Below are positions 1 through 49,610 of a DNA stretch of 49,610 nucleotides, piece by piece (within the stretch, counting starts at the first letter, position 1; each line of letters begins with the position of its first letter). A program made the position numbers and the translations under genes. Source of the stretch: Lachnospiraceae bacterium. Lineage in GTDB: Bacteria; Bacillota; Clostridia; Lachnospirales; Lachnospiraceae. The stretch lies in the NCBI GenBank assembly GCA_016280465.1, contig JAEEGT010000115.1:1-49610 (forward strand), given 5' to 3'. Under the pieces are notes generated by a model. That model saw nothing but the letters and a program-made list of their open reading frames with translations. It had not been told where the DNA came from and searched no databases.

Positions 1-2744
1 CTTGTAAATACCTTAACATCAACTACGATACCGTATTCGCCGTGAGGAACCTTAAGAGAGGTATCACGAACTTCACGGGACTTCTCACCGAAGATGGCAC
101 GAAGGAGCTTTTCTTCGGCGGTAAGGTCTGTCTCACCCTTAGGTGTAACCTTACCTACAAGGATATCACCGGCACGGACTTCGGCACCGATACGAACGAT
201 ACCTCTGTCGTCCAGATCCTTAAGAGCATCATCGCCGACACCGGGAACGTCGCGGGTGATCTCCTCGGGTCCTAACTTGGTGTCACGTGCTTCTGCTTCG
301 TATTCTTCGATGTGGATGGATGTATAAACATCGTCTCTTACAAGACGCTCGCTTAAAAGAACGGCGTCCTCGTAGTTGTAACCTTCCCAGGTCATGAAGC
401 CGATAAGAGGGTTCTTACCGAGAGCCAGCTCTCCGCCGTTGGTGGAAGGACCGTCTGCGATGACCTCACCCTTTTCAACGCGGTTGCCCTTGAATACGAT
501 GGGCTTCTGGTTGTAGCAGTTACTCTGGTTGCTTCGTGAAAACTTGGTAAGCTTGTAATCTTCTTTTTCACCGTTATCATATGCGATGGTGATCATGTTG
601 GAAGAAACGTACTCAACGGTACCGCTCTCTTTGGCAACAACACACACACCTGCATCAACGGCTGCCTTGGGCTCCATACCGGTACCTACAACGGGTGCTT
701 CGGTAACCATAAGAGGAACCGCCTGACGCTGCATGTTGGATCCCATGAGGGCACGGTTAGCATCGTCGTTGGCAAGGAAAGGAATAAGTGCGGTAGCAAC
801 GGAGAATACCATCTTGGGAGACACGTCCATGAAATCGAACATGGTCTTGGGGTATTCCTGAGTCTCTTCGCGGAAACGACCGGAAATATTGTTCTTAACG
901 AAGGTTCCGTCGGGATTCAGGGCTACGTTAGCCTGTGCTACATGGTAGTTATCCTCTTCGTCGGCAGTCATGTAGACTACTTCGTCGGTAACTCTGGGAT
1001 TCTCGGGATCGGTCTTGTCGATCTTACGATAAGGAGCCTCGATGAATCCGTATACATTGATCCTTGCGTAAGAAGCAAGGGAGTTGATAAGTCCGATGTT
1101 GGGACCTTCGGGAGTCTCGATGGGGCACATACGTCCGTAGTGGGAGTAATGTACGTCTCGAACTTCGAAGGATGCACGCTCTCTTGACAGACCGCCGGGT
1201 CCGAGGGCCGAAAGACGTCTCTTATGAGTCAGCTCAGCAAGAGGGTTGTTCTGGTCCATGAACTGGGACAGCTGGGAGGATCCGAAGAATTCCTTGACTG
1301 CTGCCTGCACGGGCTTGATGTTGATGAGGGCCTGAGGGGTAACCTCATCAGAATCATGTGTCTGCATTCTTTCACGAACCACACGCTCAAGTCTTGCAAG
1401 ACCGATACGGTACTGGTTCTGAAGGAGCTCACCTACGGCACGGATACGACGGTTGCCAAGGTGGTCGATATCATCGTCGTGGCCTACGCCGTACTCAAGG
1501 TGGATGTTATAGTTAACGGAAGCAAAGATATCTTCCTTGGTGATGTGCTTGGGAACAAGGTTGTGTGCGTTGCGCTTGATGGCATCGAAAAGTTCTCCCT
1601 CGTTGCCGGCATACTCCTCAAGGATGGCTGCAAGGGTGGGGTAGTGAACTTTCTCGTTGATACCAAGCTCTGCGGGATCACAGTCAACAAAGCAGGTGAT
1701 ATCTACCATAAGGTTTGAAAGCACCTTAACAACACGTTCCTCGGTCTGTACGAATACAAAAGGAACGGCTGCGTTCTGGATATCGTCCGCAAGTTCTGCG
1801 GTAACCTTGGTGCCTTTCTCGGCGATAACTTCACCGGTAAGAGGGCTTACAACATCCTCGGCCAGAACCTGGTTACGGATGCGGTTACGAAGAGCAAGCT
1901 TCTTATTGAATTTATATCTTCCGACTCTGGCAAGATCGTATCTCTTGGGATCGAAGAACATGCCCTCAATAAGGCTCTTTGCGTTGTCTACGGAAAGAGG
2001 CTCGCCGGGACGGATCTTCTTGTAGAGTTCAAGGAGACCTTCCTGATAGTTGGAAGCGGTATCCTTGGTAAGAGAAGCTTCGATCTTGGGCTCATCGCCG
2101 AATACTTCGTGGATCTCGTCATTGGTGCCAAGACCGAGAGCACGCAAAAGCACGGTAATGGGTACCTTTCTGGTACGATCTACGCGCACGTAGAAAACAT
2201 CGTTAGAGTCTGTTTCGTACTCTAACCACGCTCCGCGGTTGGGGATAACTGTCGTAAAGAAAAGACGTTTGCCGATTTTATCGTGTTCAATATTATAATA
2301 GATGCCCGGAGAACGAACCATCTGGCTGACGATAACTCTTTCCGCACCGTTGATAACGAATGTACCGGTAGCGGTCATTAAGGGAAGGTCGCCCATGAAG
2401 ATATCATGTTCGATGATGTCTCCCGTTTCCTTATTGCAAAGACGCACTTTAACCTTTAAGGGCGCTGCATATGTAGCATCGCGTTCCTTGCACTCTTCGA
2501 TCGTGTACTTGGCATCGTCACGGCAAAGCTCGGAACCGATAAATTCCAAACTTAAGTGACCGGCAAAGTCTTCAATCGGAGAAATGTCGTCAAGCACTTC
2601 CTTGAGTCCGTCATGCACAAACCACTCATAAGAATCCTTTTGTACCTCGATGAGGTTGGGCATTTCCAGGACTTCTTTGGACTTGGAAAAGCTCATGCGG
2701 GAATTCTTACCTGAGGTCACAGGACGTATTCTGTTTTTTTCCAT
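1..2744 (-). CDS. rpoB: DNA-directed RNA polymerase subunit beta, 3' end truncated by window start
   Basis: Minus-strand translation from ATG at 2744 ([42 protein letters not shown]...) includes [68 protein letters not shown], diagnostic of RpoB. Absent from the ORF track because it has no stop inside the window. Confidence 0.98.
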
Positions 2745-2832
2745 TGACATTCACCCCGTTCTGATTTTTTGGCTATTTCGGAGCCTTAAAAAAGCGCACA
2801 AAAATACAGCACTCCAAAATAAAGCACTGTAT

Positions 2833-2862
2833 ATTGTACGTCAACGTCCTTGGCGTTGTCAA
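2833..2862 (-). promoter_or_regulatory. Putative sigma-A promoter for rpoB (TTGACA-N18-TACAAT)
   Basis: Reverse complement of 2857-2862 is TTGACA, of 2833-2838 is TACAAT, spacer 18 bp, about 90 bp upstream of the rpoB ATG. Confidence 0.6.
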
Positions 2863-2900
2863 TATGATATTTCAGTTTTTTAAAAAAATTTTCAAAAGCC

Positions 2901-5492
2901 CTAATGTACAGTCTTTTCGTATATGGTTGAATACATTAAAGAAGGATTTACGGGCTTTGTAAGATATGCATCAAAGATGCTCTCCCTGCTCTCCACCGCA
3001 TCGGGATGGTTGGCGCTCATAGCAATGATCGCAACGGTATGAGCATCGCTCCTTCCGCTCTTTCTCATAAGGCGGCCTGCGGTCTCACCGTCCATGACTG
3101 GCATCCTTATATCCATGATAACGGCATCGTAAAAGCCTTCTTCGGAAGCCATGAACTTATCCACCGCCTCTTTGCCGTTCTCTGCGGTATCCACCTGCAC
3201 GTTCTTTTTCTCAAGGAGGGTCACGGCAATATCACGGTTTATCTCGTTGTCTTCCACCACCAGGATCCTGAGTCCCGAAAGATCCCCCTCCACCGTTTCC
3301 TTAGGCTTCGGGGAAAGTGCCTTTGCCTTTTCTATATCAAGGGTAACGGTGAACTCACTGCCCATTCCCTGTCTGCTGTCGACTTCGATCCTGCCGCCGA
3401 AGGCATCGACTATACCCTTTGTGATGGAAAGTCCGAGACCCGTACCTCCCAGTTCGGAATTAACGACCCTTGATTCCTGAGAGAAGGGCTCAAACAGGTG
3501 CTTCTGGAATTCGGGGCTCATGCCTATACCGTCATCAGAGATCTTGAACACGCAGGACATATGGGTGGGGGTCTCATGTGCAACGGTACCCAGGAACCTT
3601 ACATTACCCCCTGCAGGCGTGTACTTGACGGCGTTGGACAAAAGGTTCACAAAGATCTGGGCAAGACGCAGCTTATCGGTGCGCACTCTTACCACCGAAG
3701 GGATCATGAGTTTGGCGGAGAAGTTTACCCCTTTCTTTTTACACATGGGGGCTATCATCATTTCTACGGAATCAGCCAGGACTCCGACGGAAACCTCTTC
3801 CATCTGCAGTTCGAACTTGCCCTGTTCGAGCTTGGACATATCCAGCACGTCGTTAACAAGGCTCAAAAGAAACTGTCCGGAATACCGGATCTGCTGTATC
3901 TCTTTAATAAGAAGATCCTGTTTGTCAAAGTCCGTCTCAAGAAGGGAGGAAAGGCCGAGGATGGCATTCATGGGAGTCCTTATCTCATGACTTACACGGG
4001 TCAGGAATTCCTTCTGGGAACGCATGGCCTTGTCCTTGTCGATCAGGGCCTTCTCAAGTTCCGAATTGATGGCTTCTTCCCTGGCAATAACTTCCGTAAT
4101 GTCCTGCATGATGACATTGATGAAGCGGTGCTGGGGATCAAGGAAGGAGTGCTGCAATCGTTTCCTGCGAACGGAACCGTCTTCAAGGAGTTCGCTTACG
4201 TAGATCTCGTACACGCCGTTCCTTTCAAGTTCCGTAAGGATATTGGGGATCTCGGCTTCTTTTAAGAACTTTTCTCTGCCTTCGGGCACAACACGTTCCG
4301 AAAAGTCCCTGACGATCTCGGGATATGCGGGCATTCTTTCTATGTTAAGCTCCTTGGCGGACCCTGTCAGGATAAACAGGGTATAGTCTGAATTAACCTC
4401 AAAGCTTATGTCGGCATCGCAGTTCTTCTCAACTATCTTGGTAAGGACACCCATAAGGATACGCTCTTCCGTCACATCCTCAATGAGCAGGGTACCCATG
4501 ACTTCACCGGTGATGGGATGGTTCTTTACCACCAGCTCCATGTCCACCCACATCTTCTCGCCGTTCTTAAGGTTGAAGCCGCACATCAGACTGAAACGCT
4601 TGGAGCCCGAAGCCGCTTTTCGTTCCAGTATGTTTATGTCAAAGAAATTCTTAAGTCTCTTTCTGGAAGTAAGATCCGCGGACATGGTAAGAAAGCGCTC
4701 TCGCATCTGGGTCCAGGACATGCCCTCCGCAAGGTCAAAAACATTTTCTCTGCGGATGTGCATCAGTTTTCTTTTGCTTATATTAAGGACTGCGGAAAGA
4801 ACTTTACGTTCGGACAGGGGCTTGCCGCTCAATACGCCGTACTTGGTGCGGCCCTCCCAGTACACATCGTCGTACTCGGAAAGAAATACGCCTGAATCCT
4901 CGTCGTTAAAAGAAAACATTTCTTCATGGAAGGAAATGATCTCAAGGTTCACATAGCTGCTCACAAGGCCGACGGCAGTGGCGAACATGGCGGAAGAAAA
5001 GATCTCAAGCCCCTGTGTCTCGGTGATAAAGCCCCCGTTTGTGATAAAGACACCCAGACCGAAAAGCAGAGCCCCCACGGTCTGACCCAGCAAAAGCCTC
5101 ACGGGCTCCGTCAGGAACTGCACCGCAAGCAAAAGGGCCACAAGAGCATATACTATCACGCACCACCTGCTCCTATAAATGATCTGAATATGGAACATTG
5201 CGACAAAAATAAAGATATACCAAAGATTGATCCCATAGGCCACCACCGCCGCATGCTTATCGAAAAGCAGCAGTGTCACCACCACCACCGAAAGACTCAG
5301 GGGTGCATATATAAGCAGTGAAAGGCTGATGGGAAGATGAAAAATAAGCCTCTTCGCGATGAAAACAGACAGCGTAACAAAAAGAAACACACAGCCTCCG
5401 ATCATGAGACCCTTGTAGTTTCTTTCTGCTATGCGTGCCTTGTTTCTGGCGAAAAGGCTGATATTAAAGATGCCCGTACGAGAAGATTTCAT
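2901..5492 (-). CDS. Membrane hybrid sensor histidine kinase / response regulator
   Basis: N-terminal transmembrane segments, H-box SHEIRTPMNAILGLSSLL, ATPase boxes (NLLSNAVKYTP, DDGIGM, GGTGLGLSI), C-terminal REC domain (ILVVEDNEINRDIA, VIMDIRMPVMDG, YLTKPV). Confidence 0.95.
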   Translation of the reverse strand: MKSSRTGIFNISLFARNKARIAERNYKGLMIGGCVFLFVTLSVFIAKRLIFHLPISLSLLIYAPLSLSVVVVTLLLFDKHAAVVAYGINLWYIFIFVAMFHIQIIYRSRWCVIVYALVALLLAVQFLTEPVRLLLGQTVGALLFGLGVFITNGGFITETQGLEIFSSAMFATAVGLVSSYVNLEIISFHEEMFSFNDEDSGVFLSEYDDVYWEGRTKYGVLSGKPLSERKVLSAVLNISKRKLMHIRRENVFDLAEGMSWTQMRERFLTMSADLTSRKRLKNFFDINILERKAASGSKRFSLMCGFNLKNGEKMWVDMELVVKNHPITGEVMGTLLIEDVTEERILMGVLTKIVEKNCDADISFEVNSDYTLFILTGSAKELNIERMPAYPEIVRDFSERVVPEGREKFLKEAEIPNILTELERNGVYEIYVSELLEDGSVRRKRLQHSFLDPQHRFINVIMQDITEVIAREEAINSELEKALIDKDKAMRSQKEFLTRVSHEIRTPMNAILGLSSLLETDFDKQDLLIKEIQQIRYSGQFLLSLVNDVLDMSKLEQGKFELQMEEVSVGVLADSVEMMIAPMCKKKGVNFSAKLMIPSVVRVRTDKLRLAQIFVNLLSNAVKYTPAGGNVRFLGTVAHETPTHMSCVFKISDDGIGMSPEFQKHLFEPFSQESRVVNSELGGTGLGLSITKGIVDAFGGRIEVDSRQGMGSEFTVTLDIEKAKALSPKPKETVEGDLSGLRILVVEDNEINRDIAVTLLEKKNVQVDTAENGKEAVDKFMASEEGFYDAVIMDIRMPVMDGETAGRLMRKSGRSDAHTVAIIAMSANHPDAVESRESIFDAYLTKPVNPSLMYSTIYEKTVH

Positions 5493-5503
5493 ACCGACTC
5501 CTG

Positions 5504-8248
5504 TTATTCTTCCATGATCCTCATCCTGCGGATGGTGATGCCATCCTGACCAAAGGAAAGACTAAGGTATGCATCGATTGTCATGTAGGTTTCAAGAGAC
5601 ATGGTCTCTTCCCTGAACTCTACATCGTTACCGGTCAGAGAGATGACCTTCTTGGGAGTTCCGTTCAGGGAAAGGGTCAGGGGGATCTGTGCCAGCTCAC
5701 TGCCCTTTGCATTAAGTTCCATCACCAGTTTATATCTTGAAAGTTTGGCAAAATGAAGCTTGATCCTGTTCTCGGTGCCTCTGGAGGTATCAATAAGGGA
5801 AGGATCCACTTCCTTCTCTCCGCCCTCAAGACTTACGTCGAAGTTATTGACCTTACCGGTGGAAACATTCTTTGGAACGTTAAGTACTTCCCACTCATCA
5901 GTCTCACCGTTCATAATATCGTAAGCCAGGGAACCCATGGCTACCGTAAGGATCCTCTTTGCATTTCTTTCAAGCTCGGCCCTTGTGAAGATACCCTTCT
6001 TAAGGCCCTCTTCCGAATCGTCCTTGTTGGCATTCTCGAGAGCATTGGTGGAGCACATATAAACGTCGTTGGCTCCGCGGATCATAAAGGAGGTGTACTG
6101 ACGGCTCGACTCGCCGCCCTCTTCGTTGATGTAGGTCCACCAGTCTGTGGCAACGATTCCCTTAAAGCCCCATTCTTTGCGAAGAACGGTCTCATTCTGA
6201 TCGAAGCTTGATGCGGTGTGGGTGCCGTTCAAAAGTCCGTAGGTAGACATTATGAGATATGCCCCGCCTTCTTTTACCGCCATCTCATAGCCCTTTAAGT
6301 AGATCTCCCTGAGGGCTCTCTTGGAAACCACACTGTCGATGGTGTGACGGCCGAACTCCTGATTGTTGCAGGAGAAATGCTTGATCATGCCGGTAACATG
6401 ATGTCTGTGCATGCCCTTAAGCTCCGATACTGCCATGATGCCCGTAAGGTAAGGGTCTTCGCTGAAGTACTCAAAGTTTCGTCCGTTAAGGGGACTTCTG
6501 TGTATGTTCATACCGGGACCGAGAAGTGAGTCGATCCTGTTAAGTCTCAGTTCTTTGCCGAGATAATCGTAAAGTTTTGTGACAAGCCCGGGGTTAAAGG
6601 TGCAGGCAAGTGATACTCCGTTTGAAACCTGCATGGCCTTGGTGCCGGCATCCATACGGATACCACTGGGGCCGTCCGCACAGCATAGAGTAGGAACACC
6701 GTAGGAATTAAGGGCATCGGTGGATCCGCAAAAGGCACCTGCGGTACCTGCCGTAACCCTGTGGGAGCACATGCCCTCGCCCCTGGTCATGGCGATCATC
6801 TCACTGTCGCTCAATCCCGCAACAAATTCATCAAGAGTGATCCTTCCCTCTTTGACATCCTTAAGTTTATATTCCTGTCTTCCCTTGTAGGGATTCTCTT
6901 TAAGGTTCTTACGCTCTTCGGCGATCCGCTCCATGGGACCGATCTTCCTTAAAGGAGTATCCTGCCAGATAAGCTCACCCTTTTCGGTCCTTGCCATACG
7001 CTTGAAGGGCTTGATGGGTGCCAGTGCTTCGCTGAGTCTTTCGGTAACGATAAGATCTCCGAGGCTGATACCTCCTATGGGCATTGCGCGCCTTACATCC
7101 TCGCCTTCAAAGATGGTATATTCGCCGGGCTCAAGCACATAGCAGTCCGGATTTTCCGTATATCCTCCGTCATCGAAGGAAGCCATTTCCATAACGGAAA
7201 AAGAAACCGAGATCTGTTCCTCGCAGCCGGGCTCGATAACGCCGGTCTTTGCAATGCGAACCAGCTCTCTCTCGGGCTTTGAAAGCTTTCCTGCGGGAGC
7301 TTTATAGTAAACCTGGACCGCATCCTTGCCGGGCACGGTACCTGTGTTCTTTACAGTGACGTTGACGGTGATACCCTTTCCCTCAAAGGATATTCCGGCT
7401 CTGTGCTCAAAAGTTGTATAAGAAAGACCGAAGCCGAAGGGATAGAGCACCTTGTCTCTGGCAAAGGTTTCAAAATAACGGTAACCTACGAAGATATCCT
7501 CAACGTATATCCCCTCATTGGGGTCTCCAAAGTGTCCTTCGCAGGGGTAATCCTTGATGTCTTTGGCAATGGTGTCCGCAAGATGTCCCGAAGGATTGAC
7601 CTTACCCGTAACCACATCCGCCACGGAGTTACCGCCTTCAACACCGCCCTGCCATACATAAAGGACAGCTGAAGGATCAAGTTCACCCACCCATTTCATG
7701 TCGATGATATTTCCGGAATTAATGAGCACGCAGACCTTCTCAAAGTTTGCGGTGAGCACTTTGATCATGTCCTCTTCATCGTCTCTTAAGGTGTAGCTTC
7801 CCCTGTCGGGAGTGTTGTCCTTGTCTTCACCCGCAAGACGGCCGATGACAGCGACAGCAACATCGTTTCTTGATGCAGCCTCCCTTACGATATCCTGATC
7901 CAGTGGCATTTCCACCTGGCTGAAGGGTTCTCCGGCCCAGCCCACACCCTTGTCGTAAGGATGGTCCTTAAGCCAGTCTCTGTAGATATCCGCAACGGTC
8001 TCATCAAGTTCCACGGAACCCGAATTCTTAAGGCCGTCGTAGATGTTTACCACATAGGGAGTATTTACAAGTCCGCCGGAACCGCTGCCGCTTTTGATAT
8101 AGTCAAACTGGGTACGGCCGAAAAGAGCGACCCTCGATCCCTTACTAAGGGGCAGGGTGTTTTTCTCGTTCTTAAGAAGAACACAGCCTTCCGCGCCGGC
8201 TTCTCTTGCTATTTTCGCATATTCCTTCCAATCGAATGTGTATTTCAT
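5504..8248 (-). CDS. Glycoside hydrolase family 3 (beta-glucosidase type), permuted domain order
   Basis: The usual GH3 C-terminal domain (GCVLLKNEKNTLPLSKGSRVALFG...) is at the N-terminus, followed by an Fn3-like region, then the catalytic domain (ADGPSGIRM, LLGPGMNIHRSPLNGRNFEYFSEDPYLTG, IKHFSCNNQE, GIVATDWW). Confidence 0.93.
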   Translation of the reverse strand: MKYTFDWKEYAKIAREAGAEGCVLLKNEKNTLPLSKGSRVALFGRTQFDYIKSGSGSGGLVNTPYVVNIYDGLKNSGSVELDETVADIYRDWLKDHPYDKGVGWAGEPFSQVEMPLDQDIVREAASRNDVAVAVIGRLAGEDKDNTPDRGSYTLRDDEEDMIKVLTANFEKVCVLINSGNIIDMKWVGELDPSAVLYVWQGGVEGGNSVADVVTGKVNPSGHLADTIAKDIKDYPCEGHFGDPNEGIYVEDIFVGYRYFETFARDKVLYPFGFGLSYTTFEHRAGISFEGKGITVNVTVKNTGTVPGKDAVQVYYKAPAGKLSKPERELVRIAKTGVIEPGCEEQISVSFSVMEMASFDDGGYTENPDCYVLEPGEYTIFEGEDVRRAMPIGGISLGDLIVTERLSEALAPIKPFKRMARTEKGELIWQDTPLRKIGPMERIAEERKNLKENPYKGRQEYKLKDVKEGRITLDEFVAGLSDSEMIAMTRGEGMCSHRVTAGTAGAFCGSTDALNSYGVPTLCCADGPSGIRMDAGTKAMQVSNGVSLACTFNPGLVTKLYDYLGKELRLNRIDSLLGPGMNIHRSPLNGRNFEYFSEDPYLTGIMAVSELKGMHRHHVTGMIKHFSCNNQEFGRHTIDSVVSKRALREIYLKGYEMAVKEGGAYLIMSTYGLLNGTHTASSFDQNETVLRKEWGFKGIVATDWWTYINEEGGESSRQYTSFMIRGANDVYMCSTNALENANKDDSEEGLKKGIFTRAELERNAKRILTVAMGSLAYDIMNGETDEWEVLNVPKNVSTGKVNNFDVSLEGGEKEVDPSLIDTSRGTENRIKLHFAKLSRYKLVMELNAKGSELAQIPLTLSLNGTPKKVISLTGNDVEFREETMSLETYMTIDAYLSLSFGQDGITIRRMRIMEE

Positions 8249-8292
8249 GCTTTACCTGTCCTTACTGCTTTCTATACGGATGTTTACAGTGT

Positions 8293-8772
8293 TCATTCGG
8301 GCTTGTTGGCAATATCTTCGCCGAGTTCTGCCGGAGTTTCCTCGGGTTTCTTTTTGAAAACAAACAGCTTACTGAGGATATAGTTGAAGATCACAACCAG
8401 TACCATTGATATTCCGGTGGTGATATAAACATTGATGCCGAGTAAAGGTCCCAGTATTTCTGTGATAAGAAGATCCATGAGCCAGGTGGAAAGTCTGGAC
8501 ACGTGGAAACTTATATACTCTTTTAAAACAGGGCCGTTTGACTTAAATACCAGCTTGCGGCTCAAAGGATAGGAAGTCTCTACTCCCGCGATCCAGTTAA
8601 CGACGCTCAGGATAAAAGTCTGAGCTGCCGTGGGATTTAAGGGATTTCCGAAAACAAAAATGTTCCACAGGAACTTGACCCCCAGGGAGGAAATGGTGGC
8701 TATGACTCCCACAACGACGTACCAGAAGAGTTCCTCATACTTGCGGTACATCTTTTTTATAAATTCTATCAT
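8293..8772 (-). CDS. GtrA-family membrane protein
   Basis: About 160 aa with four predicted TM helices; YVVVGVIATISSLGVKFLWNIFV and NYILSKLFVFK motifs typical of GtrA. Confidence 0.88.
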   Translation of the reverse strand: MIEFIKKMYRKYEELFWYVVVGVIATISSLGVKFLWNIFVFGNPLNPTAAQTFILSVVNWIAGVETSYPLSRKLVFKSNGPVLKEYISFHVSRLSTWLMDLLITEILGPLLGINVYITTGISMVLVVIFNYILSKLFVFKKKPEETPAELGEDIANKPE

Positions 8773-8797
8773 AACAGATCCTTTGTCTAACTGATAA

Positions 8798-8822
8798 ACC
8801 GCGCAAAATGACTTTGCGCGGT
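8798..8822 (-). terminator. Hairpin/terminator after the DUF3048 gene
   Basis: 10-bp perfect stem ACCGCGCAAA-atgac-TTTGCGCGGT. Confidence 0.65.
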
Positions 8823-8838
8823 ATTTATCATAAAAATC

Positions 8839-9999
8839 TTATTCAATAACGAGTTTCTTCCAGAAATCGGTAGGAACGATGGAAATGTAGGTCTTACCGG
8901 TGTTAAGGGTAATGGGCTCTCCGGTCTTTGCATTGGTGAACTCGGTAAGCTTGTCCATGCCTGCTTTCTTCCACTTGATAGGGATCGCATAACCGTTTGT
9001 GATGTAGTAGCCTTCACCGGAATCGATGGCCCCGTAGATCATGTATCCGTTCTCATCCTGCTCGATAAGCTTTGCGGAGTAGATGATCAGGTTCTTAAAG
9101 GACATTCTCTTTTCGGTCTCGGCCGCAGCATCGGTGTAAAGCTCGCCGTACTCGTAGTAGTCGTAGGTCTTTGTCTCTTTATTGTACTTCAGATTTGACT
9201 TATTGTGAGGGAAAGGCAACTCGATGTTCTCAGCCTTCTGAGCCTTTGCTTCATCCTCTAAGGAAAATTCCTTGTCGGAGAAAGTAAAATGCTCTCCCAT
9301 GTAGTATTTGTTATATTCTTCGCCGAAGCCTGCCTTCTTGATGCGGTTTACAAGTCCGACATAGGTCTTTCCCGCAAAGCCTTCGGTTCCCTTATGGTCT
9401 TCGGTGGTAACGTACTCCTCGTAGAAGTCTGCCTTACCTCTGTCGATACGGGCAAAGCCGCCGCTGAAGTGGTGCTTTGCGATATCATACTTAAGCCAGT
9501 CGTTGATCCAGTGAGGACCGCCGTCGTGGATAAGGATGGCATTGTACTCGGGGAAAAGAATGATATTGGTGGGACGTGCGCTGCGGACATTACCGATAAC
9601 GGGCACGTTCTTCCAGTCCTTGAAGATGCACATCAGACGGGTGATGTAATCGTTCTTGTAGGAATTGACAAGTTCATAAACGATATCGGCTTCGCTGGTT
9701 CCGTAATGAGGAAGGGCAACCTTTTCATTGTCCACCATAACGGCGATGGGGCGCTGATCTTTGATATCTTCGCTGATCCATTCGTTGGTAAGTTCGCTTC
9801 TGTACTGACCGTCGTGATTCTCTTCGGGTTCGGGCTCGGGTTCGGGCTCGGATACGGAAACAACGATGGGATCTTCCTTGATGGAAATAGAAGAAACCGT
9901 TGCTTCGGTAGTCTTGGAAGCTGATGATGCGGAGTCGCCGCAAGCAGTGATTGTGAGTAACAGGGCGGCAAGTACCGTCGATAAAATTTTCTTCTTCAT
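8839..9999 (-). CDS. DUF3048 (YerB-like) lipoprotein
   Basis: Lipobox LLTITACGD, EPEPEPEPEE linker, then RPIAVMVDNEKVALPHYGTSEADIVYE...GNVRSARP...HDGG, characteristic of DUF3048. Confidence 0.85.
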   Translation of the reverse strand: MKKKILSTVLAALLLTITACGDSASSASKTTEATVSSISIKEDPIVVSVSEPEPEPEPEENHDGQYRSELTNEWISEDIKDQRPIAVMVDNEKVALPHYGTSEADIVYELVNSYKNDYITRLMCIFKDWKNVPVIGNVRSARPTNIILFPEYNAILIHDGGPHWINDWLKYDIAKHHFSGGFARIDRGKADFYEEYVTTEDHKGTEGFAGKTYVGLVNRIKKAGFGEEYNKYYMGEHFTFSDKEFSLEDEAKAQKAENIELPFPHNKSNLKYNKETKTYDYYEYGELYTDAAAETEKRMSFKNLIIYSAKLIEQDENGYMIYGAIDSGEGYYITNGYAIPIKWKKAGMDKLTEFTNAKTGEPITLNTGKTYISIVPTDFWKKLVIE

Positions 10000-10096
10000 G
10001 ATTACCTGACCTTAATAATATATTCTTGGGCACAGCCCACAGACATTTTACATAAAAAGCACGAGTAGTGCAAGGGGTTTAATAACCTTGGCGGAT

Positions 10097-11935
10097 TTAC
10101 TCCACAGTTACGCTCTTTGCAAGGTTTCTGGGCTTATCCACGTCCAGACCCTTGGCAACTGACATGTAATAGCCCATGAGCTGCAGGGGAACGATGGCAA
10201 GGGAGTTTGCAAATAGAGGCTCGATCTTGGGAATATAGATCGTAAAGTCCACCGTATCCTCAATGGCGTAATTTCCTGCGGTGGTGAGGCCCATAAGGTA
10301 AGCACCGCGGCTCTTTACCTCCACAAGGTTGGATCTTGTCTTCTCATAAAGGGAAGGCTGGGTAAGAACACCGATGACCAGGGTCCCGTCCTCAACAAGG
10401 CTGATGGTGCCGTGCTTTAACTCACCTGCCGCATAGGCTTCGGAGTGCACGTAGCTTATCTCTTTCATTTTGAGGCTTCCCTCAAGGCTGATGGCGTAGT
10501 CCATGCCACGGCCGATGAAGAAAATATCATGGGCAAGGGAGAATTTCGCGGTGAACCACTGGATACGTTCTTTGTCCTCAAGGACCCTTGAGATCTTGTC
10601 CGGAAGTTCCTTCAGTTCGGCAATCAGGGCATCGTAGCGTTCTTTGTCGATGGTTCCCTTGACGAAGGCTGTCTTTATTGCCAGAAGATATCCTGCGATG
10701 AGCTGTGCGCTGTAGGCCTTGGTGGTGGCTACGGCGATCTCGGGACCTGCCATGGTGTAGATAACCTTGTCAGCTTCCCTTGCAATGGTGGAACCTACCA
10801 CGTTGACGATACCCAGGGTGGTAACCCCCTTTTCTTTGGCTTCGCGGATGGCTGCCAGAGTGTCTGCCGTCTCACCGGACTGGCTGATGGCGATCATGCA
10901 GGAACCCTTCTCAAGGATGGGATCTCTGTACCTGAATTCGCTGGCAAGTTCTACTCTCACGGGGATCTTCACCAAAGATTCCACCACATACTGCATGGTC
11001 ACGCCCACATGATATGCGGAACCGCAGGCGGAAATATAAATTCTTTGGAGTTTCTTTAAATCTTCGTCGGTAATGCCGCAGGAAGAAAGATCGATGTCTC
11101 CGTCCTTGACATAGGCGGTGATGGTATCGGAAACGGCCTTGGGCTGTTCGTGGATCTCCTTCATCATGAAATGCTCGAAGCCGCCCTTTTCAGCCGCTTC
11201 ACTGTCCCATTCGATGTGGGAGAGGTCTTTCTTTATCTCGTCACCGTCCAGGTTATAGAAATGAACCTCTCCGGCACGAAGAACGGCCATCTCAAGGTTT
11301 CCGATATAGTAAACGTCTCTTGTGTGCTTAAGGATGGCGGGCACGTCGCTTGCCACAAAAGCAGCATCCTCGGACACACCGATGATCATGGGGCTGTCTT
11401 TTCTTGCAACCCAGATCTCACCGGGATATTCCCTGAACATTACCGCAATGGCATAGGAACCGCGGACTCTCACCATGGTCTTCGCAATGGCGTCGATGGG
11501 TCCGATGTTGTACTTTTTGTAGTAATAATCTATGAGCTTGACAATGGCCTCGGTATCGGTCTCTGAGTAAAAAGAATAACCGTTCCTGATGAGCTTGTCC
11601 TTGATCTCCGTGTAGTTTTCGATGATACCGTTGTGAACCGCCACCACGTTCATATCGTCGCTGATATGGGGATGAGCGTTGTTCTCGGAGGGTTCTCCGT
11701 GAGTTGCCCATCTGGTGTGACCGATTCCCACATTACCGTGAAGGGCGGTACCGTCACCGGTCTTGTCCTTTAATACCTGAAGGCGGCCCTTAGCCTTGAC
11801 CACTTCTACCTTATTGCTGCCGTCTCTGACCGCAAGGCCTGCAGAGTCGTAGCCTCTGTATTCAAGTCTGGTAAGTCCTTCAAGAAGAATGGGGGCTGCC
11901 TGGGCAGCACCTGCATATCCCACTATTCCACACAT
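10097..11935 (-). CDS. glmS: Glutamine--fructose-6-phosphate aminotransferase (isomerizing)
   Basis: MCGIVGYAG N-terminal Ntn cysteine (preferred start 11935 rather than 11956), THGEPSENNAHPH, SQSGETADT, C-terminal KPRNLAKSVTVE. Confidence 0.97.
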   Translation of the reverse strand: MCGIVGYAGAAQAAPILLEGLTRLEYRGYDSAGLAVRDGSNKVEVVKAKGRLQVLKDKTGDGTALHGNVGIGHTRWATHGEPSENNAHPHISDDMNVVAVHNGIIENYTEIKDKLIRNGYSFYSETDTEAIVKLIDYYYKKYNIGPIDAIAKTMVRVRGSYAIAVMFREYPGEIWVARKDSPMIIGVSEDAAFVASDVPAILKHTRDVYYIGNLEMAVLRAGEVHFYNLDGDEIKKDLSHIEWDSEAAEKGGFEHFMMKEIHEQPKAVSDTITAYVKDGDIDLSSCGITDEDLKKLQRIYISACGSAYHVGVTMQYVVESLVKIPVRVELASEFRYRDPILEKGSCMIAISQSGETADTLAAIREAKEKGVTTLGIVNVVGSTIAREADKVIYTMAGPEIAVATTKAYSAQLIAGYLLAIKTAFVKGTIDKERYDALIAELKELPDKISRVLEDKERIQWFTAKFSLAHDIFFIGRGMDYAISLEGSLKMKEISYVHSEAYAAGELKHGTISLVEDGTLVIGVLTQPSLYEKTRSNLVEVKSRGAYLMGLTTAGNYAIEDTVDFTIYIPKIEPLFANSLAIVPLQLMGYYMSVAKGLDVDKPRNLAKSVTVE

Positions 11936-12015
11936 AAAAAATCTCCTTTTCAGCAATGCTCACTATCGCTTATTGTACCATCTAACGAAACGGGGCACAA
12001 TTTAAGATTATATTA

Positions 12016-12037
12016 AAACCGCCCAAAGAGGCGGTTT
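12016..12037. terminator. Hairpin between the Opp/DUF3899 operon and glmS
   Basis: AAACCGCC-caaaga-GGCGGTTT, 8-bp stem overlapping the stop codon of the 12036 gene; T-rich on both flanks. Confidence 0.6.
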
Positions 12038-12422
12038 ATTTTTGAACACTGTATATGATAAAGAAAACGATGGAAACCACCAGCCAGATGAGTCCCGCCA
12101 AAACAAGATTTATTGGGGATCTCCGCTTTGCGGCCTTTCTTTCTTTGTACTGAAGAAGGTCTTCATCGCCGTTCTTGGCACCGGGGTAATGGGCAAAGAA
12201 TACAAACTTAAGACTGTACCCTATCGTATCAAAGGATCCGTCATTCCTTGCAGCTATGATACCCGAAAGCCCCAAAAGTATAACGGCGGGAACAAAGGAA
12301 GAGTCACACAGACGTCTGAGCAGGGTGTATTCCCTGTAAGTTCCCAGCCAAAAAACGAGCACCGCCAAGGCGGCGCCCGCTAAGATTGCTTTTATGAAAC
12401 TTGAAAGCTTAAAGTTTTTCAT
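12036..12422 (-). CDS. Small membrane protein, DUF3899-like
   Basis: 128 aa, three predicted TM helices, begins 2 nt after the oppF-like stop (translationally coupled). Confidence 0.6.
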   Translation of the reverse strand: MKNFKLSSFIKAILAGAALAVLVFWLGTYREYTLLRRLCDSSFVPAVILLGLSGIIAARNDGSFDTIGYSLKFVFFAHYPGAKNGDEDLLQYKERKAAKRRSPINLVLAGLIWLVVSIVFFIIYSVQK

Positions 12423-12424
12423 AA

Positions 12425-13495
12425 CTATGCGTTAAGTTCCTTTTGGATGCGCTCAAATTCCGCATCGTTGCAGTGAACAAAGTGTCCGGGAGATACTTCT
12501 CTGAGCGAAGGCTTGTCCACGGAATAATCATGCTCTGCAAGAGGATTGTAAACAATACGCTTACGTGCCTTCTCATAGATAGGATCGGGCAACGGGATAG
12601 CAGAAAGAAGCGACTTTGTGTAAGGATGCAGCGGATGAGCAAAAAGCTCATCGGAATCGGCAAGTTCGACCATCTTACCGAAATACATAACTCCGATACG
12701 GTCAGAGAAATACTTTACTACCGACAGATCGTGGGCGATGAACATGATGGTAAGACCGAAACGTTCTCTCAGATCGTTAAGAAGGTTGATTACCTGTGCC
12801 TGTACCGAAACGTCAAGAGCGGAAACGGGCTCATCGGCGATGATAAGCTCGGGGTTCATGATGATGGAACGGGCAACACCGATACGCTGACGCTGACCGC
12901 CGGAAAACTCGTGAGGATATCTTGTGGCATGTTCCTTAACAAGACCTACGAGTTCAAGCATCTCATAAACCTTCTGGTCAATAACTTCCTTATTTCTCTC
13001 ACCTCTGATAACAAGACCTTCGGCGATTATATCTCTTACGGTCATACGGGGATCCAGTGAAGCGATGGGATCCTGGAAGATCATCTGGATCTGGGTAACC
13101 AGCTTGGGATCGGCATGCTTGTGATCCTCTTTGGCTTTCTTCATCTCTTCCTTCTGTTCCGCGATGAGTTTGTTAAGTCTTTCTTTTTCCGCAGGATCTT
13201 TAGCCTCTGCAAGTTCCTTCTTTGCTTTGGCGATGGCCTCTTTGTAGGAACGGGTTCCTGCGCAGATCCTCTGGCCCTTGAAATATACGCTTCCGGAAGT
13301 GATGTCGTAAAGCTTGATGATGGAACGGCCGGTGGTTGTCTTACCGCAGCCGGACTCACCTACAAGACCGAATACTTCACCCTTCTTGATCTCAAAGCTT
13401 ACATCGTCGACAGCCTTGGTCTCAAAACCGCCGCCGGCTTTGAAGTACTGGCAGAGATGCTCGACTTTTAATAATGTTTCCTGATTATCAACCAT
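12425..13495 (-). CDS. oppF: Oligopeptide-type ABC transporter ATP-binding protein (OppF-like)
   Basis: Walker [50 protein letters not shown]; about 50-aa Lys/Glu-rich coiled-coil insert before the Q-loop. Confidence 0.9.
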
Positions 13496-15653
13496 TATTC
13501 TGCCCTCTCTTTTCCTGCATTCTTCTGATTCTGTCCTGAATGATCTTCGGAGGCTCTACCTTGGGAGCATCGGGATGAAGGAGCCAGGTAGCGGCATAGT
13601 GACTGTCGCTGATCTTAAACATAGGCGGCTGCTTCTCAAAATCGATCTGCATAGCATACTTGTTTCTGGGTGCAAAAGCATCTCCCTTGGGAGGGTAGAT
13701 CATATTGGGAGGAGTACCGGGAATTGCTTCCAGGCGCTCGTTGGTGTCAAGGTCGGGCATGGAGGAAAGCAGGGCCCAGGTATAAGGGTGAGCCGCATGA
13801 TAGAAAATATCCTCGCTGGTACCGTACTCAACGATCTTACCGGCATACATTACCGCAACGCGGTCTGCCATGTTGGCAACCACGCCAAGGTCGTGGGTAA
13901 TGAAGATAACGGTAAGCTGACGCTCTTCTTTTAACTTGTTGATAAGCTCAAGTATCTGGGACTGGATGGTAACGTCCAAAGCTGTGGTGGGCTCATCGCA
14001 GATAAGTATATCGGGGTTAGCGGCAAGTGCGATGGCGATAACGATACGCTGTCTCATACCGCCGGAAAACTCGAAGGGATACTGGTTATAACGCTTATGA
14101 GGCTCTGCGATACCAACTTCGTCCATGAGCTTGATGGCCTTGTCTCTTGCGATACGCTTGGTAATCTTCTCGATGACACCGGAAGCGTTCTCCATAAGGA
14201 AGTCGATTACGCCGACGGTCTCCTTGTCATAGTCACGGTTTCCGGAGGTTGCAAGTAGTTCTTCGTAGTGCTCAACAAGTCTGTCGATGATACGCTCGAT
14301 GTTCTTTTTGATAAGATCCAGATCCGTAACAGCGGCATCGGCAACTTCCCATTCGGGTTTCTTGCCGGAAGCAACGATACGGTCATATTTGCGCTTGTCC
14401 CTCTCATAGGCCTTAACAGCCTTGACATTGGTATGAATGGCCTTGAAGTAGTTCTCGATCTGCTGTCTGACAGCGGGACCGAAGGTGTAGCTTAAGCTGT
14501 CCTTGGTAATGGCAAGTTCATCGATGGTGGCTTTGACTGCTGCCTCAAGTCTGTCAGCTGTCTCCTTGCATTCCTTGTGGTCAAGCTCTGCCTTATCGAA
14601 TACGGACTTGCCGTCCTTAAGTTCTTTGATGGCCTCCTGCATTGCCTTGTAGGAACGATCTGCGGAATACTTAAGAGCGATCTTTGCATCGTCGATAAAG
14701 GCAAGCATGAAGTTGTTGTTAAGGTACTCAAGCAGGAATGCGTTAAGTTCCTCAACAGGCATATCCGGAAGGGGTTTTCCGGAGAATGTCACATAATAAC
14801 CCATTCTGAAGAAATTGGGAACGGGCTTTGCAACGGCACGTTTTAAGATATCGCGGATCTTCTTCATTCTGGGAAGAAGAACGGAATAATCGTTATCCTT
14901 CCTTGCGGATGCAAATGCGGAAGAAAGACCTCTGGAAAGAGTCAGAAGCTCCTGACCTTCATCGGTGACCACATAGTCGCTGACGGATTCTTTGGAACGT
15001 ACTTCCACGTCCTTGACCCAGTATGCGGCATCCTTGGAGGGCTGTTTCTTTTCACATTCGAAAATAAGAGTATCAAGGTCACTGACAGCCTCTACGGCTG
15101 CTTCGTGAGCCATCTTATATTTTTTCTCAAGTTCGATGTGCTTGAATTCAAATTTGTCGAAGTTCCTGCAGTTTGCGGTAAGCTCTGCAGCCTTGGCGGA
15201 ATCTCCCTTGGCGATGGCTTCGATCATGGTGTCGTTAAGGTTCTTTAAGTAGGTATTAAAGGTGTTGCGGCATTCTCTCTGACGCGCCTTGCCCTTTAAC
15301 AGCATGGCCTCTGTAAGCTGACGTCCGATCCTGATGATGGGATTAAGGCTTGACATGGGGTCCTGGAAGATCATGGCGATCTTATCGCCGCGGATCTTAT
15401 GAAAATCTTCTTCGGATATCTTTAAAAGGTCCTTGCCGTCATAGATGATCTCGCCGGATTCCACGATGGAGTTACCTGCAAGGATACCGAGGATTGCCTT
15501 ACTGGTTACGGATTTACCGGAACCGGACTCTCCTACGATTGCAAGGGTCTCGCCCTGATCCAGGTCGAAATTAATATCACGGACTGCCTGAACTTTACCG
15601 TTGCTGGTACGGAATGAAATCCTAAGATTTCTGACTTGTAATTTTTTCTCCAT
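13488..15653 (-). CDS. oppD: Oligopeptide-type ABC transporter ATP-binding protein (OppD-like) with very large internal insertion
   Basis: Walker A GESGSGKSV, IFQDPMSSLNP, FSGGMRQRIVIAIAL, CDEPTTALDVT; preferred start MEKKLQ at 15653. Confidence 0.92.
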   Translation of the reverse strand: MEKKLQVRNLRISFRTSNGKVQAVRDINFDLDQGETLAIVGESGSGKSVTSKAILGILAGNSIVESGEIIYDGKDLLKISEEDFHKIRGDKIAMIFQDPMSSLNPIIRIGRQLTEAMLLKGKARQRECRNTFNTYLKNLNDTMIEAIAKGDSAKAAELTANCRNFDKFEFKHIELEKKYKMAHEAAVEAVSDLDTLIFECEKKQPSKDAAYWVKDVEVRSKESVSDYVVTDEGQELLTLSRGLSSAFASARKDNDYSVLLPRMKKIRDILKRAVAKPVPNFFRMGYYVTFSGKPLPDMPVEELNAFLLEYLNNNFMLAFIDDAKIALKYSADRSYKAMQEAIKELKDGKSVFDKAELDHKECKETADRLEAAVKATIDELAITKDSLSYTFGPAVRQQIENYFKAIHTNVKAVKAYERDKRKYDRIVASGKKPEWEVADAAVTDLDLIKKNIERIIDRLVEHYEELLATSGNRDYDKETVGVIDFLMENASGVIEKITKRIARDKAIKLMDEVGIAEPHKRYNQYPFEFSGGMRQRIVIAIALAANPDILICDEPTTALDVTIQSQILELINKLKEERQLTVIFITHDLGVVANMADRVAVMYAGKIVEYGTSEDIFYHAAHPYTWALLSSMPDLDTNERLEAIPGTPPNMIYPPKGDAFAPRNKYAMQIDFEKQPPMFKISDSHYAATWLLHPDAPKVEPPKIIQDRIRRMQEKRGQNNG

Positions 15654-15657
15654 AGTC

Positions 15658-17199
15658 TTAGTCCTCCACTCCTCTGGTTGTAGGGTTAAATGCATCTCTC
15701 AGACCGTTACCGAAGAGGTTGAAACAGATCATGAGAAGTCCTAAGAACACGCTGGGCCAGAGCATGGCGTGAGGCGCCGTGGTAGCTGCTGCGTTACCCT
15801 GGGACAAAAGGGTACCGATGGTGGTTCCCGCAAAGGAACTCAGATCTACGATACCTAAGTATGTCATGGAAGTCTCGGAACTGATGACACCGGGAATTAC
15901 CAGCGCACAGCTTGTGATGATGGTACCGATGGCGTTGGGGAAGATATGCTTGAACATAAGTCTTCTGTCGGATGCGCCAAGGGTCCTTGCAGCCATGACA
16001 AATTCCTGACTCTTAAAACGATAGAACTGTTTACGGGTAAGTGCTGCCATACCGAGCCAGCCCACCATTACGTAAGCAAAGAGGAAGCTGGGAACAACAC
16101 CCACCTTTCTTGCCAGGTGATACTGGAACAAAGTGGTAACAACGATGAAAGGTACACCGTAAAGGATATCTGCGATACGATCGAGGATCATATCAACTCT
16201 TCCGCCGTAGTAACCCTGTACGGAACCGTAAATGGCACCGATGGTCAGGTTGATGGCAGATACGATGACAGCAAATACAAGGGAAAATCTTGCACCGATA
16301 CCGATGGCACCGAAAAGATCCATTCCCATGCTGTTGGTACCGAACACATACTGAGGCTTGTGTCCGAAAATATAGCGATAGTAATTGTAGTAATCGATAC
16401 GGCACTGAACGGAACCGGACTTAGCCATGGAATAAATGTAGCTTCCGTCATCACCTTCAATTCTTAAGGAGTTGTATTCCGCACCTGCGATCTCCGCACG
16501 CTTTGAGTATACAGGCTGAAGGTTTCCGTCCTTGTCAAGGATCGCCGATCCTTTGGCATCTACCTTGTACCAGATGTTGGCATTGTCCGTGATACCGGAA
16601 ATATCAGCAGGCTCTACATAAGGGTAGATGATCTGAATTCCGTGCTCATTCTGCCAATCCTGGATCTTCTTGAATTCATCGTAAGAAAATACACGATATA
16701 CGACACCGAGTGCGTAATAAGCATTGACCTTGATATCGTAAGTATATCTCTTGACCATCTGGCCACGGTATTTAACCTCTGTCTCATGGGTTCCGATGGT
16801 CTTGATAACGGGGTTTCTTCCGGTCTCTTCCGCAATACCGCGCCAGAAGTTCATGGCGGTATCATTCTGTGAATCAAAGGTCTTTGCTCCGCTCAGAGCT
16901 TCGATACCAAGATCCGCAGCCCACTCAAGGAAGGGCGGATAGTTAACATAGAGTTTATCCGTGTCCTTAATGCCGTAGGGAGAAAGCAAAGGAGAGATAA
17001 ACGAAAACAGGATCAGGAACAAGAGTATCCAGGCTGCCACAACGGAAGATTTATTTTTTGAAAATCTGATCATGGCGTCCGCAAAGAAACTTCTGGCTTT
17101 GGTCTGAAGCTCAATGTCATGTATTTTGTCGGAATCCTGTACAAATGCAAATTTTTCTGCCGGAATGTGTTCATATTCCGCGTTGTTAAAGTTTTCCAT
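15658..17199 (-). CDS. oppC: Oligopeptide-type ABC permease (OppC-like) with enlarged first extracytoplasmic loop
   Basis: TM1, then long hydrophilic region, then FGTNSMGMDLFGAIGIGARFSL and the EAA-like loop (FVMAARTLGASDRRLMFKHIFPNA). Confidence 0.92.
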   Translation of the reverse strand: MENFNNAEYEHIPAEKFAFVQDSDKIHDIELQTKARSFFADAMIRFSKNKSSVVAAWILLFLILFSFISPLLSPYGIKDTDKLYVNYPPFLEWAADLGIEALSGAKTFDSQNDTAMNFWRGIAEETGRNPVIKTIGTHETEVKYRGQMVKRYTYDIKVNAYYALGVVYRVFSYDEFKKIQDWQNEHGIQIIYPYVEPADISGITDNANIWYKVDAKGSAILDKDGNLQPVYSKRAEIAGAEYNSLRIEGDDGSYIYSMAKSGSVQCRIDYYNYYRYIFGHKPQYVFGTNSMGMDLFGAIGIGARFSLVFAVIVSAINLTIGAIYGSVQGYYGGRVDMILDRIADILYGVPFIVVTTLFQYHLARKVGVVPSFLFAYVMVGWLGMAALTRKQFYRFKSQEFVMAARTLGASDRRLMFKHIFPNAIGTIITSCALVIPGVISSETSMTYLGIVDLSSFAGTTIGTLLSQGNAAATTAPHAMLWPSVFLGLLMICFNLFGNGLRDAFNPTTRGVED

Positions 17200-17212
17200 A
17201 TGCCCCTCCTTT

Positions 17213-18166
17213 CTATTTTCTTGATCCCATACGGATTCTGGGATCTATGAAGCCCATGCTGATATCCACCACAAGACTGGCCGACAGGCTGACTATGGTA
17301 TAGAAACAGGTGGAAAGCATGTAAATGTTGTAATCAAGTCCGTTGATGGCGTTCAGTGTAAGGCCGCCGACACCGGGGATCGCGAATATCTTCTCTATGA
17401 TGAGTGAACCGCCAAGGATTCCGATGAACTCACCGAAGATGGAAGGAACTATGACTATGAAGCAGTTCCTGAGTGCATGACGGATGGTTGCCTGAGCCTT
17501 GGTAAGTCCCTTGGTACGTGCAAGAAGCATAAACTCACTTGTAAGTACTTCGGTAAGCTCCGCTCTGGTGGTACGGGTGAACTGGGCTATTACACCGAAG
17601 GAAAGGGCCATTACCGGCGGTATCATACTTCGGAACATGGCCGGACTGAACCAGTCGGTTCCGGACTTCATAAGGAAGGGGAACCATTTAAGCTTAAAGC
17701 AGAATACATACTGGATGATAAATGCGTACACAAAACTCGGTACCGAGATTACCACCATGGTAAGGGTTGAGATGGTGTAATCCACCCAGGAGTTCTTCTT
17801 AAGTGCAGCAAGAATACCAAGGGCGATACCGAAGGGGATACTTAAGATGATAGAGTACAGGTTTACGATCATGGTCGCAGGAAGTTTCTGGCGGAATATA
17901 GTCCAGACATCCTGTCCGAAATAAAGCTTCTCGGAAAGACCCCAGTCGAATTTGGTAATGACATTCTTTAAGAAAATCCAGAACTGGACAAGATAAGGCT
18001 CATTGTAACCCAAGGCCTCACGTCTCATCATAACAACCTTTGTGTGTGAGTCTTCCGGAGGAAGTGTGGGAAGCGGAAGCATACGCACGAGCACAAAGCA
18101 CATAAGCGTAATGATCAAGAACACAAGGATCATATAAAGTATTCTTTTAATTACATACTTTAGCAT
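17213..18166 (-). CDS. oppB: Oligopeptide-type ABC permease (OppB-like)
   Basis: MLKYVIKRILYMILVFLIITLMCFVLVRMLP N-terminus, EFMLLARTKGLTKAQATIRHALRNCFIVIV EAA loop; 317 aa, normal length. Confidence 0.93.
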   Translation of the reverse strand: MLKYVIKRILYMILVFLIITLMCFVLVRMLPLPTLPPEDSHTKVVMMRREALGYNEPYLVQFWIFLKNVITKFDWGLSEKLYFGQDVWTIFRQKLPATMIVNLYSIILSIPFGIALGILAALKKNSWVDYTISTLTMVVISVPSFVYAFIIQYVFCFKLKWFPFLMKSGTDWFSPAMFRSMIPPVMALSFGVIAQFTRTTRAELTEVLTSEFMLLARTKGLTKAQATIRHALRNCFIVIVPSIFGEFIGILGGSLIIEKIFAIPGVGGLTLNAINGLDYNIYMLSTCFYTIVSLSASLVVDISMGFIDPRIRMGSRK

Positions 18167-18273
18167 TTCTTTTATCTCCCTATAAAACTTGTTTTGGACA
18201 AAGCGGTTTCAAAAGGGCTTCCGCAGTATTTATAAAAAACCTTTTTGAAGCCGTTTCAAAAAACTTACCTTTA

Positions 18274-18328
18274 AACAGACCTAAACCTGCGGCAAATTGC
18301 TTCGCCGCAGGCATAGTTTCAGTCTGTT
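18274..18328 (-). other. Nested intercistronic RNA hairpin between oppA-like and oppB-like genes
   Basis: Outer stem AACAGAC/GTCTGTT (18274-18280 / 18322-18328) encloses inner stem CCTGCGGC/GCCGCAGG (18286-18293 / 18304-18311). Confidence 0.6.
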
Positions 18329-18355
18329 ATAACTTAAAACTTACAAGTATTTCTT

Positions 18356-20959
18356 TTAGTAATTAAGAGTACCACCCTGGGAAGCTACATAATCCTTCCA
18401 CTCGGTCTCATCGTAGTTGTACTTAGCATAGCGAATACCACCACGGGAAAGAACGGGGTTGTAATCTTCTACTACGTAGTAAACCTGCTGAGAAAGAAGT
18501 GACATAGCACCGTTGTTCATCATAGGGATGTAGTCGTAGGTGCTGAGGATCTCTCCCTCGAATTTAGCAAGGATCTCAAGTCTGGTCTCTACGGGAGCGA
18601 TGCCGTAACCGAAGTTGTACTTAACGCCGTTTACGTCGATCTCGCCCTGAAGAGCATCGGACCACTGCTTAAGGTTAAGGGTAACATCCTTGCCGTCGAT
18701 CTTAACGGTCATGTTATGAGCGGTAGCATCGAACCACTTGCCGTCATAAGCCTGGCCGGGATTTACGTATACGGAGGTGGTGCTGAAGGGATCCATTGCG
18801 GAACCTGACCAACCTGCAAGTACTACGTCGGCAACACCGTTTCTGATGTTGTTGGACCAGTCGTTACCAACAGGTGCGGACTTAACGATCTGTACCTTGC
18901 CTTCAAATCCGGTTCCTACGGTTGTCTCAGCGATCTTCTCGTTGAGGTAATCGATCATCTTGGTCATGAAGTCGGAATCGGAAGAGATGGAGTAAGTAAG
19001 TGTAACGGTCTGATCGGACTTGCCGTCGCCGTCAGCATCGGTAATGTAGTTCTTTTCAAGAGCTTCAGTATAAGCTTCCTGATAAAGCTTCTTAGCGGTC
19101 TCGGGATCGAAACCGGTGATGGAAGCAACCGCATCCTTAAGGGAAGCGTACTTGCTGGTATCTACAGAGTAGAAATCGCAAAGAGCCTGCATAGCCTGAT
19201 CGGAATCACGGTAGTATGCACAGGTCTCGGGATCGTAAATAAAGGTGTTACCGATAAGACCAAAGCCGGCTACACGAGCAGGGCTTACGGTTGCGCAGAA
19301 GAGGTCTCTGTCGAAGGTAACGGCGATCGCACGACGGAAGGTGTTAAGAAGTGCGGTCTGGATATCTGTGGTAGCTGTATCGAAATCGTCAGCTGCTTCT
19401 CTTTCGTTGATAACCTTCTCATATCCGTTAAGGATGATGAAGTAAATGGTCTCAGCGGGAGTAGCGTGAGCGAATTCGGAGTTTCTGTACTGATCGAAGT
19501 CTTCAGCCTGGAGGCCGTAACCCATGATCTCACCTGCAAGGAACATCTGCTTGCGGGTTGCAGCTTCTGCAACGACCTGAGTATCAACTTCGGTGGACTG
19601 GTACATAGGATAGGTCTTACCATCGGTAGGATCTACGTAAATGTGGTTGCCGTCGTTCCAGCCGAACCACTTGTCGTTCTGAACGAAGTGCATGGACTTG
19701 TCGAGCTGATAGTCGCTTACCTTGTAAGGACCATAAGAACGGGAAGTCTCAACGTTGGTGTTGTAGGTACTGGACCATACGGTACCGGAAGCAGTCTCGG
19801 TCTCCTTGAGGCATGCATCGTAAAGATTGGGCTCTACAAGCCAGTTATTGGAAAGAGCGTATATCTTTAAGTAGAAACCGTCAAAGGAGTTGTTTAATAC
19901 ATAAGTGATCTCGTTGTCGCCGGACTTGAAGAGACCAACGTTGGCGAAATCATAGTTGTCTTCATAGTAGTGAGCCTGAACGAAGTAGTTGAATGCATCT
20001 GCTTCGGTCTCGCCCCATGCTTCATTGCCTGTGATAACAGGAAGGAAGAGCTGGTAGTTTTCATCGGTAAGAGGAACAAGTCCGTTCTCATCGATAAGTG
20101 CGGAAAGCTGATCCCAGGTGGATACATCGAAGTACTGTGCGCCGTATGCATCTACATAGTCCTTAAGGGTATCGCCGCCGGTCCACTCAAGAGCATAGCC
20201 AAGTCCGATGTACATCTTGTCTCCGTTGGGAGCTGTGTACTGTCCATCATCGCCCTTTACAAGGTCTGTGATGGCGTACTTGTTGTTCTTGCCGTTATCG
20301 GAGTAGCTTGTGGTACCCTGGAAGTAGTAGTTGGCTGCGTTAACGATTGCATAGTTGCCTTCGTAGTAGTCAACTGCACGGTAGTTTAAAAGCTTGGGAT
20401 CCATGAGTCTCTTGAAGGACTCAACGAATGTATCAGCGGTGATCTTTGTTCCGTCATCGAAGCAAAGGTCATCACGAAGCTGAATTGCCCATGCTACCTT
20501 CTCAGCGGTATCGGAAAGACCGAATTCGGGATGCTCGGTTCTAACCTTAGCGGTAACATCAACGGGATCGGCTGCAGCCATCTCGGGAACGATTACGTAA
20601 CCGGTGAAAGGCTCCTTGCCGTCAATGGGATGATTTGCATCATTGAAGATAAGTCTGTAAAGACTGGAAACTGTTTCGACATCATCGATGGGATAAGCAT
20701 CGTCGGTTGTCTGATAGGTGTGAGGGTTCCAGTTTGTTGCAAGAGTGGAAACCGTATCCTTCCAGATGAAGCTTCCTTCAAACTTTTCAACCTCAACCTG
20801 CTTTTCTTCTACACTGCTTGTCGAAGTCTCTGTACTGGAAGCAGATGCAGGTGTGCTGGTGCTGCTAACGCTGGTCTTCTTGTCGCCGCAAGCGGAAAGA
20901 GAAGCTACGCAAAGAACGGTGGCAAGTGCCAAAGCAACAGCTTTGTTGAACTTTTTCAT
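18356..20959 (-). CDS. oppA: Oversized oligopeptide-type ABC substrate-binding lipoprotein (OppA-like)
   Basis: Start MKKFNKAVALALATVLCVASLSACGDKK at 20959 with AGGAGG RBS; SBP family 5 features (WAIQLRDDLCFDDGTKITADTFVESFKRLMDP). About 867 aa. Confidence 0.9.
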   Translation of the reverse strand: MKKFNKAVALALATVLCVASLSACGDKKTSVSSTSTPASASSTETSTSSVEEKQVEVEKFEGSFIWKDTVSTLATNWNPHTYQTTDDAYPIDDVETVSSLYRLIFNDANHPIDGKEPFTGYVIVPEMAAADPVDVTAKVRTEHPEFGLSDTAEKVAWAIQLRDDLCFDDGTKITADTFVESFKRLMDPKLLNYRAVDYYEGNYAIVNAANYYFQGTTSYSDNGKNNKYAITDLVKGDDGQYTAPNGDKMYIGLGYALEWTGGDTLKDYVDAYGAQYFDVSTWDQLSALIDENGLVPLTDENYQLFLPVITGNEAWGETEADAFNYFVQAHYYEDNYDFANVGLFKSGDNEITYVLNNSFDGFYLKIYALSNNWLVEPNLYDACLKETETASGTVWSSTYNTNVETSRSYGPYKVSDYQLDKSMHFVQNDKWFGWNDGNHIYVDPTDGKTYPMYQSTEVDTQVVAEAATRKQMFLAGEIMGYGLQAEDFDQYRNSEFAHATPAETIYFIILNGYEKVINEREAADDFDTATTDIQTALLNTFRRAIAVTFDRDLFCATVSPARVAGFGLIGNTFIYDPETCAYYRDSDQAMQALCDFYSVDTSKYASLKDAVASITGFDPETAKKLYQEAYTEALEKNYITDADGDGKSDQTVTLTYSISSDSDFMTKMIDYLNEKIAETTVGTGFEGKVQIVKSAPVGNDWSNNIRNGVADVVLAGWSGSAMDPFSTTSVYVNPGQAYDGKWFDATAHNMTVKIDGKDVTLNLKQWSDALQGEIDVNGVKYNFGYGIAPVETRLEILAKFEGEILSTYDYIPMMNNGAMSLLSQQVYYVVEDYNPVLSRGGIRYAKYNYDETEWKDYVASQGGTLNY

Positions 20960-21041
20960 GTTCTGTCCTCCTTTTGTGTTTTTAACACGTTGGTGCGATA
21001 AAGTGTGGGTATAATGTCCGCCACTCACGCACGATATTATT

Positions 21042-21069
21042 ATTGTATACAAAAATCCCACTCTGTCAA
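21042..21069 (-). promoter_or_regulatory. Putative promoter for the opp-like operon (TTGACA-N16-TACAAT)
   Basis: Reverse complements of 21064-21069 and 21042-21047; overlaps the 3' end of the GPH gene. Confidence 0.5.
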
Positions 21070-22556
21070 GACAAAATATCAATAGTATTATTTTCGTACG
21101 ATTCTTTAAGTTTTGCTTCTTTTTTCACCTGTAAAGCCTCTACATTCTTCCTGGAAAGCGGGTAAAAAACAAACAAAATCAGCGCCATCAGGCCAAAGAG
21201 GATTGCCGGGATCAGAGTTGCAAGATCGTACATCTTTTTTAAGTTATCGAGAGTCTGTACCGCACCCTTTTCGTATTTGTAGTTCATGCCGAGAAGTGCG
21301 CCGTTAACACAGATGGCTGCAATGACCTGGCCCAGTTTACGGAAGAAATTAAAGAAGGAATAGGCGGTTCCGTCGTCCCTGGAACCTGTGGTGACTTCGA
21401 TATCGTCAATGGCATCCGTGGCCATGGCCCATAGCTGGAGCACCATGGTGGTAAGTCCCAGGCCGCTTACAAAGCAAAGGGCCAGAAAGATATACATAAG
21501 CTTCGAAGGCTCCATTCCACGCAGGAAGAACAAAACCAGGTTTGCAAGGGCCGCAAGGGATACTCCCACGGCGCACACTTCCTTTTTACCAAGCTTTCTT
21601 GCAAGCTTCGGCATAAAGAACATGAGCACGATCATGGGTGAATAGGTGCAGGCCTGGCTTGCAAGGTTCATCCAGTTGGCATTGAAGTAATCGTTAAATA
21701 AGTAAAGATAAAAACTCTGGGTAAACATCTGTCCTGCAAGGAGCAGCATGGCGGTTAAGCTTATGGCGATGAAAGCCTTGTTTGTAAAGAGGTTCTTTAA
21801 AGCCTTCTTTGCGGCTCCCTTTTCTTTTTCCGCAGGTTTACCGATGACTCTTTCCTTATTAAGAGCGAAGGTTAAAAGCAAAAGAAGGAATGAGCAGAAT
21901 GCCATGGCGGCAACGCCCAGTATCACGGGTTCGTACTGCATGTCCGTGATGATCTTTCCGTTTTCTCCGTATACGAAATTGCCGGCGGCATCCACTCTCT
22001 TTTTATAGGCAAAAGAAGCAAGTACGAACACCGGCACGCTGCCGAGGGCCGCACCGATGGCACGGTATACCGACAACTTGTTTCGCTCGGTAACGTCGGT
22101 AGTCACAACAGAAGCCAAAGAGCCGTATGGAATCTGGAGCACCGTGTAGCACATGCCCCAAAGTATGTAAGTGACCGTTGCGTAGATACAGGTGGCGGTG
22201 TAGTTCTGTCCGCCGCCGATACCGGGGAATCTAAAGAACATAAGGATCGTAAGCACGCAGAGGGGTGCTGCCACATAAAGGAACCACTGGCGGTATCTGC
22301 CGAATCTGGTTGGCTTTACCCGGTCGCAGATACGCCCCATGATGGGATCGTTCACCGCATCCCAGACTCTGGCGCCTATGAACATGAACATGATGAACAT
22401 GGGACTTATGTTGAAGACATCGGTATAGTACTTTTGAAGAATAGAAGTGACCAGACTGAATACAAGACATCCGGCTGCGTCTCCCATGGCGTAGCCTATG
22501 TAATCTTTGGCCTTAAGGCCGCTGGTGCGGGCAATGTAACTGCTGCTGTTATCCAT
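21066..22556 (-). CDS. GPH-family (MelB-like) sugar:cation symporter
   Basis: 12-TM protein with GYAMGDAAGCLVFSLVTSILQKYYTDVF and RVWDAVNDPIMGRICDR; start MDNSSS at 22556 behind GGGAGG. Confidence 0.85.
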   Translation of the reverse strand: MDNSSSYIARTSGLKAKDYIGYAMGDAAGCLVFSLVTSILQKYYTDVFNISPMFIMFMFIGARVWDAVNDPIMGRICDRVKPTRFGRYRQWFLYVAAPLCVLTILMFFRFPGIGGGQNYTATCIYATVTYILWGMCYTVLQIPYGSLASVVTTDVTERNKLSVYRAIGAALGSVPVFVLASFAYKKRVDAAGNFVYGENGKIITDMQYEPVILGVAAMAFCSFLLLLLTFALNKERVIGKPAEKEKGAAKKALKNLFTNKAFIAISLTAMLLLAGQMFTQSFYLYLFNDYFNANWMNLASQACTYSPMIVLMFFMPKLARKLGKKEVCAVGVSLAALANLVLFFLRGMEPSKLMYIFLALCFVSGLGLTTMVLQLWAMATDAIDDIEVTTGSRDDGTAYSFFNFFRKLGQVIAAICVNGALLGMNYKYEKGAVQTLDNLKKMYDLATLIPAILFGLMALILFVFYPLSRKNVEALQVKKEAKLKESYENNTIDILS

Positions 22557-22763
22557 ATGTAGATCCTCCCGATACATTGAAGATCCTTCGACTTTAAAGC
22601 CGAAAGATCCTACTTATGGATTATTATAAAATCACCCTCAAATCCACGCAATGTTTTAATTTACTTATTAACAGCTGTAATATATAATGATTCAGGCTGA
22701 TGTATGAGCCACGCGGTCATTCGCACACAATAGTCTTTCTATCACAGACAGGAAATCATTTTC

Positions 22764-23624
22764 ATGAAAGAAAAAGCAAAAAAAGAACTGTTCAGGATAT
22801 TTATCATCATCATTGCTTCGGCGCTACTCGCCATCAACACCAAGAGTTTCGTACGTACCGCGGGACTGTACCCCGGCGGAGCAATGGGTCTTACCATTCT
22901 TTTCCAGGGCATTTTCGAACGTTTCCTTAATATAAGCGTTCCCTATACCCCCATAAACATCATTCTTAACGCCATTCCCGTTTATATCGGTTTCCGTTTT
23001 ATAGGAAAAAAGTTTACCTGGCATTCGCTGCTGGTAATTTTCCTTACGGGCATCTTTACCGATATAATCCCTCCCATCATCATCACCTACGACACCCTGC
23101 TCATCTCCATCTTCGGCGGTGTGATCAACGGTTTTTCAATCTACATGTGCTTAAGTGTTGACTGTACCTCCGGCGGAACGGACTTTATCTCCATCTACCT
23201 TTCCCAGAAAAAGGGCATCGACACCTGGAACATAATCCTTGCCATCAACGCAGTGATCCTTACCGCAGCAGGTTTCCTCTTCGGCTGGGACAAGGCCCTT
23301 TACTCCATCATCTTCCAGTACGCCTCTACCGAAGTGCTGCACATCTTCTATAAGAGATATCAAAAGCAGACCATGCTCATCATAACGGACAAGCCCCAGC
23401 AGATCATCGACGGTATCTACGATGTAGCTCACCACGGCGCCACCATCCTTAAGGGTGAGGGCGGATACACCCACGAAGACAGATCCATTATCTATTCCGT
23501 TGTTTCGAGAGATGAAGTAAAGAAGATAATCGAGATAGTCAAAGAAACCGATGACACGGCTTTCGTGAATACCTTCCGGACCAACGAATTTTCCGGAAAT
23601 TTCTATCACAGACCAAATTCATAG
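22764..23624 (+). CDS. YitT-family membrane protein (DUF161 plus DUF2179)
   Basis: TKSFVRTAGLYPGGAMGLTILFQGI, SVDCTSGGTDFISIYLSQKKG, C-terminal GATILKGEGGYTHEDRSIIYSVVSRDEV. Confidence 0.92.
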   Translation: MKEKAKKELFRIFIIIIASALLAINTKSFVRTAGLYPGGAMGLTILFQGIFERFLNISVPYTPINIILNAIPVYIGFRFIGKKFTWHSLLVIFLTGIFTDIIPPIIITYDTLLISIFGGVINGFSIYMCLSVDCTSGGTDFISIYLSQKKGIDTWNIILAINAVILTAAGFLFGWDKALYSIIFQYASTEVLHIFYKRYQKQTMLIITDKPQQIIDGIYDVAHHGATILKGEGGYTHEDRSIIYSVVSRDEVKKIIEIVKETDDTAFVNTFRTNEFSGNFYHRPNS

Positions 23625-23632
23625 CAAAGAAA

Positions 23633-23662
23633 AAAACCTGCCCGATCACGGACAGGTTTTTT
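23633..23662 (+). terminator. Rho-independent terminator of the yitT-like gene
   Basis: AAAACCTGcCCG-atca-CGGaCAGGTTTTTT. Confidence 0.85.
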
Positions 23663-23667
23663 GATCT

Positions 23668-23793
23668 TCAGAAAAGTCTTAGCGCCGCCCCGGCAAGGGC
23701 GATACAAAAGATCAGGGCGAAGGTTGCGACCGACGCCACGGTTATTTTCTTTTTCCTGCTGATACCTATTGTTTCTGTGCGATATTCTTCCAT
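23668..23793 (-). CDS. Putative 41-aa single-TM small protein
   Basis: MEEYRTETIGISRKKKITVASVATFALIFCIALAGAALRLF; AAGGA upstream with about 6-nt spacing; below the ORF-track length cutoff. Confidence 0.5.
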   Translation of the reverse strand: MEEYRTETIGISRKKKITVASVATFALIFCIALAGAALRLF

Positions 23794-23884
23794 GTGTTCA
23801 TCCTTCGTGCACTGTCATCTAGTTTCCCCGAACACCCAAGGACATTATAAACAACTGCAATTAATCACCGGGCAACCACAGAAA

Positions 23885-23910
23885 AAGGCAGGTCTTTGAT
23901 GACCTGCCTT
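23885..23910 (-). terminator. Rho-independent terminator of the GT8-PlsC operon
   Basis: AAGGCAGGTC-atcaaa-GACCTGCCTTTTTC on the minus strand. Confidence 0.85.
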
Positions 23911-23914
23911 AAGT

Positions 23915-25720
23915 TTATTCAGCCTTTTCTTTCACCTCATCACAAAGATAGGTAAGGGGCACTCCATAGGTCTTTTCGTAAGTCTCTTTCCAGAAAGCGT
24001 AGTTTTTCTTCATCATGTAATCGATGTTTTCGTTTCTGTTTCGATTACGCGAAGGGAAAATGGGTGCTCCCACATGAACCGTATAGGCCTGTACGGGATA
24101 ACCGTCACCGTCCACCGTATCCGTATCCTCCATGGTGATAAAACAGGGAACCACAGGCACCATGTTATCCGCCGCAAAGATAAAGCCGCCACGCTTTAAG
24201 GGCTTGGGCTTACGGTAATTCCACCACATGCTCTGCTCGGGATAGATAAGGATGTAATGCCCCTTCTGAAGTATGGTCTTCACCGCCATCATGAGTTTCA
24301 TCATGGTACGCTTGTTGGAGCTTAAAGGAAGGGTATTGCAGTTACGCATAAGGAATCCGTAGAATCCGGGAAATGCGGTGTAGTTCGCTTCGCTTATGAT
24401 GCGGAAGAGTTTCTTTCTCTTGTGAGCGGAATCGTAGGTCAGCTGCATGGCAAAGCTGTCAAAAGCATTGAAATGGTTGCAGGTGATGATGGCGCCGCAG
24501 TCTAAGTTCTTTAAGTTCTCGATACCCTTTATCTCTTTGACACAGAACTGTTTCTTTGCAATAAGAAAATCCACGAACCAGTGAGCGATACGGAAAGCAT
24601 AGATGGCGCGAAGCCGGCTGTTTACGCTCCTTCTTAAGTAGTCCACGTCGCAGGGCTTAAGCTCTTTGGCGGGGGGATCGTCCTCCACGTCCTTGTCAAA
24701 GATACCTGCTTTTTCCAGTTTTTCTATGCGCTTCAACACTTCGGCTCTGGTAAGCTTGATCTCCTCACCGTCACCGTACATGTTCCTGTAATTCATGCGG
24801 TTACTGATCTCGGAAAGGGCCAGTTCCTGAAGCTTGTCGCCGCAGATGCGATCCTTTTCTTTGTCCTCGGGAGAATAATTCTCAAGGACCTGTTCGATCT
24901 CGCCGTAAAACTCGGTTTTCTTCGCATACTCCCAGAAGAAGGAACCCATGCGGCAATCCCTGTAATGCCAGGGCTTAAGGGCAAGATTGTAATGCACGAG
25001 TTTTGCTTTGTCATCGTCGCAGGGAAGGTTACCGGGCATCTGCACGTTCCATCTTGGATCCAGCCAGAGAACACGGTCCTTGCAGAGGATATTAAGATAA
25101 TCCTGATCCTGAGCCACCACAAAGGTGTAGTTGTTAAGGAGTTTGGTAAACTGCTTGAGCATGTGCTCTCTTCTGAACAGTTCGCAGTTTATGAGCACCA
25201 CTCCGGCGTTGAAATAGGCGCCGCGGGAAATTCCCAGGACCTTCTCCGCATAGTCCGCAAACACATCGGTCTGGGCAACGATCTGGTCCCTGATACCGCC
25301 TATAAGGTTCTTGCCAATCTCGTAGCGGTACAGGTTCACGATGTCCTCGCGGATTATGGTGTCGCTGTCGATATAAAGCACCTTTTTGTACTGAGGGAAC
25401 ATATCCGCGATAAACAGACGGTAATAGGTGGTGGCGGAATAATAATCCCTAAGGCAGATCTTCTTTGCGATCTTTGCCATTTCCTCACTCACATCCACAA
25501 AAACAAGTCTGCAGCTTTGAGTTTCCATCCTCTTAAGCTGTGCCTGATGAGCCGCGGAAATATCCGTGTGGAGTATGTGTATCTTGTATCTGTATCTGTC
25601 CGAGGTATTGTCGATAAGAGACTTTAAGGACACGGACAAAAAGGGTACATATCCGTCATCGGCGGCAAAGAACACGGGAATGACCCTGCTTCTTTTTAAA
25701 AGTAATATGTTTGCTTTCAT
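23915..25720 (-). CDS. Bifunctional fusion: GT8 glycosyltransferase plus C-terminal PlsC-type acyltransferase
   Basis: N-terminal half: VIPVFFAADDGYVPFLSVSLKSL, DSD motif VLYIDSDTIIREDI, YFNAGVVLINCELFR. C-terminal half: ITCNHFNAFDSFAMQL (HX4D) and YILIYPEQSMW. Confidence 0.88.
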   Translation of the reverse strand: MKANILLLKRSRVIPVFFAADDGYVPFLSVSLKSLIDNTSDRYRYKIHILHTDISAAHQAQLKRMETQSCRLVFVDVSEEMAKIAKKICLRDYYSATTYYRLFIADMFPQYKKVLYIDSDTIIREDIVNLYRYEIGKNLIGGIRDQIVAQTDVFADYAEKVLGISRGAYFNAGVVLINCELFRREHMLKQFTKLLNNYTFVVAQDQDYLNILCKDRVLWLDPRWNVQMPGNLPCDDDKAKLVHYNLALKPWHYRDCRMGSFFWEYAKKTEFYGEIEQVLENYSPEDKEKDRICGDKLQELALSEISNRMNYRNMYGDGEEIKLTRAEVLKRIEKLEKAGIFDKDVEDDPPAKELKPCDVDYLRRSVNSRLRAIYAFRIAHWFVDFLIAKKQFCVKEIKGIENLKNLDCGAIITCNHFNAFDSFAMQLTYDSAHKRKKLFRIISEANYTAFPGFYGFLMRNCNTLPLSSNKRTMMKLMMAVKTILQKGHYILIYPEQSMWWNYRKPKPLKRGGFIFAADNMVPVVPCFITMEDTDTVDGDGYPVQAYTVHVGAPIFPSRNRNRNENIDYMMKKNYAFWKETYEKTYGVPLTYLCDEVKEKAE

Positions 25721-26553
25721 AGATCGCTCCTCATTTCCTCAAATTTCTTTCTCAAATAGATGTATTCATACAGTACATCATCGAACTGATCGTACTTAAA
25801 AACCTTGTGGACCTTGGTGACATGCCACTGCTTGATATTGTCGGTATGGGGGTAAGGCAGGTAAAACAGGCGCTTGGAAAAATGCCTTATGACCGTATGG
25901 GGATGCAGGAATTTCTGGTCGTTAAAGCGCTGAGGCAGCATCTTCTTTCGGGTGGTGCTCCTGTAAATGGCGCTTTGATCCGCAAAGACCAGTTTCTTTG
26001 TCTTTATAAGTTCTCTTGCTTTTTCAAAGAGATGAGTGCTGCGGCACTCGGGCATATTAAAAAGCAAAACTCCCGCATTGATGTAATTGGGATTTAACAG
26101 GTACTTTCCGTAATGATCCCTGGCGGCGGCATACTCATAGCCGGTCACATCGATGTCATATAAAAGTTCCGGTTCCCTGTTAAAAAGAATGTCCGCATCA
26201 AGATAAAGGATCTTGTCGGGGATCCCGGGGATCATGTCGATAAAGAGCCTTAGCAGAGTGTAGGGGGAACAATAACACTGCTCGTTGGGACAGCTTGCGA
26301 ATTCGCGGTTGTAGATGTCCGTAACATCAAGCTTTATGATCCGGTTCCCGGGATTGTACTGCTTTGCGATGCCCTCAAGGAAACTTATCTTTTCATCACT
26401 GATGGGTACATATTGGGGCTTAATGTGGGACACGTCCATGGTAAGGACATAGGCCGTTACGGGCTCTTTAGACTTTGTACGCTTATATACCGACAGAAGA
26501 CAGGTCATTATACCGTCAAAAACCCCATCATTTCCCGAAAATAAAAGATTCAT
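25717..26553 (-). CDS. GT8-family glycosyltransferase
   Basis: LLFSGNDGVFDGIMTCLLSVYKR, DAD motif ILYLDADILFNREPE, YINAGVLLFNMPECR; 4-bp overlaps with both neighbours. Confidence 0.88.
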   Translation of the reverse strand: MNLLFSGNDGVFDGIMTCLLSVYKRTKSKEPVTAYVLTMDVSHIKPQYVPISDEKISFLEGIAKQYNPGNRIIKLDVTDIYNREFASCPNEQCYCSPYTLLRLFIDMIPGIPDKILYLDADILFNREPELLYDIDVTGYEYAAARDHYGKYLLNPNYINAGVLLFNMPECRSTHLFEKARELIKTKKLVFADQSAIYRSTTRKKMLPQRFNDQKFLHPHTVIRHFSKRLFYLPYPHTDNIKQWHVTKVHKVFKYDQFDDVLYEYIYLRKKFEEMRSDL

Positions 26554-27404
26554 GCATCATTCTCCGTTGTTGACGTTTGTGTAGCCTCAGAAGGGGATTT
26601 TCCACCCTCCGGGCTTCCGTTTTCGTTGCGCTTTACGTATTTTACCATAACCACGTTGTTGTGGACCGTGTTCTTTTTCATAGCTTCATAGACACGGTTC
26701 CGAAGTTCCGTTTTCTGCTCGGCTCTCGGAAGTGACTCATCCGCAAAGAAAGGGCCCTCCACATAGGTCACGATCTTCGGAGTTTTGGATCCGCGGCGCT
26801 TTTGGTAGGTATTTGTAAAGCAGAAAACAGGCTTATGATATTTGATCGGGTATCTGAAGGAAGCATCCCGAAAGTTTCTTATGTCTGTGTAATAGGGCCA
26901 GATATGGGCTTCCGGGTAGATTCCCACGCAGGATTTTCCCATTATGGCACGCTTGACCGCTTCCTCAAAGTTTTTAAGTGCTTCTTTGCCGTCGGGTAAG
27001 GGAATGGCTCCCAGACTTGGATTTATTGGACCCAGGATGGGCATGGACACGTTGTTGGCGTGAGCAATCATGTAGACATCCTTGGGGTAGGTTATCATGG
27101 AGGGAATAAAAGCATCCGCAAAGGCGTTGGTGTGGTTTCCGTAGAGGAAATACCCCGTGTTTTTGTAAGGTTTAAGGACCTTGCGGTTTACGATCCTGTG
27201 ATGATATTTGATCTTTAGAGCGATATATCCGATGGGCCTTGCAAGAAGGTAATAAAAAAACAGCCGCCCGATCTTTCTTTTCAAACCGCCGTCATAATCA
27301 TAGGTTTCGTCTATTTTACGAGGAGTGATCTTCGCAGTGGAAAACTCATCCTCAAGCTCATTATCATAGTAAATTACAGGAGTTTCACAAGACGTAGTTT
27401 TCAT
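26550..27404 (-). CDS. PlsC-like acyltransferase with HX5D motif
   Basis: GYFLYGNHTNAFADAFIPSM and CVGIYPEAHIWPY; ATG at 27404 preferred over GTG at 27440. Confidence 0.8.
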   Translation of the reverse strand: MKTTSCETPVIYYDNELEDEFSTAKITPRKIDETYDYDGGLKRKIGRLFFYYLLARPIGYIALKIKYHHRIVNRKVLKPYKNTGYFLYGNHTNAFADAFIPSMITYPKDVYMIAHANNVSMPILGPINPSLGAIPLPDGKEALKNFEEAVKRAIMGKSCVGIYPEAHIWPYYTDIRNFRDASFRYPIKYHKPVFCFTNTYQKRRGSKTPKIVTYVEGPFFADESLPRAEQKTELRNRVYEAMKKNTVHNNVVMVKYVKRNENGSPEGGKSPSEATQTSTTENDA

Positions 27405-27458
27405 AACTACTTCAGTATAGCAGATTTTTCCCCGGAGCACAAGTGTTACTTCCGGGAC

Positions 27459-27488
27459 GAAAAAAGGACCGGATTTAACTCCGGTCCC
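27459..27488 (-). terminator. Terminator of the 27510 lipoprotein gene
   Basis: GGACCGGA-gttaaa-TCCGGTCC followed by TTTTTTC on the minus strand. Confidence 0.85.
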
Positions 27489-27509
27489 GTAATCTCATAT
27501 AACTAACTA

Positions 27510-28946
27510 TTATTCGACAGTCAGAAGATGCTTTAAGCCATCACTCATAGTAACGAAAAATACAGCTTTACCGTCAAGATCCGAATACTCCAAATAATCT
27601 TGTTGAGCAACGCTTGCGCCCAGAGCATCAAATTCTTCGCTTACCTGTTCAAATTTCTCATTGATCAGATGTGCCTTCCCGCCATTAATCACAACTGCAT
27701 AACCATTGCAGAAGTCAGATGCATCATCAAACCATTCCGTTTCGGACATATCCTCATTGTCAATATAACCCCACTTTCCATCCATGGATCGTACAAGGAC
27801 ATACTTTCTATATCCAAACGGTCCTACATAATAGTAAGTCTCTTCAGTTGCCCAGTTTTTAGTTTTTAGGTCAAATATCCGGTAAAAAGGGTTGTTGTTA
27901 TCGTCTTTTCCAAATATATTCTTGGCTTTACCATCCGTTACTGCACATATAGTGCTTCCGTTGTCTGCCGTAAAATAACCCATTAAAACAGAGTCCGTAA
28001 GAGTCCACTCTATAAATTCGCCGGTTTTGACATTATAGAAACCTTTAGATCCCCTCTTTAAAGTATCATCCCTTAGGAACGCATCCGCCCAACCTTCGTC
28101 ATTAGGCGTAGCTAAAGTTGAAAACCTAAGTGCTTTTCCATCATGCGCCAGAGGAGTTCTTTTCACAGTTCCATCCTGTTCGGCAATTTTTAATTCAGCT
28201 CTTCGCCCAATACCTTCTTTGTCAATAAATGCTTTAACATCTGAAGCATCGTCCACCCAGTCTAAGGCCTCTTTATCTTTCCAAAACTTATTATTTAAAA
28301 ATATAATATAGTCATAGGATATATAAGGCTGAGTTTCTGCGAAAATGTTGCCATATCTTATCATTCCGTCTGAGCCAAAGGTTGCAAGCATGTAGGGGTA
28401 ATCAGAATCGCCCTTATCTATAACAGCAATTCCGTCACGATAATTGACAAACTTCCAACCGGAATCTCCAATATCCTGATACTGTGTTAATGTGTTCCCA
28501 TCAATATAATATATTGAAGACGAGATTATTTTTCCGTCTTTCTTCACATTACCTATAAACCTTCCGTCCTGACACTGTAAAGTAACACTGCTAAATTCGA
28601 CATTCGCAAAAGCCCGTTCACCGGTCGAAGAGTTAATGATCACATATTTATCATCGGTGTCCACCATAAGATAATCTTTGTTTAGATACCACATTTTTTT
28701 ATATCCCCAATCGGATATATTTAAAGTCTTGTATGGATTGGTCTCTTCCTCCGGTTCCGCTTCTGCTGCACTCTGAGCTGCCTCTGCAGACTCATCAATT
28801 TGTTCTTCGTCTGCCTTTGCGGTTTCCTGAGTCTGGTCGTTTTCCTGAATCTGAGTATTTCCCTGATCAGTTGATGACCCGCATCCGGCAAGTTGTCCAA
28901 ATGCAAGCACTCCGGAAAGCATAAGTATCACTAATCTTTTTTTCAT
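27510..28946 (-). CDS. Lipoprotein with WG-repeat-like C-terminal region
   Basis: Lipobox AFGQLAGCGSS, Gln/Glu-rich linker, DGKWGYIDNEDMSETEWFDDASDFCNGYAVV. Confidence 0.65.
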   Translation of the reverse strand: MKKRLVILMLSGVLAFGQLAGCGSSTDQGNTQIQENDQTQETAKADEEQIDESAEAAQSAAEAEPEEETNPYKTLNISDWGYKKMWYLNKDYLMVDTDDKYVIINSSTGERAFANVEFSSVTLQCQDGRFIGNVKKDGKIISSSIYYIDGNTLTQYQDIGDSGWKFVNYRDGIAVIDKGDSDYPYMLATFGSDGMIRYGNIFAETQPYISYDYIIFLNNKFWKDKEALDWVDDASDVKAFIDKEGIGRRAELKIAEQDGTVKRTPLAHDGKALRFSTLATPNDEGWADAFLRDDTLKRGSKGFYNVKTGEFIEWTLTDSVLMGYFTADNGSTICAVTDGKAKNIFGKDDNNNPFYRIFDLKTKNWATEETYYYVGPFGYRKYVLVRSMDGKWGYIDNEDMSETEWFDDASDFCNGYAVVINGGKAHLINEKFEQVSEEFDALGASVAQQDYLEYSDLDGKAVFFVTMSDGLKHLLTVE

Positions 28947-29007
28947 TTAATCGGTCTCCTCTCTGAAATATACCGGCATCCGGCAGATGCACCGAGTGCC
29001 GTAAATA

Positions 29008-29036
29008 AGTTTAGTAAAGATATTTACTAATGTCAA
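29008..29036 (-). promoter_or_regulatory. Promoter with palindromic operator in the spacer, upstream of the 27510 lipoprotein and divergent from XRE gene 29061
   Basis: TTGACA (29031-29036), 17-bp spacer, TAAACT (29008-29013); inverted repeat TTAGTAAA-gata-TTTACTAA at 29011-29030. Confidence 0.6.
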
Positions 29037-29060
29037 TGCTATCAAAGACTTTTCCCTAAA

Positions 29061-29306
29061 ATGGGGAATATGGAGAAAGAAACCTGTTCATATCAAAAAA
29101 GAATTAAAGATTTACGGGAAGATCACGACTATACCCAAGAATACGTTGCGCATATCCTTGGAACATCACAGACTATGTATGCACGCTACGAACGTGGTGC
29201 CAATGAATTGCCGTTGCGTCACCTGGTGACTTTGTGCGATTTGTACGGAGTTTCCGCCGATTATATCCTTTGCCGTCAACCGGGCACGGCCAAACAGGCA
29301 AATTAA
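29061..29306 (+). CDS. XRE-family HTH regulator
   Basis: IKDLREDHDYTQEYVAHILGTSQTMYARYERGANELPLRHLVTLCDLYGVSADYIL. Confidence 0.9.
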   Translation: MGNMEKETCSYQKRIKDLREDHDYTQEYVAHILGTSQTMYARYERGANELPLRHLVTLCDLYGVSADYILCRQPGTAKQAN

Positions 29307-29324
29307 AGAATAAAGCAAAATGTT

Positions 29325-29450
29325 TTATGCCTGATGGTCCAATACCCATCGAAGTAAGTCCTCATAAGCCTTTTTATTCTGTGCCAGTAATCTCTTTGAA
29401 ACAGCTAAAACATCCTCATCAGATGCAATTGCGTTTTCATCCTCATTTGA
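29325..29450 (-). pseudogene. Possible antitoxin-like C-terminal remnant without start codon
   Basis: Open frame reading ...ESVSNEDENAIASDEDVLAVSKRLLAQNKKAYEDLLRWVLDHQA* (stop at 29325-29327), out of frame with the upstream higA-like gene; no ATG before the next upstream stop. Confidence 0.3.
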
Positions 29451-29715
29451 AACTGACTCGCAGTTCCATTCCCAGTCCCTTTGCCAAAGCCTGTAATGTT
29501 GCTATGGTGGGACTGCATGCGCCACTTTCGATACGACTTATATTTGATTGTCGTATACCACTTTTCTCCGCGAGATCCTTTTGTGTCATATTAGCGGCAA
29601 TCCTGGCAGCTATAAGCGCTCGAGTTACGCTGTACTCATTTCTGGTGGCGTCATATTCTTCTTTGAACTCAGGGCTCAGAAGTTGTTTCTCTCTATATTT
29701 CTGCAGATCGCTCAT
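29443..29715 (-). CDS. HigA-type XRE antitoxin
   Basis: RIAANMTQKDLAEKSGIRQSNISRIESGACSPTIATLQALAKGLGMELRVSFK. Confidence 0.88.
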   Translation of the reverse strand: MSDLQKYREKQLLSPEFKEEYDATRNEYSVTRALIAARIAANMTQKDLAEKSGIRQSNISRIESGACSPTIATLQALAKGLGMELRVSFK

Positions 29716-30059
29716 GAAGGGAATCTCCTTTCATAATCAGCTTTGTATGTAAACGCTCTCTCTATTTCATTTCGAGGAGTCTTTCTGCCTTTTTTAACAA
29801 ACCCATTCGTAAGAATTATCCTGTTGCCAACCAGAAAAAAGTAAAAGATTCTGGCAATATCGCCGGAAAACTTGATCCTTAGTTCAAACAGGCCATTGCC
29901 CATGGATTTGGAATAAGGCTCCCTCAAATTGTTTCCGAATTCTTCAAGAATGGACAGACTGTCCAATGCCTTGTTTCGCATCTTGACGTTAAGACTGTCC
30001 AGGAATTCTTCCACAGGTGCTTTGCCATCCTCAGTATAATAGAAATCTACTGAAAACAT
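29712..30059 (-). CDS. RelE/HigB-type (Gp49-like) toxin
   Basis: APVEEFLDSL, LREPYSKSMGNGLFELRIKFSGDIARIFYFFLVGNRIILTNGFVKKGRKTPRNEIERA; overlaps the antitoxin start by 4 bp. Confidence 0.9.
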   Translation of the reverse strand: MFSVDFYYTEDGKAPVEEFLDSLNVKMRNKALDSLSILEEFGNNLREPYSKSMGNGLFELRIKFSGDIARIFYFFLVGNRIILTNGFVKKGRKTPRNEIERAFTYKADYERRFPS

Positions 30060-30115
30060 ATATGATCCTCCATTACATAATATTCCTTTTTTGATATATT
30101 GTCAATGCACATTTA

Positions 30116-30187
30116 TATACTGTTTGTATAATAAATATACTATATCACTATTTATATCCGGTCAATACTTATAGTATACTTTGTATA
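30116..30187. promoter_or_regulatory. Repeated TATAC-N3-5-GTATA inverted repeats between higB-like and XRE genes
   Basis: TATACtgtttGTATA at 30116-30130 and TATACtttGTATA at 30175-30187 in the divergent intergenic region. Confidence 0.4.
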
Positions 30188-30210
30188 TCAATTCTATTAT
30201 GAGGTTAGCC

Positions 30211-30522
30211 ATGAATGACAATTACGGAGATCAGATAAAAGCGTATAGAATAAAGCTTGGGCTTACACAGAGCCAGGTTGCGGCCGAAATGGAAGTCACA
30301 CCCGGATATATAAGTAATGTGGAAAACGGTCGCACCGCAATGTCACTGAGATTTTTAATTTACTATGCTAAGATCATGGGAATCACACTTGATGAATTAG
30401 TTGGCAATCTGGAGCCTCAATACGCTCCAACGTCATTAGACAATGCGCTGATGGCTGAGATTTCCAAGTTGAACACCTCGGAAAAAGAAAAACTGCTGGA
30501 AACAATAAAAATCTGGAAATAA
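30211..30522 (+). CDS. XRE-family HTH regulator
   Basis: IKAYRIKLGLTQSQVAAEMEVTPGYISNVENGRTAMSLRFLIYYAKIMGITLDEL; ATG at 30211 (track ORF starts at TTG 30181). Confidence 0.9.
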   Translation: MNDNYGDQIKAYRIKLGLTQSQVAAEMEVTPGYISNVENGRTAMSLRFLIYYAKIMGITLDELVGNLEPQYAPTSLDNALMAEISKLNTSEKEKLLETIKIWK

Positions 30523-30527
30523 AAACA

Positions 30528-30545
30528 GACCGGCAATTGCCGGTC
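30528..30545. terminator. Perfect 18-bp palindrome at islet/cluster boundary, probable terminator
   Basis: GACCGGCAATTGCCGGTC immediately after the XRE stop and before the end of the minus-strand MBL gene. Confidence 0.5.
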
Positions 30546-30566
30546 CGTTACACTGAAAGTTTGAGA

Positions 30567-31379
30567 TCAACGAGATGATATGACCATCCGCTCCATGACC
30601 TTGGGTATGTGGCAGATGGGTTTTTCTTTATACTTTGCGGAGATATAATCACGAAACAGATTGGGATCCTCACTGTTGTCCGCAAACATGTCCCAGTGTC
30701 CCGGGATCACAATGCCGGTTCCCGATTCTCCCGCAAAGTCTGCTGCCTCCTGATGAGTCATGTTACCGATGCAGTCGTTAAGATATCTCTTTGCATCCCT
30801 TCCGTTTATGGGAATGAGCGATGCATCAATAACGCCATACTGTGTAACCGCAGGCAACATCCCTTCATAGCGTACGGTATCCCCTGCGTGGTGGATCCTT
30901 ACGCAGTTTCCTTCGATAACATACTGAAGATAGGGATACAGGCCGGTAGCAGGATCCCGGTCCAAAAACTCGTGGGCTGCGGCCACCGCATGGATCGTGA
31001 TGTCTCCCACCCGGACGCTCTCTCCGGCATTGAGTCCTATGGCATTTTCAAACTTAACACCATCCGCAAGCACCCCTTTTTCATGGGCCCGGGGAAAGAT
31101 AAATTTAGCCTGCGGGTTGCTTTTTGCAAATATCTTCCAAGCCTCGTGATCTATGTGATCGAGATGGTCGTGGGACCCTATAAAGGCATCGATACCTGTA
31201 AGTTCCTCCGCAGGGATCGGAGGCGGAGTAAGCCTTCCGTACCCCGGTGTGGCAAAATAGTCGACACATATAAGGGTCTTTCCGATCTTTATCACAAGGC
31301 CCATCTGCCCAAGCCACCAAAGTGCCGCAGTATATTCCGGCACCTTTGTATCCAGGATCTCTTTCAGTTTGTCGTTCAT
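30567..31379 (-). CDS. MBL-fold metallohydrolase, UlaG-like
   Basis: LWWLGQMGLVIKIGKTLICVDYF, metal motif SHDHLDHIDH, AGDTVRYEGM, IPGHWDMFADN; start MNDKLK at 31379. Confidence 0.85.
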   Translation of the reverse strand: MNDKLKEILDTKVPEYTAALWWLGQMGLVIKIGKTLICVDYFATPGYGRLTPPPIPAEELTGIDAFIGSHDHLDHIDHEAWKIFAKSNPQAKFIFPRAHEKGVLADGVKFENAIGLNAGESVRVGDITIHAVAAAHEFLDRDPATGLYPYLQYVIEGNCVRIHHAGDTVRYEGMLPAVTQYGVIDASLIPINGRDAKRYLNDCIGNMTHQEAADFAGESGTGIVIPGHWDMFADNSEDPNLFRDYISAKYKEKPICHIPKVMERMVISSR

Positions 31380-31414
31380 AAAAACCTTTCTGCCGACAGG
31401 TATCGATTTCCGCA

Positions 31415-32635
31415 CTATCTGTACAATGCTTGTATTGCAGGCTGCGCTTCGGGATACAGGTCCTCGTTGTGAACCTGTTCAAGTCTGTAGGTACCGTCAC
31501 TTAAGAAGGTGTATCTTGTGAAGCCCTGCAGGAGATAATCGGCGCGCTTTGAAGAAATTAAATTGTAACTTGAGTAACCGCTGGGTACATTGTAAGAAAG
31601 AACAATGCCCTTGTAACTTAACACAAAGTCATTAACGTGATCATGACCGCTCACCACCAGATCCGTTGACCCTGTTTCCTTAAGTACGTCAAAGAAGCCG
31701 CTGTTGTGCCCCGGATGACATACATCTTCCCAGCGCCTGCCCATAATGATATAATCACCGTTTTCATTGGGAACATTGTACTCAGGCTCCTCCATGGTGA
31801 CCTTGGTCTCTCCCGTGATCTCTTCGTAGGCGATTCTAAACTCCGTAAGGGGAATATGATCGAAGACCACGGACTTAACAGGATGTCCGGCCTTCTTTTC
31901 GATATCAGCCACGGTTTCTTTGTACCACTTCATCTGACTGTCTTTGATGTAATCGTAGTCATTGTGGTTCTTGTCGAAGATCTCGGCATCGTATTTTTCC
32001 ATGTCCTCTTCACTCATGTAGGCACCGCCGTCCACAAGATAAAGGGAACGCACGATCTTTCCGTTCTCATCGGCCAGATTGAGCACCATATTGTTCCAGC
32101 CGTATACCTTTTCTTTGTCCGAAGTATATTTTACACCCGGTTCGGCAATACAGTGTTCGTATTTTGCAAAACGCTTCACCATATTTTTGCGGGTCACGCT
32201 CCAGATATTGTCTCCCTCGTGATTTCCAAGGACAAAGGTCCAGTAGACACCCAGCTTTTCCATAACGGAACCAAGCTGTCTCACGCGCTTCGAATTCAGG
32301 CCGCCGGTAATATTGTCACCCACAAATACCACAAGATCCGGCTTTTCGTTAACAACGTTTCGCACGATATATTCAAGGGTCACATCGCCCCTCTGTTTCT
32401 TCTGATCAAGATGAGTGTCGGTAAAACCGATGACCTTGAATTCACCGCCGGGCTTTGAAAGGGTAAAATACCCGTCGGTTCTGGAAAGAGTCACATTGTA
32501 ATCGGGATTTTTCTTTATCAGTGACTCATCAAGATCGAAAGTGACCGACTTATAGGATAAAACAAACTGTCCCACGATGGCGCAAACTGCCACAAAACCG
32601 GGAACTGCCGCCGCTATGACTTTTTTCTTTTTCAC
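31415..32635 (-). CDS. Membrane-anchored calcineurin-like metallophosphoesterase
   Basis: N-terminal TM/signal segment, GFTDTHLDQ, VVFVGDNITG, LGNHEG, VVSGHDHVND. Confidence 0.9.
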   Translation of the reverse strand: MKKKKVIAAAVPGFVAVCAIVGQFVLSYKSVTFDLDESLIKKNPDYNVTLSRTDGYFTLSKPGGEFKVIGFTDTHLDQKKQRGDVTLEYIVRNVVNEKPDLVVFVGDNITGGLNSKRVRQLGSVMEKLGVYWTFVLGNHEGDNIWSVTRKNMVKRFAKYEHCIAEPGVKYTSDKEKVYGWNNMVLNLADENGKIVRSLYLVDGGAYMSEEDMEKYDAEIFDKNHNDYDYIKDSQMKWYKETVADIEKKAGHPVKSVVFDHIPLTEFRIAYEEITGETKVTMEEPEYNVPNENGDYIIMGRRWEDVCHPGHNSGFFDVLKETGSTDLVVSGHDHVNDFVLSYKGIVLSYNVPSGYSSYNLISSKRADYLLQGFTRYTFLSDGTYRLEQVHNEDLYPEAQPAIQALYR

Positions 32636-34494
32636 AATGCTGCCTCCTTTGCAAGTTCTTCTCTCACTATATCCGCGGGTCTTCTGAAATCAGGTCTGAA
32701 TTCCCTTCCTTCCACAGTGAATTTTCCGCTAAATCCAAATTTAATTTTATTGAGACTATACTCCAAAGTGCCGTTTTCTGCGCTGAATTCAAGTGTTCTT
32801 TCTTCCATGAGTTTTTTAAACTCGGCAAAAGAAAGTGTGTTATCCACCTCGTAAGCGTAGAAATGGAAGCCCTTTGTTTCGTTCATTAAATCATACTCGT
32901 TATCATAATAATCCCTTGGGATCTTCTCATCCTGATACACTGCCAGATCGTTTTTACGGCTGTCCTCAAAGGCCCTAAAATACACTCCCGGATTTGTGCG
33001 AAGGCACACATTGACGCCCGAAGTACGTCCCAGGAGCACACCCTTAAGGATCCCCGAAAGATCCACCTCGTCAAACAGACCCACCGGAAAATAAGCATGG
33101 CTTTTCTTAAGGCCCAGACGGGCATGACACGCATCGAAAATGATCACTCCGAAGTTTTTATAGGCCGCTGCCCTTCCCGCAGCACCGCTTCCTATCCAGT
33201 AGCAGGGGGAACCGGTCTTATCAGACTCGGAAAAAGGCGTATTTGCGAAAAGACTCACCTTGTGGGAAAGGTTCAGAGACAAACTGTTTTGCTGGTAAAG
33301 CACCTGCCCCACCCTGTAATCAAAGGCCGCGGAAATGGAATAATTCCCGTCCGCATAGGTGTAGATCCTTCCCTCCTCCATGGATACTCCGTCAAAGCCC
33401 ACATAAACAAATCTCTTGAGGGCCTTCAATAGTCCGGACCTGTACAGAACCGGCTTTGCAAAGGGCTTTAAGGATTTAAGCATCCCGTTATCTATAAGCC
33501 CTGTTTCCCGAAGATATCTCATGTTGTTTGAGATCACTCTGTAGTCTGAAATGGCTCCCGAGACAAAAGCATAGCGTACGTTTTCGGGGCTGTATTCCTT
33601 AAAGCCCTCTTTACCGTAGTCATCGATATCGATACCCTGTCTTAAGCAGATCTCCCGACCCTTTTTGTCGGGAAGTTCAAGCCACTTTTTCGGAATCTCA
33701 AACAGGGGCTTTCCGCTTTCATCCTTTGCCTGCAGGAGCAAAAACATACATGCTTCTTTTTCCTTGTAAAGACTTGTTTTTTCGCCGCGCATGGCCTTTA
33801 TCTGCACTTCCATGTAATTGCCGTGAAGAGCTGAGACTTTATTGTCCACGTAGGCTCTTGCGCAGGCAGGATTATACATATAGCCATCATTGTAAACGGT
33901 CTGGGAAAGAATATCGTAGACCAGCATATAAAGGGCTTCTTTGGCAAGGTTCTTTATATCAGGATCCTGCGCAAACTGAACAAGGTTTGCAAGCCCTGCC
34001 ATGGTCTCTGAATAATAGTTGTTGCTGCACCACTCGGAAAAGCCGTATTTTATCATGTGCGAAAGGCCCGTTATCAGGCTTTTCCTGCCGTGCTCCCTGT
34101 GATAGTCCGCAGGCTTTTCGTCAGCGAATTTGCCTCCGGGATACCGAAGGGCCAGCAGATACTCGGTCCCTGCGGCATAGAGCCTGTGGTTTTCTGTCCA
34201 GGTGCACATGCTGTGGCCACCGCAGTCCTCGTAGGGGAAGCTCAGAAGCTCATCTGCGATCTCCGCAGTCATTCCTTCTCCGATGACCCCGGAAAAAGAA
34301 TATATTACCCGCAGCAAATAAGCTGCCCGGAAATCCGCGCAGTCCCTGCGGGCACGGACATAATCCAGGATGTCCTGCGCCAGGATATGTATAGTTTTTT
34401 CATCTGTGCCTCCCTGGGTAAGATACTCAAGAAGGTTGGAGGCCCGCAGGCCTCCGACGCTTTCATACTTATATGATTTGGATCTGTCTCTCAT
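32632..34494 (-). CDS. Uncharacterised protein, possible alpha/alpha-toroid plus beta-sandwich (lyase/hydrolase-like) architecture
   Basis: Helical N-terminal half with WTENHRLYAAGTEYLLA, beta-rich C-terminal half; no signal peptide from MRDRSK; fold assignment is a guess. Confidence 0.5.
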   Translation of the reverse strand: MRDRSKSYKYESVGGLRASNLLEYLTQGGTDEKTIHILAQDILDYVRARRDCADFRAAYLLRVIYSFSGVIGEGMTAEIADELLSFPYEDCGGHSMCTWTENHRLYAAGTEYLLALRYPGGKFADEKPADYHREHGRKSLITGLSHMIKYGFSEWCSNNYYSETMAGLANLVQFAQDPDIKNLAKEALYMLVYDILSQTVYNDGYMYNPACARAYVDNKVSALHGNYMEVQIKAMRGEKTSLYKEKEACMFLLLQAKDESGKPLFEIPKKWLELPDKKGREICLRQGIDIDDYGKEGFKEYSPENVRYAFVSGAISDYRVISNNMRYLRETGLIDNGMLKSLKPFAKPVLYRSGLLKALKRFVYVGFDGVSMEEGRIYTYADGNYSISAAFDYRVGQVLYQQNSLSLNLSHKVSLFANTPFSESDKTGSPCYWIGSGAAGRAAAYKNFGVIIFDACHARLGLKKSHAYFPVGLFDEVDLSGILKGVLLGRTSGVNVCLRTNPGVYFRAFEDSRKNDLAVYQDEKIPRDYYDNEYDLMNETKGFHFYAYEVDNTLSFAEFKKLMEERTLEFSAENGTLEYSLNKIKFGFSGKFTVEGREFRPDFRRPADIVREELAKEAAL

Positions 34495-34507
34495 AACTCT
34501 CCAATGT

Positions 34508-34583
34508 AGAAACACTTACAGTGTTTCTTTGATTTGACTGCGTCAAGCGCGACGCAGACCCGCTGTCTTGCCTGCGGCAAGAC
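34508..34583 (-). other. Tandem array of three perfect hairpins in an intercistronic gap
   Basis: AGAAACACT-tac-AGTGTTTCT (34508-34528), CTGCGTC-aagcgc-GACGCAG (34538-34557), GTCTTGCC-tgc-GGCAAGAC (34565-34583). Confidence 0.75.
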
Positions 34584-34585
34584 GA

Positions 34586-35971
34586 TTACCATCCACAGCT
34601 CACATGCGCGCTCAAATGGTTATATCCGGTGCCCATGAAATGCTGCATTCTTACGTGATAAGGGTGACTGAAGCGCTTCTTGGCGTATTCGTTCTCAACC
34701 GCATCTTCATCGCCCCAGATACGTACTTTTCCTTCCTCAGCATAGTATACCATAATGGTTTCCCCGGGGTGGTCCGCAATAACCTTGCCGCTCCTGACCT
34801 GTTCGCCTCCGATAAAGCCGTACCTGTTGCCCTCGGCATCTGTCACGAAGCCTTTAATATTTCCGCCTGTGCCGAAAAACTCATGGGTCCCGTCGCCGTT
34901 AAAATCTACGGGCATAACCGTATGTCCCACAAAAGGAAGGGGATTCTGCAATTCTTCTCCGGTAACCGCATCAAAGAAGAAATCCGTGGGTTCAAGATCG
35001 ACTATGGCATTGTTGACAACCTGTCTGTTTATGCGCATGGCCATGGCAATCTTGCGGCGATTCGGTCCGATGTTTGCCATCCAGCCCGTATGCATATGAC
35101 CGATATCGTTGATGGCTTTCCATACCCTGTTACCTTTTTCATCGTAAGTGACCACTCTGGGCACTCCCGGGCGTTCATCGTCCTCACGGGCGGTAAAGAT
35201 GTACTTTTTCCCATTCTCATCGTAGAAGGGGAATACAAGATCCGAATGCCCGAAGTAAAGCCCCTTATCGCAACAGAACAGTTCGTGACCGTCATCAAGG
35301 CTTATAAGACGCTCGCCCCAGAACATTTCGTCCACGCCGTCCTCGTCAAAGTCAAGAATGGGGCACAGATGGCTTGCTCTTGCACCGCCGTCGCCGTAAG
35401 GAATCTTGATATCCCAGCGCTTGCTCATACCGGTATTGTATCCCTGAAGGTACATATCCCTGTAGGTTCCCTGAGCTGTTACAAGCACCGGCTCTCCGTG
35501 AACATATCCGCCGGTGATGTAGAATCTGTAGGAGTGGGACATGGTGTCATCCACGGTATTCTGAGGCCACTTCCACTGTCCGGTGGTCTCACCGCTTAAG
35601 GGATCGATCCTTTCCAAAACCCTGGCATTAAGGCTGAAGGGAAGATTGGGATTTAAGTTATTCAAAAAGAAGATCTCATCCACTCCGTCCCGGTCCAGAT
35701 CAAAGGAAATAAAGGGAGCATACCATACCCCGGGAATAACACCGTTTCCAAGGTCTCTTGTCCACATGGGCACTCCGTCCATGGTATAAAGGGACATCTT
35801 CAAAGTGTCCGTGGGGTAGTTAAACTCTTCGTGCCAGGGGTCGATATTACCCTGGGCGGAATAAACAAAAAGTACAGCCTCGGGCATGCCTTTTCCCAAA
35901 GATACGGGGCAGCTTCTTAACTGGCCCAGCTTCATACCCAGATCAAATTCTTTTAAACATTTTATTCTCAT
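34586..35971 (-). CDS. Beta-propeller protein with Ca-binding DxDxDG loops, rhamnogalacturonan-lyase-like (tentative)
   Basis: FDLDRDGVDEIFF, LDFDEDGVDEMFW, VDFNGDGTHEFFG repeats; start MRIKCLKEF at 35971 with AGGAGA RBS; no signal peptide. Confidence 0.6.
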   Translation of the reverse strand: MRIKCLKEFDLGMKLGQLRSCPVSLGKGMPEAVLFVYSAQGNIDPWHEEFNYPTDTLKMSLYTMDGVPMWTRDLGNGVIPGVWYAPFISFDLDRDGVDEIFFLNNLNPNLPFSLNARVLERIDPLSGETTGQWKWPQNTVDDTMSHSYRFYITGGYVHGEPVLVTAQGTYRDMYLQGYNTGMSKRWDIKIPYGDGGARASHLCPILDFDEDGVDEMFWGERLISLDDGHELFCCDKGLYFGHSDLVFPFYDENGKKYIFTAREDDERPGVPRVVTYDEKGNRVWKAINDIGHMHTGWMANIGPNRRKIAMAMRINRQVVNNAIVDLEPTDFFFDAVTGEELQNPLPFVGHTVMPVDFNGDGTHEFFGTGGNIKGFVTDAEGNRYGFIGGEQVRSGKVIADHPGETIMVYYAEEGKVRIWGDEDAVENEYAKKRFSHPYHVRMQHFMGTGYNHLSAHVSCGW

Positions 35972-36017
35972 TGCTATGTTCTCCTTATAAAACCAATTTG
36001 CCGTCCGGCAGAAACTA

Positions 36018-36941
36018 TCACTCCAGGAATATGGGATTCGTGTAGGCGGAGCGTCCCGCGGCATCCATAACCTCGGCGCGGATCAGTTTCTCCGTTCCCT
36101 TAAGTTTTGTAACAAACTCCGTCACATGGCGGCCAAGCTTTCTTTGATACTGGCGCATATGTCCCATCATCCAGATACGCACGCAGGGTGAGCACACAAT
36201 ATGCACTTCATCGTCCTCTACATAAAAATCATAGATCGAAGGACCCGTCGAAGTATAAAAGCTTCCCGTGAACAGGGCTTCCATTATGGCTTTGGGAGAC
36301 CTGTCTCTTGCTTTTACCACCGTAAAGCCTCCGAAGGAATCGCTGTAGGGATCGTCAAGGGGTGCGTGGTTATGATTGTCATCGCTGCCGGTGCCCCAGA
36401 GCTTGCAGCCCCTGAAGAGCATCTCAGACCAGAACACGCTGCCGTCTCCGGTGTTTTCCAGCCACTCGGTGCCGTAATTTATGATCTCCACCGCGTGGTA
36501 AGGATTTTCGTCCGGTATCTCCGAACTCCAAAGGAATGACCAGTGGGGGTGATTTAACTGTACAAAAGCACCCTTTTCCCTCATGGAATAAGCAAACTCT
36601 TTGGCTGCCTTACTCGTTCTTTCGGGCAAGCTTACTGGGGAGTTTGGCGGAAACAGTTCCAAGGAATCGTCCCACAGATAATGCTCATGTATATCCTTTT
36701 CATCGGGAGCATTGGAATAAAGCTCAAAGCCCTGAACCATGGTAAACTTGTCATCTGTGTACTTTCTTGTGTCGGTATAAAAGTTGTGGTCCGAGATGAC
36801 AAGAAAGTCGTAGCCGTGGTGTTTGTACGCCTCGATCATCTCCTCCGGCGACAGACACCCGTCCGAATTTGTGGTATGACTGTGAAGGTTTCCCTTAAGC
36901 CACACAGCGTTCTTATCATCCAGAAATGTTGTGCGTTTCAT
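36018..36941 (-). CDS. PHP-domain / CehA-McbA-like metallohydrolase
   Basis: WLKGNLHSHTTNSDGCLSPEEMIEAYKHHGYDFLVISDHNFYTD; GTGSDDNHNH. Confidence 0.85.
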   Translation of the reverse strand: MKRTTFLDDKNAVWLKGNLHSHTTNSDGCLSPEEMIEAYKHHGYDFLVISDHNFYTDTRKYTDDKFTMVQGFELYSNAPDEKDIHEHYLWDDSLELFPPNSPVSLPERTSKAAKEFAYSMREKGAFVQLNHPHWSFLWSSEIPDENPYHAVEIINYGTEWLENTGDGSVFWSEMLFRGCKLWGTGSDDNHNHAPLDDPYSDSFGGFTVVKARDRSPKAIMEALFTGSFYTSTGPSIYDFYVEDDEVHIVCSPCVRIWMMGHMRQYQRKLGRHVTEFVTKLKGTEKLIRAEVMDAAGRSAYTNPIFLE

Positions 36942-36970
36942 GTTATATCCTCCGGTTTCAATTTAAGTCT

Positions 36971-38233
36971 CTAAATATCAAGTATTTTTCTGAACAGTCC
37001 GAAATGGTCAAGTATGTTGCCTCTTTCAATGACCTCTCCCGCCTTGAAGTCCGGTCCGAAGCCTATAAGTACCGGTTGTGGGCCCTTGTGGGGCATATGA
37101 CCGTGCGCGGAGTGGGAAAGTCCCGGTTCAACGGGTGCATCTTCATGAATGAAGGGTTCCGTCAGGCCGTCCTCAAAGGTGTAGCCGGGAAGGGCCTCGA
37201 TCACATAGGAAAAAGAACCCGTAAGCCCGTACCTGTCCTTGGCTTCATCTAAACCCATGAAGCTTTCAAGCCCCTTGTCTCCTTCTTCGATCCAGCGGTT
37301 CAAAAGAGCTTCCGTGCGTTTTTTCAAAGCCTCGTTGGCGGAATCCTTAAGATACACGTGAGCCGAAAGGTCGCAGCCCTGAACGTAGACCTTCCAGTCC
37401 CTGACCCTGCCCGATCCGTCAAGATCCATGAGTCCTTCTTTGGACAGGAAACCGTTAAGATATACGACCTTTGAATAGGGCAGGTGCCCGTGGTCGCTAA
37501 GTACCACTATATCCGTGGATTCCTCGATCCCCGCATCCTTAACTGCCTTTAATATCTCACCGATCCATTCGTCGCACCGCTTGACCGCAAGTCTTACATA
37601 CTTTGAAAACAGCCCCGTACGATGCCTCTCCGCATCCACAAACCCGGGGTGCGTGAACAAAAGATTGGGTCTGTACTTTCTGATTATCTCGCAGGCACAA
37701 TGATTGTTCACTTCGTCTATAACGGGATGGGTAATATCAAACCCGTGGGTCTCCACCGCTTCCCTTACGATTTCAAGAAGGCACTCCGTTGTTCCCACGT
37801 TTACATGGGCTTTGTACCAGTCACCCTCCGCATCTTCCATATCCTTACCCATTATCTCGGGAACAAGAAGATCGATCCTGTCTCCCGCTCTTGCGGTAAC
37901 GGGCCAGGCACAGGCCGCAGTGACAAGCTGCTTTTTCCGCGCCGCATCAAATACAGTCTCACACCCGATATCATCGTAATCGTTGTACCAGGGCATGTCT
38001 GTAACCCCCGGTGTAAAACGGGTATTTTCCGTAATCCCCGTTACTCCCGCGGGCTGCCCCGTGATTATGGAAGCGTGTATGGGGTGAGTGAGGGCGGGAT
38101 ATATGGTGGTCACCTTCTTTGTAAAACTTCCGCCCTCTATCAGTTTTCTGAGGTTCGGAAGCTCCGAAAGATCCGAAAGATCCTCCGTGACCAGCGCATC
38201 CACGCTGATGACTATCAAATGTTTTTCTTTCAT
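36971..38233 (-). CDS. Alkaline-phosphatase-superfamily type I phosphodiesterase/nucleotide pyrophosphatase
   Basis: LIVISVDALVTEDL, TIYPALTHPIHASIITGQPAGVTGI, HPGFVDAERHRTG, VVLSDHGHLPY. Confidence 0.88.
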   Translation of the reverse strand: MKEKHLIVISVDALVTEDLSDLSELPNLRKLIEGGSFTKKVTTIYPALTHPIHASIITGQPAGVTGITENTRFTPGVTDMPWYNDYDDIGCETVFDAARKKQLVTAACAWPVTARAGDRIDLLVPEIMGKDMEDAEGDWYKAHVNVGTTECLLEIVREAVETHGFDITHPVIDEVNNHCACEIIRKYRPNLLFTHPGFVDAERHRTGLFSKYVRLAVKRCDEWIGEILKAVKDAGIEESTDIVVLSDHGHLPYSKVVYLNGFLSKEGLMDLDGSGRVRDWKVYVQGCDLSAHVYLKDSANEALKKRTEALLNRWIEEGDKGLESFMGLDEAKDRYGLTGSFSYVIEALPGYTFEDGLTEPFIHEDAPVEPGLSHSAHGHMPHKGPQPVLIGFGPDFKAGEVIERGNILDHFGLFRKILDI

Positions 38234-38293
38234 TTCCCACTTCCCAAGTTCATTCTGTCATGTCGGCCGGGCCGGCATGTGTGTACAACAGTG

Positions 38294-39040
38294 TCAGTCT
38301 TTATCATCAAAGGCTTTAATGGCCAAAGAAAGGTCAAAAAGTTCTTCGAAGGTCTCACAGTCCGTGCCGCAGTAAGCCCCGTAAGCTTCCAGGCACAGTT
38401 CATAACCCTCACCCTTCTTTTCGTCAAAGCCTTCAAACATGGTTTTTAAAGATGCCGAATCCTTTGATACGAACACTGTATCCGAAAGGACTTCGTTGTT
38501 TGCCGTGGCATAAGCCGCGCAATACTCCATAACCTCGGGATATTTATCCCAGTCTATATCCCTTACTCCCTTTAGCTCGGCAAGGGCCTCCGAATAACTC
38601 ATGCTTAAATGGTTCGTTCTGTAATCGGCGCTCCTTGCAAGTCCCTTAATGAACCTGTAGGAGTAGGTGGGTGCGTTTGTAAGCCAGTTAGAGTTTGCCA
38701 CCCAGACGCCTTTGATCTTCCCGCTTTCCGTGAAGCAGTCGATGAAAACCACCTTAAGATCATCCCCTGCTTTGATCAGCGAAAGATCTTCCGCCGGAAG
38801 ATAGGTGATGTCTATCCCGTGCTTTTTCATTCGGACTCTTTCAACGGCTTCTTCAGAGTTCTCTGCAAAAAGCACGTAGCTCGAAACCTTGGAAAAGCCC
38901 TGAACCGTATTGGTGAGGTATAAACTCATGCCTGCCGTAGACATATTGACCCCCACGTTGACATACTTGTTCTCTTTGCCGCAGCCGGAAAAAAGAAGGG
39001 TACACACAAGGATCAATGCAAAGACCTTTATCTTCTTCAT
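38294..39040 (-). CDS. Lipoprotein, small substrate-binding-protein-like
   Basis: MKKIKVFALILVCTLLFSGCGKE lipobox; NVGVNMSTAGMSLYLTNTVQGF and WVANSNWL suggest an NMT1/SsuA-like fold. Confidence 0.5.
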   Translation of the reverse strand: MKKIKVFALILVCTLLFSGCGKENKYVNVGVNMSTAGMSLYLTNTVQGFSKVSSYVLFAENSEEAVERVRMKKHGIDITYLPAEDLSLIKAGDDLKVVFIDCFTESGKIKGVWVANSNWLTNAPTYSYRFIKGLARSADYRTNHLSMSYSEALAELKGVRDIDWDKYPEVMEYCAAYATANNEVLSDTVFVSKDSASLKTMFEGFDEKKGEGYELCLEAYGAYCGTDCETFEELFDLSLAIKAFDDKD

Positions 39041-40530
39041 GCCTGTGTACCTCCTTCCCCGGGATGCTCGGCATCCCACTGGGCCTGCCGCTTTGCGCGC
39101 ATCTCGTAGAGCTCCTCTAAGATCTTCTCTTTTCTTTTGCCTGTATAATTGTCAAAGGACATTATTATGCCGGGAATGATGTTTCCGATGATACCTGCGC
39201 CCGTGATCAGGTAAAATATGCCGTCCAGGGTCTTTGTGGACTGTACCACGCTGATGGTGGTGTTGCCGAAGGACTTGGCGCTTACATAGCCGATGATCAC
39301 AAGACCTGCAGGGAAAAGAAGGCTCTTCCAAAGCCCGCTGATCCTTGCTGCAGTTGAGCGAAGGGCAAATACCATTGCTTCGCTACGGACAGGTTCACCG
39401 TACCGTTTCCAGGTCATATACTCCATGTAATCCGTGGAGTCCGCCAGAAGGATGCTTCGGGATGAAGACATCGCCCCGTTGGGAAGTCCCGCAAAACCCA
39501 CAAGGAGCGCCACGAAGACCAGAGACTGATAGCCCACAAAAAGAAACAGTACATACAGGATCCCGGTATAGAAATAACCGTACATGATGATGTCTCTTGA
39601 GGACAGCTTGTTTCCGATAAAGGGAACCGCAGCGATACCAATGTAGGAAAGAGTTGCCGAAATGGTACCCGCAACGGAAGCCATCCAGAAAGCCCCCAGG
39701 GTCTCAAGATAAAAGTAGGCAAGACCCGTGTAGCACACCTGTCTCACGGAATCCACGATCTGTGAGAATATAAGGCACCACATAGGGCGGTTCAGCATCA
39801 GGGCCTTGAAGTTCAATTTCACGGGAGCGTTCTTTCTCCAGGCGGCATCGGTCTTTTCCTTAAGGGTAAAGTAAGGTACCACCATGAGGCAGAATCCCAC
39901 CGCTCCGAAGAAGAGAGCAAACAGAAAGTATATAAGAGCTTCTTTTTCCATGTAAAGAGCCACAAACACAGGAATGAGACCGCTGGGGAGCATTCCTCCG
40001 AAGGTGGAGGCAAACTGGGCAACGGTGTAGAAATTCTTACGATCCTTGGGGTTTGTGGTCATGCGGGCCGATATGGTAAGTAAGGACATATCGTAGAAGC
40101 CGTCCGCAAAACAGTAGATCAGATAGAAAACAAAGACATAGACTATCCTGGCTGTAAGGTTGATCTTCGGCACAACAAACAAAAGAACGGAGGACACCGC
40201 CAAGGGCAGAGGCATCACAAGTGTAAATGCCTTGGCACGGCTTCTCCCGTTCTTTCCTTTTCTGTCCAGAATGACCCCTGCAACAGGGTCTATGATGATA
40301 TTGGCGATCTTAGCCACCATCTCAAGGATGAGCACATATGAGGCGGCAATTCCCATGAAGCGGGTAAGAAAGAGCGTAAGAGCATAAGCCTCCACGTCCT
40401 GCGCCATGGAATTGCCCATTATTCCGGATGAAAATCCGAACTGTTCTTTAATGGTGAAGGAAGGGTTGTGGATGACCTTGCTCCACCCCGCCTTGACCTT
40501 GGCTATTATCGAAGTCCTTTCACCTCTCAT
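39037..40530 (-). CDS. GPH/MFS-type sugar:cation symporter
   Basis: About 12 TM; FGFSSGIMGNSMAQDVEAYALTLFLTRF, IIIDPVAGVILDRKGKNGRSRAK; overlaps the lipoprotein start. Confidence 0.82.
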   Translation of the reverse strand: MRGERTSIIAKVKAGWSKVIHNPSFTIKEQFGFSSGIMGNSMAQDVEAYALTLFLTRFMGIAASYVLILEMVAKIANIIIDPVAGVILDRKGKNGRSRAKAFTLVMPLPLAVSSVLLFVVPKINLTARIVYVFVFYLIYCFADGFYDMSLLTISARMTTNPKDRKNFYTVAQFASTFGGMLPSGLIPVFVALYMEKEALIYFLFALFFGAVGFCLMVVPYFTLKEKTDAAWRKNAPVKLNFKALMLNRPMWCLIFSQIVDSVRQVCYTGLAYFYLETLGAFWMASVAGTISATLSYIGIAAVPFIGNKLSSRDIIMYGYFYTGILYVLFLFVGYQSLVFVALLVGFAGLPNGAMSSSRSILLADSTDYMEYMTWKRYGEPVRSEAMVFALRSTAARISGLWKSLLFPAGLVIIGYVSAKSFGNTTISVVQSTKTLDGIFYLITGAGIIGNIIPGIIMSFDNYTGKRKEKILEELYEMRAKRQAQWDAEHPGEGGTQA

Positions 40531-40553
40531 ATGTGATCCCCCCGGATAAGTAA

Positions 40554-40582
40554 ATTCTAAGCCCTGCCAGAAATGAGGTCAA
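40554..40582 (-). promoter_or_regulatory. Putative internal promoter upstream of the GPH gene (TTGACC-N17-TAGAAT)
   Basis: Reverse complements of 40577-40582 and 40554-40559, spacer 17 bp, 24 bp upstream of the GPH ATG. Confidence 0.45.
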
Positions 40583-40619
40583 CTTTTTCCCATAATCCCA
40601 ATGTCTCATTTCCATCGGA

Positions 40620-41720
40620 TCATATCTCTATCCCCCTGACCCTGAAGCCTTCGATCATGGCCAAGAGAGCCAGTGCCTGTCCGTAATGCATCTTAACAAG
40701 GGGAATATCTTTGTAGTGCTGCAGTGTTGTGCCCACGTTGGTGCCGTAAGACACATTGGCAAGTTCGCCGTTTTCGTCGATGTTATCAAGGATGGCGTTT
40801 AATGCCCTCTCCCCGCATTCTTTGTAGGAATCGTCCAGGTAACCCATTCTGATCCCCTTTAATATCCCGTAGCAGAAGCCTGCGGTAGCGCTTGCTTCGA
40901 GATAGGATGTTTCATCGGTGATAAGTGTGTGCCACAGGCCGCAATCGCTTTGATACTTTTTAAGGGCATCGGCCTGGTTTTTTAGGAACCCGATGGCGTA
41001 CCTTTTGGTGGATGCCTCAAGTTCCATTATGTCGATAAAGTCCGGTATGAACACCGTAAGCCAGCAGTTTCCCCGGCCCCAGAGAGCCCCCGCAAAATGA
41101 TTCCTGCCAAGGAAGGTCCAGCCGTGATACCAAAGACCGGTGGAAGTATCGAACAGGTACTTTGTATGGATCAAAAACTGGTACTTTGCTTCTTCCAGAC
41201 AGTCTTCGCGGCCTGTCATCTTACCGTACTTGGCAAGAAAAAGAACGGTCATCATAAGGGTATCGTCCCAAAGCTGGCCCTCGTTCGCAAGCTCCGCATG
41301 CTCATGCTGGATACCGCCCTCTTCGGTGCGTTTCATGTCCTTAAGGATCCACTCGGCCCAATCGTCCATGATCTTTTTATATTCGGCCTTGGGACGTTTC
41401 TCGTACAGGAAAGCCATGGTCAAAAGCGGACACGTAGTATTAACATTTCGGTCGGGAAGCCCTATTTCAATCCTGTCTGCGAACCATTGCTCTATCTTGT
41501 CCAGATACTTATCGTCACCGGTGAAATCATGGAGCTTTTTCAGGCCGTAAAGGCCGATGCCGTGGGTCCAGTCCCAGGCCCCCAGGCTCCGTGCCTCCTT
41601 GGGTGTTCTTCCAAGGGTCTTAACCAGATTATCTATGTATTTTTCATCAATGTTGTACAGAAAACCATAGAGATTCTTCTGAACAGATTCGAAAATCTTC
41701 AAGTATTCTGCTTTGTTCAT
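40620..41720 (-). CDS. GH105 (unsaturated rhamnogalacturonyl hydrolase, YteR-like)
   Basis: GAWDWTHGIGLYGLKKL, QLWDDTLMMTVLFLAKYG, GLWYHGW, WGRGNCWL. Confidence 0.9.
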   Translation of the reverse strand: MNKAEYLKIFESVQKNLYGFLYNIDEKYIDNLVKTLGRTPKEARSLGAWDWTHGIGLYGLKKLHDFTGDDKYLDKIEQWFADRIEIGLPDRNVNTTCPLLTMAFLYEKRPKAEYKKIMDDWAEWILKDMKRTEEGGIQHEHAELANEGQLWDDTLMMTVLFLAKYGKMTGREDCLEEAKYQFLIHTKYLFDTSTGLWYHGWTFLGRNHFAGALWGRGNCWLTVFIPDFIDIMELEASTKRYAIGFLKNQADALKKYQSDCGLWHTLITDETSYLEASATAGFCYGILKGIRMGYLDDSYKECGERALNAILDNIDENGELANVSYGTNVGTTLQHYKDIPLVKMHYGQALALLAMIEGFRVRGIEI

Positions 41721-41737
41721 GCAATCCTCACCTTCCG

Positions 41738-41761
41738 GGGCCCGGGGATCGCCCCGGGCCC
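41738..41761 (-). other. All-GC 10-bp intercistronic hairpin downstream of the sugar SBP gene
   Basis: GGGCCCGGGG-cgat-CCCCGGGCCC, perfect stem, 4-nt loop, no T-tract. Confidence 0.8.
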
Positions 41762-41775
41762 TTTCGGATCAATCC

Positions 41776-43374
41776 TTAGTGATTTTTGTCGTACCATGCC
41801 GCACGTTCGTCCAGCACTTCCTGTAAGTGGTTGTCGAGCAGGATCTGGTATTCTTCCTGATATACCTTTTCAAACTGGCCTTCGGGAGCCTGGATCACCT
41901 TGAATACGAATTCGCAGATAAGGGTCTGAAGGTTGGGAACATATTCGTCGGTGGAAAGAGCTGCGCCGATGAGCATCTTGTCATAGTAATTGCTGTACTG
42001 GGATGCATATTTCTGTACTACAACGTCGTGAGGGATCTCGGGATGTGTTGTTTCCAGGTTCTTTACAAGGTTATTGTACTCAAACTCGAAATTGGAGATA
42101 AGGAATGCATTGTCGCCCGCATCGGTGGTGGTACCTGCGTTCTTGCAGTCGTCTCTGGATCTTCCGATGGGATAACCGTCGGCATCGAGGTCGGAACCGT
42201 AGCCGTATACACCGTACTTAACCTGCATTGCATATTCTTCGGTGGATAAGAAGTTTAAATACTCCATGACTGCATCGATCCTGTCTTCTGCGGTCTTGGG
42301 AACATATACATAGTGGTCAAATGCATCCTGTGAAGGTACTTCGTAAGAGCCGTCGAGGTTCTCTATGCAGTCAACCTCTACCATGTGGTAGTTGGGATCG
42401 TCTGCTGTAGCGTAAGAACTGGTTATGCAGGCACTTGAACCGTTCATGATAAATCCGTACTTACCGTTTGCTACATTCTGATCGTAAACGGAGTCATCGG
42501 TATCGGTCACGAAGTTGGGGTCGATTATACCGTCAAGGAAGAATCTGTTGAGCTGCTTTAAGCCGTCCTTGTGGCCGGGCTTAAGGATCATGGTGAAGGT
42601 AGGCTCGTAAATATAGTTGTCACGCTCGTTCTTTCTGCTGGTATAACCAAGTATGAAGTTGGTGAACTTGCCGTCCGTTACCTTGCCGCTGAAGCCGTAA
42701 GGGATGATGTCGGGGTATTTAGCCTTCATGGCATAAAGAACATCGATGAGTTCCTGTTTGTTGGTAGGCATCTTCATGCCCATGCCTTCAACAAGGTCCT
42801 GACGAAGGAAGGTCTCATGGTTCTTGCCGTGATAGGAATAAACACCGGGGATAGCGTACTGAGCACCGTCGAACTTGCACCAGTCAATGGCATCCTTGTT
42901 CTTTGAAAGGTAGTCGGCATCAAGTCTGTCGAGATAGGGTCCTAAGTCTACAAGACCGCCCTGGGCGCCGTAGGTACCAACTCTCTGTCTGTCATAGGTC
43001 CTGATGATGTCGGGTGCGTTGCCGCCTGCCAGCATAAGGTTAACTTCGTTGTCTGCGCCGGAACGGGGAACGGGTACGTAATTTACATGTACTCCCCTGG
43101 GCTCCATGATAGAGTTTACCCAATCGGTAAATACGTTGTCTGTAAGGGATCTGCCTGCGCCGTATTCACGACCGCGGTCATAAACCATAACGTTGATCGT
43201 AACAATCTCCTTGGGCGCATCTTCCGTCTTTGAAGCGGAAGCGGATGCGGATGCTGCCTTGGGTGTACTGGTGCTTGACACATTTGTAGTGCCTCCGCCC
43301 TTATCGCCACAGCCTGCAAGAGCCATGGAGCAAGCAAGTAACAAAGCTACTATCTTACTGATTCTTTTCTTCAT
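41776..43374 (-). CDS. Sugar ABC transporter substrate-binding lipoprotein (LplA-like)
   Basis: MKKRISKIVALLLACSMALAGCGDKG lipobox, ITINVMVYDRGREY..., adjacent to LplB/LplC-like permeases. Confidence 0.9.
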   Translation of the reverse strand: MKKRISKIVALLLACSMALAGCGDKGGGTTNVSSTSTPKAASASASASKTEDAPKEIVTINVMVYDRGREYGAGRSLTDNVFTDWVNSIMEPRGVHVNYVPVPRSGADNEVNLMLAGGNAPDIIRTYDRQRVGTYGAQGGLVDLGPYLDRLDADYLSKNKDAIDWCKFDGAQYAIPGVYSYHGKNHETFLRQDLVEGMGMKMPTNKQELIDVLYAMKAKYPDIIPYGFSGKVTDGKFTNFILGYTSRKNERDNYIYEPTFTMILKPGHKDGLKQLNRFFLDGIIDPNFVTDTDDSVYDQNVANGKYGFIMNGSSACITSSYATADDPNYHMVEVDCIENLDGSYEVPSQDAFDHYVYVPKTAEDRIDAVMEYLNFLSTEEYAMQVKYGVYGYGSDLDADGYPIGRSRDDCKNAGTTTDAGDNAFLISNFEFEYNNLVKNLETTHPEIPHDVVVQKYASQYSNYYDKMLIGAALSTDEYVPNLQTLICEFVFKVIQAPEGQFEKVYQEEYQILLDNHLQEVLDERAAWYDKNH

Positions 43375-43414
43375 TTTGTCCTCCCATAACATTAAATAGT
43401 GTGTTTGTTTATCT

Positions 43415-43446
43415 GAAACCGGCGGTTTCCCGGGACGCCGGATTTC
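43415..43446 (-). other. Intercistronic hairpin upstream of the sugar SBP gene
   Basis: GAAA-CCGGCG ... CGCCGG-(A)-TTTC, 10 bp with one bulge. Confidence 0.6.
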
Positions 43447-43459
43447 GTACTTTTTCGGT

Positions 43460-44332
43460 CTATTCTTTGACACCGCCGATATTAACGCCCTTGGTAAAGT
43501 ATTTCTGCACGAAGGGGTAGAAGATCAGCATGGGCACCATAGCAAACACGATGGCAGCCGACCGGATATTCTCCGGTGTTACCAGGACTTCCTCCAGTTC
43601 GTTGGCGTTGTAATCGATGCTGATGGAATCCAGCATCAGCTTGACCTGATATTGAAGGGTGTAGAACTGTGTGCGGTTTTCGTAGTACATTACGTCCGAG
43701 ATTGAATTCCATCTCGATATTCCGTAAAAAAGCATTATGGATGATATCGAAGGCATGGACAGCGGTACCGCGATCCTGAAAAGGCACCCCCACTCTCCGC
43801 AGCCGTCCATGTAGGCTGCTTCAAAGAGCGATTTGTTTATTCCCAGGAAAAAGGTCCTCAGGATGATCAAATTAAAGGGACTTATCATTCCCGGGATTAT
43901 CAGTGCCCACACCGTGTTGATCATGCCCAGTTTGCTGACCAGCAGGTAGTGAGGGATGATACCAGCATCGATATACATCGTGATGGTAATGATGGTAAGG
44001 AATATTCTCCTGCTCTTAAGTGTCTCCCTTGAAAGCGCATAGGCCGCAAGGATCGTCATAAATGTGGTAAGAAGCACGAAACCTACAGTCAGCGCTACTG
44101 AGTAAAACAGGGAGTTTACTATGTTTCTGTTGCTGAATACCGACTTGTAACCTTCAAGGGTAAATTCCCTTGGTATGAGTCCTACAAGACCCTTGGCGAT
44201 GGCGTTCCTGCCGCTTAGGGACACCGCGATGATATTTAACATCGGTGTAAGGGTTACAAGGATCAGCACACCGCACAAAAGAAGCATCATAAGCTGGAAG
44301 AAACTGAATTTTCTGTCATATACGGAGTTCAT
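43460..44332 (-). CDS. Sugar ABC permease, LplC/YtcP-like
   Basis: TPMLNIIAVSLSGRNAI..., SLFEAAYMDGCGEWGCLFRIAVPLSMP EAA loop. Confidence 0.9.
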   Translation of the reverse strand: MNSVYDRKFSFFQLMMLLLCGVLILVTLTPMLNIIAVSLSGRNAIAKGLVGLIPREFTLEGYKSVFSNRNIVNSLFYSVALTVGFVLLTTFMTILAAYALSRETLKSRRIFLTIITITMYIDAGIIPHYLLVSKLGMINTVWALIIPGMISPFNLIILRTFFLGINKSLFEAAYMDGCGEWGCLFRIAVPLSMPSISSIMLFYGISRWNSISDVMYYENRTQFYTLQYQVKLMLDSISIDYNANELEEVLVTPENIRSAAIVFAMVPMLIFYPFVQKYFTKGVNIGGVKE

Positions 44333-45234
44333 TACATTATGCCCTCCTCTCCCAGTTTTCTCGCCACTTTATTGGCTATGAGCACCATGCATACGCAGAC
44401 AACCGACTGGAACACTCCCACTGCCGCAGCGAAGTCGTATCGCCCCGCCTGAAGACCTACGGAATATACATAGGTACTGATAACGCTTGAAGCATTCTTG
44501 ACCGCTACGTTGCTTAACAGATAGGGTCTTTCAAATCCGATGGAAAGGATCTTGCCCACATTCATAACCGTCATGGTAACGATGGTGGGACGCATCTGCG
44601 GAAGTGTTACATGCCATATCCTTTTCCACCTGCCGGCACCGTCTATGTATGCTGCATCGTAAAGCTCCGTATTGATGCCCGCAATTGCTGCAAGGTATAT
44701 GATCATTCCGTATCCGAGTCCCGACCAGACACCGCTGCCCCAGTAAATCAAACGCCAGCTTATCTCATTGGTCATGAAGGGGATGGCGCTGGCACCGGTC
44801 CTTCCGAAGAGACCGTTAACGATCCCGCGGGGTCCGAATACCTGGTACATGATACCGGCAATAACGACCATCGAAAGGAAGTGCGGAATGTAAAGGATGG
44901 TCTCGGTTATCTTCTTAACCTTCTTGTAACGCATCTCACTTAAAAGGATGGCAGTTACGATGGGGAAAGGAAAATTGATTATAAGACCGCCGATGTTGAG
45001 GATAAGGGTGTTTCGGATCGCCAGTCTGAACTCTCTTGCGGCAAAGGCTTCCTTGAAATGTTTAAAGCCCACCCAGTCGCTTGCGATGATCCCCTTAAAG
45101 ATGTTGTACTTTTTGAATGCCACAACGGTTCCCAGCATGGGTACATACTTAAAGAGCAGGATGTATACCATGGGAATGATGAGCATGATGTAGAGAGGAA
45201 TGTTCCTCTTTATTCTTGACAGTTTTCTGTTCAA
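44332..45234 (-). CDS. Sugar ABC permease, LplB-like
   Basis: YIMLIIPMVYILLFKYVPMLGTVVAFKKYN, ELYDAAYIDGAGRWKRIWHVTLPQM; probable TTG start at 45234 behind AGAGGGG. Confidence 0.88.
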   Translation of the reverse strand: MNRKLSRIKRNIPLYIMLIIPMVYILLFKYVPMLGTVVAFKKYNIFKGIIASDWVGFKHFKEAFAAREFRLAIRNTLILNIGGLIINFPFPIVTAILLSEMRYKKVKKITETILYIPHFLSMVVIAGIMYQVFGPRGIVNGLFGRTGASAIPFMTNEISWRLIYWGSGVWSGLGYGMIIYLAAIAGINTELYDAAYIDGAGRWKRIWHVTLPQMRPTIVTMTVMNVGKILSIGFERPYLLSNVAVKNASSVISTYVYSVGLQAGRYDFAAAVGVFQSVVCVCMVLIANKVARKLGEEGIM

Positions 45235-45324
45235 TGCCGATACCCCTCTTGTGTAACCCGATAAACACGTCAGGTGCACACGTAATTGTAATCCCCCGAT
45301 CAGAATTCCGGTGCATCTCTGTTT

Positions 45325-45338
45325 TTAACACGTGTTAA
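45325..45338. promoter_or_regulatory. LacI-type operator O1, perfect palindrome
   Basis: TTAACACGTGTTAA. Confidence 0.75.
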
Positions 45339-45350
45339 CTTTGTAAGGTC

Positions 45351-45379
45351 ATTATAGCTCTGTTTTTATTCATTGGCAA
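45351..45379 (-). promoter_or_regulatory. Promoter of the sugar ABC operon (TTGCCA-N17-TATAAT)
   Basis: Reverse complements of 45374-45379 and 45351-45356, exactly 17-bp spacing. Confidence 0.75.
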
Positions 45380-45396
45380 GAGATTTTTGTAATTTT

Positions 45397-45410
45397 TTAA
45401 CACGTGTAAT
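45397..45410. promoter_or_regulatory. LacI-type operator O2
   Basis: TTAACACGTGTAAT; full left half-site and ACACGTGT core. Confidence 0.6.
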
Positions 45411-45452
45411 GGTTATGTAACCCTTGATGAAACTGGTTTCTTTAAGCAAAAG

Positions 45453-45482
45453 AAAACGCGGATCCTTTAAAATCCGCGTTTT
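45453..45482 (-). terminator. Terminator downstream of the lacI-family gene
   Basis: AAAACGCGGAT-cctttaaa-ATCCGCGTTTT, 11-bp perfect stem with T-rich flanks. Confidence 0.8.
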
Positions 45483-45515
45483 TTAACTCGTGTATAAAAT
45501 TGTTAATCTGCTTAG

Positions 45516-46550
45516 TTATTTAAACCTGGCCAGAGACCCTCTCTCCATATATTCGGTGGGAAGTTCTATATGGTTCACCACCTCTTTGTTTTCGATAAGA
45601 TCTATCAGGGAATCCACACAGGTGGAAGCGATCTGTCCGAAACTGCACCGCATGGTGGTAAGTCCAGGAGTCAGATACTTGGACATGGGGATATCATCAA
45701 AGCCTATGACCGAAACGTCCTCGGGGATACGATAACCCATATCCTTAAGGGCATTCATGGCACCGATGGCCATGACATCGTTGGCGGCAAATATCCCGGT
45801 GGGTTTAGTACCGGTCTTCTTACCGTATATCTCCTTAATGGCTTCGTATGCTTTTTCCTCATTAAAGTCACAGTCGACTTCTATTACGGACTCGATCCTG
45901 TCCTTGTTCTTTTCAAGGGCACTCTTTACGCCTTCGTGACGTCTGATGGCCGGAAGACGGTTTCTTTCGCAGCCTATGTATAAAAGGTTCTTATGGCCGT
46001 ATTCCACCAGTTTTTCAATGGCGAAGTAAGCCGAAACCTGGTCGTCCATATTAACGGCCACCACGTTCTTGTAATGGGAATCCCGTTCCTGATTCACAAG
46101 TACCAGGGGCACGCCCAGTTTGCCCAGCTTCTCTATGTCTTCGTTGCCCGTATTGTATCCCAAAAGGATCGCACCCCGGACCAGCTTGCTGTTAAAGATC
46201 TTTGCGATGGATTTAACATCCTGTTCAACATCGGTGAGATACACAAGGGTTTTGTAGCCCCTCTTCTGGGCACAGTTCGCTACCAGGTTCACAAGTTCCG
46301 TGGCGAAATGTGAGGTGATATCCTTGCTCACGCCTGCATAGGCATCGGAGTATGCGGAAAAGAAGCCTATGATCTGCTCTTCCTTGCCCACAAGGCTTCT
46401 GGCCTTGGAATTAGGTTCAAAATTGTATTCTTCGATATATTTGCGTATCTTGGCCTCGGTCTTGGGAGACACTCCTCCCACACCGTTGATCACTTTGGAC
46501 AGTGTTACACGGGATACGCCTATGATCTTTGCAAGTTCTTCTGTAGTCAT
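45516..46550 (-). CDS. LacI-family transcriptional regulator
   Basis: MTTEELAKIIGVSRVTLSKVINGVGGVSPKTEAKIRKYIEEYNFEPN HTH; FAANDVMAIGAMNALKDMGYRIPEDVSVIGFDDIP. Confidence 0.95.
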   Translation of the reverse strand: MTTEELAKIIGVSRVTLSKVINGVGGVSPKTEAKIRKYIEEYNFEPNSKARSLVGKEEQIIGFFSAYSDAYAGVSKDITSHFATELVNLVANCAQKRGYKTLVYLTDVEQDVKSIAKIFNSKLVRGAILLGYNTGNEDIEKLGKLGVPLVLVNQERDSHYKNVVAVNMDDQVSAYFAIEKLVEYGHKNLLYIGCERNRLPAIRRHEGVKSALEKNKDRIESVIEVDCDFNEEKAYEAIKEIYGKKTGTKPTGIFAANDVMAIGAMNALKDMGYRIPEDVSVIGFDDIPMSKYLTPGLTTMRCSFGQIASTCVDSLIDLIENKEVVNHIELPTEYMERGSLARFK

Positions 46551-46606
46551 TTGTTGTTTCCGCTTTCTTCCCCTTGTTTATTCGTCGCTATCCTACGGAT
46601 AAATCG

Positions 46607-46635
46607 ATAGTATATGGTATTTTATCACGTGTCAA
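46607..46635 (-). promoter_or_regulatory. Promoter of the lacI-family gene with overlapping operator O3
   Basis: TTGACA (46630-46635), N17, TACTAT (46607-46612); TTATCACGTGTCAA at 46622-46635 matches 12/14 of O1. Confidence 0.65.
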
Positions 46636-46653
46636 GAAATCGAATATTAAAAA

Positions 46654-47328
46654 TCATTTTCTTCGTTCCAAAAGCCGTACCACCAAAGCGGATACAAGCC
46701 CCACCGGAACAGCGGCAATGACATCGAGAGCGGAATGCTGTTTTACAAAGGTCGTGGAAGCCGCAATGGCTACAGCTGCAATGACAGTGAAGATCTTAAA
46801 GCCGAGGGATGCATATCTGTCCCTGCACCAGGTATATGCCACAGCCATGGAAAAAGCAACGTGCATGGAAGGAAACACACCTGTAGGAGTATCAAAGTTA
46901 TAGATTATATCAAGGATCCATGTGAAGAAATTCTCATGTGCAAAGCTTTCCGGTCTGAGGTTCTGAACACTGGGGAACAGGATGATGGTCACCACACCGA
47001 TTATCTGGCAGGTGATTATGAATCTTTGGACCCTTCTGAAACATTCTTTGTCAAAAAGGAGGTAAAAGAGCAGGGTCCCAAAAACGTAAAGATACCAGAA
47101 CACGTATATAAGGACAAATTCTTCCCTGAAGGGAATGATGTCATCCAGTTTTGAATGTATCACATGGCACTTTTCCACGGGGATCAGGTTCTCCGTGATA
47201 AAGTACATTGAAAAGTAAAACACCCATCCGAGTATCAACAAAAGATGGGAGTATTTGGGATCTGTCAAATTGGTAAGGCGAAGGCCTCTGTAATCTACGA
47301 GGGTCCTTCGCTCTTTTCTTTCTTTCAC
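46654..47328 (-). CDS. PAP2-family membrane phosphatase/phosphotransferase
   Basis: Multi-TM, TGVFPSMHVAFSMAVAYTW and KQHSALDVIAAVPVG. Confidence 0.82.
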   Translation of the reverse strand: MKERKERRTLVDYRGLRLTNLTDPKYSHLLLILGWVFYFSMYFITENLIPVEKCHVIHSKLDDIIPFREEFVLIYVFWYLYVFGTLLFYLLFDKECFRRVQRFIITCQIIGVVTIILFPSVQNLRPESFAHENFFTWILDIIYNFDTPTGVFPSMHVAFSMAVAYTWCRDRYASLGFKIFTVIAAVAIAASTTFVKQHSALDVIAAVPVGLVSALVVRLLERRK

Positions 47329-48146
47329 TGTAAATCTTTCTCCTTGTTGTCATCAGAGGCTGTGCCGGAAGTCAGATCGACTATAGGCAGGCTCTTTGGA
47401 TAGTGCTTTTTGGAAACATTGGGGTAGGGTACCACCGTATGCTCCGGAAGGGCCGCAGCCAGGGCTGTGATCTCGTCCATAAGGCATTTGGCTATACGCT
47501 CGCGTTCTTCTTCGGTAGGAGCTTCTGAATCGAATTTTATCGGTTTTCCAAACTCTATGCGCTTGAGCAAAGGCGCCAGATACATGGGCACAAAGGCAAG
47601 ATCCTTGCCCGTTTTCTTTCGGTACATCTTCGCGATATCGATAAACCTGTTTTGGAACATGTGAACGATATTGTTGTACTCATCGTAACACTCGGGAAAA
47701 ATGACCACGCGGACACCCTTTGAGAGCTCCTCGGTGGTCTCCTTGAAGGTCTTGACTATTCGCATGTCATGATAAACAGGGATCGTGTGTGCCGAATTGA
47801 AGACTATGTCAGCAATAGGCGGGATGATATAACTTAAGATTTTAAAGAACCAGCGGATCCAAAGAGGTTTTTTTGACCAAAAATCCCGATAAGCATAAGC
47901 CGAAACGGTCTTGGGGTCCATCATATCCCCTATGCACCAGGTGGCGTGCTTGCCGGGTATATACAGTTCTCCCGCAATGGGGCCATACATATGGCTGTGA
48001 TTCCCCACGATCACGCAGGGGCCGTCCTCCGGCAGGTTTTCTTCTCCGTATATTTTATATTTGGGCGAAAACATCCAGACCGAACGTCGAATAAATCGAT
48101 ATCCGGGCTTCAGTTTTTTATCATCAAGGTGTGCAAATCTGTTCAT
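47325..48146 (-). CDS. PlsC-like acyltransferase lacking the HX4D aspartate
   Basis: CVIVGNHSHMYGPIAGELYIPGKHATW and VVIFPECYDEYNN; overlaps the PAP2 start by 4 bp. Confidence 0.78.
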   Translation of the reverse strand: MNRFAHLDDKKLKPGYRFIRRSVWMFSPKYKIYGEENLPEDGPCVIVGNHSHMYGPIAGELYIPGKHATWCIGDMMDPKTVSAYAYRDFWSKKPLWIRWFFKILSYIIPPIADIVFNSAHTIPVYHDMRIVKTFKETTEELSKGVRVVIFPECYDEYNNIVHMFQNRFIDIAKMYRKKTGKDLAFVPMYLAPLLKRIEFGKPIKFDSEAPTEEERERIAKCLMDEITALAAALPEHTVVPYPNVSKKHYPKSLPIVDLTSGTASDDNKEKDLQ

Positions 48147-48162
48147 GCCGATCTAAACTGCC

Positions 48163-49053
48163 TTACTCCTTATTAACCTTGGGCTCGCTGTACTCACAGT
48201 CCTTGTCAAATCTGACGGTCTCCGGGGGTACCTCCAGGTCTTCGGGGTGGTTGAGGAAATACTTCATATCGGCAAAAAACTTGGCATAATATGCTCCGGC
48301 GCAAACTCTTTCATCCACAACGATACCTATGGGAAGAAAACGCTTCATGGAGGTTCCTTCTTCGTTGGTCACCGCTACCTGTTCCGTGGTGCCGAGGCTG
48401 AAGAACATGCCCACATTACCGAAATTGTAAATGTGATGATTAACGTGATGAAGGCCTATGGATGCTGTATTGGTGATATATGCACCCACATAGAAGGGCA
48501 GCTCCTCAATAAGGGTTTTCGGGCACATATCGTGCTTGTCAAGAAACTTTACCAGCGCAACCAGGAAAGAAGGCAGACCCGGGATCTTGAATACAGCCGC
48601 AGCAAGCTTATTTGACACATTGGAAGGGGTATCCTTACGCTCTGCCTCCACAGCCGCATTAAAGCGGTCACGGACGTCAAAAAGGGTATCGTAGGGATCG
48701 AACTTTAACTTAACAACAGCCTCGCCCTCGGAGTAGTCACCGGGGTTTTTAAGTATGGTAAAAGCACAGCTTAAGTTGTTACGGGCATAGAACCTTCTGT
48801 TCATGATAAATCTGTTAACTTCGGGGTTCTTGCTGACGGAACGTACATAGGCTGCTATAAAAAGCTGCATATGTGTAATGGTTTCGTTGCGTTCCTGTCT
48901 CAACTTACGTATGTATTTATTCATCCTGTCCATGTCCACCCTGTGCTGCAGGAAGACCTGGGCATCACAGCGCATGGGCATAAGATAGGGAGTTATCTGA
49001 ACAATGGGGTCTACACCTTTGATTCTGCGTCCGTCGGTTCTCTTTCCAAACAT
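48163..49053 (-). CDS. Stand-alone 2-oxoacid dehydrogenase E2 acyltransferase-domain-like protein, catalytic motif degenerate
   Basis: RCDAQVFLQHRVDMDRMNKYIRKLR..., FGNVGMFFSLG, PIGIVVDERVCAGAYYAKFFADMKYFLNHPEDL; start MFGKRTDGRR at 49053 behind GGAGG; no lipoyl domain. Confidence 0.75.
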   Translation of the reverse strand: MFGKRTDGRRIKGVDPIVQITPYLMPMRCDAQVFLQHRVDMDRMNKYIRKLRQERNETITHMQLFIAAYVRSVSKNPEVNRFIMNRRFYARNNLSCAFTILKNPGDYSEGEAVVKLKFDPYDTLFDVRDRFNAAVEAERKDTPSNVSNKLAAAVFKIPGLPSFLVALVKFLDKHDMCPKTLIEELPFYVGAYITNTASIGLHHVNHHIYNFGNVGMFFSLGTTEQVAVTNEEGTSMKRFLPIGIVVDERVCAGAYYAKFFADMKYFLNHPEDLEVPPETVRFDKDCEYSEPKVNKE

Positions 49054-49164
49054 AGTTGCCTCCAATAATAGACACTCACTATTGAATGATACCAAAATAT
49101 GGTAGTTTATACAAGTGTAAAAAGAGGGGGTAAGCTAGCCAGCACCATACAGATAAGTAAAAAA

Positions 49165-49195
49165 AGACCGGTTGCGAGTAAACTCGCACCGGTCT
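49165..49195 (-). terminator. Rho-independent terminator of tuf
   Basis: AGACCGGtGCGAGT...ACTCGCAaCCGGTCTTTTTTT on the minus strand, long stem with one bulge. Confidence 0.9.
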
Positions 49196-49226
49196 ATTTT
49201 TACTGTTTTGCTTGGCTTGTAACTGA

Positions 49227-49610
49227 TTACTCGATGATTGTAGCTACACGGCCTGAACCAACGGTACGTCCACCTTCACGGATAGCGAAGGTAAGACCCT
49301 GCTCCATAGCGATGGGGTGGATGAGTTCGATGGTCATTTCTACGTTATCACCAGGCATGCACATCTCGGTACCTGCAGGAAGGTTGCAAACACCGGTAAC
49401 GTCGGTTGTTCTGAAGTAGAACTGAGGACGATAGTTGTTGAAGAAAGGAGTGTGACGTCCACCTTCATCCTTGGTAAGAACGTATACCTGAGCGGTAAAT
49501 TTCTTGTGGCACTTTACTGAGCCGGGCTTTGCAAGAACCTGACCTCTTTCGATGTCGGTTCTGTTGATACCACGAAGAAGTACACCGATGTTATCACCTG
49601 CCATAGCCTC
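49227..49610 (-). CDS. tuf: Elongation factor Tu, C-terminal part (5' end beyond window)
   Basis: [73 protein letters not shown]...[17 protein letters not shown]. Confidence 0.98.

Follow-up and report, generated by a model that had tools for sequence, protein, structure and literature searches.

Two GT8 glycosyltransferases and two PlsC-like acyltransferases form a conserved module of gut Clostridia and horA plasmids that probably builds an acylated membrane glycolipid

Genes and domains of the locus

The window analyzed here is a stretch of 49,610 nucleotides from a Lachnospiraceae bacterium (assembly GCA_016280465.1, contig JAEEGT010000115.1). Three open reading frames on its minus strand, running from 27404 to 23915, encode four enzyme domains: an acyltransferase (AT1), a GT8 glycosyltransferase (GT8-A), and a single protein in which a second GT8 domain (GT8-B) is fused to a second acyltransferase (AT2). 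We use the module names AT1, GT8-A, GT8-B and AT2 throughout and refer to the four together as the quartet. AT1 and GT8-A overlap by 4 bp at 26550-26553, as do GT8-A and the fusion gene at 25717-25720, and no gene lies between the three frames; horA in particular is absent from between GT8-A and AT1. These coordinates confirm the arrangement proposed in the first-pass annotation, and its description of the products as an HX5D PlsC-like acyltransferase, a GT8 enzyme and a GT8-PlsC fusion is borne out by Pfam matches and sequence motifs (Table 1). The gene preceding AT1 (27510-28946) has a lipoprotein-like start and no Pfam match, and a YitT-family gene (22764-23624) is convergent with the fusion gene. 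Because terminator-like hairpins stand on both sides of the triad, the three genes are probably a unit of their own between these two neighbors.

Table 1. Features of the acyltransferase and glycosyltransferase locus (positions in the window)
Feature	Position	Strand	Basis or remark
Terminator-like hairpin upstream of AT1	27465..27488	-	9-bp stem followed by a T-run; ends the 27510-28946 gene
AT1, HX5D LPLAT-fold acyltransferase	26550..27404	-	284 aa from ATG; PF01553; AlphaFold model
AT1 catalytic motif NHTNAFAD, residues 90-97	27114..27137	-	Homologue alignment
GT8-A glycosyltransferase, 278 aa	25717..26553	-	PF01501, 54.7 bits (cut-off 24.3)
GT8-A DxD motif, Asp119 and Asp121	26191..26199	-	At least 95% conserved in 35 homologues
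GT8-B+AT2 fusion, 601 aa	23915..25720	-	PF01501 and PF01553 in one ORF
GT8-B domain, residues ~1-310	24791..25720	-	PF01501 and structural matches
GT8-B DxD motif, Asp118 and Asp120	25361..25369	-	At least 95% conserved in 44 homologues
AT2 PlsC-like acyltransferase domain, residues ~317-597	23930..24772	-	PF01553; separate gene in other loci
AT2 catalytic HX4D, His416 and Asp421	24458..24475	-	HX4(D/E) in homologues
Terminator-like hairpin after the fusion gene	23885..23910	both strands match	10-bp stem

AT1, for which an alternative GTG start at 27440 is possible, belongs to the LPLAT family by its Pfam match (PF01553, 29.1 bits, cut-off 23). The N, H, T and D of its N-H-T-x4-D motif are invariant in 19 aligned homologues, and HX5D is kept in all 34 homologues examined. 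Sequence searches of AT1 against the PDB returned chance matches or none. A Foldseek search with its AlphaFold model (pLDDT 84) ranked Thermotoga PlsC (5kym) first, followed by PatA, an enzyme that puts an acyl group on a mannose of phosphatidylinositol mannosides, and LpxM; the match to 5kym scored 1.4e-5 with a probability of 1.00, but the TM scores were only 0.48/0.56. Against the 1-acylglycerol-3-phosphate acyltransferase (AGPAT) model TIGR00530, AT1 scored 18.7 bits and AT2 34.7 bits, far below the cut-off of 102.95, and AT1 carries HX5D; neither domain is therefore filed as PlsC proper. Two stronger PF01553 genes elsewhere in the genome (102-108 bits) likely represent its true, housekeeping PlsC set. 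Replacement of HX4D by HX5D is known in SalA of marine roseobacters (PMC8319176) and in fungal GPATs (PMC4207751) and is thus an accepted variation; these proteins share with AT1 an LPLAT domain bearing HX5D, but appear to differ from it in sequence family and substrate.

Profile matches of GT8-A in the PDB were LgtC and WbbM. In the fusion protein, residues 16-253 match PF01501 at 176.8 bits (cut-off 24.3) and residues 397-528 match PF01553 at 49.9 bits (cut-off 23), so that its C-terminal half is, as first supposed, a member of the LPLAT acyltransferase family. The GT8 part of the fusion model resembles WbbM, LgtC and GlyE. The model as a whole has a pLDDT of 88.4 and a pTM of 0.58, the latter making the mutual placement of the GT8-B and AT2 domains uncertain. 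Hydropathy analysis revealed no transmembrane-like segment in AT1, GT8-A or the fusion, which fits cytosolic or monotopic enzymes.

Distribution and evolution

Ten loci were recovered when a genome collection was scanned with the fusion protein; they belong to Lachnospiraceae, to other Clostridia and to Spirochaetales/Treponema. GT8-B and AT2 form one protein in loci L006-L010 and separate neighboring genes in L011, L012, L014 and L015; AT2 is a gene of its own in L011, L012, L079, L085 and others. The Spirochaetales/Treponema loci (L010, L012) carry the module in its GT8-B+AT2 form. The fusion profile was found in 26 of the 391 Clostridia genomes surveyed and AT1, at a looser threshold, in 41 of them; within the family of the window, 23 of 397 genomes (20 of 334 genera) matched the fusion profile. 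All four modules are present in 29 of 44 distinct GT8-B loci. GT8-B and AT2 are encoded as one protein in 18 of the 44, and in the loci lacking a fusion the two domains are usually adjoining genes. The recurrence of both fused and split versions led us to reject an assembly artefact, a concern raised at the outset for the frame beginning at 23915, which we regard as genuine.

The module is genuine and conserved, and its functions are coherent. Across loci, the pairwise identities of each protein correlate with those of the other three (Spearman 0.49-0.92), with 0 of 999 permutations reaching the observed value in Mantel tests of every pair; the four proteins therefore diverge together. Trees of GT8-B and AT2 call for several changes between the fused and split states, at least two of them forced by well-supported branches. 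Gene order is either AT1-GT8A-GT8B-AT2 or GT8A-GT8B-AT2-AT1, and intergenic gaps range from about -14 to +102 bp, the larger negative values reflecting the choice of start site. Overlaps of the 4-bp ATGA type are ordinary in operons, and given this variation in order and spacing, those of the window carry no special message. The triad, for which a survey across Clostridia had been suggested, does recur, but its 4-bp overlaps are not conserved. The proposal that strict coupling implies a fixed-ratio complex is not supported, as loci differ in their overlaps, in the order of the genes and in whether GT8-B and AT2 are fused or split.

The quartet is free-standing and its flanks are mostly not conserved: in the only other genome of the same genus with a match, none of the flanking ORFs matches those of the window. 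Such patchy occurrence suggests transfer of the module as a unit, the alternative being loss in most lineages. Carriage by phages was rejected as an explanation, since no viral contig matching the fusion was found. One unannotated 'Bacteriophage sp.' record carries a relative of AT1.

Recurrent neighboring genes

Six loci contain only GT8-B and AT2, and in each of these a CrtO-family protein (PF18927) directly adjoins the pair; PF18927 itself was tested on one of these proteins, and the others were assigned through BLAST clustering and a search of the genomes. CrtO occurred in 6/6 genomes with this short form versus 1/27 of the others (Fisher p 6e-6). The genome of the window contains no CrtO, and homologues elsewhere in the order do not lie beside GT8 genes. 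The established role of CrtO, in staphyloxanthin synthesis, is to attach an acyl group to the glucose carried by a glycosylated carotenoid acid. A carotenoid pathway, which the CrtO neighbors brought to mind, was rejected because squalene/phytoene synthase (PF00494) was found in 0 of 26 genomes with the module or AT1, while control genomes were positive. Judging from this co-occurrence, CrtO seems to replace the half of the module formed by AT1 and GT8-A, acting on a non-carotenoid lipid.

In five loci AT1 adjoins a GT4 glycosyltransferase instead, and AT1 is therefore a module that goes with a glycosyltransferase. The NCBIfam matches of these GT4 proteins include MGlcDAG synthase, IagA/BgsA and GlcN-PG synthase, all high-ranking and all far below the curated cut-offs. 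A flippase-like LPG_synthase_TM protein adjoins the module in only two loci. At L085, a gap of 12 bp separates AT2 from a 1549-aa BcrAD_BadFG/DUF2229 protein encoded on the same strand. We take this architecture to be of the plasmalogen-synthase class; paralogues of the protein are frequent in Clostridia, whether or not the module is present. Among the loci read, genes for a polymerase or for polymer export were not recurrent neighbors of the module, which argues against the acylated surface glycan that had been offered as an alternative product.

Relatives on horA plasmids of beer spoilers

Among 72,556 plasmid records, full-length relatives of GT8-A occurred in Roseburia sp. 831b and on 17 lactic acid bacterial plasmids, almost all of which are annotated as coming from beer or breweries; AT1 was found in the same set of plasmids. 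All four modules were matched on pPECL-8 and pL21533-5 (HMM E values 1e-87 to 1e-111). On pPECL-8 of Pediococcus claussenii the genes run GT8-A, a divergent 583-aa ABC transporter, AT1, GT8-B and AT2, an order repeated in P. damnosus, P. inopinatus, L. brevis TMW 1.2108 and F. lindneri. From published work on the horA-flanking gene set, of which pPECL-8 is an example, we identify the transporter as HorA, the hop-efflux protein (PMC4394401, PMC3765258).

These genes are already visible in the literature on beer spoilage. Two reports give the horA-flanking genes no annotation beyond acyltransferase or glycosyltransferase in 'phospholipid or cell wall biosynthesis' (PMC4394401, PMC3765258). According to the second, phospholipid or cell wall functions account for four of the five genes that surround horA, and each of these was transcribed in beer at more than 3 times the level of horA, an association that partly reflects plasmid copy number (PMC3765258). 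The genes common to L. brevis beer spoilers include, in a third report, two 'LPS' glycosyltransferases and two acyltransferases, which we read as the quartet (PMC6533708). The available text of these three papers proposes no product for the horA-flanking genes. In the open-licence literature, to which the older papers of Suzuki and co-workers on the horA flanks do not belong, we found no description of the pathway, its product or a link to gut Clostridia. The idea of an undescribed glycolipid pathway was accordingly right in part: the glycolipid is backed by CrtO, the AT1-GT4 pairing, the PlsC/PatA-like fold, the stand-alone quartet and co-location with horA, and the pathway, product and clostridial link appear to be undescribed, but the gene set itself was known around horA.

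Proposed pathway and alternative explanations

The quartet probably builds a fatty-acid-decorated glycolipid of the cell membrane. Our main reading, to which we assign a probability of roughly 0.6, is that it constitutes a self-contained module making an acylated glycolipid at the cytoplasmic membrane face in two rounds of glycosylation and acylation. In the first round GT8-B would use a nucleotide sugar to place a hexose on a membrane lipid, and AT2, part of the same polypeptide in the window, would attach a fatty acyl group; in the second, another sugar would come from GT8-A and another acyl group from AT1. The result would be a multi-acylated diglycosyl lipid, and with it altered barrier properties of the envelope. 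GT8-B is paired here with AT2, and GT8-A with AT1, because some loci hold GT8-B and AT2 only, because these two are fused, and because AT1 accompanies another glycosyltransferase elsewhere. The four domains with their intact catalytic motifs, their co-conservation, modular pairing and distribution are direct observations. We infer the lipid acceptor, the order of steps, the identity of the sugars and where the acyl groups sit; for the barrier role, the only indication is an association with the beer plasmids.

As support for a glycolipid we counted the conserved catalytic residues in two GT8 and two LPLAT enzymes, the PlsC/PatA/LpxM-like fold of AT1, and the CrtO, GT4 and horA associations. 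Several points count against it. GT8 enzymes act on many acceptors, among them LPS cores, proteins and glycogenin, and no solved relative recovered here is known to attach a sugar straight to the core of a membrane lipid; the usual substrates of LPLAT enzymes are glycerol-phosphates, not sugars. Matches of the GT4 proteins are far below cut-off, CrtO homologues elsewhere in the order lie away from GT8 genes, and the beer transcriptome is an association.

The same enzymes might instead modify the glycolipid anchor of lipoteichoic acid (LTA) or another lipoglycan, the GT8s extending and the acyltransferases acylating a pre-existing anchor. This would suit the presence of the LTA-anchor family IagA/BgsA among the sub-threshold matches of the AT1-paired GT4 proteins, and the filing of the genes under phospholipid or cell wall in the beer-spoiler literature (PMC3765258). 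We nevertheless consider it unlikely, since we found no LTA or polymer gene repeatedly next to the module. Moreover, the GT8-B+AT2 form is also found in Spirochaetales/Treponema (L010, L012), which are not known to have LTA. A surface polysaccharide or glycoprotein pathway, with the GT8s assembling a glycan for O-acylation by the LPLATs, draws on the fact that the nearest characterized bacterial GT8 structures to GT8-B (WbbM, LgtC, GlyE) are LPS and adhesin glycosyltransferases. It is quite unlikely in our judgment: LPLAT enzymes are lipid-facing, a recurring partner of the short form is a glycosyl-lipid acyltransferase, and no polymerase or export system recurs, LPG_synthase_TM being confined to its two loci.

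Since both acyltransferases belong to the family of PlsC, the locus could also be a phospholipid remodelling operon of housekeeping glycerolipid enzymes with incidental GT8s. The genome, however, has two better PF01553 genes, AT1 and AT2 fall far short of the AGPAT cut-off, the GT8s and acyltransferases co-vary, and GT8-B is fused to AT2, so this is very improbable. More improbable still is a glycolipid made from an ether or plasmalogen lipid and coupled to a PlsA-like reductase; the putative PlsA-like protein adjoining AT2 at L085 would fit, but it is a single locus and its paralogues occur irrespective of the module.

Our reading of an acylated diglycosyl lipid connects genes long noted around horA in beer-spoiling bacteria with an orphan gene set from gut Clostridia, and supplies a concrete candidate product for both. 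If it is correct, efflux would not be the sole basis of hop tolerance, a membrane glycolipid being the other, and functions could be given to a clade of HX5D acyltransferases and to the recurrent fusion of GT8 with an acyltransferase. We offer more tentatively the wider possibility of a modular two-round 'glycosylate then acylate' route, distinct from those of phosphatidylinositol mannosides and staphyloxanthin, whose multi-acylated diglycosyl lipid would toughen the barrier. The route would have spread among gut Clostridia, Spirochaetales and lactic acid bacteria; in the last of these it might form an unrecognized passive half of horA-type hop resistance.

Comparison with known systems

The mycobacterial phosphatidylinositol mannoside pathway (PimA, PatA, PimB') likewise glycosylates a membrane lipid and acylates it with an LPLAT-fold enzyme, and the AT1 model resembles PatA. 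That pathway, however, uses GT4 enzymes and an inositol lipid acceptor, whereas the window has GT8 enzymes and thus lacks the combination of PimA/PimB' GT4s with PatA; beyond the fold, no sequence kinship with the window enzymes was found. In the staphyloxanthin pathway (CrtQ, CrtO) a sugar is placed on a lipid and then acylated, and the CrtO family accompanies the GT8-B+AT2 short form. It differs in having a carotenoid synthase and CrtQ: the synthase was found in none of the 26 genomes examined, a GT8 takes the place of CrtQ, and the genome of the window has no CrtO. In the horA gene set of beer spoilers, GT8-B and AT2 are separate and a divergent horA lies between GT8-A and AT1, in contrast to the fusion and the lack of an adjacent horA in the window; as in the window, all four modules are present there as homologues.

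Other genes of the window

A second cluster of lipid type, judging by its appearance, lies at window 46654-49095, in which the genes for a PAP2 phosphatase and an additional PlsC-like acyltransferase overlap by 4 bp and are adjoined by a lone protein with a 2-oxoacid-dehydrogenase-type acyltransferase domain. Elsewhere in the window, the OppC-like permease carries an unusual insertion of ~230 residues between its two domains, and the neighbouring solute-binding protein is of unusual length.

Features of the window and of homologous loci (L) in other genomes
Feature	Location	Strand	Details
PAP2 phosphatase	window 46654-47328		
PlsC-like acyltransferase	window 47325-48146		PF01553, 30.5 bits
2-oxoacid-dehydrogenase-type acyltransferase domain protein	window 48163-49095		
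OppC-like permease	window 15658-17199		513 aa; OppC_N 37-89, BPD_transp_1 323-509
Solute-binding protein	window 18356-21082		908 aa
LPG_synthase_TM protein, flippase-like	L078 9813-10826		directly upstream of GT8-A
LPG_synthase_TM protein, flippase-like	L079 9575-10603		directly upstream of GT8-A
BcrAD_BadFG/DUF2229 protein	L085 2882-7531	-	1549 aa; plasmalogen-synthase architecture

Homologous loci in other genomes

The LPG_synthase_TM proteins, encoded at the same position in two related genomes, could transport the proposed acylated glycolipid across the membrane. At L085, the large BcrAD_BadFG/DUF2229 protein is encoded 12 bp downstream of AT2, and two further paralogues are present in that genome. 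The AT2 gene of a Eubacterium MAG (L014) is cut by an in-frame TGA at about 9434-9439 in an otherwise intact reading frame, and the same split occurs at a second locus, L126.

A relative of AT1 with 58% identity to the window protein is encoded at 174-932 of GenBank MT836196.1. This human faecal entry, deposited as 'Bacteriophage sp.' and lacking annotation, may be a mislabelled bacterial contig. At five further loci (L091-L095), AT1 homologues that have the HX5D motif are paired with a GT4 in place of the GT8s, and this pair probably represents a separate two-gene acyl-glycosyl system.
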